Shown: one piece after another, positions 1 to 60,196 of the stretch
Position numbering within the stretch: position 1 is the stretch's first letter
Layout of the letters: each line of letters opens with the position of its first letter
Assembly: GCA_900314525.1 (NCBI GenBank)
Contig: OMVN01000013.1
Coordinates: 1-60,196 of the forward strand
Reading direction: 5' to 3'
Source: an uncultured Eubacteriales bacterium
GTDB taxonomy: Bacteria; Bacillota; Clostridia; Lachnospirales; Lachnospiraceae
DNA length: 60,196 nucleotides
Notes under the pieces: generated by a model
What the model was told of the DNA's origin: nothing
What the model saw: only the letters and a program-made list of their open reading frames with translations
The model's database searches: none
Made by a program: the position numbers and the translations under genes

Positions 1-91
1 TCCAATGAGAATCACCTCCATGGAAATGGTATCACATCAGTATGGATTGTACATTTTTATTTTCCATTAAATGTACATTCTTATAGTATCA
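1..91 (-). mobile_element. End of an IS21-like insertion sequence (element continues off the left edge)
   Basis: Positions 46-60 (attgtacatttttat), then a 12-nt gap, then gtacatt at 73-79 are matched exactly, with the same 12-nt gap, by the reverse complement of 60117-60150 at the other edge. There the motif lies beside what looks like the C-terminus of IstB. Two inward-pointing aatgtac repeats per end resemble the multiple terminal repeats of IS21-family elements. On the minus strand a ggaggtg ribosome-binding-like site (about 15-22) points off the window, as expected just before istA. The tip is placed near 91 because the RhuM-like reading frame resumes at about 92. The family call is an inference; the matching ends are seen directly. 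Confidence 0.55.
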
Positions 92-190
92 TTTACAGCA
101 TATCAGGAATATGACATCTTCAATAAAACGCAACCAATCGAGTCTGATTTTGATAAGGTAGTAAAAGGATTGGCAAAGACTGATAAATAG
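92..190 (+). pseudogene. 3' remnant of a RhuM-like gene cut by the IS
   Basis: The frame ending at the TAG at 188-190 reads FTAYQEYDIFNKTQ, then PIESDFDKVVKG, then LAKTDK. The EYDIFN...ESDFDK pattern resembles the C-terminus of RhuM-family proteins, which are common near toxin-like and mobile loci in Firmicutes. Only about 32 residues remain, and everything upstream is replaced by the IS end. The function is lost. The family assignment rests on recall of one short conserved segment and is moderate. Confidence 0.5.
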
Positions 191-627
191 GATGTTTTTT
201 GATACGATGTTAGCGGAAACAGAATCTGCACAAGTTCATTCTGAAAGTTACAGCAAAAAAAATAAAATCAATTGTACAAGATTGGATGAGTCCGGCTTTG
301 GTAGGCTTGTTCAAGAAGAAAAAACAATTTCTTTTCGGGATTGTGTAATTTTGATATAATTTGAGATGATAATTTTTATTTTATGAATAAGGCAAATCGG
401 AATTTATTGTCCTATAACATAACGCAACTATATAGTAGCTCGATAGTCGGGGGATGCAACCAGAGTTTTCGTGCGATGTCATTACGGCAGAAGAATTATT
501 CTCAAATTATGCATAAAATGGGGGATGCAACCCATAGTTTACATATAGAAACTCAGAGGTGGTGTTCTTTCGGACTGCAAATTCGTATCATTGATATGAA
601 CAAGAAGTTCAGATTGGAGGATTCACT
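191..627. other. Gene-poor stretch with a small unrecognised ORF and two short direct repeats
   Basis: An ATG at 192 opens a 55-codon plus-strand frame closing at 359 (starts MFFDTMLAETESAQ). It has no convincing ribosome-binding site and is not recognised. Further on, a gggggatgcaacc-like word occurs twice, at about 450 and 521, each followed after two or three bases by agtttt or agttta. This suggests a degenerate short repeat. The frame from 383 to 631 spans both repeat copies and shows no domain. I see no gene I can defend here; it is probably eroded mobile-element DNA. Confidence 0.35.
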
Positions 628-1410
628 ATGACATTAGGTGATAAAATATCAAAACTACGAAAAGATAATAATTATACGCAGGAGCAGCTTGCAGGTATTC
701 TGGGAGTATCCAGACAGTCTGTCAGCAAATGGGAAGGCAATCTTGCCTACCCTGAAACAGATAAGCTGATACGCATGAGCGAGATGTTTCAATGTTCCTT
801 AGACTATCTACTTAAAGACGACGAAGAAATGTCCAGTGAGCAGCAGACTGACTTGGGACTTCCATTCTTTAGAAAGCGTTTGCAGGAGAGAAAGAGCGAA
901 AAGACCGTGATGGGTATGCCTTTGTGGCACATTGCCCGAAACGCCAAAGGTTTTGTCGCCGTGGGACTGAACGCTCGTGGTGTGATTGCCATCGGTCTGA
1001 AAGCACAAGGTGTTGTATCCCTTGGAATGTTATCCATCGGAGTGTTTTCCTTTGGTATGCTTTCTATCGGACTGCTTGCCATTGGGTTGTTTGCGCTGGG
1101 TGTTCTCTCAGCAGGCTGCTTCGCCCTCGGAATCCTGACGGCGGGAGCGATTAGTTTTGGCGTTATTTCCATTGGGGGAATCGCTACCGGTGAATTTTCC
1201 GTTGGAGCGTTAGCGATTGGGAAATACTTCGCTCTCGGTGATAACGCCAGAGCGATGGTAGCCATAGGCGATACGGAAGCTGCCGGAAGCGTTTTTCAGA
1301 AAATAGGAGAGCTTTCCGCACAGGACATTGCTGACGTAAAGCAATCGCTTGATACAGTTGTTCCAGCCTATTTTTCGTGGGCGAAAGAACTAATCAAACT
1401 GTTCTTATAA
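628..1410 (+). CDS. XRE-family regulator with C-terminal hydrophobic pentapeptide repeats
   Basis: Residues 1-65 form a Cro/C1-type helix-turn-helix (YTQEQLAGILGVSRQSVSKWE), the DNA-binding part. From about residue 105 to 210 the protein becomes a run of five-residue units ending in glycine (VIAIG, VVSLG, MLSIG, VFSFG, LLAIG). Such a run could form a solenoid or lie against the membrane. The start is set by GGAGG six bases before the ATG at 628. It heads a run with the CPBP protease (gap about 30 bases) and a small membrane protein, so the three may act together. XRE regulators with a glycine-repeat tail are known in Firmicutes, but their ligand and target are not. The target here is unknown. 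Confidence 0.8.
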   Translation: MTLGDKISKLRKDNNYTQEQLAGILGVSRQSVSKWEGNLAYPETDKLIRMSEMFQCSLDYLLKDDEEMSSEQQTDLGLPFFRKRLQERKSEKTVMGMPLWHIARNAKGFVAVGLNARGVIAIGLKAQGVVSLGMLSIGVFSFGMLSIGLLAIGLFALGVLSAGCFALGILTAGAISFGVISIGGIATGEFSVGALAIGKYFALGDNARAMVAIGDTEAAGSVFQKIGELSAQDIADVKQSLDTVVPAYFSWAKELIKLFL

Positions 1411-1440
1411 GCCAAGCTAATGTAAATGGAGGAACAAACT

Positions 1441-2094
1441 ATGTGGAGAAACAAAGAAAAAAGGAATCAGTTATTTATATTATTGTTCTTTACCTTTGTG
1501 CTAATATTGCTCACATTTTCTTTTAAGCTAATTTTTATGATAAATGCAACTGGAATACGAATGACCGTAAATTGCTTTCTCTATCTGCTTCTTGGCTTTG
1601 TGGCATTCCTGTTTATTAAATTATCCAAACTTAAATCGGATTATGGATTTAAGAACAGAAAGGCTTATTTAATCGGTATATTACTTGCTATAGGGCTTGA
1701 ACTGATAATCGGCGTGTTCCCTGCATTAATGGGGTTTTCTTTAATCGGAGAACATCGTGATTTTGCATTGTGGTATTTAATCGGTAAATTTTTCTATTAT
1801 GTTTTAATTATAGGACCGGTTGAGGAACTAATATTTCGAGTATATATTCAAGATACAATCATTGAATTGTTGCCGAGAAATAAATGGCTCGGTGTGGTAT
1901 TAGCTTCAATGCTGTTTGGCTTTTGGCATATTATCAACGGGAATTTGATACAAGTTTTATTTGCGACGCTGCTTGGATTAGCATTCGGTTTTGCAAAATA
2001 CAACATTAAGAATTGCAAATATGTCGGAGTTGCAGTATCTCACGGTTTATACGATTTTCTAAATGTTGTAACTACAATACTTGTTGTTAAATAG
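1441..2094 (+). CDS. CPBP-family intramembrane metalloprotease (CAAX protease-like)
   Basis: A predicted polytopic membrane protein of 217 residues. It carries the CPBP/Abi signature: the glutamate pair and arginine of GPVEELIFRVYI, then FGFWHI with the histidine, then a later SHGLYD histidine. In this family the Glu and His residues bind a catalytic metal within the membrane. Members process prenylated proteins or self-peptides, and some confer bacteriocin immunity. I chose the ATG at 1441 over the in-frame ATG at 1426 because GGAGG lies eight bases before 1441. Placement between a membrane-associated-looking regulator and a tiny membrane protein suggests a small envelope-stress or immunity cassette, which is inference. 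Confidence 0.85.
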   Translation: MWRNKEKRNQLFILLFFTFVLILLTFSFKLIFMINATGIRMTVNCFLYLLLGFVAFLFIKLSKLKSDYGFKNRKAYLIGILLAIGLELIIGVFPALMGFSLIGEHRDFALWYLIGKFFYYVLIIGPVEELIFRVYIQDTIIELLPRNKWLGVVLASMLFGFWHIINGNLIQVLFATLLGLAFGFAKYNIKNCKYVGVAVSHGLYDFLNVVTTILVVK

Positions 2095-2210
2095 AGAAAT
2101 TGTACCTTGGAAGAAATTCGGGGATTATCTATAGATTCGTTGCAAAAGAAGTCAGTGCAACAAATCTTCAGTTTGTAATGATGAAAGAGAAATGGAGAAA
2201 GCATAATGAT

Positions 2211-2393
2211 ATGAAAAAAATAGGAGTAATAATAGGAGCAATAGTTGGTGCGGCATGTGCAGGGATAACAGTATATCTTCTCGGAAATCCATTTGCTTCT
2301 GCGGCAGTTGGTTTTGTTTGGTGTTATACTGGTTACTTTCTTGGAAAATACATTGAGAAGAAAAAAGGCTCCAATAAGCAAGAAAAAAGATGA
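2211..2393 (+). CDS. Small two-helix membrane protein
   Basis: 60 residues with two hydrophobic segments (about 4-23 and 28-46) and a strongly basic tail (KYIEKKKGSNKQEK). The first helix is rich in glycine and alanine (GVIIGAIVGAACAG). The frame is open further upstream (to 2100), but ATG 2211 begins a typical MKK membrane start; ATG 2181 is possible too. No family is recognised. It follows the CPBP protease closely and is succeeded by a hairpin with a T-run, so it probably ends that transcript. It could be a substrate, partner or immunity peptide of the protease; nothing in the sequence decides this. Confidence 0.5.
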   Translation: MKKIGVIIGAIVGAACAGITVYLLGNPFASAAVGFVWCYTGYFLGKYIEKKKGSNKQEKR

Positions 2394-2398
2394 CAACT

Positions 2399-2442
2399 TC
2401 AAGTTTATCAAGATGACGACAGACTGGAAACTTGATATTTTT
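2399..2442 (+). terminator. Probable rho-independent terminator after the XRE-CPBP cassette
   Basis: Arms tcaagttt (2399-2406) and aaacttga (2428-2435) are perfectly complementary and followed by tatttttt. It closes the cassette that begins at 628. Confidence 0.55.
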
Positions 2443-2575
2443 TGCAACAAAAATACAATATATCTCCCCTCATTCATATAAATTCGGGGAAATTAAATTT
2501 CATGATACTTATAAAACAGTTCCGATTTTCCTTTCGGATTTCTCCTATTAGTGAGACAATAATTATTTTTACACA

Positions 2576-2628
2576 AACCAGCTTATTCGTGGTAGAATAA
2601 AACCACAGATAAGCTGGTTGTTTGTTTT
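2576..2628 (+). promoter_or_regulatory. Strong stem-loop in the leader of the serine recombinase gene
   Basis: An 11-bp perfect stem (aaccagcttat at 2576-2586 with ataagctggtt at 2609-2619), a two-base internal loop, and a 5-bp inner stem (gtggt with accac) are followed by gtttgtttt. It lies 23 bases before the recombinase ATG. It could be an attenuator or terminator protecting the recombinase gene from read-through, or part of a recombination site. Confidence 0.5.
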
Positions 2629-2642
2629 GAAAGGAGAATCTT

Positions 2643-4409
2643 ATGAAAACAGAGCAAAGCGGTGACAGCAACAGTATCGTAAACCAGAAGAAAATGCTGG
2701 AGAAATATGCAACCGAACAGGGATTTACCAATCTGCGTCACTATACCGATGACGGCTGGTCAGGAACCAATTTTGACAGACCTGATTGGAAGCGTATGCT
2801 TGCAGACATTGAAGATGGCATAGTAGGATGCGTTATCGTAAAGGATATGAGCCGTATCGGACGTAATTACCTTGAGGTAGGCTTTTATACCGAAGTCCTG
2901 TTTCGAAAGAAAAATGTTCGATTTATCGCCATTTCCAATAATGTGGACAGTGCTTTAAACGACGGCAGTAACGAATTTGCCCCATTTCTTAACATTATGA
3001 ATGAATGGTATGTACGTGATACCAGCAGAAAAATCAAATCTGTACTTCATAATAAGGGAATGGAAGGAAAGCATCTGACAAGTAATGCAATCTACGGGTA
3101 CAAGAAAGACCCTGACGATCACGACCGCTGGATTATTGATGAAGAAGCTGCTGCTGTTGTCAGACGCATTTATCAGCTTATCATTCAAGGATACGGACCA
3201 TCACAGGTTGCAAGAATTCTTACCGACGAAAAGATAGAAAGACCATCTTACTATCTTACTAAGCAGGGACTTGGAACCTGTCAGGGAAGCTGTGACATGA
3301 GCAGACCTTACACATGGACTGCTTCAACTATCACAGATATGGTTAAAAAGCCTGAGTATATGGGACATACCGTTAATTTCAGAACACACAAGGATTCCTA
3401 TAAAGATACGCATTCCAGAAAGCTTGATTCTGATGACTGGATTATTTTTGAAAATACACAGGAACCCATTGTGGATGAAGAAACATGGAATATGGTACAA
3501 AAAATTCGTGAGACTAAGAGACGTCCTAACAAAAAGGGAGAACCAAACCCTTTGACTGGTTTGATGTTTTGTGCTGACTGTGGTGCCAAGATGTTTAATC
3601 ACCGCACCGGTGGTTATGAAAAGAAGGACAAAGACGGCAATCCTACCGGGAAATATACCAACGCTCAGGATAATTACCATTGTTCAACGTACAGCCTGTC
3701 CAGAAACAAATTTGAGCATAAATGCACACAGCACCATGTCCGTACAGATGTTGTTAGAGATTTACTTTTGGAAGTAATTAAAGCTGCCAGCACTTATGTG
3801 AAGGAGCATGAAGCAGAATTTGTTGAAAAGGTTCGTAATGCCACAGCGCTTCAACAGGAAAGCGAAGCTAAGGCAATGAAAAAGCATCTTTCCAGAGAGC
3901 AGAAACGTATCAATGAACTAAATACCCTCATTAAGAAAATATATGAGGACAATGTAAACGGGAAATTAAGCGACAAGCGGTTTGAAATGCTTTTGGCTGA
4001 CTACGAAGCAGAACAAAGTGAATTGGAATTATCAGTAGCTACTTTAGAAAAGGCTTTGAATGACTATCAGGAGAATGCTGATAATGTAGATAAGTTTATT
4101 GAACTGGTACATCGATACACAGATTTCACAGAGCTTACTACTCCTATGATTCATGAATTTGTTGATAAAATCGTGGTACACGAAGCGGACAAATCTACCG
4201 GCGACAGAATCCAGCAGATAGATATTTATCTTAAGTATGTCGGTAAGTTGGATGTACCGATGCCGGAGCTTACGCCCGAACAAATAAAAGAAGAAGAACG
4301 TAAACGTCGTAAACGTGCCCAAAACCGGACCTATGCCAGACGCAAATATGAACGTGAAAAGGCAGAACGTGAGGCAAAAGAAAGTGCATTATCTGAGGCA
4401 GTCAGTTAG
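2643..4409 (+). CDS. Large serine recombinase (TnpX/TndX type), N-terminus lacking the catalytic serine
   Basis: 588 residues. After seven residues the protein joins the conserved resolvase core (SGDSNSIVNQKKMLE, then KDMSRIGRNYLEVG, then EFAPFLNIMNEWYVRD). A recombinase domain follows at about 150-290, a zinc ribbon (CADCGAKM ... HC ... C at about 309-360), a coiled coil (about 375-480) and a basic tail. Family members carry the nucleophile in a Y-x-R-L-S motif just before the SGDSNSI segment. Here MKTEQ replaces it, and a TGA at 2628-2630 in frame rules out a longer start. AAGGAG at 2631-2636 supports ATG 2643. An in-frame loss of about 13 codons would explain this. The protein should bind DNA but not cut it. 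Confidence 0.85.
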   Translation: MKTEQSGDSNSIVNQKKMLEKYATEQGFTNLRHYTDDGWSGTNFDRPDWKRMLADIEDGIVGCVIVKDMSRIGRNYLEVGFYTEVLFRKKNVRFIAISNNVDSALNDGSNEFAPFLNIMNEWYVRDTSRKIKSVLHNKGMEGKHLTSNAIYGYKKDPDDHDRWIIDEEAAAVVRRIYQLIIQGYGPSQVARILTDEKIERPSYYLTKQGLGTCQGSCDMSRPYTWTASTITDMVKKPEYMGHTVNFRTHKDSYKDTHSRKLDSDDWIIFENTQEPIVDEETWNMVQKIRETKRRPNKKGEPNPLTGLMFCADCGAKMFNHRTGGYEKKDKDGNPTGKYTNAQDNYHCSTYSLSRNKFEHKCTQHHVRTDVVRDLLLEVIKAASTYVKEHEAEFVEKVRNATALQQESEAKAMKKHLSREQKRINELNTLIKKIYEDNVNGKLSDKRFEMLLADYEAEQSELELSVATLEKALNDYQENADNVDKFIELVHRYTDFTELTTPMIHEFVDKIVVHEADKSTGDRIQQIDIYLKYVGKLDVPMPELTPEQIKEEERKRRKRAQNRTYARRKYEREKAEREAKESALSEAVS

Positions 4410-4427
4410 ACTGTCCTAGAAATGCAC

Positions 4428-5369
4428 TTATGAACGGCAAGCATGGCTATGACGTAAATCATGAATTCTGATTTTTTTCACGCCCGATGCCTTACAACCT
4501 CTTTCCATCTCATGACCAAGATATGATTTTGTAAAACTGAACATCCTCTCACTTTCACCTATCTCATAAAACATTCCAAGATAATCTTTAATCTCATCAC
4601 ACAAAAATGGTGGCAAAGTGATAATTCGATTACTTTTTACCGTCTTAGGTGTCGTAATAATATCCTCCCCCTTCGAGCGATGGAATGTTTTATTAATTCG
4701 CAATGTCTGCTTTTCAAAATCAAAATCGCTTGGCGTAAGTGCCAGCAACTCTCCTGAACGAATTCCCGTCCAATATAAAAGCTCAAAAGCATAATAGGAA
4801 CGCGGCTTGTCCATCATTACCTCTGCAAATTTTAGATACTCTTCTTTCGTCCAAAATTGCATCTCCTTTGATACCTCCTTTCCAATGGTTCCTGCCAGTG
4901 AGGACGGATTCTTCGGAAGATTGTAATATTTCATCGCATGTGCAAATATTGCTGTAAGCTGCGCTTGAATCGTCCTTAAATAGTCCTGAGAATATCTTTC
5001 TTCCTTTCCTTCGTCCTTAAAGGCTGCCAGAAGCTCATTCTGCCATGCAATCACATCTCTGACTTCAATTTCATCTATCTTACGATCTGCAAAATATGGC
5101 AAAATCTTTGTTCTTATGATATGACTTTTCGTCTCCCAGGTACTCTGCTTTAACCTTGATGCCTTGTCTGCTTCGTATATCTCATAGAAGCTACCAAAGG
5201 TCATATCTAGCTTCGCCTGAGCTTTTAGCATCATCTCATGTTCCCAGGCAACTGCTTCACGTTTTGTTTCAAAGCCACGTTTTTGTGTCTGCTTTCGTTT
5301 TCCTGTGATATCCGTATACCGGTATATCACACGCCACTTGCCGGTGGCATTGTCTTTATAAACCGACAT
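4428..5369 (-). pseudogene. Tyrosine recombinase (Tn916-type integrase), C-terminally truncated
   Basis: 313 residues of a mobile-element integrase. It has an N-terminal arm-binding domain (GKWRVIYRYTDITGKRKQ), a core-binding SAM-like domain at about 50-150, and a catalytic domain with the first arginine (TGIRSGELLAL) and the HDLRH box near residue 302. The frame ends six residues after HDLRH at ACRS. Family members continue about 60 residues to the second His or Trp and the nucleophilic tyrosine, so this copy cannot be active. The break lies about 30 bases from the end of the serine recombinase gene, which suggests insertion or rearrangement there. Its excisionase partner lies 18 bases upstream. 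It probably mediated integration of the island at guaA. Confidence 0.8.
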
Positions 5370-5387
5370 ATAATCAACTCCTTTCCA

Positions 5388-5570
5388 CTACTCTTTGCTG
5401 TAGCACATTCTTTCATAAAAATATGCTTTACTAACTCTTGCAGCTACAGTAATAAGTCCTTTTGCTTTCAATTCCTTATTCAGCTGTCTTACAATCTCAT
5501 AAGCCTTTGACTTTGAAACTGTTAAGATTTCTGCAATTTCATCCACTGTTAAAAATGTCTTTTCTTCCAT
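5388..5570 (-). CDS. Excisionase-like winged-helix protein
   Basis: 60 residues beginning MEEKTFLTVDEIAEILTVSK, a MerR/Xis-type helix-turn-helix followed by a short wing and basic surface. The start is set by AAAGGAGGCGAAGGGAAT before the ATG at 5570; the upstream in-frame extension to 5636 is not needed. It lies 18 bases before the integrase gene on the same strand, the usual xis-int order in Tn916-like elements, where Xis bends DNA to direct excision. With the integrase broken, it probably has no partner in this element. Confidence 0.75.
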   Translation of the reverse strand: MEEKTFLTVDEIAEILTVSKSKAYEIVRQLNKELKAKGLITVAARVSKAYFYERMCYSKE

Positions 5571-5749
5571 ATTCCCTTCGCCTCCTTTCATTGTAGATTT
5601 TGTTCGTTGTATTCTCGTCCCCGTTCTGACAGGCAACCCTGCTCAGTACTGTGCCATCCCTTGTACTTCTATTCCCTTGTACTCAGGCGCTCGCTTCATT
5701 ATGAAGGTCTTGGCGGTTTGTTCGGTCTCGTACACTCATTCAGTTTTAC

Positions 5750-5847
5750 ACTTAACTTTTATCCGTTAAGTTAATGTGTAGTTATTATATTAACTCTTTT
5801 CAGTTAAGTCGAGACCTTTTTAACAAATAATTAACTTTTTTTGTTAA
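5750..5847. promoter_or_regulatory. Array of three inverted-repeat operators between xis/int and the XRE repressor
   Basis: TTAAC and GTTAA face each other three times: 5752-5769 (8-nt gap, extended to ACTTAAC/GTTAAGT at 5750-5771), 5790-5807 (8-nt gap) and 5831-5847 (7-nt gap). Centres are about 38 and 41 bases apart, close to four helical turns. They lie in the divergent region just upstream of the promoter for the repressor at 5950, so they are the likely operators of that repressor, or binding sites for Xis/Int. Confidence 0.7.
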
Positions 5848-5855
5848 AGTTCTTC

Positions 5856-5884
5856 TTGATTACATTATTTACAGGTGCTATACT
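5856..5884 (+). promoter_or_regulatory. Sigma-A-type promoter of the XRE repressor gene
   Basis: TTGATT at 5856-5861, a 17-base spacer, then TATACT at 5879-5884. The third operator ends nine bases upstream of the -35 box, which suits autoregulation. Confidence 0.65.
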
Positions 5885-5949
5885 ACACTTAAACAAATTG
5901 ATTTAACTATAATGCTAATGGCAACATTAACGGACAAAAGGAGGCAACT

Positions 5950-6489
5950 ATGTTAGGAAAAAGAATACGATTATTCCGAAGCAGAAAAGGATTAAAGCAA
6001 AAAGAACTCGGTGAAATGGTAGGATTCATGGGTAAAACTTCAGATGTTCGTATCGCACAATACGAAACCGAAGCTCGTACTCCAAAAGATGACCTGATTA
6101 AACAATTAGCTGATATCTTTGGTGTTACAACCAGAGCAATCACAGTACCTAATATTGATTCCTATCTTGGATTGATGCATACCTTCTTCGCCCTTGAGGA
6201 CGAGTATGGATTCCAAATAAGTACCGATAAGGATGGACGTCCATGTATAACTCTCGACGAAAATCATCAGGCTTATGACCAGATAGCACCTATGCTTTTT
6301 GCTTGGCTTAGTCAATATTCCAAGCTTAAACAGGGAGAACTCTCCGAAGATGAATATGACAATTGGAGATATAACTACCCTAACATTGAACCAACCACCG
6401 GCTATGTAAAGAATGCCATCTCTGACAAGTTGGATGCCGAGCTCCAGGATACATTGTCAGAAGAAATGAAGAAACGAGGTCTGCTTTAA
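5950..6489 (+). CDS. XRE-family repressor of the integrated element
   Basis: 179 residues. Residues 1-65 are a Cro/C1-type helix-turn-helix (RKGLKQKELGEMVGF ... RIAQYETEARTPKDD). The remainder is a helical domain with no recognised fold, rich in acidic and aromatic residues (LSEDEYDNWRYNYPNIEP). The start has AAAGGAGG seven bases upstream. It is divergent from xis-int across the three-operator array, a layout typical of element immunity and excision control in Clostridia. The transcript probably ends at the long hairpin at 6543-6595, before the guaA junction. It is the only regulator of the element that looks intact. Confidence 0.8.
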   Translation: MLGKRIRLFRSRKGLKQKELGEMVGFMGKTSDVRIAQYETEARTPKDDLIKQLADIFGVTTRAITVPNIDSYLGLMHTFFALEDEYGFQISTDKDGRPCITLDENHQAYDQIAPMLFAWLSQYSKLKQGELSEDEYDNWRYNYPNIEPTTGYVKNAISDKLDAELQDTLSEEMKKRGLL

Positions 6490-6542
6490 TTCCATTTTCT
6501 AGTGGCAACAGACCATACAAGAAAAAATCAGATAAATAGAAA

Positions 6543-6600
6543 AAGACCTTCTCGAAATTCCTTTCCAGTTTGGAAAAGAACTTCAGTAAGGTCTTATTTA
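6543..6600. terminator. Long imperfect hairpin between the repressor and guaA
   Basis: Outer arms aagacctt (6543-6550) and aaggtctt (6588-6595) enclose a nearly continuous second stem ending in ctttcca/tggaaaag around a gtt loop. It sits between convergent genes and could terminate either. It may also separate the island from core DNA. Confidence 0.55.
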
Positions 6601-6622
6601 AATGCAATTAATATAATATTTC

Positions 6623-6674
6623 ACTTAACACATTTGCGTTAGATTATGTTGCCAAATCGTTGCCAAAACTTAAC
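6623..6674. promoter_or_regulatory. Candidate integrase/excisionase arm-site cluster at the guaA end of the island
   Basis: The heptamer ACTTAAC, found in the operator array, recurs at 6623-6629 and 6668-6674. The 9-mer gttgccaaa is directly repeated at 6648-6656 and 6659-6667 with an 11-base period. These words cluster within 100 bases of the guaA stop, where an attachment site is expected. Short repeats of this kind next to the attachment core are usual for tyrosine integrases; the role is inferred. Confidence 0.45.
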
Positions 6675-6723
6675 GCTTTTTGTTTGGAATATGTGTAAAT
6701 AAAGGCTCGATTTTCACAAATGG

Positions 6724-8265
6724 TTATTCAAACTCGATAGTTGCAGGTGGCTTACCAGTGCAATCATACATTACTCTGTTTACACCTTTAACTTCATTTA
6801 CAATTCTGCTTGTTACCTTTCCTAATACTTCCCATGGAATCTGGGCTGCTTCAGCTGTCATGAAATCTGAAGTGTTAACAGCACGAAGTGCAATTGCATA
6901 ATCGTATGTTCTGCCGTCTCCCATAACTCCTACTGAACGCATGTTAGTGAGTGCTGCGAAGTACTGGCCAAGACCTTTGTCTACGCCGGCCTTTGCGATT
7001 TCCTCACGATATATGAAGTCTGCATCCTGGACAATTTTAACTTTCTCAGGTGTTACATCACCGATAATTCTGATTCCAAGTCCTGGACCTGGGAATGGCT
7101 GACGGCTTACAAGGTATTCTGGAATTCCAAGCTCTCTTCCTGCCTTACGAACTTCATCCTTGAATAGAAGTCTAAGTGGCTCTACGATTTCCTTGAAATC
7201 TACAAAATCAGGAAGTCCTCCAACATTGTGGTGGCTCTTAATTACTGCAGATTTACCAAGTCCTGATTCGATAACATCAGGATAGATTGTTCCCTGAACA
7301 AGGTAGTCCACTGCTCCGATTTTCTTTGCTTCTTCTTCAAATACTCTTATGAATTCTTCACCTATTATCTTACGTTTTGCCTCAGGCTCTGTTACTCCTG
7401 CAAGTTTTGCATAAAATCTGTCCTGCGCATTTACTCTGATAAAGTTAAGATCATATGGACCTTCTGGACCAAATACTGCCTCAACTTCATCTCCTTCGTT
7501 CTTTCTTAAGAGACCGTGATCAACAAATACACATGTAAGTTGTTTTCCAACTGCCTTTGCAAGGAGAACTGCTGCTACTGATGAATCGACTCCGCCTGAA
7601 AGGGCACATAAAACTTTTCCATCACCGATTTTTTCTTTAAGCTGAGCTATTGTCTGTTCTACGAAAGAATCCATCTTCCAGTCACAGCTGCATCCACATA
7701 CATTGATTACAAAGTTAGCTAACATCTTTGTACCTTCAACTGTGTGCATTACCTCTGGGTGGAATTGTGTAGCATATAATTTTCTATCTGCGTCTTCCAT
7801 TGCAGCTACAGGACATACAGGTGTCTTTGCTGTTACTCTGAATCCTTCTGGCTGCTTCTTTATATAGTCTGTATGACTCATCCAGCATACTGTTTTATCG
7901 GAAACATTTTTGAAAATAACAGATGACTTGTCTACTTCGACTTCAGTCTTTCCATACTCACTTACAGGAGCTGTTGCAACTTCTCCACCAAGTACATATG
8001 ACATTAACTGCGATCCATAGCAGATTCCAAGTACAGGTATTCCAAGTTCAAATAATTCCTTAGTGCATCTTGGTGAGGTTTCATCATATACGCTGTTTGG
8101 TCCTCCTGTAAGAATTATTCCCTTTGGATTCATTTCCTTTATTTTATCAAGCGGCATACTGTATGGGTGAACTTCACAATATACATTACATTCACGCACA
8201 CGTCTGGCAATAAGCTGATTGTACTGACCGCCAAAATCAAGAACTATAATATTCTCTCTATCCAA
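6724..8265 (-). CDS. guaA: GMP synthase (glutamine-hydrolysing)
   Basis: 513 residues, the usual length. It converts XMP, glutamine and ATP to GMP in the cytosol. The N-terminal class I amidotransferase has the nucleophile in LGICYGSQ (about 82) and the catalytic FHPEV histidine. The ATP-pyrophosphatase motif is [10 protein letters not shown] at about 224, and the GMP dimerisation domain ends [11 protein letters not shown]. The start is TTG at 8265: AAGGAGG lies eight bases upstream and no ATG fits. The 3' end faces the island, and guaA 3' ends are recurrent integration sites for genomic islands. The C-terminus looks intact, so integration preserved the gene. Confidence 0.97.
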
Positions 8266-8299
8266 ATCTGTTTCCTCCTTAAATACATATTATGCTACG

Positions 8300-8328
8300 A
8301 TTATAAATAAATAAGATACCAATGTCAA
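8300..8328 (-). promoter_or_regulatory. Consensus sigma-A promoter of guaA
   Basis: On the minus strand, a perfect TTGACA (8323-8328), a 17-base spacer and a perfect TATAAT (8300-8305). The leader to the TTG start is only about 30 bases, leaving no room for a purine riboswitch. Confidence 0.85.
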
Positions 8329-8340
8329 GCCACATAATTA

Positions 8341-8369
8341 TTGAATAAATGGCCTTTTCATAATATAAT
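8341..8369 (+). promoter_or_regulatory. Sigma-A promoter of fprA
   Basis: TTGAAT (8341-8346), a 17-base spacer and TATAAT (8364-8369). It is divergent from the guaA promoter, with the two -35 boxes 12 bases apart. Confidence 0.7.
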
Positions 8370-8441
8370 TATTTTATAAATTAAATGTTATCTGGTGCGA
8401 AAAAACCTTTACCAGAATCCTAAATTTGAAAGGAGAATTTT

Positions 8442-9602
8442 ATGATAAATAATGTCACAGATTCTATAAAATATATTGAAATGGATGATACTTCCATTGA
8501 ACTTTTTGAGAATCAGTATAAAGTTCCAGATGGAATTACATATAACTCCTACGTAATTCTTGATGATAAAATCGCAATAATGGATACTGCTGATCGCAAT
8601 TTTCAAACAGAATGGTTCGCAGATATAGAAAAAGTGCTTGGAGGCAGAACTCCTGATTATCTGGTTGTATCCCACGTTGAGCCTGATCACTCAGGAAGTA
8701 TTCAGTTTCTATTAGATAAATATCCAGACATTACTCTTGTTGGAAATGCCAAGACTTTTCCTACTTTAAATCAGTTTTACAGTCTTTCAGATTACAAATC
8801 AATTGTAGTAAAAGAAGGTGATACACTTTCTCTTGGTAATCATAATCTCAAATTCATTATGGCCCCTATGATACATTGGCCTGAAGTTATGGTTTCATAT
8901 GAGACAGAGGAAAAAATACTATTTTCAGCAGATGCCTTTGGCAAGTTTGGTGTTTCAAAGGATTACCTTGAAGAATGGCTTGATGAAGCAAGAAGATACT
9001 ATATAAATATCGTCGGTAAATACGGGGCTCCTGTATCAGTGCTGCTTAAGAAAGCTGCTACACTTGATATTCAGAAAATTTGTCCATTACATGGACCTGT
9101 ATTATCAGACAATCTTGGATTCTATATTGATAAATACAGTACATGGAGCAGCTATAAACCAGAAGAAGAGGGAGTGTTAATTGCAGTGGCTTCAATTCAC
9201 GGAAATACCCTTAATGCTGCCAATAAATTTGCTGGAATACTAAAAGATAAAGGGATAACAAATGTATCTGTAATCGATCTTGCAAATGGTGACATTACAG
9301 AAGCTGTTTCACTGGCTTTCAAATATGACAAACTGGTTGTAGCAGCTGCAAGTTATGATGGTGGTGTTTTCCCTTGTATGCTTAATTTCCTCAATCTCCT
9401 GTCTTCAAAAGCATATCAGAACAGGACTGTTGGAATAATTGAAAATGGTTCATGGGCACCTTCAGCAATGAGGACTATGAAACCTATAATAGAGTCATAC
9501 AAGAATATTAATTTAATTGAAACCTCTGTTACAATTAAATCCAGCCTCACTGACAAAAATATCGAAGAACTTAATGCTCTTGCAGATGAATTAATTAAAT
9601 AA
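8442..9602 (+). CDS. A-type flavodiiron protein (FprA family)
   Basis: 386 residues. The N-terminal metallo-beta-lactamase-like domain has the diiron ligands H78-V-E80-P-D82-H83, a further His in MIHWPE, the Asp in SADAFG and the His in CPLHGPV. The C-terminal flavodoxin domain begins near residue 248 (IAVASIHGNTLNAA) and binds FMN. In anaerobes these enzymes reduce O2 to water or NO to N2O using electrons from rubredoxin or related carriers, protecting the cytosol. GAAAGGAG precedes the ATG. It is transcribed alone from its own promoter, and no rubredoxin gene is adjacent. Confidence 0.92.
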   Translation: MINNVTDSIKYIEMDDTSIELFENQYKVPDGITYNSYVILDDKIAIMDTADRNFQTEWFADIEKVLGGRTPDYLVVSHVEPDHSGSIQFLLDKYPDITLVGNAKTFPTLNQFYSLSDYKSIVVKEGDTLSLGNHNLKFIMAPMIHWPEVMVSYETEEKILFSADAFGKFGVSKDYLEEWLDEARRYYINIVGKYGAPVSVLLKKAATLDIQKICPLHGPVLSDNLGFYIDKYSTWSSYKPEEEGVLIAVASIHGNTLNAANKFAGILKDKGITNVSVIDLANGDITEAVSLAFKYDKLVVAAASYDGGVFPCMLNFLNLLSSKAYQNRTVGIIENGSWAPSAMRTMKPIIESYKNINLIETSVTIKSSLTDKNIEELNALADELIK

Positions 9603-9631
9603 TGCTCATAATATAAATCCAATATATAAAG

Positions 9632-9700
9632 AAATCCTCCTCATTGGACAAATACATCTGTTATTTCAGATGCTTTATCGTCCTATTAAGGGGGATTTTT
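9632..9700. terminator. Bidirectional terminator between fprA and uvrA
   Basis: Arms aaatcctcc...ggac and gtcc...gggggattt form a long stem containing a second small hairpin (catctg/cagatg), ending in TTTTT on the plus strand. It lies between convergent genes. Confidence 0.7.
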
Positions 9701-9720
9701 ACTCTGTAAATTTTATATTT

Positions 9721-12555
9721 CTATTTTAGATATTTCTTTACATATTTTCCTGTATAGGATTTCTTATTTTCTGCCACCTCTTCTGGTGTGCCCTGTGCCA
9801 CAATAGTTCCGCCCCTGTCTCCGCCTTCAGGACCGATATCAATAATATGATCAGCTACTTTTATCACATCTAAGTTGTGTTCTATTACAACTACTGTATT
9901 CCCGCTGTCAGATAATTTCCTGAGAATTTCAACAAGCTTGTGAACATCTGCAAAATGAAGTCCTGTTGTTGGCTCATCTAAAATATAAATTGTTTTTCCA
10001 GTACCTCTCTTACTAAGTTCTGTGGCAAGTTTTATTCTCTGAGCCTCTCCACCAGACAGTGTAGTGGATGGCTGTCCAAGTTTTAAATACGACAATCCTA
10101 CCTGATTTAGCGTCTCAATTTTTCTGTGTATTGAAGGAACATTCTTGAAGAATTCTGTGGCCTCCTCTACTGTCATATCAAGAACATCATATATGCTCTT
10201 TCCCTTGTATTTTACTTCTAGGGTTTCTCTATTATAACGCTTTCCTCCACAGACTTCACATGGTACATACACATCAGGAAGAAAATGCATTTCTATTTTT
10301 ATAATTCCATCTCCCTGACATGCCTCACACCTTCCGCCTTTTACATTAAAGCTAAAACGACCTTTTTTGTAACCCTTTGTCTTGGCATCTGGTGTACCTG
10401 CAAATAAATCTCTAATCATATCAAATACACCTGTGTATGTGGCAGGATTTGATCTTGGAGTTCTTCCAATTGGTGACTGGTCAATATCAATTACTTTGTC
10501 TAGTGCATCAACACCTTCAATAGTGTCATGGTCACCTGGAATAGTTCTTGCTCTGTTAAGTGTTTTTGCCAGTGATTTATATAGTATTTCATTTACAAGA
10601 GAACTTTTTCCTGATCCTGAAACTCCTGTTACACATGTCATTATTCCAAGAGGGATCTGTACATCAATATTTTTCAAATTATTCTGTCTTGCGCCTTTTA
10701 TCGTAATATAGCCTGTTGGTTTTCTTCGCTCTGATGGAACTGGAATTTTTATTCTTCCACTTAAATAAGAACCAGTGATTGAATTGGGATTTCTCATAAG
10801 GTCATCTGCTGTTCCCGTAGCTACTACCTCTCCACCATGCTGTCCAGCTCCAGGTCCCACATCTACAATGAAATCAGCAGCTCTCATGGTATCTTCATCA
10901 TGTTCGACCACCACAAGTGTATTTCCAAGATCTCTTAAATGTTTGAGAGTTGCTAAAAGCTTGTCATTATCTCTTTGATGAAGTCCAATACTAGGCTCAT
11001 CAAGAATATATGCAACTCCTACAAGACCGGATCCAATCTGTGTTGCTAGTCTTATCCTCTGTGCTTCTCCACCTGATAATGTGGCTGTAGCTCTTGAAAG
11101 TGTCAGATAATCAAGACCTACATCCATAAGGAATTTTATTCTTGCCTTTATTTCTTTCAGAATCTCTTTTCCTATAAAAATCTGTCTCTCAGTCAGATTC
11201 ATATCCTCTAGTAATTTTTGGAGTTTTAGTATTGACATAGACGTAATTTCATATATATTTTTATCTGCAATTGTAACTGCTAATGAAGATTTTTTTAATC
11301 TCTGTCCTTTACATGTCTTACATGGTGTAATCGTCATAAATTCTTCGTAGCTTTGTTTTACAGTGTCAGAACTGGTTTCTCTGTATCTTCGTTCTTCATT
11401 TTTCAACAGTCCCTCAAATGCTATATCATAAACACCTTCTCCACGCTGTCCTTTATAACGAACCTTGAGACTCTTTCCATCTGTTCCATATAAAATTATA
11501 TTTCTGTCTTCATCTGATAAATCTTTATATGGTGTGTCCAATGAAAATCCATATTCCTCTGATAATGCTATAAGTACTGCATGAGTAAAGCTGCCCTCAT
11601 CTTTGCTTGACTGCCATCCCATAGCCTGTATTGCACCTTCATTTAATGATAAACTCTCATCAGGTATCATAAGTTTCTCGTCAAATTCCATTTTATACCC
11701 AAGACCATAACAGTCTGGACATGCTCCAAATGGATTGTTAAATGAGAAGCTTCTTGGCTGCACTTCATCAACACTAATTCCACAGTCTGGACAGGCAAAG
11801 CTTTCACTGAAATTGAGTGTATCTTCTCCTCCATTTACATCGATTTCCATAATTCCGTCAGACAATGCCATTACTGTCTCAATCGAATCCGTAAGTCGCT
11901 TTTCTATTCCCTCTTTTACAATAAGTCGGTCAACAATAATTTCTATATTATGCTTCTTATTTTTCTCAAGCTTGATGTCTTCACTTAATTCGTAGAGATT
12001 TCCATCTACTCTGATTCTTACATATCCGGCTTTTTTTGCCTGTTCTATTACTTTTACATGTTCACCTTTTCTGCCTCTGACAACGGGTGCTAGAAGCTGT
12101 ATCTTTGTTCTCTCAGGAAGTTCTAATATTCTGTCTACCATCTGATCTACTGTTTGCTTGCTTATTACTCTTCCACAGTTTGGACAGTGCACAATTCCAA
12201 CTCTGGCATATAGTAATCTGAAATAATCATATATTTCTGTTACAGTTCCAACAGTGGAACGGGGATTTCTGTTTGTTGATTTTTGGTCAATAGATATGGC
12301 TGGAGAGAGACCTTCTATACTTTCAACTTCTGGCTTCTCCATCTGTCCCAAGAACTGTCTGGCATATGAGGAAAGCGATTCCATATATCTTCTCTGACCC
12401 TCTGCATAGATTGTATCAAAAGCAAGGGAGGATTTTCCAGAACCACTTAACCCTGTAAAAACAACAAAACTGTTTCTTGGAATATCCAGATTGACATTTT
12501 TTAAATTGTGCTCAGCTGCTCCCCTTATTTTTATTAATGGTATTTCTTTATTCAT
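9721..12555 (-). CDS. uvrA: Excinuclease ABC subunit A
   Basis: 944 residues, full length. A DNA-damage recognition ATPase that works with UvrB in nucleotide excision repair. It has two ABC modules with Walker A motifs [14 protein letters not shown] (about 32) and [14 protein letters not shown] (about 645). There are two signature motifs ([26 protein letters not shown]), zinc-binding cysteines ([24 protein letters not shown]) and [18 protein letters not shown] Walker B motifs. It lies 21 bases downstream of uvrB and is almost certainly co-transcribed from the LexA-box promoter. AGGAAG precedes the ATG. Confidence 0.98.
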
Positions 12556-12576
12556 TGTATATCTTCCTTATTCGAT

Positions 12577-14553
12577 TTAATCGTTTAATTTTTCTTTTAG
12601 CTTAATCATCTCATCTCTGAGTTCTGCGGCTGACTCGAAATTTAGCTCCGCTGCAGCTTTTTTCATTTCCTTAGTCACTTTCTCAATCAATTTCATAATT
12701 TCTTTTCTGCTCATTGACTCAGGATCTTTTTTAAGTCTGTTTACTGATTCTATAGCTTCTTTTGTTATGCTTATTCTCTCTCTTACCGCTTTCTTAATTG
12801 TGGTAGGAGTTATTCCATGTTCTTTGTTATACTTGTCCTGAATTTCTCTTCTTCTTTTTGTTTCTTCTATTGCATGTCGCATTGAATCTGTAATCTTATC
12901 CGCATACATGATTACATGCCCTTCTGAATTTCTAGCTGCACGACCTATTGTCTGTATAAGAGATGTTTCGGACCTTAAGAATCCCTCTTTGTCTGCATCA
13001 AGAATTGCAACCAATGTAATTTCCGGAATATCAAGACCCTCTCTAAGCAAGTTAATTCCCACCAAAACATCAAAAACATCCAGCCTCATATCCCTGATTA
13101 TCTCAGTTCTCTCTAATGTATCAATATCTGAGTGCAAATATTTTACCCTTATCCCTGCCTCTCTCATAAAATCAGTAAGGTCTTCTGCCATCTTCTTAGT
13201 TAAGGTTGTTACAAGAACCTTGTTTTTATTCTTTATTCCTTTTCTTATTTCAAATATCAGATCATCTACTTGTCCATCTACAGGTTTAACAATAATCTCT
13301 GGGTCTAGCAGACCTGTAGGTCTTATTACCTGTTCAGCACGTAAAAGTTCATGTTCTGCTTCATAATCTCCAGGTGTAGCCGATACAAATAACATCTGAT
13401 CAATTTTGCTCTCAAACTCATCAAAGTTAAGCGGTCTGTTATCTTTTGCTGATGGAAGTCTGAATCCAAACTCAACAAGAGTTGATTTTCTTGACTGGTC
13501 ACCTGCATACATTCCTCTTACCTGTGGAACTGTGATATGTGATTCATCAACCATTATAATAAAATCATCTGGGAAATAATCAAGGAGTGTATGTGGTGTA
13601 GCTCCCGGTTCTAATCCTGCCAAATGTCTTGAATAATTCTCTATTCCTGAACAAAATCCAGTTTCCCTAAGCATCTCTATATCATAATTTGTTCTCTCTG
13701 CTATTCTCTGAGCCTCAAGAAGTTTTCCCTCACCTTTAAAATATTTTACCCTCTCATCTAATTCTGCTTCGATTGTCTTAATTGCCATATTTATCTTATC
13801 TTGTGGTACAACGTAATGTGATGCTGGGAATATTGCAATATGTTCTAGTCTATTCTTTATCTCTCCAGTTAAAACGTCAATTTCAGTTATTCTGTCTATT
13901 TCATCTCCAAAGAACTCAACCCTCACTGCAGTATCTGAAGAAATTACAGGGAATATCTCTACAATATCTCCTCTCACCCTGAATGTTCCTCTCTTGAAAT
14001 CCATATCATTTCTGTCATATTGTATGTCCACAAGTTTTCTAATGACTTCGTCCCTGTCCTTTATCATTCCTGGTCTCAATGATAAAACCATTTCCTTGTA
14101 GTCGATTGGACTTCCCAGACCATATATACACGATACTGATGATACAATTATTACATCTTTTCTCTCAAACAATGCCGCTGTCGCAGAATGTCTTAGTTTG
14201 TCTATCTCATCATTGATTGCTGAATCCTTCTCTATATATGTGTCTGTAGATGGCACATACGCCTCTGGCTGGTAGTAATCATAGTATGATACAAAATATT
14301 CAACGGCATTCTCTGGAAAGAACTCCTTGAATTCTCCATAAAGCTGTGCAGCTAATGTTTTATTGTGTGCAAGAATCAGTGTTGGTTTCTGTATCTGTGC
14401 AATTACATTCGCCATAGTAAATGTTTTTCCAGAACCTGTAACTCCAAGCAAAGTCTGAAACTGGTTACCTTCTTTGAATCCCTTTACCAGTTTCTCGATT
14501 GCCTGTGGCTGGTCCCCTGTTGGCTGGTATTCCAGGTGTAATTTAAAATCCAC
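12577..14553 (-). CDS. uvrB: Excinuclease ABC subunit B
   Basis: 658 residues from the GTG at 14553, chosen because AGGAGGTG lies nine bases upstream; an ATG 24 bases further out would start before that site. This superfamily 2 helicase-like subunit receives damaged DNA from UvrA. It has Walker [11 protein letters not shown] near residue 38, the beta-hairpin region [12 protein letters not shown], the DESH box, helicase motifs ending QTIGRAARN, and a C-terminal UVR domain ([14 protein letters not shown]) that contacts UvrC. First gene of uvrBA. uvrC is not in the window. Confidence 0.97.
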
Positions 14554-14624
14554 TTCTATTTCACCTCCTGTAAACAATGAAAATATATATTATCTTTTAA
14601 TTTATTTCACATAAAGTATGCTTG

Positions 14625-14653
14625 ATTATAGCACAAAGGATACGCTTTGTATA
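14625..14653 (-). promoter_or_regulatory. uvrBA promoter (good -10, weak -35)
   Basis: On the minus strand, TATAAT at 14625-14630. The 17-base-spaced -35 region reads TATACA, a poor match. The LexA box lies just upstream of the -35. Confidence 0.5.
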
Positions 14654-14662
14654 GCATTTTCA

Positions 14663-14674
14663 GAACATTTGTTC
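14663..14674. promoter_or_regulatory. LexA (SOS) box upstream of uvrBA
   Basis: GAACATTTGTTC, a perfect GAAC-N4-GTTC palindrome flanked by A and T, matching the Firmicutes LexA/DinR box core. Its place beside the uvrB promoter suits SOS control of the operon, which is well established for uvrBA in Gram-positives. Confidence 0.8.
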
Positions 14675-14679
14675 TGTGT

Positions 14680-15603
14680 CTATTCTCGTTTTTTCAATTC
14701 ATTTGTAATTTTTTTGAATACTGGCAGATCTACCCCATAATGTTCTGCCATATTAACAACGGAATATACAAGACCTTTTATTTCTGATTTATTTCCATCC
14801 CTTATATCTCTCTGCATTGATGTGGTCATATTCGAACTTAAACTGTCAATTAATCTTAAATTTCTTTCTACAAGGTCTTCCTCAAATTTAATGTTCATTG
14901 CCTCTCCCAATATCTCTATTTCATGAACTAACGAAGCAAAACAATCTCTTATTTCACCTGGTTTCTGAATCTCCCCAGCGGCCACGTTATAATATGTTCC
15001 ACATGCATTCTGAGCTGAAATATAAGAGAATTTTACCATCGTATCTCTCTTGATATTATCAGACAAAATACCTTTAATACCACTCTCATTTAAATCATTT
15101 TCTATTTTATTCAAAACACTTCTATAATCTTCTTTATTTCTTACCCCAAAAATTACTCTTAAAATATCCCCATTCATAAAAATAACTCCTGGTTCTTTGA
15201 TTTCTGCTGCCACATAAATACAACCATCTAAAACAAGTGAATCAGACAGTTTCTTCTGTATTTCTCCACCAGTACCATATATGTTAAGAACAGGGATGAC
15301 TACTGTATCTCTTTTAGCAATTTTTTGTAAAAAAGGAATTATTTCATCTAGTGCATATCCCTTTACACATACAAATATTACATCTGCATCACCCGAATAG
15401 TGTTCCATGTCACTTGCCTGAAAATCTGTAACAATAAAATCACCTGAGGGTTTTACTACTTTTAACCCCTGTTTAACCATCGTATATAAATGTTTTCCTC
15501 TCGCAATAAATGTTACATCTTTTCCCGCTCTCACTAAATGTGAACCAATTGCTCCTCCAGTTCCCCCAGCGCCAATAATTAAATATTTTAATTCTCGATC
15601 CAT
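14680..15603 (-). CDS. Ketopantoate reductase-family oxidoreductase (ApbA/PanE-like)
   Basis: 307 residues. The N-terminal Rossmann fold has GAGGTGGAIGSHL at about 12-24 for NADP binding, followed by the ApbA-type catalytic C-terminal domain (SAQNACGTYYNVAAGEI, MQRDIRDGNKSEI). Classical members reduce 2-dehydropantoate to pantoate for CoA synthesis. Many Clostridia carry several divergent paralogues of unknown substrate, and no panB, panC or panD is nearby, so I withhold a gene symbol. AAGGAG precedes the ATG. It is bracketed by a terminator upstream and the uvrBA promoter downstream, so it is probably transcribed alone. Confidence 0.8.
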   Translation of the reverse strand: MDRELKYLIIGAGGTGGAIGSHLVRAGKDVTFIARGKHLYTMVKQGLKVVKPSGDFIVTDFQASDMEHYSGDADVIFVCVKGYALDEIIPFLQKIAKRDTVVIPVLNIYGTGGEIQKKLSDSLVLDGCIYVAAEIKEPGVIFMNGDILRVIFGVRNKEDYRSVLNKIENDLNESGIKGILSDNIKRDTMVKFSYISAQNACGTYYNVAAGEIQKPGEIRDCFASLVHEIEILGEAMNIKFEEDLVERNLRLIDSLSSNMTTSMQRDIRDGNKSEIKGLVYSVVNMAEHYGVDLPVFKKITNELKKRE

Positions 15604-15623
15604 TAATATTCTCCTTTTCAGTT

Positions 15624-15660
15624 ACAAAAGACCACGGTAATTAACTATTTCCGTGGTCTC
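15624..15660 (-). terminator. Terminator after the ctpA-like gene
   Basis: Arms gaccacgg (15630-15637) and ccgtggtc (15651-15658) are followed on the minus strand by TTTTGT. It ends the ftsEX-EnvC-CtpA operon. Confidence 0.75.
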
Positions 15661-15678
15661 ATCTTTATTTTATCTATA

Positions 15679-16875
15679 TTATTTTAATCCAGCAACAACT
15701 TCCATCGCCTTATTTAGCTGTTCATCAACTGCAGAATCATCTGATTTTTCAACTTCAACATCCGGTGTAATTCCTGTTTTATGAATATTGCTATCATCTG
15801 GAAGGTAATATTTTCCAACTGTTATTTTAAGTGCAGAACCATCTGACATTGGATAAAGCGACTGCATAATTCCTTTTCCAAATGTTGTAGTTCCAACTAT
15901 TGTTGCTCTCTTGTATGCCTTCATATTTCCAGTAAATGCCTCTGAAGCACTGGCACTATTTTCATTTACAAGAACTACCATTGGAGTATCTGGACATATA
16001 CAACTGTCTTCAAGATAATAATCATCTCTGGTTCCATCTTTTGTCTTACTGTAGAGGAATAATCCTTTTCCTTCAATAAATGCACTGGCTATATCAAGAA
16101 CCGAATCAAGACGTCCACCTGGATTATCCCTCAAATCAATTATGAGTTTTTCCATTCCCTGACTCTGAAGACTTGTAATCGCCTCCCTTACCTGTGTCTT
16201 TGTTATTCCGTCAAACTCTGTAATCTTAATATATCCCACATTGTTATCTTTCATCTCATAAGTTACAGTATCAATGTCAATTTTCTTTCTTGTGATATCA
16301 AAATCTATACTCTGATTATCTCTATTTACTGTAACCTTAACATTTGTACCTTCTTTTCCTGCTACTCTGCTTACAAGCTGATCTAAGGAATCTCCAGATA
16401 CATCTTTGCCATCAATCTTTGTAATAATATCTCCCTTAAGGATCCCTGCATCCTTAGCTGGTGCAGTTGAAAACACATTCGTTATAAGAAATTCTCCTGT
16501 TTTCTGATTCTGTGTTACATTTACACCGATTCCACAATACTGACCCTCATTACTCTCGAGCAGTTTTTTGTATTCATCTTTTGTGTAATATGTTGTGTAT
16601 GGATCTCCAAGAGCTACCGACATACCATAATAAATTCCATCTGTAAGTTTATCTTCATCCACATCCTCATAATAGTATTTATCAAGATATCTCTTAACTG
16701 TATTAATTTTGCCATATACAGTGTCCATATCTTCTTTTATGCCATCCTGGTTAACAGCAGTGGTTGCTCTACTAAATAATAAACCTCTTCCAAGGAATAT
16801 AATAAGCATAAATGCTATGCCCACAATTATTCCTGTTATCAGGCCACTGCGATATCTTTTTTCATCATTTTCCAT
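15679..16875 (-). CDS. S41 carboxyl-terminal processing protease with PDZ domain (CtpA-like)
   Basis: 398 residues. An N-terminal membrane anchor (about 12-32) precedes a PDZ domain at about 110-195 (GIGVNVTQNQKTGEFLI, LKGDIITKIDGKDV) and the tail-specific protease core. The catalytic Ser is in NENSASASEAFTGN and the Lys in FGKGIMQ, and a C-terminal region follows. It degrades or trims envelope proteins outside the membrane. The start at 16875 is favoured over 16890 because GGAG lies nine bases before it. It is the last gene after two EnvC-like proteins and may control their turnover, as Ctp proteases do for peptidoglycan hydrolases in other bacteria (inference). Confidence 0.9.
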   Translation of the reverse strand: MENDEKRYRSGLITGIIVGIAFMLIIFLGRGLLFSRATTAVNQDGIKEDMDTVYGKINTVKRYLDKYYYEDVDEDKLTDGIYYGMSVALGDPYTTYYTKDEYKKLLESNEGQYCGIGVNVTQNQKTGEFLITNVFSTAPAKDAGILKGDIITKIDGKDVSGDSLDQLVSRVAGKEGTNVKVTVNRDNQSIDFDITRKKIDIDTVTYEMKDNNVGYIKITEFDGITKTQVREAITSLQSQGMEKLIIDLRDNPGGRLDSVLDIASAFIEGKGLFLYSKTKDGTRDDYYLEDSCICPDTPMVVLVNENSASASEAFTGNMKAYKRATIVGTTTFGKGIMQSLYPMSDGSALKITVGKYYLPDDSNIHKTGITPDVEVEKSDDSAVDEQLNKAMEVVAGLK

Positions 16876-16902
16876 TATCAAGTTCTCCATTCCGTCTCAA
16901 AA

Positions 16903-18333
16903 TTATTGACTCACATAACCTAATGGATTCACATTTACTCCATTTTTTCTTATGCTGAGATGCAGATGATTTCCTGTAGACTGGCCTGTTGAACCAACAT
17001 AACCAATTACTGCTCCTGCACTTACATAATCTCCCTCTTTACAGTTAAATCCTGACATATGCATATATACAGAGACTATTCCATTTCCATGAGTTATTCC
17101 AACCCAGTTTCCTGCCGATGAACTTCTGTATGCCCAGGCAACTGTTCCTGATGCTATAGCATGTACTGGTGTTCCTGCAGGTGCTGGAATATCAATTCCA
17201 GAATGGCTTTCTGCTTTTCCTGTAACTGGATTTATTCTATCCACAAAATATGAGGAAATATATGTATGACCATATACAGGCCACGAATATCCGCTACTTG
17301 ACGATGAGCCTGAACCTGTATCTGATGTTTTTCCACTAGAGCTTCCAGAATCTGATTTCTTTGTATCTCCCGAACCTCCTGAAGACTGTTTTCCTGTATC
17401 CTGAGTTTTACTCTGCTGACTCTGACTTCCAGTATCTGTCTTATTATTTCCTGAATTATCGAGAACTACAGTTGTTGTCTGCTTTTCTTTCTCGGCTGCC
17501 TTAGATGCTTCCTCAGCTGCCCTGGATGCCTCTTGGGCTTCCTGCTGCTCTCTTTGTAATCTCTGCTGTTCTGCAAGTGCTTCCTGTTCTTTTACTTTTT
17601 TATCCATCTCAACAAGTTCTGCCTCAATTGCCTGGGACTCAGATAATTCTGATTCCATGGAACTTACACTTGACTGTGTTGAAGATATCTGCGAATTAGT
17701 CTGCTCTAATACAGCTGCTTTAGCGGATACAAGTGTCTCAACCTGAGCCTGTTCTGTTTGTGCCTTAGTCTTTAACTCAACAAGACTTTCCTGCTCTTCC
17801 TGAAGTACAGCCATAGTATCTTCTATCTGTTTCTTAGTATCTTTCATCCTGTCAAGCATATTTCTATCATATTCAGTTATCCTTGTAAGATATTCCGCTT
17901 TATTCAGGAAATCACTTATACTCTTAGAATTAAGAATCATATCAAGATATTCTGTCTGTCCGTTTTCATATAAGAATCTGATTCTTAATTTCATTGCCGC
18001 ATACTGATTATTGATATCCTCCTGCTGCGTTGCAAGAGTTTGATTTGTCTCGGCAATCTGAGCTTCTTTATCAGAAATTTTATAATTGAGATCCACAATA
18101 TAATTTGTCAAATCTTCCATTTTTGTGTCCATTGCCTGTATATATGCAGTTGTATCACTTTTTAGTGTTTCAAGTTCACTAAGAATCTGATTTGCATCTT
18201 TTATTTTTTTGTCAAGGTCCTTCTGCTTTTCCTGTTCCTGTTTTATGCTTGTAGCTTTCAACGGAACTGCAGGTCCTGCTATAATTGCCATCGATAAAAT
18301 AACACCAGTTATTGCTTTAAATTTCTTTTTCAA
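16903..18333 (-). CDS. EnvC-like secreted protein with coiled coil and M23 (LytM) domain, long-linker copy
   Basis: 476 residues. A signal peptide covers about 1-27 (ending VPLKATS). A long coiled coil spans about 28-285 with the RIRFLYENGQTEYLDMIL segment typical of EnvC/PcsB-type coils. A low-complexity Ser/Gly/Thr linker runs at about 290-348. The M23 domain at about 350-476 has HSGIDIPAPAG (H and D zinc ligands) and GNHLHLS (HxH). These are all zinc and catalytic ligands, so it may be an active endopeptidase rather than only an activator. It lies behind ftsEX, whose coil-binding partner is expected to be such a protein, and 31 bases after its paralogue. Confidence 0.9.
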   Translation of the reverse strand: MKKKFKAITGVILSMAIIAGPAVPLKATSIKQEQEKQKDLDKKIKDANQILSELETLKSDTTAYIQAMDTKMEDLTNYIVDLNYKISDKEAQIAETNQTLATQQEDINNQYAAMKLRIRFLYENGQTEYLDMILNSKSISDFLNKAEYLTRITEYDRNMLDRMKDTKKQIEDTMAVLQEEQESLVELKTKAQTEQAQVETLVSAKAAVLEQTNSQISSTQSSVSSMESELSESQAIEAELVEMDKKVKEQEALAEQQRLQREQQEAQEASRAAEEASKAAEKEKQTTTVVLDNSGNNKTDTGSQSQQSKTQDTGKQSSGGSGDTKKSDSGSSSGKTSDTGSGSSSSSGYSWPVYGHTYISSYFVDRINPVTGKAESHSGIDIPAPAGTPVHAIASGTVAWAYRSSSAGNWVGITHGNGIVSVYMHMSGFNCKEGDYVSAGAVIGYVGSTGQSTGNHLHLSIRKNGVNVNPLGYVSQ

Positions 18334-18364
18334 ATAAATATGCCTCCTAATTTACCAGCACTAA

Positions 18365-19552
18365 CTACCCCAGGTAGTAAATTGGATTTACATAAGCCCC
18401 ATTTAATCTAACACTGAAATGCAAATGATTTCCTGTTGACTGTCCTGTGGACCCAACATATCCAATAGTATCCCCCACATTTACCACATCTCCTGCTTTG
18501 CAGTTGAATGCGGACATATGCATATAAACTGTTACTAATCCGTTTCCATGATCAATTCCAACCCAGTTACCAGCTGAACTGCTTCTATTTGCCCAGGCAA
18601 CTGTACCTCCCATTGCTGCTGTAACAGGTGTTCCGGCTGGTGCTGGAATATCTAAACCTGAATGATTTTCCGGCTGACCTGTAACTGGATTTATTCTGTG
18701 ACTGAAACCAGATGATAATGTGTAATAACCTTTTAATGGCCATCTGAATTTTTCACCTGTATACTGAATTACTCCGTCATAATAATTGCTTCCTGAACCG
18801 TTAAATATTGCAAGAGCCTGTTCCTGCATAACAAGTTCATTTTCCATTTGCTCAGATGCCATAAGCTGACCTTCCATTGTGGCCACATTATTCTGAGTAT
18901 CACTTATCTGCTGGTCTGTCTGTGCTAAAAGCTGTGCTTTTGAATCAACAAGCACCTGAACCTGTGCCTGCTCTTCTAGGGCAGAACTCTTTAAATTCTC
19001 TAATTCCTTCTGCTCCGATTCTAGCTTCTTCTTTGTTGCATCAATTGCTTCTTTTGTCTTTTTGAGTTTGTCCAGCATATCCCTGTCATACTTTGTAATC
19101 TCACCTAGATATTCTGCTCTGTTCAACATATCTTCCACACCCTTGGATGTGAGCAGCATATCAAGATATTCCTTATTTCCATTCTCATACATGAATCTTA
19201 TTCTCAGCTTCATTGCATCGTACTGCTCATTTATGCTCTTCTGCTGTTTATCAAGTTCCACATTTATTTCATCAATACTTCCCTGCTTGTCCTCTATCTG
19301 TCTGTTTAAGTCAATAATGTAATTAGTGAGTTCAGACATTTTCGCGTCCATCTGAATTATATAATTCTCTGTATCGGTTTTAAGCTGTTCTAATTCAGTC
19401 AGAATCTGCTGCGCGCTCTCTATGTTTTTCTTTAAGTCTTCCTGTTTTTTCTGCTCATCGTCAATACTAGTAGCTTTAAAAGTCCCAGCCATACACACCA
19501 TCATAGATAAGGACATAGCAGCGCATAAAATTTTCTTTATTCCCTTTTTCAA
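18365..19552 (-). CDS. EnvC-like secreted protein with coiled coil and M23 (LytM) domain, short-linker copy
   Basis: About 395 residues from TTG 19552, chosen because TTGGAG lies nine bases before it and the protein then starts as a normal signal peptide (KKGIKKILCAAMSL). TTG 19567 is the alternative. The coiled coil at about 30-255 is closely related to the neighbouring copy (MKLRIRFMYENGNKEYLDMLL). The M23 domain at about 270-395 keeps HSGLDIPAPAG and GNHLHFS. Unlike its neighbour it has no Ser/Gly linker; the coil runs almost straight into the M23 domain. It is immediately downstream of ftsX, so it is the best candidate for the primary FtsX partner. Confidence 0.88.
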   Translation of the reverse strand: MKKGIKKILCAAMSLSMMVCMAGTFKATSIDDEQKKQEDLKKNIESAQQILTELEQLKTDTENYIIQMDAKMSELTNYIIDLNRQIEDKQGSIDEINVELDKQQKSINEQYDAMKLRIRFMYENGNKEYLDMLLTSKGVEDMLNRAEYLGEITKYDRDMLDKLKKTKEAIDATKKKLESEQKELENLKSSALEEQAQVQVLVDSKAQLLAQTDQQISDTQNNVATMEGQLMASEQMENELVMQEQALAIFNGSGSNYYDGVIQYTGEKFRWPLKGYYTLSSGFSHRINPVTGQPENHSGLDIPAPAGTPVTAAMGGTVAWANRSSSAGNWVGIDHGNGLVTVYMHMSAFNCKAGDVVNVGDTIGYVGSTGQSTGNHLHFSVRLNGAYVNPIYYLG

Positions 19553-19572
19553 AAAAACCGTCTCCAATATAA

Positions 19573-20481
19573 TTAAACTCTTAAATGTTTTCTAATAGTA
19601 ATCATACTTCCAATAAATCCGATTCCACCGCCAATTAACAGCGACATTGGTCCTACCACTGCAAATATATGTCTGCTGCTGATAAATGTAATTATGTTTG
19701 TAAATGACTGAAACTGTGTCATAACATAAACTACAACTTTTTTATAAATCAGTATAAGTGCTACTACTGGTATTATTGCTCCTATTAATCCGATAATCAC
19801 ACCCTCAATTATAAATGGTAGTCTTACAAATGTATCTGTGGCTCCTATAAGTTTCATGATTCGTATCTCATCTTTTCTAACAGTAATACCAATCATTACT
19901 GTATTACTGATAAGGAAAATACCAACTGCAAACAGAATTATAATAATTACTGCTGATACGTATCCTGCAATCTTTCCAAAATCAGAAAGAGTATTGGCTG
20001 TATTTTCAGAGTAATTAACCTTTCTCACACCATCAAGAGACTGTATATAGTTAACCAGCTCCTTCTGTTTTGAAAGATCTTTTAAATATACCGCATAGTT
20101 TGAAGATTCTGCCAATGGATTGTCATCCTTAAATCCATCTGCAAGTTCAGGGTCATCAGCAAAATACTGTGTTTTATACTGTTCCCAAGCCTCTTCACCC
20201 GATGTATACTCTATCTTAGTGACTTCTGATCTCTGCTTTAGTATTTCTCCTATCTCGTTTATCCTTCCATCATCAGTACCCTCATTGAAAAATACAGTTA
20301 CACATACTGATTCCTCTGCTTCTTTTACAAGATACTGAAAATTTGCCAAGATAATATAAAACAGGCCTATAAGAAATACACAGGCCGTTATTGTTCCAAT
20401 TGATGCAAGTGAAAATAATTTATTTCTTTTAATATTCTTGATGCCCTGCCCACAACTATATCCTAATGTACTAACCTTCAT
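19573..20481 (-). CDS. ftsX: Cell-division ABC transporter permease FtsX
   Basis: 302 residues. One N-terminal transmembrane helix (about 22-48), a large extracellular loop (about 50-165), and three C-terminal helices with the RKDEIRIMKLIGATD cytoplasmic segment typical of FtsX. It transmits FtsE ATP hydrolysis across the membrane to peptidoglycan hydrolases. ATG 20481 (MKVSTLGYSC) is chosen over 20508. It follows AAAAGGTGAA and overlaps the last 11 bases of ftsE, indicating translational coupling. Confidence 0.95.
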   Translation of the reverse strand: MKVSTLGYSCGQGIKNIKRNKLFSLASIGTITACVFLIGLFYIILANFQYLVKEAEESVCVTVFFNEGTDDGRINEIGEILKQRSEVTKIEYTSGEEAWEQYKTQYFADDPELADGFKDDNPLAESSNYAVYLKDLSKQKELVNYIQSLDGVRKVNYSENTANTLSDFGKIAGYVSAVIIIILFAVGIFLISNTVMIGITVRKDEIRIMKLIGATDTFVRLPFIIEGVIIGLIGAIIPVVALILIYKKVVVYVMTQFQSFTNIITFISSRHIFAVVGPMSLLIGGGIGFIGSMITIRKHLRV

Positions 20482-21157
20482 ATGAATATTCACCTTTTTT
20501 TTGATCACTTAATATTACGCCTTTGTGCATAGTAATTACACGCTTATTCATTGCATCCACAATTTCTCTGTTATGGGTAACCACAAGCACCGTTGTTCCT
20601 CGCTTGTTAATCTCCTCTAACAGTTTCATAATTTCCCATGAATTACTTGGATCAAGATTTCCTGTAGGCTCATCCGCGAGTAATATGGATGGGTTATTTA
20701 CAAGGGCTCTTGCGAGGGCAACTCTCTGCTGCTCTCCACCTGAAAGTTCCTTTGGAAAGGAACGATATTTTTCTGCAAGTCCAACAAGACCAAGCATAGC
20801 AGGAACACGTTTCTTAATTAATTTGGAAGGTGTCTCAACTACTCTCTGTGCAAAAACAATATTCTCATATACGTTTCTGTCCTTCAGAAGTCTGAAATCC
20901 TGGAACACACATCCTATCCCTCTTCTATATTCAGATACTTTTTTTCTCTTTATGTCTTCAAGACATTTGTTATTTACATATATCTTGCCACTTGTAGGCT
21001 CTAACTCCTTAAGTAGTAATTTTATAAGTGTAGACTTTCCCGAGCCACTGTTTCCAACAATAAATACAAACTCTCCATCCTCTATCTCTATATTCGCCTG
21101 TTTTATCGCTGGTGATCCCGTAGAATATGACTTACTTACGTCCTTTAATACTATCAT
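20471..21157 (-). CDS. ftsE: Cell-division ABC transporter ATPase FtsE
   Basis: 228 residues. A single ABC ATPase domain with Walker A GNSGSGKST (35-43), signature LSGGEQQRVALARAL, Walker B LLADEPTGNLDP and the FtsE-typical CVFQDFRLLKDRNVYEN Q-loop region. It forms a complex with FtsX at the membrane that gates septal or side-wall peptidoglycan hydrolysis. AAGGAA precedes the ATG. It sits 18 bases after the PucR-type regulator gene, so it probably shares that transcript. Confidence 0.96.
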   Translation of the reverse strand: MIVLKDVSKSYSTGSPAIKQANIEIEDGEFVFIVGNSGSGKSTLIKLLLKELEPTSGKIYVNNKCLEDIKRKKVSEYRRGIGCVFQDFRLLKDRNVYENIVFAQRVVETPSKLIKKRVPAMLGLVGLAEKYRSFPKELSGGEQQRVALARALVNNPSILLADEPTGNLDPSNSWEIMKLLEEINKRGTTVLVVTHNREIVDAMNKRVITMHKGVILSDQKKGEYSYEG

Positions 21158-21175
21158 TACGGTTCCTTCGCTTTC

Positions 21176-22264
21176 TTAATAATCTATAGTTTCCATATAT
21201 TTCATATATTTTACAACCATCAGTGCAATCTTAAATGTGATTGCATCATCAAATACCCTCAGATCCAGATTTGTAATCTTCTGAAGTTTATCAAGTCTGT
21301 ATACAAGTGTATTTCTATGAATATAGAGTTGTCTTGATGTCTCTGAAACATTTAAGCTGTTCTCAAAGAATTTATTGATAGTTGTAAGTGTTTCCTTGTC
21401 AAATTCATCCGGTGATTTACCGTCAAAAATTTCTTTAATAAACATCTTGCAAAGTGGAAGTGGAAGCTGATAAATAAGTCTACCGATTCCAAGTCCATTA
21501 TACGCCATAATATGTCTGTCACTGTAGAAAATCTTTCCTACATCAAGAGCAAGTCTGGCTTCCTTGTATGATCTAGATACTTCCTTAATATCGCCAATAA
21601 TTGTTCCATATGCAATGTTGACTTTTAACATTGCCTCAGTATTAATCATATCTAATAATACTTTTGCAATCTTATCTATATCTTCGTATGACTGTCCTTC
21701 TTCAATTTCTTTTACAATAATAATGTTTTTCTCAACAACAGCAGTTATGAAATCACTTGTCTTTCCAGCAAAGATTCCCTTAATTGTTTCTAATGCATTA
21801 TTATCCTTATCATTTTCTGACTCTACTATGAGTACTATTCTCTTTACATTTGTCTCTATATGAAGTTTCTTTGCTCTTGAATATATGTCTACAAGAAGCA
21901 TGTTATCAAGAAGGAGGTTTTTAACAAAGTTGTCTTTGTCATATCTCTCCTTATATGCAACTAAAAGACTCTTTATCTGGAATGCTGCCATCTTGCCAAC
22001 CATATATACATCGTCACTTGAGCCTTCTGCTAATAAAACATATTCTAATTGTCCGTCTTCGCTTACCTTAAAGAACTGGAAATCTGAGACTAACTGGCTG
22101 TCTGCCTGAGACTGCACAAATGCAACTACAGATTCCTCATTTTCTTCTGCACCTGAAAATGTCGATGCAAGAACTTTTCCCTCTGTATCACAGACACACA
22201 TATTTATTCTTGTGATGCTCTTAAGACCTTCTATTGTACTTAAAAGAATTTGATTTGATATCAT
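21176..22264 (-). CDS. PucR/CdaR-family transcriptional regulator
   Basis: 362 residues from ATG 22264, which has GGAGTGA six bases upstream; an ATG 15 bases earlier lies before that site. The C-terminal PucR helix-turn-helix is at about 300-355 (SLNVSETSRQLYIHRNTLVYRLDKLQKI). The middle resembles the GGDEF-like region of CdaR regulators (ARLALDVGKIFYSD), and the N-terminus looks like a ligand-binding sugar-diacid or GAF-like domain. Classical members sense carboxylic acids or sugar acids. Location directly before ftsE is unusual and suggests a tie between metabolism and cell-wall remodelling, or simple read-through. Effector unknown. Confidence 0.8.
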   Translation of the reverse strand: MISNQILLSTIEGLKSITRINMCVCDTEGKVLASTFSGAEENEESVVAFVQSQADSQLVSDFQFFKVSEDGQLEYVLLAEGSSDDVYMVGKMAAFQIKSLLVAYKERYDKDNFVKNLLLDNMLLVDIYSRAKKLHIETNVKRIVLIVESENDKDNNALETIKGIFAGKTSDFITAVVEKNIIIVKEIEEGQSYEDIDKIAKVLLDMINTEAMLKVNIAYGTIIGDIKEVSRSYKEARLALDVGKIFYSDRHIMAYNGLGIGRLIYQLPLPLCKMFIKEIFDGKSPDEFDKETLTTINKFFENSLNVSETSRQLYIHRNTLVYRLDKLQKITNLDLRVFDDAITFKIALMVVKYMKYMETIDY

Positions 22265-22317
22265 TCGCTTCACTCCCATAATAAAATTTATTGGTATCTT
22301 TATATTATACTATTTTG

Positions 22318-22362
22318 ATGAAAAAAAAAAGAGAAAATACATTATTTCCATGTATTTTCTCT
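22318..22362 (-). terminator. Terminator after the ugpC/msmX-type gene
   Basis: A 13-bp perfect stem (agagaaaatacat with atgtattttctct) around a 7-base loop, followed on the minus strand by a long T-run. Confidence 0.8.
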
Positions 22363-22400
22363 ATATTTCATCAATTTATCACATTTAATATGTAAAAATA

Positions 22401-23513
22401 CTAGTTTGCAATTACTAACTGTGTCTCTTTATCAAAGATATGGATCTTAGATGTATCAATTGCCATTCTGATTGTATCACCAGGTCTAGCAGTTGTACGA
22501 GGGTTAACTCTAGCTGTACAGCTATATTTATCAACATCAAAGTATAAGAATACTTCTGCACCAAGCATTTCGTATAATCTAATTGTAACTTCAATTGAAG
22601 CCTCTGGTCTTGCATCAATGAATACTTCTTCATCATGGAAATCTTCTGGTCTAACACCCATGATAACTGTCTTATTGATGTAGCCACCTTCGATAAGCAT
22701 TCTAGCTTTTGATTCTGGAACTACGATTGAGCTCTGTCCGAATAATAATACAACGTCAGCTCCTGACTGTGTAACCTCTGCATCGATGAAGTTCATCTGA
22801 GGTGATCCCATGAATCCTGCTACGAATAAGTTCTTAGGATTATCATAAAGGTTCTTAGGTGTATCTACCTGCTGTGCAATACCATCTTTCATAACTACGA
22901 TTCTTGTACCAAGTGTCATAGCCTCTGTCTGGTCATGTGTAACGTAGATGATTGTTGTTTCAAGTCTCTGATGTAATTTAGAAATCTCAATTCTCATCTG
23001 TACTCTAAGCTTAGCATCAAGGTTTGATAAAGGCTCGTCCATAAGGAATACCTTAGGATTACGAACTATAGCACGTCCCATAGCTACACGCTGTCTCTGA
23101 CCACCTGATAAAGCCTTAGGTTTTCTATCAAGTAAGTGTTCAATATCAAGGATTCTAGCTGCTTCATGTACAAGCTTATCTATCTGATCCTTTGGTGTCT
23201 TTCTTAATTTAAGACCAAATGCCATATTGTCAAATACTGTCATGTGTGGGTAAAGAGCATAACTCTGGAATACCATGGCAATATCTCTATCCTTTGGTTC
23301 TACGTCATTTACAAGTCTGTCTCCTATGTATAACTCTCCGCTTGAAATCTCCTCAAGTCCTGCTATCATACGAAGTGTTGTAGATTTACCACATCCTGAA
23401 GGTCCAACGAAGATAATAAACTCTCTATCCTGAATCTCGAGATTAAAATCCTTTACGGCAACGAATCCGTTAGGGTACACTTTGCTGATATTTTTTAATG
23501 ATAAACTAGCCAT
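22401..23513 (-). CDS. Sugar ABC transporter ATP-binding protein (UgpC/MsmX type)
   Basis: 370 residues. The ABC domain has Walker A GPSGCGKST near 37, signature ALSGGQRQRVAMGRAIV and Walker B VFLMDEPLSNLD. A C-terminal TOBE/OB regulatory domain from about 235 (MGVRPEDFHDE, FDKETQLVI) is typical of the MalK/MsmX group. In Firmicutes such ATPases are often encoded alone and energise several sugar importers in trans. No permease or binding-protein gene is adjacent, which fits the shared-ATPase role. The ribosome-binding site is TAGGAGG before ATG 23513. Confidence 0.93.
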   Translation of the reverse strand: MASLSLKNISKVYPNGFVAVKDFNLEIQDREFIIFVGPSGCGKSTTLRMIAGLEEISSGELYIGDRLVNDVEPKDRDIAMVFQSYALYPHMTVFDNMAFGLKLRKTPKDQIDKLVHEAARILDIEHLLDRKPKALSGGQRQRVAMGRAIVRNPKVFLMDEPLSNLDAKLRVQMRIEISKLHQRLETTIIYVTHDQTEAMTLGTRIVVMKDGIAQQVDTPKNLYDNPKNLFVAGFMGSPQMNFIDAEVTQSGADVVLLFGQSSIVVPESKARMLIEGGYINKTVIMGVRPEDFHDEEVFIDARPEASIEVTIRLYEMLGAEVFLYFDVDKYSCTARVNPRTTARPGDTIRMAIDTSKIHIFDKETQLVIAN

Positions 23514-23648
23514 TTTATAATCCTCCTATATAGATAATATATTCACAAATTTTCTACACCGTCTATTTTATCGCATTTTCTCTCAAAATGCCATTGACTA
23601 AAATACCTAAATTCAAATTTGCGTTTTGTTACATTTGCATAAAGAGGA

Positions 23649-24023
23649 TTATTTTTCTGCTATTGCCTCAATTTCAATGAGAACGTCTTTTGGAAGTCTT
23701 GCAACTTCTACACATGAACGTGCAGGACAGTCTTTTGTAAAATATTTAGAATAAATTTCATTTACTTTTGAGAAATCATCCATATTTTTGATAAATACTG
23801 TTGTTTTGATAACTTTTTCTGCATCTGTACCTGATGCCTTTAATAATTCACATAAATTTCCTATTGCCTGGTCTGCCTGAGCCTCTATTCCTTCGGGAAT
23901 AACACCTGTTGAAGGCACTACTGGAATAACACCTGATGTATAAACTATTCCATTTACCTCGATTGCCTGTGAGTAAGGTCCGATTGCCTGTGGAGCTTTA
24001 TCTGTGCTTATTATTTTTTTCAT
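23649..24023 (-). CDS. ridA: RidA-family enamine/imine deaminase
   Basis: 124 residues, the family length. It hydrolyses reactive 2-aminoacrylate and other enamines made by PLP enzymes. Conserved elements visible are APQAIGPYSQAI, YTSGVIPV, and PARSCVEVARLPKDVLIEIEAIA with the active-site arginine. ATG 24023 (MKKIIST) is preferred because AGGTGA lies five bases upstream. It follows cvfB by 40 bases on the same strand and may be in one operon with it and the thioesterase. Confidence 0.92.
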   Translation of the reverse strand: MKKIISTDKAPQAIGPYSQAIEVNGIVYTSGVIPVVPSTGVIPEGIEAQADQAIGNLCELLKASGTDAEKVIKTTVFIKNMDDFSKVNEIYSKYFTKDCPARSCVEVARLPKDVLIEIEAIAEK

Positions 24024-24063
24024 AAAAATCACCTGCAGTTATAACTGCTTATCCTTTCAATTT

Positions 24064-24894
24064 CTATTTTGATATTATTTTAATACTATTTTCCTGGATG
24101 TCAATCTCTCTGTTCTTATACAGGTGTCCAAGAGCTCTCTTAAATGCATTTTTACTCATTTTAAAATCTCTCTTAATAATCTCTGGATTTGCCTTTTCTC
24201 CATATGGAAGTTCCCCTCCATATTCCTTAATTACATCGAGAACTTTCTGTGCATCCTCATCAATCTGAATATATGCTTTTTTATTTGGACTTAAATTAAT
24301 CTTTCCATCTTCCCTAATGTCAGTAATTCTGGCATTTACCATATCGCCAACCTGAATGTCACTCTGCATCTCTTTTGCAGGAATAAGACCATAATATTCG
24401 TTGTCTATAGCAACAAATGCTCCTATTTTTTTATTAATTTCATATACAATTCCTGTCACAGTATCATCTTTCTGATATTTTGTGGCATTTTCCAGAAATC
24501 TGTGTATGTTCATTGTTGCAGCAAGTCTGTTGCTCTTATCAATATAGAGATAAACCAGGTATGATTTACCTTTTACAACTTCGCAAGTCTGCTCCTTAAA
24601 TGGTAGGAAAAGATCTTTTTCCAGACCCCAGTCTAAGAATGCACCAATTTTAGATATTCCCTTTACTTCTAACACTGCCATCTCACCCAGAGTTATATAT
24701 GGCTGATTTATTGTGGCAATCAGTCTGTCTGATGAATCCCTGTAAATAAATACATCTATCTCATCACCTGACTCAAGAGTCTCTGGAACCTGTTTTTTAG
24801 GGAGCAGTACTTTCTCTTCTTCAGTTCCAACATACACTCCAAAATCCACTTTTTTAACACATTTAAGTGTCTGTCTTTCTCCTAATTTTATCAT
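24064..24894 (-). CDS. cvfB: CvfB-family S1 RNA-binding protein
   Basis: 276 residues from ATG 24894 (MIKLGERQTLKCVKK). Three tandem S1-like domains (KVDFGVYVGTEEEKVLLP, KGISKIGAFLDWGLEKDLFLP, NKKIGAFVAIDNEYYGLIPAKE) are followed by a winged-helix tail (KAYIQIDEDAQKVLDVIKEY ... KNAFKRALGHLYKNREI). In Staphylococcus CvfB binds RNA and affects virulence gene expression; the role in gut Clostridia is unknown. AGGAG lies ten bases before this ATG. It starts 16 bases after the thioesterase stop. Confidence 0.88.
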   Translation of the reverse strand: MIKLGERQTLKCVKKVDFGVYVGTEEEKVLLPKKQVPETLESGDEIDVFIYRDSSDRLIATINQPYITLGEMAVLEVKGISKIGAFLDWGLEKDLFLPFKEQTCEVVKGKSYLVYLYIDKSNRLAATMNIHRFLENATKYQKDDTVTGIVYEINKKIGAFVAIDNEYYGLIPAKEMQSDIQVGDMVNARITDIREDGKINLSPNKKAYIQIDEDAQKVLDVIKEYGGELPYGEKANPEIIKRDFKMSKNAFKRALGHLYKNREIDIQENSIKIISK

Positions 24895-24910
24895 TAGACA
24901 GCTCCTATCT

Positions 24911-25624
24911 TTAATAATCAAATTCTGTTATGGAAAATAATTCGTCTTCAGAATTTCTTAATTCTACAACTGTTCTGCCAGATTCACGCGCTACATATGC
25001 AATCATGCAGTCACCTAACACTGCCTGCATCTTATACTCGATTCTGACTTTTTTTACTTTCATATGATCTGTGACATATTCTTCCGCAATTCTTAAATGC
25101 CAAGCATTATTCATATGTCTGTTAAAATCCATATGATAATTTCTAACTGTAAATGTATCTTGTTTCTCATATGAATCTGCCCTTTTTATTTTGCTCTTTA
25201 TATAATCCATATCAAGTGGTTCTTCACACTCATATGGAGCTACATCATCCTGCATAATTCTCGACAGGGTGCCCTTAGCTGCATCAAACATTGCCCACAC
25301 ACTGTTAGCTTTGATAATAAAGTCATCTGGTGCACCTTTTCTGGCAATTACAGAGTTTCTCTTTCCTGCTGCTCCCTTGAAATAGTATGGCCATGTTGTT
25401 GCCACTATTTCCTCATTGAGATTAAAATGTCCGTGTATTTCTATCTGCCATGACGAGAGCACCCATACTCTTCTCGTTTCAAGTTGATATTCCACACCCC
25501 TATTAATACTTTCACTCTGTACATTCATGCAATCCTGCATAATATCTATCATATTTCCAAAGCCCAGCATCGATTCCTGGTTCATGTCGCTAAAATTAAT
25601 TTTTGTCTCACAGGATGTTTTCAT
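24911..25624 (-). CDS. Acyl-ACP thioesterase (FatA/FatB-like, double hotdog)
   Basis: 237 residues with two hotdog repeats. The first carries DIMQDCMNVQSESINRGVEY and the WVLSSWQIEIH strand. The second carries NYHMDFNRHMNNAWHLRIAEE, the N/H-containing region that holds catalytic residues in plant and bacterial acyl-ACP thioesterases. It releases free fatty acids from acyl carrier protein in the cytosol, probably for lipid remodelling. It is the first gene of a thioesterase-cvfB-ridA run and uses AAGGTGA before the ATG. Chain-length preference cannot be read from the sequence. Confidence 0.88.
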   Translation of the reverse strand: MKTSCETKINFSDMNQESMLGFGNMIDIMQDCMNVQSESINRGVEYQLETRRVWVLSSWQIEIHGHFNLNEEIVATTWPYYFKGAAGKRNSVIARKGAPDDFIIKANSVWAMFDAAKGTLSRIMQDDVAPYECEEPLDMDYIKSKIKRADSYEKQDTFTVRNYHMDFNRHMNNAWHLRIAEEYVTDHMKVKKVRIEYKMQAVLGDCMIAYVARESGRTVVELRNSEDELFSITEFDY

Positions 25625-25721
25625 TTTTTCACCTTACTTAAATTTTTTCCAACAGAAAAACAAAGAGTATCTTCACGTAGTGTTTTTTACTTTATAAATA
25701 ATCAAAAAAAGTTTCCTACAA

Positions 25722-25753
25722 AGTAAAAAACTTCACTGCAAATTGCAGTGAAG
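25722..25753 (-). terminator. Terminator of tRNA-Gln
   Basis: A nearly perfect hairpin (cttcactgcaa with ttgcagtgaag, 25731-25753) lies three bases after the tRNA on the minus strand, followed by TTTTTT. Confidence 0.85.
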
Positions 25754-25756
25754 TAG

Positions 25757-25829
25757 CTGGCCCACCAGGATTCGAACCTGGAGAATGCTGGAGTCAGAGT
25801 CCAGTGCCTTACCATTTGGCGATGGGCCA
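25757..25829 (-). tRNA. tRNA-Gln (anticodon CUG)
   Basis: On the minus strand a 73-nt cloverleaf: acceptor TGGCCCA paired with TGGGCCA, D-loop CCAAATGGTAAGG, anticodon stem ctgga/tccag around CTCTGAC giving anticodon CUG, and T-arm ccaggTTCGAATcctgg. The 3' CCA is not encoded (GCTA follows), so CCA is added after transcription. It stands alone rather than in a tRNA cluster. Confidence 0.95.
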
Positions 25830-25902
25830 TCGTCTTGCGACAAAAAGTATTATATCAGATATCAATATGTAATGCAAGTACTTTTTTTAAAAAATTTAAT
25901 TA

Positions 25903-25930
25903 TTGACAAATTTAATAATAAATGTATAAT
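25903..25930 (+). promoter_or_regulatory. Strong promoter without a downstream protein gene
   Basis: A perfect TTGACA (25903-25908), a 16-base spacer and a perfect TATAAT (25925-25930). Transcription would start near 25937 and meet a terminator at once. Confidence 0.75.
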
Positions 25931-25936
25931 AATTCG

Positions 25937-25981
25937 TGTAGAGACAAAGAAGTCCAGGTTGGTGCTTCTTTGTCTTTTTTA
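25937..25981 (+). ncRNA. Candidate short RNA of about 45 nt (promoter directly followed by terminator)
   Basis: The consensus promoter at 25903-25930 is followed by an 11-bp perfect stem (agacaaagaag 25942-25952 with cttctttgtct 25965-25975), a 12-base loop tccaggttggtg, and a run of Ts. There is no open frame and no plus-strand gene downstream, since the next gene is on the minus strand. The product would be almost only a stem-loop. It could be a small RNA, a decoy, or a product that shields the tRNA region from antisense transcription. It matches no RNA family I know. Confidence 0.5.
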
Positions 25982-26026
25982 CTTTCCCTCACATTATACA
26001 TATTAAAAAGGAACTGTATTCGCGCA

Positions 26027-26515
26027 TCACAGTTCCTTTTTAAATACAAGGATTTCTGGATTTGTACTGCCGAAATTCTCTGACTGTATAAATTCCAACT
26101 TTCTGCATAGTCTTTGAGAGGATGTGTTATCTGCTTTAATTGTACATATCATTTCATCACTCAGGTAATAATCCCTTGCAAACTCAAGCAGTCTTTTGCA
26201 CGCCTCATATGCATATCCATTTCTTCTATATTTTCTGTCTATTATATATCCAAGTTCAATACCATAATCAGTATTATTAAATCCTGCCATTCCTATCATC
26301 TTACCGTTTTTCAGAAACAACCCGTACATTCCATATCCATAAAATTTATATACATTGTGAATGTATGCCTGAAATTTATCATTATTCATAAATATTTCTA
26401 TATCACTGGCAGAAATAAATTCAGAACTTTCCCCATCATCTAGTATTTTATAAATTATTAGAAAGTCTTTATTTCCAAGCTCTCTTATTATCAGTCTGTC
26501 TGTTACATCAACCGT
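26027..26515 (-). pseudogene. GNAT acetyltransferase domain continuing the HAD reading frame after a UGA
   Basis: 162 codons open from directly after the HAD stop. They read VDVTDRLIIRELGNKDFLII, then continue into the first in-frame ATG at 26387-26389, the acetyl-CoA site RKYRRNGYAYEACKRLL, and the ADNTSSQRLCRKLEF C-terminal motif of GNAT N-acetyltransferases. The family N-terminus (RLIIREL) lies before that ATG, so starting there would delete strand beta-1 and helix alpha-1. No in-frame ATG, GTG or TTG exists between the HAD UGA and 26389. The simplest reading is a former HAD-GNAT fusion split by a nonsense codon; read-through or an unusual start is possible. Acetylation substrate unknown. 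Confidence 0.65.
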
Positions 26516-27193
26516 TCATGGCTGATTTTTCTGATGGGAATATACCATCTCAAAAAATCCAAGATCAAGATCCTCATATCCTGTAATAACATAATCTGCG
26601 AGAGATGAATCAAGATGTGGCATTCCATTGTCATTTTCGAACATCACGCATACCATACCAGCATTTTTTGCTGCTTTGATTCCATTTAATGAATCTTCAA
26701 TTACAAGACACTCCGATGGATCTACATTTAATTTCTCTGCAGCTGCAAGAAATGTATCTGGAGCAGGCTTTGGATTTTTCACATCGATTCCGCTTACTCT
26801 TGCATCAAATTCATCAAATACTCCCATTTTCTTAAGAGTATTATCTATTCTGTCTATCCCTGAAGATGATGCAATTGCAAGTTTAATGTTATCAGTCTTG
26901 AGCCTCTTAATAAGATCTGCTGCTCCACTCATAACTGGATATCCTGCATCCCCGAGTATCTGTGCTACAAACCTGTCAGACATTTCCATAAGCTGGCTTT
27001 TGTCAAACGAGAGCTTATTATCCTCAATTACTTTGTCCCACATATGGTCAGTGGTACTTCCTATAAACTGATAGTAATAATTCTTGTCGAACTTTTTACC
27101 AAGGCTTTTAATAAGTACTTCAAATGCTTTCATATGGACAGGTTCACTGTCAACCAATACCCCGTCCATATCGAATATTATCGCTTTTAACAT
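26516..27193 (-). CDS. HAD-IA family phosphatase/phosphoglucomutase-like
   Basis: 225 residues. Motif I is FDMDGVLVDSEP (nucleophile D8 region), motif II is AIASSSG, the Lys is in NPKPAPDTF, and motif III is CLVIEDSLNGIKAA. The helical cap after motif I resembles beta-phosphoglucomutase and related sugar-phosphate phosphatases. Its ATG overlaps the stop of the cyclophilin gene by seven bases, indicating coupling. Its UGA at 26516-26518 is followed in the same frame by a GNAT domain without a usual start codon. Substrate cannot be told from sequence. Confidence 0.88.
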   Translation of the reverse strand: MLKAIIFDMDGVLVDSEPVHMKAFEVLIKSLGKKFDKNYYYQFIGSTTDHMWDKVIEDNKLSFDKSQLMEMSDRFVAQILGDAGYPVMSGAADLIKRLKTDNIKLAIASSSGIDRIDNTLKKMGVFDEFDARVSGIDVKNPKPAPDTFLAAAEKLNVDPSECLVIEDSLNGIKAAKNAGMVCVMFENDNGMPHLDSSLADYVITGYEDLDLGFFEMVYSHQKNQP

Positions 27194-27711
27194 TTCTCTG
27201 GTTCTCCATATTCAACGCCAAATGTATCGACTGTTACATTCTTCATCACAACATCCTCAAATGGTCTGTCCATATAATCAGTTGGCATATTTGCTACTTC
27301 ATCCACATTTTCAAGTCCTTCTATAACTTTTCCAAATGCAGCATATTCCCCATCTAAATGAGGTGCTTTTTCATGCATAATAAAAAACTGAGATCCAGCT
27401 GAATCAGGATGCATTGCTCTTGCCATAGATAAAACTCCCTTGTCATGAGCCAAGTCATTTTTAAATCCGTTGTGTGAAAATTCACCTGCTATCTGGTATC
27501 CCGGACCACCTGTTCCATTACCTTTTGGACATCCTCCCTGGATCATAAATCCTTTTATTACTCTGTGAAAAATAAGTCCGTTGTAGAATTCCTTATTTAC
27601 AAGACTTATAAAATTCTTTACTGTATTAGGTGCAACTTCTGGATAAAGTTCTGCCTTTATCACTTTTCCGCTTTCAAGTTCAAATGTTACTATTGGATTT
27701 TTGTTTTCCAT
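27187..27711 (-). CDS. Cyclophilin-type peptidyl-prolyl isomerase
   Basis: 174 residues. A cytosolic cyclophilin fold with active-site segments FHRVIKGFMIQGG (catalytic Arg, Phe), AGSQFFIM, and AFGKVIEGLENVDEVA. There is no signal peptide, so it acts in the cytosol on prolyl bonds. AGAGGTAAG precedes the ATG. It is the first gene of a coupled cyclophilin-HAD-GNAT run and lies 47 bases after the TPM-protein gene. Confidence 0.95.
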   Translation of the reverse strand: MENKNPIVTFELESGKVIKAELYPEVAPNTVKNFISLVNKEFYNGLIFHRVIKGFMIQGGCPKGNGTGGPGYQIAGEFSHNGFKNDLAHDKGVLSMARAMHPDSAGSQFFIMHEKAPHLDGEYAAFGKVIEGLENVDEVANMPTDYMDRPFEDVVMKNVTVDTFGVEYGEPEKC

Positions 27712-27758
27712 AATCTTACCTCTTTCTATTTTATATTCTAGATATTACCACATATGCA

Positions 27759-28637
27759 TTACATACGTCCACCTCCGCCGCCATGGCTATGTCCTCCACC
27801 GCTTGAATGAAAGGATCCTCCATGTCCTCCAGAGCTTTCTGTGTTTATTCTTCTTGTAGAGACTGTCTGCCTTACATATCTGTCATTTGATATATTCAGG
27901 CACGAATTAGCCATATCCTTATAGTTTGCTGCACCAGCCGTCATCTTCGCCTTGTTCTGGTGAACCATTATAAGCATTGCAATAGTTGTAATAACAGCAG
28001 CCCCGAATAAGTCAATTGGAATAGATTTAAATATTGTAAAAATTGTTGTTTTTAAATATTTATCATAAAACTCTTCATAAGTTCCATCAAATTTGGCCCA
28101 TTTCTTTTCTATATCACTATCCCTGTTAGATTCAACCTCGGAATATGCATCCCTAATAAAAGTAATCGCTCCTTGATAATAATCCTTTGTATAGTGTGTG
28201 TCATCATATACATCATCATACATTGTTTTGATATAATCATCATCAATGTAATAAATTCCAAGTCCTGTTGTATCAAAATAAATCATCTGGTTGTCAAAAT
28301 CAAACATAAGCATTATGCATGATTTGTCGAATCTTCCGTCATTTTCATATCCCATATGAAATTCATCCATGTAATCATCGGCATATGTTTCAGAGCCTTT
28401 TCCATTGGTGTTATTTGTCGTCATAACAACTATATCAATCTTAATTTTTTCAGAATATTTCCTGCACTCGTCAGAAATTTTCTCTTCCTGTTCATCTGTA
28501 TATGTATCCGCATCGTCATACACATATTGTTTTTCACTAGCAAATGCATTTGTCGAGCAAATGATTACCATAAATATCCCTGCAAATATTGCCCCAACCA
28601 GGATTTTTCTTATTTTCATTATATTTTCTGCCATCAT
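27759..28637 (-). CDS. TPM-domain membrane protein with Gly/His-rich tail
   Basis: 292 residues. A signal-type segment (about 12-33, ending TNAFASE) is followed by a TPM_phosphatase domain (about 36-180: VYDDADTYTDEQEEKI, DIVVMTTNNTNGKG, CIMLMFDFDNQMIYF). A transmembrane helix lies near 205-228, and the tail ends SSGGGHSHGGGGGRM. The TPM family (YgcG/Psb32-like) has been linked to photosystem repair in plants and to membrane roles in bacteria; its activity here is unknown. The start overlaps the previous gene's stop (ATGA), showing coupling with the zinc-ribbon membrane protein. Confidence 0.85.
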   Translation of the reverse strand: MMAENIMKIRKILVGAIFAGIFMVIICSTNAFASEKQYVYDDADTYTDEQEEKISDECRKYSEKIKIDIVVMTTNNTNGKGSETYADDYMDEFHMGYENDGRFDKSCIMLMFDFDNQMIYFDTTGLGIYYIDDDYIKTMYDDVYDDTHYTKDYYQGAITFIRDAYSEVESNRDSDIEKKWAKFDGTYEEFYDKYLKTTIFTIFKSIPIDLFGAAVITTIAMLIMVHQNKAKMTAGAANYKDMANSCLNISNDRYVRQTVSTRRINTESSGGHGGSFHSSGGGHSHGGGGGRM

Positions 28638-29728
28638 CCAAACAATCCCCCCAATATCATAAATAGAATAAATGCTGCAATATACGTAATTACTCCAATT
28701 ACAATAGCTCTGGTCTTAGAAACTGGCCTATCAGCAACAATTTTACCGGTCTGTCCATTCATCAGAAAAGAATACTGTTTTCCATTATATGTATAGTAAA
28801 GTTCCCATACTGGAAGCAGGGCGTAATCTGCTCTTAGTCTTTTTAATCTAATATTTTTGCTGACAATTGATACTGAAGAATATCCATGTATTGTATTTCT
28901 GGTCTCGTTCAGCGCATAATCTGCAATTCTCTTCTCTATCCTGTTTTTCATATCATCACTGGTATAGTCATATTTTTCAGAATAAAATCCAGATAGATAT
29001 GGCATCTCAAAATCAGTAAGATTACTGTAATCAAACGGCTCCAGTTTATCCATTTTATCGTCATCCATCTTAATCGACGCATCTGCTGGAACCCTTTCAA
29101 ACTGGTTCTTCATCTGTCTTGTTACGTCATAATATTTTGTAGTTGTTGTCTCTGTATTTCCAGATACTCGTCTTGTTACTGTTGTACATCTAGCTGTGAG
29201 ATCGGTAATCGAATCATAATCATATAACCAGAACGGTACATATATTCCTGTGATTTTTTCAATTGTAGAACTGCTGTAAAGCATTCTCGGTGTCAATATA
29301 CCTTTCTTGGCCCATTTAGTATATATTTCTCTTGCAGAATGTTTATCATGTTTGAAGGGAATTACATATTTAGGCATAATTACACCTGTAAGCCTGTCTT
29401 CTATCAGTGTTGGATTTCCACAATAACTGCAGAATGTAGCAGTTGTATTGTCATCAGTTAGCAATTCCGCTCCACATCCCTTACACCTGTAAACCTTGAA
29501 TTCCCCAGTTTTTTCCCCTGTTTCAAACTCTCCTTCTACAGTGTGTTCTGAGTTTAATTCTAAATCATCAACATCATTGCTATATTCACTGTTTAAATTA
29601 TTATTTATTCTATTCAGTTCATCAACTGACATCTGTGTATCGCAATACGGACATTTCATCTCTCCGCTAATTGCATCAAATTCCATTATTCCGCCACACT
29701 GCGGACATGAATACGATTTTGCTTCCAC
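28634..29728 (-). CDS. Zinc-ribbon membrane protein (TFIIB-type zinc ribbon)
   Basis: 364 residues starting at GTG 29728. Two zinc ribbons lie at the N-terminus: CPQCGG/CPYCDT (9-33) and CKGCGAE/CSYCGNP (about 80-110). They are followed by a beta-rich region (KYVIPFKHDKHSAREIYTKW, GIYVPFWLYDYDS) and one C-terminal membrane helix (about 340-362). Such proteins are commonly found beside TPM-domain or SPFH/virion-core-like genes in Firmicutes; the function is unknown. The coupled stop-start with the TPM gene strongly suggests a shared complex at the membrane. Confidence 0.82.
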   Translation of the reverse strand: MEAKSYSCPQCGGIMEFDAISGEMKCPYCDTQMSVDELNRINNNLNSEYSNDVDDLELNSEHTVEGEFETGEKTGEFKVYRCKGCGAELLTDDNTTATFCSYCGNPTLIEDRLTGVIMPKYVIPFKHDKHSAREIYTKWAKKGILTPRMLYSSSTIEKITGIYVPFWLYDYDSITDLTARCTTVTRRVSGNTETTTTKYYDVTRQMKNQFERVPADASIKMDDDKMDKLEPFDYSNLTDFEMPYLSGFYSEKYDYTSDDMKNRIEKRIADYALNETRNTIHGYSSVSIVSKNIRLKRLRADYALLPVWELYYTYNGKQYSFLMNGQTGKIVADRPVSKTRAIVIGVITYIAAFILFMILGGLFG

Positions 29729-29764
29729 AACCCTGCCCCTTTCTTTAATGTTTTTCTAATTCGA

Positions 29765-29793
29765 ATTATATCAAATTATTATTATGTGGTCAA
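29765..29793 (-). promoter_or_regulatory. Promoter of the zinc-ribbon/TPM operon
   Basis: On the minus strand, TTGACC (29788-29793), a 17-base spacer and a perfect TATAAT (29765-29770), about 40 bases before the GTG start. Confidence 0.75.
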
Positions 29794-30222
29794 AATAATG
29801 TTGCTGTTTACATTTTATTCACAAAATATTTCTATATGTTTCATACAATCCACATTTTTTATTAATTATTCTACTGTAACATATAGGGCATAAAGTATTT
29901 TTCTTTTTTTAAAAACATTTTTTTCATATTGCTCCCCTTTTGTTTATATAAGAAGACGATGTGCGACGGCACATCGTTTTTTTCGTTTAGAAGCAGTCTC
30001 TGATTAGTCAATATTGTCATAATTCAATGTTTACCTTCCTTCAAATTGCAAAATCTGCTCTTTTGGAGGTAGTATTTTTTTGTAATGGCCACAAAAAATG
30101 CTTCAAACAGCAAACTAGCTTATTTGAAGGCAAATTATGTTTCAACAAGTTGACATGTATCATAAATGTGATATATGCCTGATATTTAGAGACTTTTTCT
30201 AGACTCTTTTTCTCTTTCTGAA
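29794..30222. other. Intergenic stretch with an orphan terminator and a structured element
   Basis: No gene is supported. It contains a plus-strand terminator with no obvious gene before it (29956-29983) and, near the glnA end, a pair of distant complementary arms (30038-30046 and 30122-30130) enclosing a smaller stem. A near-direct repeat agactttttct/agactctttttct sits at about 30191-30214. One open frame crosses 30041-30265 on the minus strand but has no domain and overlaps the end of glnA. Confidence 0.4.
29956..29983 (+). terminator. Orphan rho-independent terminator
   Basis: A 9-bp perfect stem (acgatgtgc/gcacatcgt) with loop gacg, followed by seven Ts on the plus strand. The only genes on either side are on the minus strand, so it must end an unannotated plus-strand transcript or act against antisense transcription. 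Confidence 0.7.
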
Positions 30223-32340
30223 TTAAACTTCGAAAATCAAATCTCCATATGATGGCATTGGCCATAAATCTTTATCAACAATCATTTCAAGTTTATCAAC
30301 AGGTGTTCTTAAGTCTGTCATAGCAACTGTAACTACATCCTTGAAATATGTTGCTCTTTCAACTCCTACATTCTTATTAGAAGCCTCTTCTGTAACTACT
30401 CTTAAATGTTCTAGTGCTTTTCTTGTATCTGCAAGAAGACCTGATATTTCTAATAATAAGTCACTCTGTGTAGAAACATCTGCATCAGCACATGCTGACT
30501 TAACTGTATTTACTGAATTTGCAAGTTGTGTTGTAGCTTTTATTGCTGCAGGAATTATCTGTTTTCCAGCAATATCTATCATAGCTCTTGCTTCAATATT
30601 GATTGCTTTTGAATAAGCCTCATACTGAACCTCTGCTCTTGATTCTAACTCTGCTCTTGTAAATACATGGAATTTTTCAAATAATGCTATTGATTTATCT
30701 GTAGTAAGAGCTGGAATAGCATCTACCATAGTCTTAATATTTGGAAGGCCTCTTCTCTTAGCTTCTTCTACCCATTCATCTGAGTATCCGTCACCATTGA
30801 AAATAATTCTGCTATGTTTTGTGGCTAATTTCTTAATAAGATCATGTACTGCGAGTTCAAAATCATCTGCTTTTTCAAGCTCATCTGCTATATATGAGAA
30901 GCTCTCTGCCACTATTGTGTTGAGAACAACATTTGGACTTGCTACTGAAGCAGAAGAGCCAAGACTTCTGAACTCAAATTTATTTCCTGTAAATGCAAAT
31001 GGCGATGTTCTATTTCTGTCTGTTGCATCCTTCTTAAAGTTAGGAATTGTGCTTACACCCATATGCATCTTCTCTGCTTTTTTACTGCTTGTTGCATCGC
31101 CAGATACTACAAGCTGCTCTACAACGTCTTCTAACTGGTCGCCAAGAAACATTGAAATAATTGCTGGAGGAGCCTCATTCGCTCCTAATCTGTGGTCATT
31201 ACCCACACTTGCAGCTGATTCTCTGAGCAAATCTGCATGATCATCTACTGCTGCCATAATCGCTGTGAGCACAAGAAGGAACTGTTTATTTTCATGAGGT
31301 GTTTTTCCTGGGTCGAGCATATTTATTCCATCATCAGTTGTAAGTGACCAGTTATTATGTTTTCCTGATCCATTTACGCCCTCGAATGGCTTTTCATGTA
31401 AAAGACATACCATTCCGTGGTTATTTGCAATTCTCTTCATTGCCTCCATAGTAATCTGGTTCTGGTCAACTGCCAAATTAGCCTCTGCATATATTGGTGC
31501 AAGTTCATGCTGTGCAGGTGCAACTTCGTTATGCTGAGTCTTTGCTGTAACTCCAAGTTTCCACAGTTCTACATTCAGATCTTTCATGAAAGCTCCGATT
31601 CTCTCTCTGATAATTCCAAAATAATGATCATCAAGTTCCTGTCCCTTTGGAGGCATTGCTCCAAAAAGTGTACGGCCTGTGAAGATGAGATCTTTTCTCT
31701 TTAAATACTTATCTCTGTCAACGAGGAAGTATTCCTGTTCAGAACCTACTGAAGGTGTAACTTTCTTAGATGTTGTATTTCCAAATAATCTGAGAATTCT
31801 AAGTGCCTGAGTGTTAATTGCCTGCATAGATCTTAGTAACGGTGTCTTTTTATCAAGCGCCTCTCCTGTATATGAACAGAATGCTGTAGGTATACAAAGT
31901 GTTGCGCCTGTGGAACTTCTCTTAATAAATGCTGGTGAGGTACAATCCCATGCTGTATATCCTCTTGCCTCAAATGTTGCTCTGAGTCCACCTGATGGGA
32001 ATGATGACGCATCTGGCTCACCTTTAATTAATTCTTTTCCTGAAAACTCCATTAACACTTTTCCGTTAGCATCAGGTGCAGAAATAAATGAATCATGTTT
32101 CTCTGCAGTAACTCCAGTTAAAGGCTGAAACCAATGAGTATAGTGAGTTGCTCCTTTTTCCAAAGCCCAGTTTTTCATTGCATTTGCCACAACATCTGCA
32201 ACAACAAGGCTAAGTTCTGCTCCCTCATCGATTACTTTTCTAAGTTCTTTATAGACATTTTTAGGAAGACGTTCTTTCATTGCGCTGTCGCCAAATACAT
32301 CCTCGCCAAAAATCTTCTCTACGTTAATAGCATCACTCAT
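30223..32340 (-). CDS. Type III glutamine synthetase (GlnN family)
   Basis: 705 residues from ATG 32340 ([18 protein letters not shown]), with GAAAGGAC eight bases upstream. The length and the [56 protein letters not shown] and [16 protein letters not shown] segments identify GSIII. This dodecameric cytosolic enzyme assimilates ammonia onto glutamate with ATP. GSIII is common in Bacteroides, cyanobacteria and gut Clostridia and is usually regulated by nitrogen. An inverted repeat lies in the 37-base gap before it. Confidence 0.95.
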
Positions 32341-32362
32341 AATTTTATGTCCTTTCATTTTT

Positions 32363-32382
32363 ATTAATGATTATTCATTAAT
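32363..32382. promoter_or_regulatory. Perfect inverted repeat between srtB and the glutamine synthetase gene
   Basis: attaatga and tcattaat around a ttat loop, overlapping the last bases of the sortase gene. It is too AT-rich for a terminator. It could be an operator for nitrogen control, but it does not match the GlnR consensus TGT-N11-ACA. Confidence 0.3.
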
Positions 32383-33259
32383 TTAACGGTTCACCTTTCA
32401 CAAGCTGAACTATCATTCTCTTCTTCTGATTATGTCTTGTACATGTAGACAATGTCACTATCTGGTTTGCTGAAGTAATGTTTGTATAGCTTGTCTGATA
32501 TAATTTTCTCGACTGACACAGGTTTATATAATTCTGAAACTCTTCGTCATTTGGAAAATTATATGAGTAGGTATCACCTATTTCATCAGTTTCATATGCT
32601 GCAAATACATAATATCTGAATCCTTTATCTCCATTGTAAATGTCAAAATAAGGATGATCATTGCAATATGATTTTGAACTGTATTTAATCAGTGTACCAA
32701 ACATGGAATTATTTAACATATCATGGCCATAAATAATACAATTCTTTGCATCTAATCCGCCGTCTACTCTGTAATCCAAAAATATTGCGCCGGAATTGTT
32801 TTCTCCATGAGCTGCATTATGTGTAAGATAGTATGTATTGTCTGTTCCAACAACTATTGGATAACTGATGATGTTATCCTGTTTTATCCATCCCACAGCA
32901 TCCTCATTCATTGCCTTCAATTTGGAAAAATCATATGCCCAGGCTGCGGCATCTTTTGAATTAACTATTGTATTACCAAATGAATCTGTCTGAGTCTCTG
33001 ATGAACCAACATTTGGTATTTCAAACATCTTCTCCATGTTTTTATAAGCATTAGTTCCCTCTCGGTAATCTAAAAACTTATTAGAAAGCTGATAGGAGGC
33101 ATATGTGAAGACACATAATGCCGCCAGCATAATAAGCTTTCTAGTTCCCTCAATCACATAATATTTTTTTGAATGCTCTTCTAATTTATCTGATATATAT
33201 TGTTTTAAAGTTCTTCTGTTTTTAATTCTTTCTGAAATCTCACTGAACTTTATGGACAT
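32378..33259 (-). CDS. srtB: Class B sortase
   Basis: 293 residues. A basic N-terminus and a membrane helix (about 38-58) precede the sortase beta-barrel with CIIYGHDM (catalytic His), TLSTCTR (catalytic Cys) and KKRMIVQL (catalytic Arg), the class B order. It links cell-wall proteins bearing a sorting signal to peptidoglycan or pili. No sortase substrate with an LPxTG- or NPxTN-like tail is encoded nearby. It sits between purL and the glutamine synthetase gene with gaps of 23 and 37 bases, an odd housekeeping setting. Confidence 0.92.
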   Translation of the reverse strand: MSIKFSEISERIKNRRTLKQYISDKLEEHSKKYYVIEGTRKLIMLAALCVFTYASYQLSNKFLDYREGTNAYKNMEKMFEIPNVGSSETQTDSFGNTIVNSKDAAAWAYDFSKLKAMNEDAVGWIKQDNIISYPIVVGTDNTYYLTHNAAHGENNSGAIFLDYRVDGGLDAKNCIIYGHDMLNNSMFGTLIKYSSKSYCNDHPYFDIYNGDKGFRYYVFAAYETDEIGDTYSYNFPNDEEFQNYINLCQSRKLYQTSYTNITSANQIVTLSTCTRHNQKKRMIVQLVKGEPLN

Positions 33260-33282
33260 TTTAACCCCGCCCTTTCAAATTA

Positions 33283-36200
33283 TTACTTAAAGTAATTTAC
33301 TCCTGACTCGAATATTCTCATATCCTGTTCTCCTGTGATATTTATGGCAACACTGTTACCTTTTCTTTCAGGATGAGCCATTCTTCCTAAACATCTTCCG
33401 TCAGGGCTTGTAATTCCTTCGATTGCTGCATATGAACCGTTTACATTCCATTCTTCATCCATAGTAGGAACTCCGTGCTCATCTACATACTGAGTTGCAA
33501 CCTGTCCATTTTCAAATAACTTCTTAATCCACTCTGCATTAGCAACAAAACGTCCTTCGCCGTGTGATGCAGGATTTACATATGTCTTTCCAAGGTCTGC
33601 TAACTGTAACCATGGTGATTTGTTAGAAACAACCTTTGTGTAAACCATTTTTGAAATATGACGGTTTATTACATTATATGTTAGAGTTGGTGAATTATTA
33701 TCCTGTCCTGTAATTGCTCCATTTGGAACAAGACCAAGTTTAATTACTGCCTGGAATCCGTTACAGATACCAAGTGCAAGACCATCTCTCTCATTTAAAA
33801 GTTTTGTAACTGCTTCTTTAATCTTAGCATTTCTAAATGCTGTAGCGAAGAATTTAGCAGATCCATCAGGTTCATCACCAGCACTGAATCCACCTGGGAA
33901 CATAATAATCTGTGCCTGTGAAATTGATTTCTCAAATTCATCAACTGACTCTCTGATATCATCAGCAGTTAAGTTTCTGAATACTTTAGTTATAACATCT
34001 GCTCCAGCTTCTCTAAATGCCTTTGCACTGTCATATTCGCAGTTTGTACCTGGAAATACAGGTATGAAAACTGTAGGTTTTGCAATCTTATTCTTGCAGA
34101 CATAAACCGAACCTGCTCTGTATATTCCACTATCAATTTCTGTCTTGTCATCAGTTTTTCTTGTTGGGAATACTTTTTCAAGTGTGTTTGTCCAAGACTC
34201 AAGTGCCTCGTCCATCTTGATTAATACATCTTTATATGTAAATGTATTATTTGATGTAACAGAACCAATAACTCTGCCAGCACCTTCAACTTCTGATACT
34301 TTGTCAGAATCAATTTCTGCAACTATATTACCAATTGCTTTGCTGAATAATTCTTTTTCATCAACATCGCCGTTAATTGTAAATCCAAGTTTATTACCAA
34401 ATGCCATCTTGCTGAGTGCTGCTACCATTCCGCTTCCTGTTACAACATATGCTGATTTGATAACACCCTTCTTAATCAGGCTGTGAATCTTGTCATAAAG
34501 TTTCATTACCTGTTCGTAAACTGGAAGGTCATATTCGTCTCTCTCTATTTCAAATAATGCAATCTTATTTCCTGCTTCTTTGAATTCTGGCGAGATTATA
34601 TCTGCTTCTTTAGCTACATCTACAGCAAACGATACAAGTGTTGGAGGGACATCAATATCATTGAATGTACCTGACATACTGTCCTTACCACCGATTGATG
34701 GAAGTCCAAATCCAAGCTGTGCATCATATGCTCCAAGTAATGAAGCAAATGGCTGGCTCCATCTCTTTGGATCAAGGCTCATTCTTCTGAAATATTCCTG
34801 GAATGTAAATCTTATTTTCTTGAAATCTCCACCGTTAGCTACAATCTTTGCAACTGACTCTAAAACTGCATAAACTGAACCATGGTATGGACTCCATGAA
34901 GATAAGTATGGATCAAATCCATAACTCATCATAGTAACTGTATCTGTCTTACCTTTAAGCACTGGTAATTTTCCTACCATTGCCTGTGTCTCTGTGAGCT
35001 GGTATCTACCACCATATGGCATAAATACTGATCCTGCACCGATTGATGCATCAAATCTCTCTACAAGACCTTTCTGTGAACATACATTTAAACTTGCTAG
35101 TGTTTCAAGCCATTTCTCTTTAACATCAGTAACTTCTTCCTGAGCAAAGAACTTGTTGTTCTCATCTGGCATTTCCACATCAACTGCGCATTCCTGATGA
35201 GCTCCATTTGTGTCAAGGAATGATCTCTTTAAGTCTACAATCTTATTTCCTCTCCATTTGAGCACAAGTCTCTTTTCCTCTGTTACTACTGCAACTTTGA
35301 TTGCCTCAAGATTTTCCTCTGATGCATACTTTAAGAATTCATCAACATCTTTAGGATCAACCACAACAGCCATACGTTCCTGTGACTCTGAAATAGCTAT
35401 TTCTGTTCCGTCAAGACCTGCATATTTCTTTGGTACTAAATCAAGGTTAATATCAAGACCATCTGCAAGTTCTCCGATTGCAACTGAAACTCCACCAGCA
35501 CCGAAGTCGTTACACTTCTTTATTAACTTGCTGACTTCTTCTCTTCTGAATAATCTCTGTAATTTTCTCTCTGTTGGAGCATTACCTTTCTGGACCTCAG
35601 CTCCACATGACTCTAATGAAGTATCTGTATGAACTTTTGAAGAACCTGTTGCTCCACCACAACCATCACGTCCTGTACGTCCTCCAAGAAGAATGATTAT
35701 ATCTCCTGGATCAGAATTTTCTCTCTTAACAGCATATCTAGGAGCAGCTGCAATAACTGCACCAATTTCCATTCTCTTTGCTACATAATCAGGATGGTAA
35801 ACTTCTTTTACTAATCCTGTGGCAAGTCCAATCTGGTTACCATATGAACTATATCCCTGTGCAGCCTCTCTTACTATCTTCTTCTGTGGAAGTTTTCCAT
35901 GAAGAGTTTCATTCATTGATTTTGTTGGGTCTGCAGCACCAGTTACACGCATAGCCTGGTATACATAAGTACGTCCTGAAAGAGGATCTCTGATTGCTCC
36001 TCCGAGACATGTTGCAGCACCACCAAATGGCTCTATTTCTGTAGGATGGTTATGTGTTTCATTCTTGAAGTTAACAAGCCATTCCTCTGTAATAACACCT
36101 TTTCCATCTTCTTTATCGATTTCTACAGGTACAACGATTGAGCATGCATTAATCTCATCTGATTTCTCCTGATCTTCTAACTTGCCCTCTTTCTTTAATT

Positions 36201-37056
36201 TTCTCATTGCAAGGAGTGCAAGATCCATAAGACAAACAAACTTGTCATCTCTTCCCTTGAAGATTACTTCTCTGTCTTCAATATATCTCTCATAAGTCTT
36301 TAAGATAGGAGTCTTGTAATATCCATCTTCAAAAGTAACACTTGTAAGTTCTGTGTTAAATGTTGTATGACGGCAGTGATCTGACCAGTATGTGTCTAAT
36401 ACCCTGATTTCTGTCATGGATGGATCTCTGTTTTCGTCATTCTTGAAATAATTCTGGATATGAAGGAAATCCTTAAATGTCATAGCAAGTCCTAATGAAT
36501 CATATAATTCTTTTAACTTGTCCTCTTCCATATCTTTAAAACCATCAAATATGATTACATCATCTGGCTCATCAAATTCTGTGACTAATGTTTCAGGTTT
36601 CTCTAAATCTGTAAGTCTAGAATCAACAGGGTTAACCTGAAATGCTTTAATACTCTCAAATTCTTCATCTGTTATAGATCCTTCTATAACATATGTTGTA
36701 GCAGTTTTAATATCTGCATCTTCATTCTCATTTAAAAACTTAACGCACTGTACTGCTGAATCTGCTCTCTGATCAAACTGACCTGGGAGAAATTCTACGC
36801 TAAATACTCTGTCGGCATCTTTGTTGTATGGAAATTCTTCCTCATACAAAGTGTCTACTGGAGGCTCAGAAAATACTGTATTAAGGGCTTTCTTATATGT
36901 ATCTTCTGATAATCCCTCAACATCGTATCTCACTAATACTCTGACATTTGTAACTGTTTTGATTCCAAGATAACTTGAAATCTCATGCTTTAAATCCTTT
37001 GCTTTTACAGCAAACTCTGGTTTTTTCTCAACATAAACTCTTCTAACCTTGCTCAT
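33283..37056 (-). CDS. purL: Phosphoribosylformylglycinamidine synthase, large single-chain form
   Basis: 1257 residues. Purine pathway enzyme converting FGAR, glutamine and ATP to FGAM. One chain carries the PurS-like N-terminus, two PurL ATP-grasp-like halves (RDPLSGRTYVYQAMRV, GGRTGRDGCGGATGSSK, GLPSIGGKDSMSGTF) and a C-terminal PurQ-like amidotransferase (PGTNCEYDSAKAF, LGICNGFQAVIKLG with the nucleophile Cys, NPASHGEGRFVA). ATG 37056 (MSKVRRVYVEKK) is chosen since AGGAGG lies seven bases upstream; an ATG 33 bases further out is not needed. Other pur genes are absent nearby. Confidence 0.96.
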   Translation of the reverse strand: MSKVRRVYVEKKPEFAVKAKDLKHEISSYLGIKTVTNVRVLVRYDVEGLSEDTYKKALNTVFSEPPVDTLYEEEFPYNKDADRVFSVEFLPGQFDQRADSAVQCVKFLNENEDADIKTATTYVIEGSITDEEFESIKAFQVNPVDSRLTDLEKPETLVTEFDEPDDVIIFDGFKDMEEDKLKELYDSLGLAMTFKDFLHIQNYFKNDENRDPSMTEIRVLDTYWSDHCRHTTFNTELTSVTFEDGYYKTPILKTYERYIEDREVIFKGRDDKFVCLMDLALLAMRKLKKEGKLEDQEKSDEINACSIVVPVEIDKEDGKGVITEEWLVNFKNETHNHPTEIEPFGGAATCLGGAIRDPLSGRTYVYQAMRVTGAADPTKSMNETLHGKLPQKKIVREAAQGYSSYGNQIGLATGLVKEVYHPDYVAKRMEIGAVIAAAPRYAVKRENSDPGDIIILLGGRTGRDGCGGATGSSKVHTDTSLESCGAEVQKGNAPTERKLQRLFRREEVSKLIKKCNDFGAGGVSVAIGELADGLDINLDLVPKKYAGLDGTEIAISESQERMAVVVDPKDVDEFLKYASEENLEAIKVAVVTEEKRLVLKWRGNKIVDLKRSFLDTNGAHQECAVDVEMPDENNKFFAQEEVTDVKEKWLETLASLNVCSQKGLVERFDASIGAGSVFMPYGGRYQLTETQAMVGKLPVLKGKTDTVTMMSYGFDPYLSSWSPYHGSVYAVLESVAKIVANGGDFKKIRFTFQEYFRRMSLDPKRWSQPFASLLGAYDAQLGFGLPSIGGKDSMSGTFNDIDVPPTLVSFAVDVAKEADIISPEFKEAGNKIALFEIERDEYDLPVYEQVMKLYDKIHSLIKKGVIKSAYVVTGSGMVAALSKMAFGNKLGFTINGDVDEKELFSKAIGNIVAEIDSDKVSEVEGAGRVIGSVTSNNTFTYKDVLIKMDEALESWTNTLEKVFPTRKTDDKTEIDSGIYRAGSVYVCKNKIAKPTVFIPVFPGTNCEYDSAKAFREAGADVITKVFRNLTADDIRESVDEFEKSISQAQIIMFPGGFSAGDEPDGSAKFFATAFRNAKIKEAVTKLLNERDGLALGICNGFQAVIKLGLVPNGAITGQDNNSPTLTYNVINRHISKMVYTKVVSNKSPWLQLADLGKTYVNPASHGEGRFVANAEWIKKLFENGQVATQYVDEHGVPTMDEEWNVNGSYAAIEGITSPDGRCLGRMAHPERKGNSVAINITGEQDMRIFESGVNYFK

Positions 37057-37127
37057 GCCAACCTCCTGTAATTTATATTTCATGTCCATAAATGGACAGA
37101 CTTATTGAATTATAATTGTCAAATTTT

Positions 37128-37156
37128 AGTTTACAATAACACTGTGTAGTTGTCAA
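37128..37156 (-). promoter_or_regulatory. Promoter of purL
   Basis: On the minus strand, a perfect TTGACA (37151-37156), a 17-base spacer and TAAACT (37128-37133). A second and third TTGACA lie nearby. The leader of about 65 bases contains a small palindrome (tgtccat/atggaca, 37083-37098) but no purine riboswitch-sized structure. Confidence 0.6.
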
Positions 37157-37186
37157 CTTGAATGAGTTGTCAAAATCTGTATTTTT

Positions 37187-39595
37187 TTAGACATATTTCC
37201 AAAATTTATTTACTTCTTCTAGCACATTTTCAAGATTGACGTTTTTTATATCAGACCATTCTCTCGGAAAATTCTTTCTGTAAGATGTTTGCATAAATCT
37301 GTCATCCAACAGTAGTATAATTCCATAATCCTCTGATGTTCTAATTACCCTGCCTGCGGCCTGTAATACTTTATTTATGCCCGGATATTTATAGGCATAA
37401 TCAAAACCATTTCTTCCATTTCTATCATAATAGTTTTTCAGAATTTCCCGTTCATTGCACACCATAGGGAGTCCAGTTCCTACTATAATGCTTCCTATTA
37501 GTCTGTCATTTGTCAAATCTATTCCCTCCGAAAAGACTCCGCCAAGTACACAAAATCCGATTACTGTTTCGTCACCATCAGGATTCTCGAAATTCTGCAA
37601 AAACTCTTCCTTTTCCTCCTCATTCATCCCAGACTTTTGAGTTATAATTCTGTATTTCTTATCAACCTCATACTCACATGCCATATCGTATACATCCATC
37701 ATAAATTTATACGAAGGGAAGAAAACCATATAATTTCCCGCTGCTGCCCCTACTGCTTTTTCTATATGTTCGAGGATTTTTCCATACTCACCTCTGCCTC
37801 TACTTTTATATCTGCTACTCACATCATTTGCAGCCATGAGAAGCCTTTTTGCCGTATCAAATGGTGAATCTATATAAATAGCCTTATCATCCATATCTCC
37901 GCTTAAAAGTTCCTTATAATAATTAACAGGAAGCAGCGTTGCAGAAAACATAATCGTGGAAAATCCCTGTTTCATACATGAAGACAGATTAAGTGACGGA
38001 TTTACACAGAACAGTTTTACCATATACTGTCCGCTTTCATCGATTTCCGAATAAATCTGATAATTTTTATCCACAAGTTCGTAGGTATCTAAATAACTTT
38101 TTATTTTAAAATATGTGTCAAGAATCACATCTCTGTCCTTAAATTCTCTGTGCTCATCTAAATATTTATCTAGTTCCCCAGAAATTCTCAAAAGCCTTTT
38201 TACAAGCTCATCAGTTTCCGAAAAGATGGTATATTTTCCTTCTTCAGATAAATTCTTAAGTTTCAGCAATTCCCCGTTGCATTTGCCAAAAGAATTATAA
38301 AGTCCCTTATCTTTCTCTTTCATAATTTTCCTGCACTGCAGAAAATCTTCTTTTATAAGACTTGCAGAGTACATTTCTCTTGCCCTCTCAACCAGATTAT
38401 GGGCCTCATCCACAAGAAAGATATATTCTCCTTTCATCCCCTCAGAAAAATATCTTTTAAGTTTTGCCCTTGGATCAAAAACATAGTTATAATCGCATAT
38501 TATACCATCCATAAAATTACTGATGTCAAGACTCATCTCAAAAGGACAGACATTATGCTTTATAGCGTATTTAAGTACTATGTCCCTGTCTATTCCGCTT
38601 TCGTTGTTAATAATGTCAAAAATAGCATCGTTCACCCTGTCAAAATGGCCCTTAGCCATCATGCATTTTACAGGATTACATTCCATTACCTTTTCTTCAA
38701 CGCCCTCATCTGTCATAACAATATTATTGCAGATTTTTTCCTTTGCAGTGATTGTGACTGTATTAAAATGAAGTCCACTATCCCTCAAAATTCCAAATGC
38801 CTGATTTGCCACAGTTCTTGTGATTGTCTTTGCTGTCAGATAAAATATCTTATTTCCAAGATTTTCCCCAACAGCTTTTACCGCAGGGAATACCGTGGAA
38901 ATAGTCTTTCCAACTCCTGTTGGTGCCTGTATAAACAGATTTTCTTTTGACTCTATAGATTTATATACGGATACTGCTATCTCCCTCTGTCCATTTCTGT
39001 AATCAAAAGGGAATTTTAATTCTTTTATAGATTTCTGTCTTAATTTATGTTGTTCTTTAATATAATCCGCCCATTTAATATATATATCTATTACATTCTT
39101 AAAGTACTCTTTTATTTCTGCATCTGTATAATCATCCTCAAAATACCTGATCGTCTCATCATCAAGATTGCAATATGTGAGTCTTACGGTTATCTTATCA
39201 AGATTATTCTGTATGAGATACATATATGCATAGCACATCGCCTGAGCCCTGTGAACCTCAACAGGTTTCTCTATCCTCATGACATTTTTGTATACGCCTT
39301 TTATCTCATCTACAGTCACTCTGTTTTTGTCTTTTATAATTCCATCAGCACGTCCCTCAAGTTTTATCTTATAATCCTGGAAATCAAAATCCATTTTAAG
39401 TGTAACTTCTGGAAAATAGTTGTTTCCTCCCATTTTCTGTATTTTCTTATGAATTTTTGTTCCCTTTGCCATTGCGTCCATTGTGGCTCCTGATGTCTGT
39501 CTGTTATCGATATCTCCGGACCTCATAATAAATTCTACAAGATTCCTGACTGATACCTCAATCACCATTTTTGATTCGTCTGTATTATTTTCCAT
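37187..39595 (-). CDS. DinG/XPD-type helicase with N-terminal PD-(D/E)XK nuclease domain
   Basis: 802 residues. Residues ~1-190 resemble a Cas4/RecB-type PD-(D/E)XK nuclease (LEGRADGII, TVDEIKGVYK). The helicase core follows: Walker A APTGVGKTIST near 226, four cysteines (KICNN, ECNPVKC, NVCPF) consistent with an XPD-style iron-sulphur cluster, DEAH box VDEAHNLVERAR, and C-terminal motifs GVFSEGIDL and QAAGRVIRTSEDYG. Known homologues unwind 5'-to-3' on damaged or structured DNA. The start has TAGG before the ATG. A small membrane protein gene lies 14 bases upstream. Cellular role (repair of crosslinks or R-loops) is inferred. Confidence 0.9.
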   Translation of the reverse strand: MENNTDESKMVIEVSVRNLVEFIMRSGDIDNRQTSGATMDAMAKGTKIHKKIQKMGGNNYFPEVTLKMDFDFQDYKIKLEGRADGIIKDKNRVTVDEIKGVYKNVMRIEKPVEVHRAQAMCYAYMYLIQNNLDKITVRLTYCNLDDETIRYFEDDYTDAEIKEYFKNVIDIYIKWADYIKEQHKLRQKSIKELKFPFDYRNGQREIAVSVYKSIESKENLFIQAPTGVGKTISTVFPAVKAVGENLGNKIFYLTAKTITRTVANQAFGILRDSGLHFNTVTITAKEKICNNIVMTDEGVEEKVMECNPVKCMMAKGHFDRVNDAIFDIINNESGIDRDIVLKYAIKHNVCPFEMSLDISNFMDGIICDYNYVFDPRAKLKRYFSEGMKGEYIFLVDEAHNLVERAREMYSASLIKEDFLQCRKIMKEKDKGLYNSFGKCNGELLKLKNLSEEGKYTIFSETDELVKRLLRISGELDKYLDEHREFKDRDVILDTYFKIKSYLDTYELVDKNYQIYSEIDESGQYMVKLFCVNPSLNLSSCMKQGFSTIMFSATLLPVNYYKELLSGDMDDKAIYIDSPFDTAKRLLMAANDVSSRYKSRGRGEYGKILEHIEKAVGAAAGNYMVFFPSYKFMMDVYDMACEYEVDKKYRIITQKSGMNEEEKEEFLQNFENPDGDETVIGFCVLGGVFSEGIDLTNDRLIGSIIVGTGLPMVCNEREILKNYYDRNGRNGFDYAYKYPGINKVLQAAGRVIRTSEDYGIILLLDDRFMQTSYRKNFPREWSDIKNVNLENVLEEVNKFWKYV

Positions 39596-39609
39596 ACCTA
39601 ATTCTCATT

Positions 39610-39972
39610 CTATTTTTTAGATTCTAATTCGTCAATTTTCTCTCGTAGTTTATCATACTGCACATACATCTTCTGAACCCCATTTTCCAGAAGATAATAA
39701 TGCTTTATATACGGTGCGAGCAGAATTACCAAAAACAATGCCAGTACTAAAAGCATAATATTATCGCAGATGAGATATGTAAAAACCGTCATAAATGTAC
39801 CAATTGCAAATAACACCGTCACTATCAGGTGAATAAATCTTTCATGCATAAAAAAATAAATCTCTGTCATATGTCTTTCCATAATTTTCTTCAGTTCTGC
39901 AAGACTCTTATTGTCAATATCTGCAAGAAATTCGTCCATAAAATTCAAGTGTCTAAGTATTCTCTCTTTCAT
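39610..39972 (-). CDS. Small two-helix membrane protein with coiled ends
   Basis: 120 residues from ATG 39972 (MKERILRHLNFMDEF), with AAGGAAG nine bases upstream. Charged amphipathic helices flank two membrane helices (about 50-68 and 72-92), with a coiled C-terminus (VQYDKLREKIDELESKK). No family recognised. It precedes the helicase gene by 14 bases, so the two are probably co-transcribed, though no functional link is evident. TATAAT on the minus strand near 40015 may be its -10. Confidence 0.65.
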   Translation of the reverse strand: MKERILRHLNFMDEFLADIDNKSLAELKKIMERHMTEIYFFMHERFIHLIVTVLFAIGTFMTVFTYLICDNIMLLVLALFLVILLAPYIKHYYLLENGVQKMYVQYDKLREKIDELESKK

Positions 39973-40054
39973 TATCACGCACTTCCTTTTATCCAAAAAT
40001 ATATGTTTTACTCATTATATTTTTCCAAGAACACAAATTGCATCATCTGTATAT

Positions 40055-40093
40055 AAAAACAAGAACTGCACTGGCCAACACCAATGCAGTTCT
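40055..40093 (-). terminator. Terminator after fba
   Basis: Arms agaactgca (40062-40070) and tgcagttct (40085-40093), followed on the minus strand by TGTTTTT. Confidence 0.75.
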
Positions 40094-40149
40094 GTTACTT
40101 AGAGACCTAATTTGCGGTCCCATATCGTTTATGTATTCGGATGGTAAAA

Positions 40150-41019
40150 TTAGTTGTTAGCTTTGCCAACTGATCCAAATAATTCCATTTTTTCTTTAAC
40201 TGTAGCCTTGATTGCATCAGCACCTGGAGCAAGTAATTTACGAGGATCAAATCCTTTTCCTTCAAGGTCTTTACCTGCTTCAACATATTTACGTGTTGCA
40301 TCTGCAAATGAAAGCTGACACTCTGTGTTAACATTGATCTTAGAAACTCCAAGGTCAATAGCTTTCTTAATCATGTCTGCAGGTATTCCTGTACCACCAT
40401 GAAGAACTAATGGCATTGTACCTGTCTTCTCCTGGATAGCTGCAAGTGTTTCGAAGCTAAGTCCAGCCCAGTTTTCTGGGTATTTACCATGGATGTTACC
40501 GATACCAGCTGCAAGCATGTCCACGCCAAGATCAGCTACTGCTTTACACTCGTCTGGATCTGCACATTCACCCATTCCTACAACACCGTCTTCTTCTCCA
40601 CCGATTGAACCAACTTCTGCTTCGATAGATAATCCAAGGTGATGAGCAACGCTAACTAATTCTGTTGTCTTAGCTACGTTCTCTTCGATTGGATAATGTG
40701 AACCATCGAACATGATTGATGTAAATCCAGCTTCGATACATGCATAACATCCTTCGTATGAACCATGATCTAAGTGAAGAGCAACTGGAACTGTAATTCC
40801 AAGAGACTCATCCATAGCCTTAACCATAGCTGCAACTGTCTTAAATCCTGTCATATATTTTCCTGCACCCTCAGATACTCCTAAGATTACAGGTGAGTTT
40901 AATTCCTGTGCTGTTAATAAAATAGACTTTGTCCACTCAAGGTTGTTGATGTTGAACTGTCCTACTGCATAATGTCCTTCTTTTGCTTTTTTAAGCATTT
41001 CTGCTGCTGAAACTAACAT
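40150..41019 (-). CDS. fba: Class II fructose-1,6-bisphosphate aldolase
   Basis: 289 residues from ATG 41019 (MLVSAAEMLKKAK), with GGAGG nine bases upstream. Zinc-dependent glycolytic aldolase: LHLDHGSYEGC (metal His and catalytic Asp), SIEAEVGSIGGEEDG, and GLVLHGGTG-type (PLVLHGGTGIP) and INVNTECQLSFA phosphate-binding motifs. It splits fructose-1,6-bisphosphate into dihydroxyacetone phosphate and glyceraldehyde-3-phosphate. It has its own promoter overlapping the end of the transglutaminase gene, and its own terminator. Confidence 0.96.
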   Translation of the reverse strand: MLVSAAEMLKKAKEGHYAVGQFNINNLEWTKSILLTAQELNSPVILGVSEGAGKYMTGFKTVAAMVKAMDESLGITVPVALHLDHGSYEGCYACIEAGFTSIMFDGSHYPIEENVAKTTELVSVAHHLGLSIEAEVGSIGGEEDGVVGMGECADPDECKAVADLGVDMLAAGIGNIHGKYPENWAGLSFETLAAIQEKTGTMPLVLHGGTGIPADMIKKAIDLGVSKINVNTECQLSFADATRKYVEAGKDLEGKGFDPRKLLAPGADAIKATVKEKMELFGSVGKANN

Positions 41020-41052
41020 TAATTTTACCTCCATATATAAATATTTGTTTAC

Positions 41053-41080
41053 ATTATAACCTATTTTTTAAGTATTGCAA
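41053..41080 (-). promoter_or_regulatory. Promoter of fba
   Basis: On the minus strand, TTGCAA (41075-41080), a 16-base spacer and a perfect TATAAT (41053-41058), overlapping the 3' end of the upstream coding region. Confidence 0.6.
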
Positions 41081-43387
41081 ACTGTTTTTCAATTCTTCAT
41101 AGTATTTTATTACTTTTTGATATTCTTCTTCAGTGATGAGTGTATTCTCATCTGCGTATTTAGACTTGTCAATAATATCAAGCACTTCCCTAGTTTCTCC
41201 TGCATCCACAGAAACCGGTTTTTCATTTCTCGCAGCTTTTATTACTTTATTTAACTGTCCGCATACATCAGAAGTATTTACATTTATTTCGTATTCAATT
41301 CCGATTGCCTTTAAATATTTTTTTAATATATTTCCAACAACCACAACATTATGTCTGTAATTGTCGGTTGTATATCTCCTCTTAGCCTCATCCGAAAATA
41401 CAAATTTGTAAGTAAGGAGTGATGCAATAAGCACAATAAGAAGAATTACAATTATAATATAGTAAAAGCTCTTATTATCACTGGCACTTCTATTATTCTC
41501 ACCACCTGCCTGTTTTTCATTTTCTCCATTATTATATACATTAATATTCTGTGACTCTGTTGCTGTTTCAGCCTGTACAGTCTCTGGCTGTACAGTTGTC
41601 TGTGGCTGATTTTCAGTTAATGGTTCATCTTCGGTCTTTGTAGTTTCAGGCTCTGACTCTAGGAGATTCTCCTTAATCATCCCCTTAGTCATCTCCACTG
41701 GAACAAATCCAGCCCCTGGAACATATACTTCACACCATGCATGAGCATCATTATCTGTAACCGACACAGTAATCATACCGTCTGCATCTTCTGCTTCATC
41801 ATTTGTTTTTATAAGATAACCTTCCGCATATCTTGCAGGGACACCCATATATCTGAGGAGAAGTGTTGCTGCACTGGCATAAGCTGTGCAATATCCTTCT
41901 TTTTTGCTAAACAGGAAATCTGAAACATAATCATCACCCTCTAATTCGCCAGGTTCAAGACTATATTCTGTATTTTCACTTAAATATTTTCTAACCTGCT
42001 CAATACAGTCTCTCAGGCTTTCTTCCGTATATTCATATGAACCTTTCAAAAGACCAGTTTTTTCATCAAATTCCTTTACCAAAGAAACTGGTAAGTCAAG
42101 ATTAGTCTCTTTCATAAGCTCATTCATTTCATCTGTATAATCACCATCGTAGAAATGAAGTCTGTCATTATACTTTGATATAGCCTTACTCTCGGATATA
42201 TTACTGAATACATAGTTGTATTTATCCTTTGTTGCAGGACCTGAAGCTATTTTTTTGATAAATGTTATATCTTTATTCTTTGCAATATCACTGTAGTATG
42301 GGATGTAGGTAAAATTTTTTCCCGCATTTGAATATTTAAGCTCCATTTCGCTTATATTATCTGCAAAATTAGAAAAATCCGGTGTATATAAAAGAGCGTC
42401 ATTTCTATCGTCATATTGTATTCCAGACAATGACTGGAGAACTGATGGCTCACTTATTGCCTTTAGATTATCTTCTGAAATAATCCCCCAGTAATCTCCG
42501 TTGTAAGATGTACCTGTAAATCCCTTAAGGTACACATAGGAGGTATTCTTATTCATTTTCACCTTAAGCATCTGGGTATCTGTGTATGTTACTTTTCCAA
42601 TTTCTCCTAATCTTCCCCCATTAACCCCGCCATATGCTGGGAAGTTATGAGTAGTCCCATTATCATTAAACATATCAATCTTCGAAATTATTTTCTGAAA
42701 TTTAGAAGAAATATTTTTGTATCTGTCCTTTGCTCTGTAAGTTTTCTCAGGATAAATGTTCATCACAAGTACTGCAGCACCTATACTCAGAACAAGAACA
42801 AATGTAAATCTTGCTGGATATACCTTTTTGTTATGCTGATACATTGTGCAGATAATTCCATAAATTACCAGCAGTACCATGTAAAATGTTCCTGGGACCA
42901 CTCCAAATAGTATCCCTGGGAAAATAAATATTACGCTCATAAGTATATGAAACGCTGCATAAATACGGTTATATGTCACGAGTGTGAGTATATATGCATA
43001 GAGAACAATTAACATTACAAAGAACAATGTAATGTAAATCTTTTTAAAATTGTCTGAAATCATGTAATGGCTTGCGCCTTCCATGAAGTAGTCATTATAT
43101 CTGTCAATTACTTTATTAGCAATATAGTAAATAGCATTAATAAACTGTTTTGCTCTGTAAACCATGAAGCAGACTAAAATGCCTAACATCACAGTACTGA
43201 CAACAAACATTTTTGCCCTTTCAAACCCAGTAAACAAAAGAAAAGTACCTGTTATTATAAGTTCGGATATTATTATGGTTCTCATATTTACATCAATATC
43301 AAATACTTCAGTAAAACTTCCTACACTGGCAAAAATTCCCAAGAATATTAAAAGCCATTTACATATAAAATCGTATATTTTTTCCAT
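41054..43387 (-). CDS. Transglutaminase-like membrane protein (TgpA type)
   Basis: 777 residues. Six or so N-terminal membrane helices (about 10-215) precede an extracytoplasmic part with a transglutaminase-core domain at about 480-590: Cys in GYCTAYASAATLLLRY, His in DAHAWCEVYVPG and the Asp-equivalent in VEMT. A Thr/Gln/Glu-rich stretch (TTKTEDEPLTENQPQ) and a further membrane helix near 650 follow, then a cytoplasmic tail. Third gene of a MoxR-DUF58-transglutaminase set found across bacteria. That set is thought to assemble or mature envelope protein complexes; direct function unknown. Confidence 0.9.
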   Translation of the reverse strand: MEKIYDFICKWLLIFLGIFASVGSFTEVFDIDVNMRTIIISELIITGTFLLFTGFERAKMFVVSTVMLGILVCFMVYRAKQFINAIYYIANKVIDRYNDYFMEGASHYMISDNFKKIYITLFFVMLIVLYAYILTLVTYNRIYAAFHILMSVIFIFPGILFGVVPGTFYMVLLVIYGIICTMYQHNKKVYPARFTFVLVLSIGAAVLVMNIYPEKTYRAKDRYKNISSKFQKIISKIDMFNDNGTTHNFPAYGGVNGGRLGEIGKVTYTDTQMLKVKMNKNTSYVYLKGFTGTSYNGDYWGIISEDNLKAISEPSVLQSLSGIQYDDRNDALLYTPDFSNFADNISEMELKYSNAGKNFTYIPYYSDIAKNKDITFIKKIASGPATKDKYNYVFSNISESKAISKYNDRLHFYDGDYTDEMNELMKETNLDLPVSLVKEFDEKTGLLKGSYEYTEESLRDCIEQVRKYLSENTEYSLEPGELEGDDYVSDFLFSKKEGYCTAYASAATLLLRYMGVPARYAEGYLIKTNDEAEDADGMITVSVTDNDAHAWCEVYVPGAGFVPVEMTKGMIKENLLESEPETTKTEDEPLTENQPQTTVQPETVQAETATESQNINVYNNGENEKQAGGENNRSASDNKSFYYIIIVILLIVLIASLLTYKFVFSDEAKRRYTTDNYRHNVVVVGNILKKYLKAIGIEYEINVNTSDVCGQLNKVIKAARNEKPVSVDAGETREVLDIIDKSKYADENTLITEEEYQKVIKYYEELKNSLQYLKNRL

Positions 43388-43392
43388 CTTAT

Positions 43393-44331
43393 CTATTCCC
43401 TGGTTTCCGTCATTATTTGAATAACAGTGTCATCCAATGTTTTTAAATCTACAATTAATTTTCTCTTCATTCCACCGTTTCTTCCCTTCCATGCCAAGTA
43501 GTGGCTAAAAGAGAGATTGGCAAGCTTGTAGCACTCCGAATAACATCTGTCTAACATTTCATATATATTCTCATCACTTTCAAAATCTGTAAACACATAA
43601 GCAAAAGGCTCTGATGATGAAGCATCTGACAATACCATAATCTCATCACTCTTAGAAGACAGCTTCCAGTGAATTTTATTGAGCTTATCTCCATCCCTGA
43701 ATTCTCTTATGTTATAGTCAGAAAATTCATTTTCTTCATCTGTAAAATAGTCCATTGCCTCCTCTTCAGTCATATATCTTAGTAATGATATATCAATTGG
43801 AACGTCAATTATTTTTGGCATTACTACAAATTCTGCTTTTCCTTTATGGCGTTTTTTCCCCAAGAGAACATTTGCAAATCCGAACATGTCATAAATAACA
43901 GCATTTTCAATGTGTACCTCATTTATTCCACATTTCAGATCATCAATTTTTACTATTTCATCTGCTGATTTCCCATCACCCAGTTCGATTACATATTTTT
44001 TAACAGAATATTCTTTTTCAAACTGATTTTTGTATTTTAAATCAAACTCAATCTTTTTAAATGGATAAAACCCATGTTTTGCAACGTTAATAACAATCTC
44101 TCCGCTATCTTTTTTTATCATATCCCCATTTTTTGAATACAAGCTCACTCTCACTCTCAAAAACGAGACATAAAATAATATAACTTGTATAAAAAGCACA
44201 GTAAGCACCATCTTAAAAGGTAACTGTGCACTGTATCCATCAAATAAAAACATAATACACAGAAGCAGAAAAAGATTAAATAATACATATACCACATTTA
44301 AAAAATGTCTGAATCCTCTTCTCAAGCTCAT
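43393..44331 (-). CDS. DUF58 domain membrane protein
   Basis: 312 residues. Two N-terminal membrane helices (about 12-58) are followed by a beta-rich region and a DUF58 segment (YNIREFRDGDKLNKIHWKLSSKSDE). The IHWK signature is the core of DUF58, often part of a vWA-like fold that partners MoxR ATPases. The start shares one base with the moxR stop (TAATG), and the gene lies six bases before the transglutaminase gene, showing tight coupling. Confidence 0.92.
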   Translation of the reverse strand: MSLRRGFRHFLNVVYVLFNLFLLLCIMFLFDGYSAQLPFKMVLTVLFIQVILFYVSFLRVRVSLYSKNGDMIKKDSGEIVINVAKHGFYPFKKIEFDLKYKNQFEKEYSVKKYVIELGDGKSADEIVKIDDLKCGINEVHIENAVIYDMFGFANVLLGKKRHKGKAEFVVMPKIIDVPIDISLLRYMTEEEAMDYFTDEENEFSDYNIREFRDGDKLNKIHWKLSSKSDEIMVLSDASSSEPFAYVFTDFESDENIYEMLDRCYSECYKLANLSFSHYLAWKGRNGGMKRKLIVDLKTLDDTVIQIMTETRE

Positions 44332-45257
44332 TATCTTGCAGCCTCTTTCAATATTTTGCTTACAACATTTTCAATTGTTTCATTCGCTGCCTTTGATGCA
44401 GCAGAAAGTACTATTCTGTGTCTTACACAAGGAATTATTATATTATTTACGTCCTCAGGAATAACATAATTTCTTCCCTCAATATAAGCCCTTGCCTGCG
44501 CAGCCCTCATAATTGCTATACTTCCTCTAGGGCTGATTCCAAGTTCAATTTCATTCATTTTTCTGGAAATACCAGCAATTTTGGAAATATACATATACAC
44601 ATCATCATGCACAAATACTTTTCTCGTCTCAGCCTTTATTATCGCCATACCCTTGCCATCAATAATAGGTTTAACATCATCTAAACTGTTATTTTCAAAT
44701 TTGAATTTTAACATTTTAGCCTCGTCTTCTACTGTTGGATATCCCATTGAAACACAGAACATAAATCTGTCCAACTGAGATTCTGGAAGCATATGTGTAC
44801 CTACAGATCCAACCGGATTCTGAGTTGCTATAACATTAAATGGATTTGGAAGCTTATGTGTCTGGGAATCTACTGTTACAGTTTTTTCCTCCATGGCCTC
44901 TAATAATGCTGACTGTGTCTTTGATGAAGTTCTGTTAATTTCATCTGCAAGGAACAAATTACACATTATTGCTCCCTCTTTGAATTCAAAATCAGAAGTC
45001 TTTTTGTTATACATTGTAAATCCAGTTACATCCGATGGAAGTACATCAGGTGTAAACTGCATTCTGTTATACTTCAAAGACATTGCTTTGGAAAGTGCAA
45101 GTGCAAGTGATGTCTTTCCTACACCTGGGATATCATCAATAAGTACATGTCCATCAGCTATAAAAGCTGTTATTACATCAACTATAACATCATCCTTACC
45201 AACTATTACTTTCTTAACTTCATCGATTATCTTGTGTACTGCTTCATTTCCTGTCAT
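44331..45257 (-). CDS. MoxR-family AAA+ ATPase
   Basis: 308 residues. Walker A is DDIPGVGKTSLALAL near 38, Walker B is NLFLADEINRTSSKTQSALLEAMEE, sensor 1 is FNVIATQNP, and the arginine finger region is LPESQLDRF. MoxR proteins act as chaperones that insert cofactors or assemble membrane and cell-surface complexes with vWA or DUF58 partners. Its ATG lies inside the last 14 bases of the GGDEF gene, so the two are translationally linked, an unexpected pairing of c-di-GMP signalling with this module. Confidence 0.95.
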   Translation of the reverse strand: MTGNEAVHKIIDEVKKVIVGKDDVIVDVITAFIADGHVLIDDIPGVGKTSLALALSKAMSLKYNRMQFTPDVLPSDVTGFTMYNKKTSDFEFKEGAIMCNLFLADEINRTSSKTQSALLEAMEEKTVTVDSQTHKLPNPFNVIATQNPVGSVGTHMLPESQLDRFMFCVSMGYPTVEDEAKMLKFKFENNSLDDVKPIIDGKGMAIIKAETRKVFVHDDVYMYISKIAGISRKMNEIELGISPRGSIAIMRAAQARAYIEGRNYVIPEDVNNIIIPCVRHRIVLSAASKAANETIENVVSKILKEAAR

Positions 45258-48200
45258 TTTTTAATTTCTCCATTTCTTCGTACCAGATAGCTCTTCCTCT
45301 GGTTGTTTTTTTGCCATAATATAATGCCGCGTCAGCATGTTTTCTAAGTATGGAATAATCCTCTCGACTAACTATTCCTCTCTTCATATCAATTCCAATA
45401 GAGCATGTAACGTGATAGTTCTTTGGAATATTAACATTTTCCTCATCATTAAACTGCTCTACGAATTTCTCGAAGCCTTTTTCCTCTTCAATTGCATCAT
45501 AGATGTTTTTCACTATGGATTTTACTATATCTTTCTCTGCATTGTTGACAATTATTATAAATTCATCGCCGCCAAATCTTATTGCCTCTCCATAGTCCTC
45601 ACAGGCATTCTTAAAAATTTCTGCAAATTTTCTAAGCAGTTCATCCCCCACATGATGCCCAAATGTATCATTATAATATTTGAAATGATCAAGATCCATA
45701 TACATAATTGTCACATCCAGAGCTCTGTTTTCTTTTCTTGCCCTCTGTACCTCACGATTAATAATCCTGTAATAACCATTTCTGTTATACAATCCTGTAA
45801 GTTCATCTGTGATTGCCTGTACCTTAAGTTTCTGATTCAGTTTATATTTATCAATGGCATCCACTATCTGTCTGAAAATAATCATAAATATATCTCTGTC
45901 TTTTTCATCAAGAACCTCTCTGTTTGATGATAAATTCCATGAATCAGTAAGTCTGTTAAATGTAATAAACAATGATTTCAGCTTTTCAAATCTGTATATT
46001 GGTGCCACTATTATCGAGGAAATCTTGCTCTTGTCAAACATATCCACAAGGCCTTTGAAATCATCGTAATTGTTACTGAACTTAGAAAGTACAAATCCAT
46101 CCGTATCCTTATCAAAATAATTAATTAACGTCTTAAGTTTTTCTTTGTCTGGTTTGTACTCAAGGTCACAATATTTTATTTTTTCCTGATCATCATCAAA
46201 ATCTATAAACAAAACATTATCCAGTTTGAAATTCATTTTAAAATTGGCTACAAGTGTGCTAATCATATGCTCTAGCGACATATATTCACCATTAACAAGT
46301 TCCTGAAATGTTCCAAAAAATTCCAGCTGTTTTTTTGTGGCTTTTAATTCATTTTCGACTTCTTTAAGTCTTACAAACTCAATTATCTGTCCCACGTCCA
46401 TATTACTCATTTCCATTTTCTGTGGAACATATTCACACTGTGTATTATCTATTTCTGCCTGAAGCATTTTGATTCTAACAGGATTGCCTCTCTTTTCATA
46501 AAACTCTAGAGCCTCCTTAAGTAACGCAACTGCCTCTTCTTCCCTTCCCAACATTCTTAATGTTCTTGCCTTGTCAAGGGAATAGAAAATAAGATTCATG
46601 AATTTGCTTCCAGTACTCATCTTCAGAAATCGTTCTGATTTATCAAAAAGTGCAAGGGCATCTTCCAATCTGTTACTATTCATGCAAATAAGTGCACACG
46701 AATAATAATAGAGGAATACATCATCTCCCCATAGATAATTTTCAAAATCTTCTACCCGGTACTCAAGAATGTGATTTAGGAACTGCCTTGTCTTGCTGTT
46801 ATAAACCTGAGCAACATACATATTTCCAATCTTGTATGTTGCAATTGATATAAGAGCAAGTATTTTTGATATATTACATATTCTTATATTCTCTTTTTTA
46901 AGCACTCTTAAGATATTAGCCACTGCTGTAAGATACCCTTCTGCCCCTCCGTAATCTCCTGCCAGAAGCGCATTTGTTCCCATATTATATAATGTTTCCA
47001 TAACAGCATCAGTGTTATTCAGTTTAAAGAATATTTCCAGTGCTTTGTTATAATATTCATTAGCCTCAGCAAATTTATCCGCAGTACAGCAGTCATATCC
47101 CATTCCGTTATAGATATCTGCCTCTTCGTTTAAATTCTTTGTTTCTTTGACTACTTCTATGGATTTTTTGTAAAAATATGAGGCCGTATCAAAGTTTCCA
47201 TTATAGGAAGCCATCATTACACATTTTCTATAAGCCTCAATTACAAAGGCGTAATTTTCAAGCTTGCTGGCAATATCAATTCCCATTAATGTTTTTGGGA
47301 TTCTCTTCTCAATATCATCAGGCTTGCTGTAAATATCCATACTATTGTGATAACTGTAAACAAGAATATGTGCTAGATGATTCATGCAGTTATATTTTTT
47401 GCAGAGTTTCAATAGTTTCTCAGGGACTTCAACTTCTTCACTACAAATCCAAATGTCCTTCCATCCAGAAAATCGTACCATATTCTGTATTATCATTGCA
47501 GAAAATATCAAGTACTCATCACCGATTTTCTCTGTAATTTCCAGACACTTGTCTGCCATTTCAATTGCTTCTTTTACATTTCCAAAATATACATTTGCAA
47601 GGGCACCATAATAATAATACTGATATTTTCTCTCAGTCTCTCTTCCGTTAAATGCCTTGAATTTATCACATAACATAAGCGCCATTGAATAATTTTCTCT
47701 GAATATACATATTGAAATGTATAATGTAAGCATCTTAATTCTAAAATCCAGAGTTACATATACCTTCTCAAGTTCAACCTTCTGATATATTAGTGACATA
47801 TAATAATCAGCCTGTTCAATTGCAAATGTATGAAACATTACATCTATTTTAGTAAGTTCAGCAAATGAGTTTTTAAATACAAAAGTCTGCTCTTTTTTTC
47901 TGTCAGATTCGTTATCTTTAAGTGCTGCATCAATCAGAAGACCCTTCATATCATTTTTTTCTATAAAATTATTATATCTGGCAGCCATGTATTGTTTTAC
48001 CGTGCCTGTATCACTGGTAATTGTCAATATTTTGAAATTATTACTCTTTAATTCAAATAACTTTTCTAAAACACTGAGTGTAGATTCACATATCTGATTC
48101 ATACCGTTGATGAGGATAAATGCCCCATGTTCCTGTGTGACTCTCATGAGAAGATCCACAAGTCCATTAATAAATTTTTCCTTCTCATAATCTCTCTCGC

Positions 48201-48549
48201 TTAAGAGAATTTTCTCTGTTCTTCTGACAATTCCAGACTCTATGTATGATTTAAAGACATTTCTCAGAAGACGATATATATGTGTTTCCTCTAAAAGGTC
48301 ATCTATATTATACTCATACTTATTTATAAGTTCCTTTAAAACTGTAAGGAATGGCGAATAAGCTTCTATTATATCTGCCCCAGTAAATTCACAGTAGAAA
48401 CCATCCATATTTTCAGGCAGTTCTATGGAATCAAAATCCTCCTTCGAAATGACCGGAATGTAATTTTGATTCATAATTCGAATTATATATTCATCCGATT
48501 TCATTATTCTGGCAAAATCCGAAATACATTCTATTCCTTCTTTGTTCAT
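45244..48549 (-). CDS. TPR-repeat diguanylate cyclase with degenerate STAND-like N-terminus
   Basis: 1101 residues. The N-terminus (about 1-220) contains a Walker B-like strand and flanking helices (HGAFILINGMNQICESTLSVLEKL), resembling the ATPase part of large STAND-TPR-GGDEF proteins, but no Walker A is visible. TPR-like helices fill about 230-690 (ADIYNGMGYDCCTADKF, ANEYYNKALEIFF). A short coil and a GAF-like region (about 730-900) precede the GGDEF domain (about 930-1100: DELTGLYNRNGYY, MDLDHFKYYNDTFGHHVGDELL, RFGGDEFIIIV). GGDEF is intact, so c-di-GMP synthesis is likely. The RxxD inhibitory site is absent (CEDY at that position). Signal unknown. Confidence 0.88.
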   Translation of the reverse strand: MNKEGIECISDFARIMKSDEYIIRIMNQNYIPVISKEDFDSIELPENMDGFYCEFTGADIIEAYSPFLTVLKELINKYEYNIDDLLEETHIYRLLRNVFKSYIESGIVRRTEKILLSERDYEKEKFINGLVDLLMRVTQEHGAFILINGMNQICESTLSVLEKLFELKSNNFKILTITSDTGTVKQYMAARYNNFIEKNDMKGLLIDAALKDNESDRKKEQTFVFKNSFAELTKIDVMFHTFAIEQADYYMSLIYQKVELEKVYVTLDFRIKMLTLYISICIFRENYSMALMLCDKFKAFNGRETERKYQYYYYGALANVYFGNVKEAIEMADKCLEITEKIGDEYLIFSAMIIQNMVRFSGWKDIWICSEEVEVPEKLLKLCKKYNCMNHLAHILVYSYHNSMDIYSKPDDIEKRIPKTLMGIDIASKLENYAFVIEAYRKCVMMASYNGNFDTASYFYKKSIEVVKETKNLNEEADIYNGMGYDCCTADKFAEANEYYNKALEIFFKLNNTDAVMETLYNMGTNALLAGDYGGAEGYLTAVANILRVLKKENIRICNISKILALISIATYKIGNMYVAQVYNSKTRQFLNHILEYRVEDFENYLWGDDVFLYYYSCALICMNSNRLEDALALFDKSERFLKMSTGSKFMNLIFYSLDKARTLRMLGREEEAVALLKEALEFYEKRGNPVRIKMLQAEIDNTQCEYVPQKMEMSNMDVGQIIEFVRLKEVENELKATKKQLEFFGTFQELVNGEYMSLEHMISTLVANFKMNFKLDNVLFIDFDDDQEKIKYCDLEYKPDKEKLKTLINYFDKDTDGFVLSKFSNNYDDFKGLVDMFDKSKISSIIVAPIYRFEKLKSLFITFNRLTDSWNLSSNREVLDEKDRDIFMIIFRQIVDAIDKYKLNQKLKVQAITDELTGLYNRNGYYRIINREVQRARKENRALDVTIMYMDLDHFKYYNDTFGHHVGDELLRKFAEIFKNACEDYGEAIRFGGDEFIIIVNNAEKDIVKSIVKNIYDAIEEEKGFEKFVEQFNDEENVNIPKNYHVTCSIGIDMKRGIVSREDYSILRKHADAALYYGKKTTRGRAIWYEEMEKLKNDRK

Positions 48550-48594
48550 ACACTCACTCCATTCTTTATAAAATCACGCAAAACACCTATTTTT

Positions 48595-48623
48595 ATAGTA
48601 ACTAAATATTATTTAAAAGTCAA
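48595..48623 (-). promoter_or_regulatory. Promoter of the GGDEF-moxR operon
   Basis: On the minus strand, TTGACT (48618-48623), a 17-base spacer and TACTAT (48595-48600). Confidence 0.5.
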
Positions 48624-48633
48624 CATCTGTTTG

Positions 48634-48662
48634 TTGTATGTTATAGTAAATTGTGCTAGAAT
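48634..48662 (+). promoter_or_regulatory. Promoter of the cpsD-like gene
   Basis: TTGTAT (48634-48639), a 17-base spacer and TAGAAT (48657-48662). It is divergent from the GGDEF promoter, with only ten bases between the -35 boxes, so one regulator could control both. Confidence 0.5.
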
Positions 48663-48723
48663 ATTATAGTATCTTTATATTTTTTTGTGCATTTTATATA
48701 ATAACTCAGAAAGGAGTTATATT

Positions 48724-49446
48724 ATGAATAACACAGTAATTAACTTATATCACACTAGTAACACCACTGTAATCGATGCTTTTGACGGTGCAGTGGCAAA
48801 CCTGTGTCGTCAGCGCGAAAAGCATGGCTACAAATCATTTCTTCTTGCAGGGTGTGAACCTGGTGCCGGAACTACAACAGTTTCATTAGAATTGTCCATT
48901 GCCCTTGCAAGAACTGGTTGGAAAACACTTCTAATTGATGCTGATATGCGAAAAAATGTGGCGTATAAAAGACTTAACGAGAACATTAACAGAGGACTTG
49001 TAGACTATATTATGGGAACATGTGAAGAAGATGAGATAATTTACCCTACAAACGTGGAATTCTTAAGTTACATTTCTTCTGGAAATACTAGAGACCGTAA
49101 CCCCTTGAGATTATTCTATTCCCACAGAACCTCTAAACTTTTATCCATTTTAGAGAATATGTATGACTTTATAATTGTTGATTCTCCTGCTCTTAATTCG
49201 TGTATTGACTCACACATCCTGGCAGGAAAATGTAATTCAACAATTCTTGTTGCTGCCCTTGACGGCTCAAGTAAAAAAGTTCTAGAGGACGATTATGAAA
49301 AAATAACAAAAGAGGGCGTAAGTATTTCAGGTGTAATAGAAAATAAAATATCCCTAGATTCCTATAAAAACTACTTAAAAGATTATGATTATTTCCAGGA
49401 AAAGAAATATTTACATGGGAATCATCTTTCTTTTGATAAATTTTAA
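48724..49446 (+). CDS. CpsD/CapB-like bacterial tyrosine kinase homologue with altered P-loop
   Basis: 240 residues from ATG 48724 (AAAGGAG upstream). The fold is that of exopolysaccharide BY-kinases: Walker A-like GCEPGAGTTTV (43-53), Walker A' KTLLIDADMRKN, Walker B YDFIIVDSPAL and a tyrosine-rich tail (SYKNYLKDYDYF, KKYLHGN). The usual GxGK[ST] lysine is replaced by Thr, so ATP hydrolysis may be impaired or differently organised. Such kinases control polymer length with a membrane partner of the CpsC/Wzz type. That partner gene, two genes downstream, is broken, and no glycosyltransferase lies nearby. Confidence 0.75.
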   Translation: MNNTVINLYHTSNTTVIDAFDGAVANLCRQREKHGYKSFLLAGCEPGAGTTTVSLELSIALARTGWKTLLIDADMRKNVAYKRLNENINRGLVDYIMGTCEEDEIIYPTNVEFLSYISSGNTRDRNPLRLFYSHRTSKLLSILENMYDFIIVDSPALNSCIDSHILAGKCNSTILVAALDGSSKKVLEDDYEKITKEGVSISGVIENKISLDSYKNYLKDYDYFQEKKYLHGNHLSFDKF

Positions 49447-49457
49447 TGGAGGTAATT

Positions 49458-50264
49458 ATGAATAAAAGAATTTTTGCTGTATTGATGACATTATTCCTTT
49501 CAGTGATCTGCTTATTTCCCGTTGAAACCAGTGCAGATGTTGCATCTGTACTTTCAGGGGCAAATCCTAGTTTTCATCTTGCAGAGAACCAGGTAAACGA
49601 AGTGTATTTTCAGTCAATAGGTGCAGGACAATCAGTAAAATTCCAACAGACTTTTTATATAGAGAAAGCCCTTGAACTTATGAGTGTGCCTGTGCAATAC
49701 AATTTAAGATACTTCAACAGTTCAGGAAAAGAATATGCTAACGCAACCACTTTTTCTCCTCAGGTGACTATTCCCTGCAGATTAAAAATTAATAATATTT
49801 CCGTAGCATCTAATGCTTATATAGGCAGCAGATGTCTTGTAAATGTAAGACTTACTAATGACGGAACAATCGATATATCAAATATCAAAATGATTGTAGA
49901 CGGAAACGTTCCACAAGATCAACAGACCTTTGATATCGGAGCCCTAAAAGCGGGTGAGCACATTATGAAAGACTGCTCCGTAAACTTTCTAAAGGAAGGT
50001 ACCTAGAAATTAAAAATAGATTTTGAATACACTGATGAATCCGGCATTACATACACGCTTGATACAAAGACCTATTCTGTTTCAGTTTCAGGTTCCAAAC
50101 CATCCGAAAGCAATAGTTCATCATCTAATCATGGATTAAAATTAGGAAACAGAAGAATTAACTTTTTCAGTTCTTTCTTTATAATCGTAATAATAATACT
50201 TATAGTTATTACAATAAAAAATCTGCTCAAATCTATTAAAAACGAAAAAGCAAACAGGAGGTAA
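49458..50264 (+). pseudogene. Secreted, C-terminally anchored surface protein interrupted by an amber codon
   Basis: The start is ATG 49458 (MNKRIFAVLMTLFLSVICLF), with a signal peptide to about ETSADV and TGGAGG before it. The frame stops at TAG 50004-50006 after FLKEGT but continues open in the same frame: KLKIDFEYTDESG, a Ser-rich linker, and a membrane helix (FFSSFFIIVIIILIVITI) with a basic tail to TAA 50264. Restoring one codon (probably Tyr, TAT to TAG) gives a 268-residue anchored protein with two beta-sandwich-like repeats. No family is recognised. It sits between cpsD- and cpsC-like genes, suggesting an exported EPS-associated protein. Confidence 0.75.
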
Positions 50265-50270
50265 CTACAA

Positions 50271-50890
50271 TTGGATTCTGATAAAAGTATAGAAATTGAT
50301 ATAAAAAAAATTTGCAAAGGTATAAAAAAATCTTACAAGCTAGTTATTCTTCTTGTCCTGATTTTTCTTCTTCTCGGAATATTTGCAGATATATTTTTTG
50401 TAAAACAAAATAATGAATATGAAGCAACTTCTTCTGTCTACAGTGTAATGTATGGCTCTATTGCAGATTCAACTACAGGTCTGCATGCAATGATTCAGTA
50501 TTCTGATATTGTAAAATCATATAAAGTTGCTGAGCGTGCTGAAATGATGCTAACTGACCCTACAATAACAAAAGATGACATATATGCTATGATTTCCACT
50601 TCTTCAGAGGACAGTCTGACAGGAAGTTCTTCAAAGATATATATATAAGCTGTTACTGACGATGGTGACAAAGCTATCAGATGTGCTACAATGTATTCCG
50701 CGCAAAAATCAAAATGCTCATCCTTATGATATTTGCGGGTGCATTTCTTGCTATTTTATATATTGCGGTAAGAGAAACATTTTCACAGAAAATGTTCGAG
50801 CCAAAGGATGCCACAGTTTATGGAAAGCTTGATATAATAGCTGTTATTCCAGAATTTAATCAGAAAAAAGACAAACCAAATCACCAGTGA
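50271..50890 (+). pseudogene. CpsC/CapA (Wzz-type) chain-length determinant, decayed
   Basis: The start is TTG 50271, with AGGAGG seven bases before it. The intact N-terminus has a cytoplasmic lead, a first membrane helix (KLVILLVLIFLLLGIFADIF) and the Wzz-domain start (EYEATSSVYSVMYG). A TAA at 50646-50648 then interrupts SKIYI-stop-AVTDDGDKAIRC. About 15 codons later the frame shifts, and a few dozen codons expected before the second membrane helix are missing. The second helix and tail (KIKMLILMIFAGAFLAILYI ... IIAVIPEFNQ) lie in another frame up to 50890. At least three lesions make this a clear pseudogene. Confidence 0.85.
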
Positions 50891-50930
50891 TTATGGTTTC
50901 TTATAACTCCCACTGAGTTAAACATTAATA

Positions 50931-50959
50931 TTGAAATTCTGTCAGATTGAGTATATAAT
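50931..50959 (+). promoter_or_regulatory. Promoter of nadBC
   Basis: TTGAAA (50931-50936), a 17-base spacer and a perfect TATAAT (50954-50959), about 50 bases before nadB. No clear NiaR operator is seen. Confidence 0.7.
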
Positions 50960-51014
50960 ATTTTACCATAAGTTAAGAGTTACATATTATAAAATATCGA
51001 AAGGTATAATAGCC

Positions 51015-52217
51015 ATGTCAGATGAAAATAAAATACAAACGGACTATGTAATTGTAGGAACTGGTGTTTCAGGTTTATATTGTGCCCTGAACCTGCCTAA
51101 AGACAGTAACATAATTATGATAACAAAAGATTCAATGGAAAATAGTGATTCTTTCCTAGCTCAGGGGGGAATATGTGTACTTGTAGACGAGGATGACTAC
51201 GACGGATACTTCAACGACACAATGAACGCAGGACATAATGAAAATAATCCTGAAACAGTAGAGATAATGATAAGATCATCGAGAAGACTTATAGATGATT
51301 TAGTTAATTATAATGTAGACTTTGCTATGGATAACGGCAAGCTTCTTTATACAAAAGAAGGGGCCCACGGAAGACCTAGAATTCTTTTCCACGAAGATAT
51401 CACAGGAAAAGAAATTACTTCCAAATTACTAGCAGCGGTGAAGAAATTATCAAATGTGAAAATGCTTGAATACACTACCATGACAGACTTAATAATGGAT
51501 GGCAATAACTGTTTAGGGATAGTTGCAAAAAGCAACAGCGGTCATATTCATTCCATTTATGCAAAGGACGTGATTCTTGCATCTGGTGGTATCGGTGGTC
51601 TATATGAGCACTCAACAAACTACAGACATTTAACCGGTGATTCTATTGAACTTGCAAAAAAATATAATATAGAGACTGAACACTTAGATTATGTTCAGAT
51701 TCACCCTACTACTCTTTATTCCGATAAACCAGGCAGAAGATTCCTTATTTCCGAATCAGTACGTGGCGAAGGTGCTATTCTCCTAGATAAGAACATGCAT
51801 CGTTTCTGCAACGAACTTCTCCCAAGAGATGTTGTAACTGCAGAAATCAGAAAACAAATGGAAAAGGATCACACAAAATTTGTATGGCTTGATATGTCTC
51901 CTGTACCAAAGGATACAATATTAAACCATTTTCCAAACATCTATCGTCACTGTTTAGAGTGCGGTTATGATGTAACAAAGGATCCTATCCCTGTCGTTCC
52001 TGCCCAGCATTATTTCATGGGGGGAATTAAGGTCAATACTTATAGTAAAACCTCTGCAGATCATCTCTATGCAGTAGGCGAAACTGCATGCAACGGCGTA
52101 CATGGAAAAAACAGACTTGCCAGCAATTCTCTATTAGAGAGTATGATATTTGCCAGAAGAGCTGCAATGGATATTCAAAATATCAAATTAGATATTACTA
52201 GTGGAATCGTTAAATAA
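51015..52217 (+). CDS. nadB: L-aspartate oxidase
   Basis: 400 residues from ATG 51015 (MSDENKIQTDYVIVGTG). FAD-dependent enzyme making iminoaspartate for NAD synthesis. It has the GTGVSGLYCAL dinucleotide fold, SFLAQGGICV, VILASGGIGGLYEHSTN, SVRGEGAILLD with the active-site Arg, HYFMGGIKVN and LYAVGETACNGVHGKNRLASNSLLE. It is about 130 residues shorter than E. coli NadB, lacking the C-terminal helical bundle, as in many Clostridia. It uses fumarate or similar acceptors in anaerobes. It lies 11 bases before nadC. Confidence 0.95.
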   Translation: MSDENKIQTDYVIVGTGVSGLYCALNLPKDSNIIMITKDSMENSDSFLAQGGICVLVDEDDYDGYFNDTMNAGHNENNPETVEIMIRSSRRLIDDLVNYNVDFAMDNGKLLYTKEGAHGRPRILFHEDITGKEITSKLLAAVKKLSNVKMLEYTTMTDLIMDGNNCLGIVAKSNSGHIHSIYAKDVILASGGIGGLYEHSTNYRHLTGDSIELAKKYNIETEHLDYVQIHPTTLYSDKPGRRFLISESVRGEGAILLDKNMHRFCNELLPRDVVTAEIRKQMEKDHTKFVWLDMSPVPKDTILNHFPNIYRHCLECGYDVTKDPIPVVPAQHYFMGGIKVNTYSKTSADHLYAVGETACNGVHGKNRLASNSLLESMIFARRAAMDIQNIKLDITSGIVK

Positions 52218-52228
52218 GGAGAACAAAA

Positions 52229-53083
52229 ATGGACAATATTACAATGAAAATAAATGCTGATAATCTTATAATGATGGCACTCAGAGAAGATGTTACAAGT
52301 GAAGATATCACTACTAATTCTGTAATGCCTGAGTATCAGTTAGGAACTGTTGATCTTATATGCAAACAGGACGGTGTTATCAGCGGCCTTAACGTTTTTA
52401 AACGTGTATTTGAACTTTTAGATTCTGATACAAAAGTAGAATTATTCTTTAAAGATGGTGACAGTGTAAAAAACAAGGATCTCCTTGGAAGAGTTACAGG
52501 AGATATAAGAGTTTTATTAACAGGCGAGCGTACCGCTCTCAATTATCTTCAGAGAATGAGTGGAATTGCTACTTATACAAAGAAAATTGTCTCTATGTTA
52601 GAGGGAACAAATATCACTCTACTTGACACTAGAAAGACTACTCCAAATATGCGTGTATTTGAAAAATACGCAGTAAAATGCGGAGGCGGTTCTAATCACA
52701 GATACAATTTATCAGACGGAATTCTCTTAAAAGATAATCATATCGGAGCAGCAGGCAGTATTACAAAAGCTATCGAAATGGCTAAATCATATGCATCTTT
52801 TGTAAGAAAAATAGAAATTGAAGTTGAAAATCTTGATATGGTAAAAGAGGCTGTTGAGGCAGGAGCTGATATCATCATGCTTGATAACATGTCTCACGAT
52901 GACATGAAAAAAGCTGTAGAAATAATAGATGGTCGCGCACTCACTGAGTGTTCTGGAAATGTAACAGCTGACAATATTGCAAAACTTTCTGATGTAGGAA
53001 TTGACTATGTTTCAAGTGGTGCTCTTACTCACTCTGCTCCAATACTTGATGTGTCGCTAAAAAATCTGCATCCTGTTAAATAA
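52229..53083 (+). CDS. nadC: Nicotinate-nucleotide pyrophosphorylase (quinolinate phosphoribosyltransferase)
   Basis: 284 residues. It converts quinolinate and PRPP to nicotinate mononucleotide. Recognised by RTALNYLQRMSGIAT, LLDTRKTTPNMR, KCGGGSNHRYNLSDGILLKDNH, and EVENLDMVKEAVEAGADIIMLDNM. AAGGAG precedes the ATG. It forms an operon with nadB; nadA, the third gene of the pathway, is not in the window and must be elsewhere for the pathway to work. Confidence 0.96.
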   Translation: MDNITMKINADNLIMMALREDVTSEDITTNSVMPEYQLGTVDLICKQDGVISGLNVFKRVFELLDSDTKVELFFKDGDSVKNKDLLGRVTGDIRVLLTGERTALNYLQRMSGIATYTKKIVSMLEGTNITLLDTRKTTPNMRVFEKYAVKCGGGSNHRYNLSDGILLKDNHIGAAGSITKAIEMAKSYASFVRKIEIEVENLDMVKEAVEAGADIIMLDNMSHDDMKKAVEIIDGRALTECSGNVTADNIAKLSDVGIDYVSSGALTHSAPILDVSLKNLHPVK

Positions 53084-53108
53084 TTATTTTCTCAGGAAGG
53101 TTTATAAA

Positions 53109-53756
53109 TTGATCAAAATAAATAATATTTGTAAAAAATACGGAAAATCAAAAGTACTTGATCATATTTCTTTTGAAATTAACCCTGGGGACTGTATTGG
53201 AATTATTGGTTCCAATGGTTCAGGCAAAACTACTCTTGTCTCAATAATCAGCGGAATCAGCAAGCCAGATGCTGGCGAGATTAAATGCAGTAAAAACTGT
53301 AAAATCGGATATGTTCCACAGGAAAATCCTCTCATTGATGATTTATCTGCAATTGATAACTTAAGAATATGGTATAAAAAGAGCAGAAGGGAACTGAAAA
53401 AAGAGATAAAAGAAGGTTCTATTTCAAAGCTCGGAATAGATGCTTATAAAAACAAGTCAGTATCTAAGCTATCAGGTGGTATGAAAAAAAGGCTTAATAT
53501 TGCCATTGCCCTTCTTGATAATCCTGAACTTATTATAATGGATGAGCCCAGTGCTGCACTTGATTTGACAGGAAAATATCAAATAAGGGAGTACATGAAA
53601 TACTTCACAGAAACTGAACAAAAATCTATAATTGTCGTTTCCCATGATCTCACAGAACTTTCTGTATGTAACAGATTGTACTGTCTGAAAGATGGAAAAT
53701 TAATCCCTGTAAATCCAGGTTACACAGACAAGGATATTATGGATATGCTTGCCTAG
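53109..53756 (+). CDS. ABC transporter ATP-binding protein of an exporter module
   Basis: 215 residues from TTG 53109, with CAGGAAGG upstream. One ABC domain: Walker A GSNGSGKTTLVSI near 37, signature KLSGGMKKRLNIAIAL, Walker B LIIMDEPSAALD and the H-loop VVSHDL. It is most similar in layout to ABC-2-type exporters. It is followed by an anchored protein and two ABC-2 permeases on the same strand, which form the complete transporter. The cargo (drug, peptide, polymer or lipid) is not evident. Confidence 0.9.
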   Translation: MIKINNICKKYGKSKVLDHISFEINPGDCIGIIGSNGSGKTTLVSIISGISKPDAGEIKCSKNCKIGYVPQENPLIDDLSAIDNLRIWYKKSRRELKKEIKEGSISKLGIDAYKNKSVSKLSGGMKKRLNIAIALLDNPELIIMDEPSAALDLTGKYQIREYMKYFTETEQKSIIVVSHDLTELSVCNRLYCLKDGKLIPVNPGYTDKDIMDMLA

Positions 53757-53779
53757 TAATTACTCTAGAAGGAATACAA

Positions 53780-55273
53780 ATGAAACATTTAAATAAAAAA
53801 AACGCGATTTTAATTACCATAGCAGCAATTGTAATAATAGCCGCTATGGTATTGTACTTTACGAATCAAAAAGAAGCTAATACAAAATCATCAAAATCAG
53901 AACCACAGGTTACTATCACCAGAAAAAAATCTTTATTAAAAAAGCTGATAAAATTCAGCACCCCTGTCTCTGATTACCTAGGTGGTAACAAAATTAATAA
54001 TCAGATATTATCTGGAAAATCTAAAATAAAGGGAAATGTTAATCTGTTAAATCTCAAAGATTCAGGCAAACTTCTCTCTAAGACCTCCATGGATTTTACA
54101 CTTCAGCACAATACTCCGTCAAAGGAATTAGCCATGGATTTTTCTGTAGATTACGGTAAAAAAAATGCACTAAAAACAAACTGTTTTATGAATAGCAGCA
54201 ATTTATTTTTCAAAGTACCATCAAATTCTGACAAGGTATATTCTATTAATTTTGAAAATGCTGACTCTTCAATAATTTCAACAGGTCTCTTTAATTCTCT
54301 TTCAGGAGATTTATCAGAACTCACTGGACATACTGACCTAATTAGTGCGTATATCTACAAAATTAAAGAAAACTTTAGAGATGATTTTCATACTATATTA
54401 TCTGGCATAAGCATAACCCCTGCTGGACCTGACAGTTTTAACAATAGTGGATTTACTATTATATGTGATCCATCAAGTGTAAGCACATTCCTAAAAGATG
54501 TGCTTTCCATAAGCGTAAAAGATGATAATTTCAGAAAGCTGATTACCCCTATGCTCTACTCCTATGTAAGCACACATATTCAGGATTTTATAAGTGCTGA
54601 TGGATTAGGTGATTCTGATGATATTATAAATGATATACTTTATGATATAGAATCCTCTTCAGCCACAATATCGTCTATATACACTGACCCTCTTACTTTT
54701 ACAGTATGGATAAAATCAGACGGTAATATTTCCAATTTAAAAAGCGATAACACTGTACATATCAACGGGAATACAATTAATTTTATTTTCAATATAAGCA
54801 CAATGAACGAGGAGAATTCCTTTGACCATTCAAATACCTCATTAGCAATAATCTATAATGGTTCACAGTTTAACTTAAACTACAATCATGGACTTGAATA
54901 TACTGATGTAGCAAATATATCTGATTCATTTGCATATTCATTAAATGGTACAGATTATTTTAAACTTAATAAATCAGAAACATTGAATCCTAAGGATGGT
55001 TCTTATAAACTGAACACAACACTTTCAACTGATGCTGGTAAAAATCTCACATTTGCTACAGAAGGCAAATTAGATAATGTAAAAGCTGGAGAATCTTTTG
55101 ATTTTGACGTTAATAATTTTTACTTAAACGACGGCTTTGATAATCTGATTACATTAAAAGGAAAATTAAATGTTTCAACAGGATTTACAGATATCAAAAA
55201 AATCACACGCAGTGATAAAGAACTGACATATATGTCAGAAGATGAGATAAAGAAATTATTTGGTATAAAATAG
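53780..55273 (+). CDS. Unrecognised secreted/anchored protein of an ABC module
   Basis: 497 residues. A short basic start and one membrane helix (about 9-27, AILITIAAIVIIAAMVLYF) are followed by a large extracytoplasmic part with beta-strand character and Ser/Asn/Asp-rich loops. There are no cysteine lipobox, catalytic motif or sorting signal that I can see. Regularly spaced segments such as KGNVNLLNLKDSG and LKGKLNVSTGFTD suggest a beta-rich scaffold. It is encoded between the ATPase and the permeases with gaps of 23 and 10 bases, so it is likely an accessory or substrate-capture part of that transporter. Not recognised. Confidence 0.75.
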   Translation: MKHLNKKNAILITIAAIVIIAAMVLYFTNQKEANTKSSKSEPQVTITRKKSLLKKLIKFSTPVSDYLGGNKINNQILSGKSKIKGNVNLLNLKDSGKLLSKTSMDFTLQHNTPSKELAMDFSVDYGKKNALKTNCFMNSSNLFFKVPSNSDKVYSINFENADSSIISTGLFNSLSGDLSELTGHTDLISAYIYKIKENFRDDFHTILSGISITPAGPDSFNNSGFTIICDPSSVSTFLKDVLSISVKDDNFRKLITPMLYSYVSTHIQDFISADGLGDSDDIINDILYDIESSSATISSIYTDPLTFTVWIKSDGNISNLKSDNTVHINGNTINFIFNISTMNEENSFDHSNTSLAIIYNGSQFNLNYNHGLEYTDVANISDSFAYSLNGTDYFKLNKSETLNPKDGSYKLNTTLSTDAGKNLTFATEGKLDNVKAGESFDFDVNNFYLNDGFDNLITLKGKLNVSTGFTDIKKITRSDKELTYMSEDEIKKLFGIK

Positions 55274-55283
55274 AGGAACTATT

Positions 55284-56516
55284 ATGCGAAAATTTGTATT
55301 TTTTAAAATTCAGCTGAAACGATATTTAAAACTTATTCCTGTACTTATTCTGGGAATAGTTATTTTATCGCTGTTTTCTTTTGTTGCAGTAACTTACGCA
55401 ACTAAAATGAATAAAAGCAGAAAAAAAATCAACAAGGAAACCCTAGTTTTTTCATCAAAGGATGATTCTCCTCTTACAGCAATAATTGTAGATTCTCTCT
55501 CAAAATCTGAGAGTATTAATGCTGTTTTCAATATAAAAAAACTGTCTGAAAAAAAGGCTATCAAGGAGGTAAAAACTCACAAAGCACTGGCGGCAGTTGT
55601 AATACCTGATGATTTTATGGATAGTCTATACGATGGCGACAACTACCCTATCACGATATATTTTTCAGAAAACTCATCAATATATACTTTGATTATCACT
55701 GAAATCAGTCAAGCTGCACAGACTTCACTTAAAGCTGCTGAGGCCACAATATATTCTTCATATGACTATTATGAAAAAACAGATTTATCAGAATATGAAG
55801 ACGATGCACAGGATGAATTAAATACATCCCTCTTATCAGATGCGATGTCCAGGGAAAAGATGTATCACGAAGTCCTATTAAATTCCAACGACGGAATTGA
55901 TTTCAAAATATTTTATATTTCCTCTGCTATTCTTATAATCAGCCTTTTACTTGGGTCACTCTTCATTATCAGATTAAAGAGCATTAAACCTGTCATCCCA
56001 GTAAAACTCAGTAAACTTCATGTAGGATATTCATTTCTTACATTCACGGATATTGCGTGTATTTTTATTACATTATACTTATTATTTGCATTGATTGCCG
56101 GAACAGATTTTGCATTATCAAAGGCTTTTCACAAACCATTTAATATAAATATGCAGCACTCCTTTGGGGCTGCAGCTGTAATTATTATATTTGTCAGTCT
56201 CCTCACATACTTTTCTTCTAAAATTTTTGAGGATACAGGAAGTTCAATATTTTTTGTGTTTGGATTTACTCTTATCTGCTCTTTTCTGTCAGGTGGAATA
56301 ATCCCATCGAGTGTTCTTCCAAAGGTAATCGTAATTATAGGCAAACATCTTCCAACAACATATATGCTAAAAGTGATATCTAGTGTTTTTACTAAAGGTA
56401 TTCCTTTTAATGCATTTATGCACCTTGGAATATACATAATAATTCTGGCAATGGCTGACTTTATTCTTGGAAGTAAATTTTTCGTCACCAGCAATGAAAA
56501 AAGGAGGTCAAAATGA
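55284..56516 (+). CDS. ABC-2 type permease (first)
   Basis: 410 residues. One N-terminal helix (about 16-38), a long extracytoplasmic domain (about 40-210), and five C-terminal helices (about 212-400) form the ABC2_membrane_3 type layout (IISQAAQTSLKAAEAT, SCFLSGGIIPSSVLPK-like GGIIPSSVLPKVIVII). It pairs with the second permease, whose ATG overlaps its stop (ATGA), so the channel is likely a heterodimer driven by the ATPase at 53109. Confidence 0.85.
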   Translation: MRKFVFFKIQLKRYLKLIPVLILGIVILSLFSFVAVTYATKMNKSRKKINKETLVFSSKDDSPLTAIIVDSLSKSESINAVFNIKKLSEKKAIKEVKTHKALAAVVIPDDFMDSLYDGDNYPITIYFSENSSIYTLIITEISQAAQTSLKAAEATIYSSYDYYEKTDLSEYEDDAQDELNTSLLSDAMSREKMYHEVLLNSNDGIDFKIFYISSAILIISLLLGSLFIIRLKSIKPVIPVKLSKLHVGYSFLTFTDIACIFITLYLLFALIAGTDFALSKAFHKPFNINMQHSFGAAAVIIIFVSLLTYFSSKIFEDTGSSIFFVFGFTLICSFLSGGIIPSSVLPKVIVIIGKHLPTTYMLKVISSVFTKGIPFNAFMHLGIYIIILAMADFILGSKFFVTSNEKRRSK

Positions 56517-57568
56517 GACAGTTACTGATATGTAATTATTTATTTCTAAAAAGAAATATAAGAAAATTATCTCTGATTTTACTGCTTGCCCTCATTCCAA
56601 TATTATGTTTTACTTTAAACAAAGCAATAAAAAAAGATACATCTTCTTCTATAACTGCTGGAATCTATGCATATGATAACACTTCCTATGCAAAGACTAT
56701 AATAGACAATATGACTAGTAACTATAGGAGTGTACGTTTTGAAAGGTGTAAAAGTGTAAGCGAAATAAAGGAAAAAGTTATCTCAGGAGAATATGAATGC
56801 GGATATGTATTAAAAAAAGATTTCAATGAAAAACTTGTAAATGCCCAGAGCAGAACCATGGTTACTGTATATAAATCTCCATCCACAATAGCTTCAGCAA
56901 TTACAAGTGAATATTTATTCTCTGAAATTTTCAGGATATATGCATATAACAAAATGTTAAATTACATTAATAAAAATGAATTCACATGCTTTTCTGCCAC
57001 AGGTTATAAAGAGAAAAAACTGCAAAAAAAATATAATTACTATATGGACAGTGATGAAACTTTTTCTTTTGAATATGTCAATCCAGCCAAAGGTGAAGTA
57101 GACTCAGATATAATAATAACCTCCTTCACCCTTAACTCTGTGAGGGGAATAATTGCCCTATTAGTAATGCTGGCATCATTTATCGGTGTTATGAACCTGT
57201 ATAAGGACAACGACCACAAGATATTCTTTGCTTTCAAAGGAATAAAACGTCCAGTTGCAATGATACTGGAAATCTTGAATATTACTATTCTTGCAGGGAT
57301 ATCAGGAGTTGCCTCAATCTATCTATGTGAAATCGATGAGGGACTTATTAATGAGATAACAAGGATGTTAATATATGCACTACTTAGCAGCTTATATTTT
57401 TACATAATCTATAAAATAATAAAAAACAGATATATATTTGCAACACTTATACCACTGTTTGTCATTGGAAGTATAATTTTTACACCAGTTTTCTTTGATT
57501 TTTCAAAATTGCTTCCTGGGATAAAATATGTATCATATATCTTTGCAACAAAATACTATTTTCTATAA
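56513..57568 (+). CDS. ABC-2 type permease (second)
   Basis: 351 residues. It has the same architecture as its neighbour but is shorter: one N-terminal helix (about 18-35), an extracytoplasmic region (about 40-205) and a C-terminal bundle (ALLVMLASFIGVMNLYK and following). It starts within the previous stop codon (four-base overlap) after AAAGGAGG. It ends ATKYYFL without the last helix seen in many homologues, so it may be slightly shortened at the C-terminus. Confidence 0.82.
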   Translation: MRQLLICNYLFLKRNIRKLSLILLLALIPILCFTLNKAIKKDTSSSITAGIYAYDNTSYAKTIIDNMTSNYRSVRFERCKSVSEIKEKVISGEYECGYVLKKDFNEKLVNAQSRTMVTVYKSPSTIASAITSEYLFSEIFRIYAYNKMLNYINKNEFTCFSATGYKEKKLQKKYNYYMDSDETFSFEYVNPAKGEVDSDIIITSFTLNSVRGIIALLVMLASFIGVMNLYKDNDHKIFFAFKGIKRPVAMILEILNITILAGISGVASIYLCEIDEGLINEITRMLIYALLSSLYFYIIYKIIKNRYIFATLIPLFVIGSIIFTPVFFDFSKLLPGIKYVSYIFATKYYFL

Positions 57569-57610
57569 AAATACGGAGAACATCTCCTCGTAAGATGAAA
57601 GGATAAATTC

Positions 57611-58420
57611 ATGAAATACAAAATAATTGTTTTAGATCTGGACGGAACTCTCACTAATTCAAAAAAAGAGGTATCCAAAAACACAAAGGACGCACTTATA
57701 GATATTCAGGAACGTGGGTACAAAGTTGCCATAGCATCTGGAAGACCTACAAGTGGCGTTACAAAAATCGCTGAGGAACTGAACTTAAGTAAATACGGCG
57801 GATACATACTATCCTACAATGGTGCGAAAATAACTGACTGCAGAACAGGCGAGGTTGTATTTAACAAAACTCTACCACAGTCATCAATTGCAGATATCTA
57901 CAACATTGCCAAAGAAACAAATGTAGGTGTAATTAGCTATGATACAGGCAAAGTAATCTCTGGAAATGGTATCAATGATTACATTGAACTTGAGTCTCGT
58001 ATCAATGGTCTTGAAATACTAGAAACCGATGACTTTATCGGCTACATTGATTATCCTGTAAACAAATGTCTTATGGCTGGTGACCACGAAACATTAGAAA
58101 TAGCAAAAACGAAACTCGAAAAGAAATACAACGGACTATTAAGCATTTACTATTCAGAACCATTTTTCCTTGAAATCATGCCTCAAAATGTAGACAAAGC
58201 CCAGTCACTTCTCACACTTCTGAATACAATTGGAATTGACAGTGATGAAATGATTTGTTGTGGAGACGGATTCAATGATATCTCTATGATAGAGGTTGCA
58301 GGACTTGGAGTTGCAATGGAAAATGCCCAGGATATTGTAAAATCCAGTGCAGACTACATTACTCTCTCAAATGATGATGAGGGAATACTCCATGTTATCA
58401 ATAAATTTATGAATGATTAA
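57611..58420 (+). CDS. Cof-type HAD family sugar-phosphate phosphatase
   Basis: 269 residues. HAD motif I LDLDGTLTNSKKEVS (D8/D10 region), motif II AIASGRPTSG, a C2-type cap (about 85-185), then a Lys followed by CCGDGFNDISMIEVAGLGVAMENA (motif IV). The C2B cap places it in the Cof/YidA subfamily, which dephosphorylates phosphosugars or flavin nucleotides. GAAAGGATAAATTC precedes the ATG. It lies 42 bases after the second permease and 22 before the ClC gene. Substrate unknown. Confidence 0.9.
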   Translation: MKYKIIVLDLDGTLTNSKKEVSKNTKDALIDIQERGYKVAIASGRPTSGVTKIAEELNLSKYGGYILSYNGAKITDCRTGEVVFNKTLPQSSIADIYNIAKETNVGVISYDTGKVISGNGINDYIELESRINGLEILETDDFIGYIDYPVNKCLMAGDHETLEIAKTKLEKKYNGLLSIYYSEPFFLEIMPQNVDKAQSLLTLLNTIGIDSDEMICCGDGFNDISMIEVAGLGVAMENAQDIVKSSADYITLSNDDEGILHVINKFMND

Positions 58421-58442
58421 GAATCCGGGGGTGGTGATTTAA

Positions 58443-59774
58443 ATGAGCAGTCAAAAACACAGAAATACAAAAAATCATAATAACAAACACTTGAACAATC
58501 ATTTAAATATGCAAATAAAAGAATTTGATTTTGATTCATTCAAAGAAGTGTGCAAAAAAGTTGCACTGTCGTTTAAATGGATTATTTTGGGAATAGTAAT
58601 GGGACTACTGGTAGGAACAATTGGAACTGGATTTTACTACGGAATCAGATATGCAACTGCTTTCAGACTAAACCACGACTTAATAATTTTGCTTCTGCCT
58701 GTTGCAGGACTTCTAATTGTTTTTCTTTATCACATATGTGGATTTAATCATGATTCAGGCACGAATCTTGTACTGGACTCCATTTCCAAGGGTGAAAATA
58801 TTCCACTGCTTAAGGCTCCACTAATATTTATTTCTACAGTAATTACTCATCTATTTGGAGGATCTTCTGGACGTGAGAGTGCTGCTCTTCAGATTGGAGG
58901 AAGTATTGGACAAAATTTTGGAAGTCTTATCAGATTAGATGAAAATGATAAAAAAATGATGACCATGTGTGGCATGAGTGCTGCATTCTCTTCACTTTTC
59001 GGTACTCCGATGGCAGCTGCATTTCTTGCACTTGAGATTGTAAACGTAGGACATCTCTACTACTCAGCTCTAGTTCCATGCGTACTTGCTTCATTAGCGG
59101 CCAGCGAATTATCAAAATTCTTTGGAACAGTGCCAGACTCATTTAATATAAAAAATATGCCATCATTCAACATCAACAACGCTTTTGTAGCTGGCATTCT
59201 TGCCATTCTCTGTGCACTTGTCAGCATATTTTTCTGCGTATTTATGCACATGATTGGAAAATATTTCAACACAAAAATCGAAAATGATTACTTGAAAATA
59301 TTTGCCGGCGGATTGATTATAGTAGCTCTTACCTATGCCTCATGTACAAGAATGTTCAACGGTGCAGGAATGGATGTAATCGAAATGGCAGTCAACGGAA
59401 AAGCTCCATATCTGGCTTTTCTCGTAAAACTCCTGTTCACAGCAATAACCCTGGGAAGCGGGTTCAAGGGCGGTGAAATCGTCCCTTCACTTTATGTAGG
59501 TGCCACATTTGGCTGTACTTTTGCGAGACTTACAGGATTCAGTCCAGCCCTCAGCTCAGCAGTAGGTATGTGTGCCTTATTCTGCGGTGTTACAAACTGC
59601 CCAGTAGCCTCTCTTCTCCTCTGCTTCGAGATGTTCGGTTATAAAGGCATGCCATTTTACTTAATCGCAATTTCACTAAGCTACGTATTCTCCGGCTACT
59701 ACAGTGTCTACACAAGCCAGAAAATTGTGTATTCTAAATTCAAGAACATCTCTATTGACAGAAATACGAAGTAA
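58443..59774 (+). CDS. ClC-family anion channel/transporter
   Basis: 443 residues. A long hydrophilic Asn/His/Lys-rich N-terminus (about 1-45) precedes about ten membrane segments. The selectivity motif FGGSSGRESAALQIGGSIG carries the gating glutamate (usually GREGP), and SSLFGTPMAAAFLALE and GSGFKGGEIVPSLYVGA are further family motifs. The first motif, usually GSGIP, is not conserved (HDSGTNL). It moves chloride or another halide across the membrane, probably with proton exchange. There is no regulatory CBS domain. It ends at a strong terminator. Confidence 0.9.
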   Translation: MSSQKHRNTKNHNNKHLNNHLNMQIKEFDFDSFKEVCKKVALSFKWIILGIVMGLLVGTIGTGFYYGIRYATAFRLNHDLIILLLPVAGLLIVFLYHICGFNHDSGTNLVLDSISKGENIPLLKAPLIFISTVITHLFGGSSGRESAALQIGGSIGQNFGSLIRLDENDKKMMTMCGMSAAFSSLFGTPMAAAFLALEIVNVGHLYYSALVPCVLASLAASELSKFFGTVPDSFNIKNMPSFNINNAFVAGILAILCALVSIFFCVFMHMIGKYFNTKIENDYLKIFAGGLIIVALTYASCTRMFNGAGMDVIEMAVNGKAPYLAFLVKLLFTAITLGSGFKGGEIVPSLYVGATFGCTFARLTGFSPALSSAVGMCALFCGVTNCPVASLLLCFEMFGYKGMPFYLIAISLSYVFSGYYSVYTSQKIVYSKFKNISIDRNTK

Positions 59775-59781
59775 GAAATTT

Positions 59782-59826
59782 ATTGCCAATGATATATCGT
59801 ATATCATTGGCAATATTATTTTTTAC
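59782..59826 (+). terminator. Terminator after the ClC gene
   Basis: A perfect 15-bp stem (attgccaatgatata with tatatcattggcaat) with a 3-base loop, then attatttttt. Confidence 0.9.
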
Positions 59827-59850
59827 TATTATAAAATTATATGATCCAGA

Positions 59851-60105
59851 CTATTCACTATATTTGTCCCCTCGTATACTAAATTCTATATATTCTGAGT
59901 TATTTGTATCATATTCTTCATTATTTGCGTATTTTTCATAATCTTCATCTTCCGTTTTTTCTATTGTGACATCTATAATATCATCATCCAACAATGGCTT
60001 TAACTCCGATGACAAACTGCTTTGAAATGTTTCTTTATTATTTTCCTCATATAATTGTCCCCTGTAACAAGTCCAAGTCTTTCAATAAAAGCATCTGCTA
60101 TAAAA
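59851..60105 (-). pseudogene. 3' remnant of an unknown gene, frameshifted and cut by the IS
   Basis: On the minus strand the frame next to the IS reads FIADAFIERLGLVTGDNY. After an apparent extra AT (tatatgagg) the sequence continues in another frame as EENNKETFQSSLSSELKPLL, an acidic tail and the end FSIRGDKYSE at TAG 59851-59853. Removing two bases joins both parts into one sensible C-terminus. The N-terminus is lost to the IS at about 60106. The family is not recognised. It is the mirror of the RhuM remnant at the left edge: each window edge has a gene interrupted by an IS end. Confidence 0.6.
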
Positions 60106-60196
60106 TGTCAAGACCCAATGTACAAAAAATATTATATAAAAATGTACAATTAGTCTGTTTGTTTTAAATGATCCTTCAGTCTGTAGGACTTTCCTG
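60106..60196 (-). mobile_element. End of an IS21-like insertion sequence (element continues off the right edge)
   Basis: The tip is placed at TGTCAAGACCC (60106). Repeats aatgtac (60117-60123) and ataaaaatgtacaat (60136-60150) match the left-edge IS end with identical spacing. The element is on the minus strand, as at the left edge, so the two copies are direct repeats bounding 60 kb. Confidence 0.6.
60150..60196 (-). CDS. istB: C-terminal end of IstB-like IS21 helper ATPase (partial)
   Basis: Only the last 14 codons are in the window: GKSYRLKDHLKQTD then TAA at 60150-60152. The GKSYRLK string is the usual C-terminal element of IstB proteins in Firmicutes IS21 elements. IstB is the ATPase that helps the IstA transposase choose and bind targets. 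The stop lies inside the terminal repeat, as expected for the istB side of the element. The gene would continue beyond the right edge. Confidence 0.5.
   Translation of the reverse strand, partial: GKSYRLKDHLKQTD

Follow-up and report, generated by a model that had tools for sequence, protein, structure and literature searches.

A conserved in-frame UGA between the HAD and GNAT domains of a Lachnospiraceae gene as a probable read-through site

The window analyzed in this study is a stretch of 60,196 nucleotides of DNA from the Lachnospiraceae genus labeled g1; the labels g13, g15, g16 and g134 denote other genera. On its minus strand, a HAD phosphatase gene starts with ATG at 27193 and ends with UGA at 26518-26516, and in the minus-strand translation of 26027-27193 the same frame continues with 162 sense codons to 26030, followed by a second stop. 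The features of the locus are given below, with species counts referring to the 18 species in which the arrangement was found.

27187..27711 (-), upstream gene overlapping the HAD start, which we take to be a cyclophilin-type peptidyl-prolyl isomerase gene
26516..27193 (-), stop UGA included: HAD phosphatase, beta-phosphoglucomutase-like subfamily, 225 aa (TIGR02009, 162 bits; cut-off 153.35)
26519..26521 (-), CCA (Pro) codon preceding the stop; CCA in 17/18 species
26516..26518 (-), in-frame UGA, proposed read-through site; Trp is commonest at this column in stop-free homologues
26515..26515 (-), base following the stop; A in 18/18 species
26508..26519 (-), AUG that shares bases with the UGA (AUGA) and starts a 3-codon frame, -1 to GNAT, which then closes
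26027..26515 (-), GNAT acetyltransferase domain, 162 codons plus stop, start codon absent ahead of the domain

The HAD part, which ends with the codons CAG CCA TGA, matches PF00702/PF13419 and the wider subfamily model TIGR02009, while its score against the bPGM equivalog TIGR01990 (123.8) is below the curated cut-off of 189.4. The part beyond the UGA matches PF13302 (Acetyltransf_3; E 1.1e-19, residues 7-142) with a score of 71.9, above the gathering cut-off of 25.4, and also PF00583. An earlier note on this DNA had described 162 open codons with a full GNAT domain behind the HAD UGA in the same frame, which the translation and the PF13302 match bear out. It had also stated that no start codon precedes the GNAT domain, and this holds as well: the earliest in-frame ATG, GTG or TTG is the ATG at 26389, codon 43, inside the domain, with none in the first 30 codons. 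Starting GNAT at this ATG would remove the beginning of the fold.

For comparison, 44 control genes were hand-picked from the ORF list of the window. In 42 of them the in-frame extension beyond the stop was at most 85 codons. Besides HAD, the other long extension (234 codons) follows the TAA of 21176-22279 and enters the following gene, itself started by an ATG. This pair (20471-22279) serves as a contrast case, as the gene 21176-22279 (-) ends with TAA and is followed in the same frame by an ordinary neighbor, presumably FtsE-like, starting with ATG at 21157.

The structure predicted for the read-through protein had a pLDDT of 84 and a pTM of 0.79, with residues 254-286 below 50. In this model, the last HAD helix spans residues 211-221 and the first GNAT strand residues 227-230, immediately past residue 226; the UGA would therefore sit between the two domains. 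A structure search returned only HAD proteins by description among the matches listed (50 of 1665), so that these matches do not address the domain pairing.

The HAD-UGA-GNAT arrangement was found in 18 species from four Lachnospiraceae genera, namely in 9/10 g1, 5/5 g15, 2/2 g13 and 2/2 g16 genomes. In all 18 the stop is UGA, GNAT follows in the HAD frame, and 11 codons lie between the UGA and the GNAT Arg-Glu, a spacing unaltered by indels. Because of this conservation the arrangement is not due to chance, and since the two genomes of g13 are closely related to each other, as are those of g16, the 18 species represent fewer independent cases. Within g1, HAD identity to the window is 49-68% and the GNAT frames are open for 154-180 codons; in the tenth g1 genome (G003) the best GNAT match was weak (E 1e-8) and HAD was not adjacent. 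The cyclophilin-type neighbor lies upstream in 16/18 species, the two missing ones being both g16 species. Eight named records of the UGA type comprise metagenome-type or uncultured Clostridiales and Lachnospiraceae, including one from goat caecum and one Lachnospira sp.; those with RUG names are presumably rumen genomes.

A search of 397 family genomes with the read-through protein matched both domains without a stop in about 20 genera, and one TGA was present in the matches from g1, g13, g15, g16 and g134. In the only g134 genome (G142, locus L044), the TGA stands at another column, six codons further on (GAA ACG TGA AGG), inside the GNAT start. L044 is outside the 18 and was placed among the sense-codon homologues in the column counts; its TGA may reflect a mutation, an error or a further site of read-through. 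Intact HAD-GNAT fusions, for which the earlier note had proposed to search in relatives, thus occur in many genera; across all homologues without a stop at the column of the UGA, the codon there is most often TGG. Relatives in which GNAT is a gene of its own with a regular start codon, named there as a refuting finding, were not encountered in the loci read. Adjacent HAD and GNAT genes in different frames were likewise absent from the extra loci taken for that question. Among 51 named loci no out-of-frame pair was seen either: all 27 with a HAD match have it in the GNAT frame, and of the 24 without such a match 21 have at least 89 in-frame residues ahead of GNAT. Frameshift and out-of-frame two-gene models were rejected, as no such adjacent pair occurred in the loci examined.

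The junction was read in 145 distinct homologues, 42 of them full-length HAD-GNAT and 103 others. The latter derive from 110 loci of a second family search after removal of six duplicates and one locus not covering the junction (L223); this search matched 164/397 genomes, part of which were read at the junction. L020 and L021 were left out (same genomes as L004 and L008), as was L067, for which the ORF bounds we had set extended beyond its start. In the 127 homologues without a stop at the column (the stop-free homologues), TGG (Trp) is found there in 68 cases (3/24 full-length, 65/103 others), Cys in two, and TAA or TAG in none; Pro stands immediately before the column in 123. Among the nearest full-length fusions Val is commonest (11/24, versus 3/24 for Trp). 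The alignment indicates that the UGA occupies the place of a residue in the continuous protein of relatives, most often Trp. Many of the other homologues are mini-HAD fusions (e.g. L078:2084-3004; among named Lachnospiraceae, L071-L117) without the first half of HAD, including what we take from its motif to be the catalytic Asp. In such fusions GNAT belongs to the fusion by necessity, and the mini-HAD remnant seems to have been turned into a helper domain.

The surroundings of the UGA are nearly fixed at a few positions. The codon ahead of it is CCA in 17/18 species (GCG in the exception), and hence in 17/17 Pro codons at this place, versus 21/123 at the same place in stop-free homologues. Among the other Pro codons of the 18 ORFs, CCA accounts for 29/184, and ORFs of the GC-rich g13 and g16 contain 0-1 such codons each. 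The genes of the window use CCA more than any other Pro codon (253/476), so that CCA would be unsurprising in this species alone. The base after the stop is A in 18/18 species versus 62/127 stop-free homologues, and the last two residues are Glu-Pro in 13 and Gln-Pro in four species (17/18), versus 11/127. Fisher tests, which ignore kinship, gave p values of 9e-12 for CCA, 1e-5 for the next-base A and 6e-14 for Glu/Gln-Pro. Since HAD dS was >2 or not computable in 5/6 g1 pairs tested, the third bases have not been kept by recent descent alone. Just upstream of CCA, the third base differs among species in the Gly and Glu codons, and apart from CCA before and A after the UGA there is little fixation at the nucleotide level nearby.

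By joining CCA to UGA, an overlapping AUG is created in 17 species (GUG in the one exception), out of the GNAT frame. The frame of this overlapping start closes after 3-86 codons, and its length is not common to the 18 species.

Selection on the GNAT half was analyzed in 12 pairs, with dN/dS computable in seven (range 0.07-0.32). The four closest pairs gave 0.110 (L051/L052), 0.074 (L036/L039), 0.169 (L028/L030) and 0.140 (L009/L011, dS 1.9), with HAD values of 0.072-0.143 in the same pairs. In the eight more distant pairs, GNAT values were 0.21-0.32 in three and not computable in five due to saturated dS. For the window's pair (L004/L006), 0.317 was obtained for GNAT and 0.084 for HAD at a dS near saturation, and several distant pairs show faster evolution in GNAT than in HAD. 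For uninterrupted fusions, four pairs were compared, and GNAT dN/dS was 0.02-0.16 where computable (3/4). Judged by these ratios, the GNAT part is under purifying selection, and we infer that it is translated and used.

On a tree of 42 rows, the UGA label (L044 included) needs four changes, with a shuffled mean of 14.1. On a tree of 39 rows, in which L044 and two long rows are absent (dropped: L044, L047, L062, L067), the UGA rows need three changes, and their grouping in one clade is weakly rejected (AU p 0.035). Multiple gains or losses of the stop are therefore probable; the tree gives no direction for these changes, and its two g13 rows form a close pair, as do its two g16 rows.

The reading we favor, and consider likely, is programmed UGA read-through, probably with insertion of Trp, by which one gene would give both HAD and HAD-GNAT. 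One gene would encode a two-domain HAD-GNAT protein with a UGA at the domain boundary. Most ribosomes would stop there and release the HAD enzyme as the main product, presumably useful in its short form, while some would decode the UGA as an amino acid, most likely as Trp by tRNA-Trp, and continue to HAD-GNAT as a minor or regulated product. The stop would be kept leaky by the sequence of Glu/Gln-Pro, CCA and UGA, followed by A. We prefer read-through because it needs no start codon, which 7/18 species lack within GNAT codons 1-4; it also fits the fixed 11-codon spacing and the Trp-rich column. Regarding the features by which programmed read-through is commonly judged, a same-frame coding extension is conserved in 18/18 species, this extension is under purifying selection, and both stop identity (UGA only) and local context (CCA, A, Glu/Gln-Pro) are conserved. 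A downstream stimulatory RNA structure was not detected: RNAalifold predicted 0 conserved pairs across the nine g1 junctions. Such structures are needed in some read-through cases, not in all. Taken from sequence comparison, the conserved in-frame UGA inside this bacterial two-domain gene is probably leaky. Of the three options offered by the earlier note, read-through with two products is therefore the best supported, whereas a mutation or error was rejected and a start coupled to the HAD stop is the weaker one, as set out below.

Published data cover parts of this context. According to the available part of PMC11126739, Trp is the residue mostly inserted when UGA is read through in E. coli, and the last two residues matter for read-through in work cited there; the same part reports for E. 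coli that the base before the stop is without effect and that G after the stop increases read-through. The conserved A is left unexplained by these data, since G and not A raised read-through. Trp insertion does not account for the preference for CCA. Older studies in E. coli reportedly dealt with A after UGA and with acidic penultimate residues. Glu-Pro is among the C-terminal dipeptides favoring trans-translation at stops in the accessible section of a review (PMC3985003), and a UGA reporter in B. subtilis with 6% read-through is cited in the excerpt at hand of PMC7918605. As stated in the available text of PMC7246954, NNA codons before UGA are favored mainly through overlapping AUG starts. 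Either CCA is favored for decoding, or the overlapping AUG has some further role.

An extension of the proposed read-through would be that the UGA acts as a sensor switch, with read-through at a Trp column and slow release at Glu/Gln-Pro-UGA making the ratio of HAD-GNAT to HAD depend on how much Trp-tRNA or RF2 is available (or on stress). We regard this as speculative and rather unlikely. If true, stop redefinition rather than frameshifting would serve bacteria as a regulated means of recoding that Lachnospiraceae acquired more than once, and the overlapping AUG would belong to the signal.

The main rival to read-through remains reinitiation at scattered in-frame codons, where a separate GNAT would be restarted after termination within a few codons, at GTG, TTG, ATG or a near-cognate codon, its frame being inherited from an ancestral fusion. 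An ATG, GTG or TTG lies within the first four codons after the UGA in 11/18 species (14/18 counting near-cognates), 4/5 g15 species having an in-frame ATG at codon 3 past the stop, and a start-like overlap with the stop (17 AUG, 1 GUG) is usual for coupled genes in the portion of PMC7246954 available. However, these starts vary in position (codons 2, 3 and 4), seven species including the window have none in the first four codons, and the overlapping AUG does not share the GNAT frame. SD-like 4-mers within 20 bases before the stop occur in 8/18 species only, and the absence of indels between UGA and GNAT in 18/18 also speaks against a separately started gene. A non-standard start at the HAD stop, as the earlier note had considered, was weakened accordingly by the lack of a common start place and by the 7/18 species without ATG, GTG or TTG there. 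On balance, reinitiation appears improbable.

Since the overlapping AUG lies outside the GNAT frame by one position and runs into a stop after 3-86 codons, a GNAT start at this codon would need a +1 shift. Reinitiation at the AUG followed by such a frameshift could draw on the AUGAA that CCA before and A after the UGA fix in 17/18 species. Yet the AUG frame ends after 3 to 86 codons without a shared length, and no shared slippery or shift site was seen at the junctions compared, which makes this explanation very unlikely.

A decaying fusion or an assembly error, with the GNAT half as a relic, is hardly credible. Most bacterial in-frame stops are short-lived polymorphisms according to the accessible part of PMC7918605, and the faster evolution of GNAT in several distant pairs would suit decay, but the same codon recurs in 18 species, the g1 GNAT frames remain open for 154-180 codons, and dN/dS is 0.07-0.32. 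For the group of 18 this explanation is already refuted. A recent nonsense mutation or a sequence error at the UGA, another option of the earlier note, likewise fails, as the same UGA was found in separate assemblies of 18 species and the GNAT part is under purifying selection.

That the UGA is read as selenocysteine, or as a general Trp codon in these genomes, is the least probable explanation and practically negligible. UGA is the codon concerned, and SelB exceeded the cut-off in both g16 genomes, but in none of the 16 g1, g13 and g15 genomes, for which selenocysteine was rejected; among 19 genomes searched, only three passed (g16 and g134). Cys, moreover, stands at the column in just 2/127 stop-free homologues. 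Against a general Trp code, UGA ends 4/44 of the picked window genes (three besides HAD), and these 44 genes use TGG 89 times and contain no in-frame TGA ahead of the stop. In addition, ARAGORN identified tRNA-Trp with a CCA anticodon in 12/20 stretches chosen for this purpose, 11 of them from g1, g15 or g16, and in g13 this tRNA was detected by sequence pattern. The genetic code does not look like table 4 (UGA=Trp).

Reading of the sequences revealed a tRNA-Trp type with two G-U pairs atop the anticodon stem in g1, g13, g15, g16 and many stop-free genera; the pattern matched 226/397 genomes, and the genus spread was taken among the matches listed. A special tRNA-Trp as the cause was rejected, as the same type is common in genera without the stop. 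This tRNA-Trp, whose anticodon stem seems weak at its upper end, is widespread in Lachnospiraceae (e.g. stretches L259-L276).

Several known systems resemble the proposed read-through in part. Cellular stop-codon read-through, e.g. of mammalian MDH1 (PMC5133446, as far as its available text goes), likewise involves an in-frame extension past a partly read stop with two isoforms expected; here, in contrast, a whole enzyme domain in a bacterium is concerned, uninterrupted fusions exist in relatives, and the case is known from sequence. Conserved bacterial in-frame stops such as the Paenibacillus TAG example in the accessible part of PMC7918605 share the orthologous stop with purifying selection around it, but the stops described there are mostly short-lived (71% of pairs without mismatch around the stop), whereas the UGA persists within g1 at 49-68% HAD identity to the window and is present in four genera, g1 included. 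In bacterial prfB (RF2), an in-frame UGA also controls access to the remaining gene, but by a +1 frameshift, while the HAD-GNAT frame is unchanged; the available text of PMC5009743 presents a same-frame UGA version of RF2 as not known. The closest likeness is found in the HAD-GNAT and mini-HAD-GNAT fusions of Lachnospiraceae themselves, which share domain order and junction and differ by a sense codon, most often TGG, instead of the stop.

In the open-access literature searched, we found nothing on the HAD-GNAT stop and no paper combining 'stop codon readthrough' with Lachnospiraceae. To our knowledge, bacterial chromosomal genes using conserved stop read-through for two functional enzymes are rarely documented. 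The locus offers a testable case in which a codon is preserved as a stop while the sequence beyond it is also preserved, and natural controls exist in relatives with the same protein and TGG replacing TGA. Gene callers may split such genes and assign a false internal start codon to the second part.

Elsewhere in the window, the ORF 4428-5369 (-), presumably tyrosine-integrase-like, appears shortened at the C terminus and directly borders the ORF 2643-4409 (+), which we take to be serine-recombinase-like, as if an element had been inserted.
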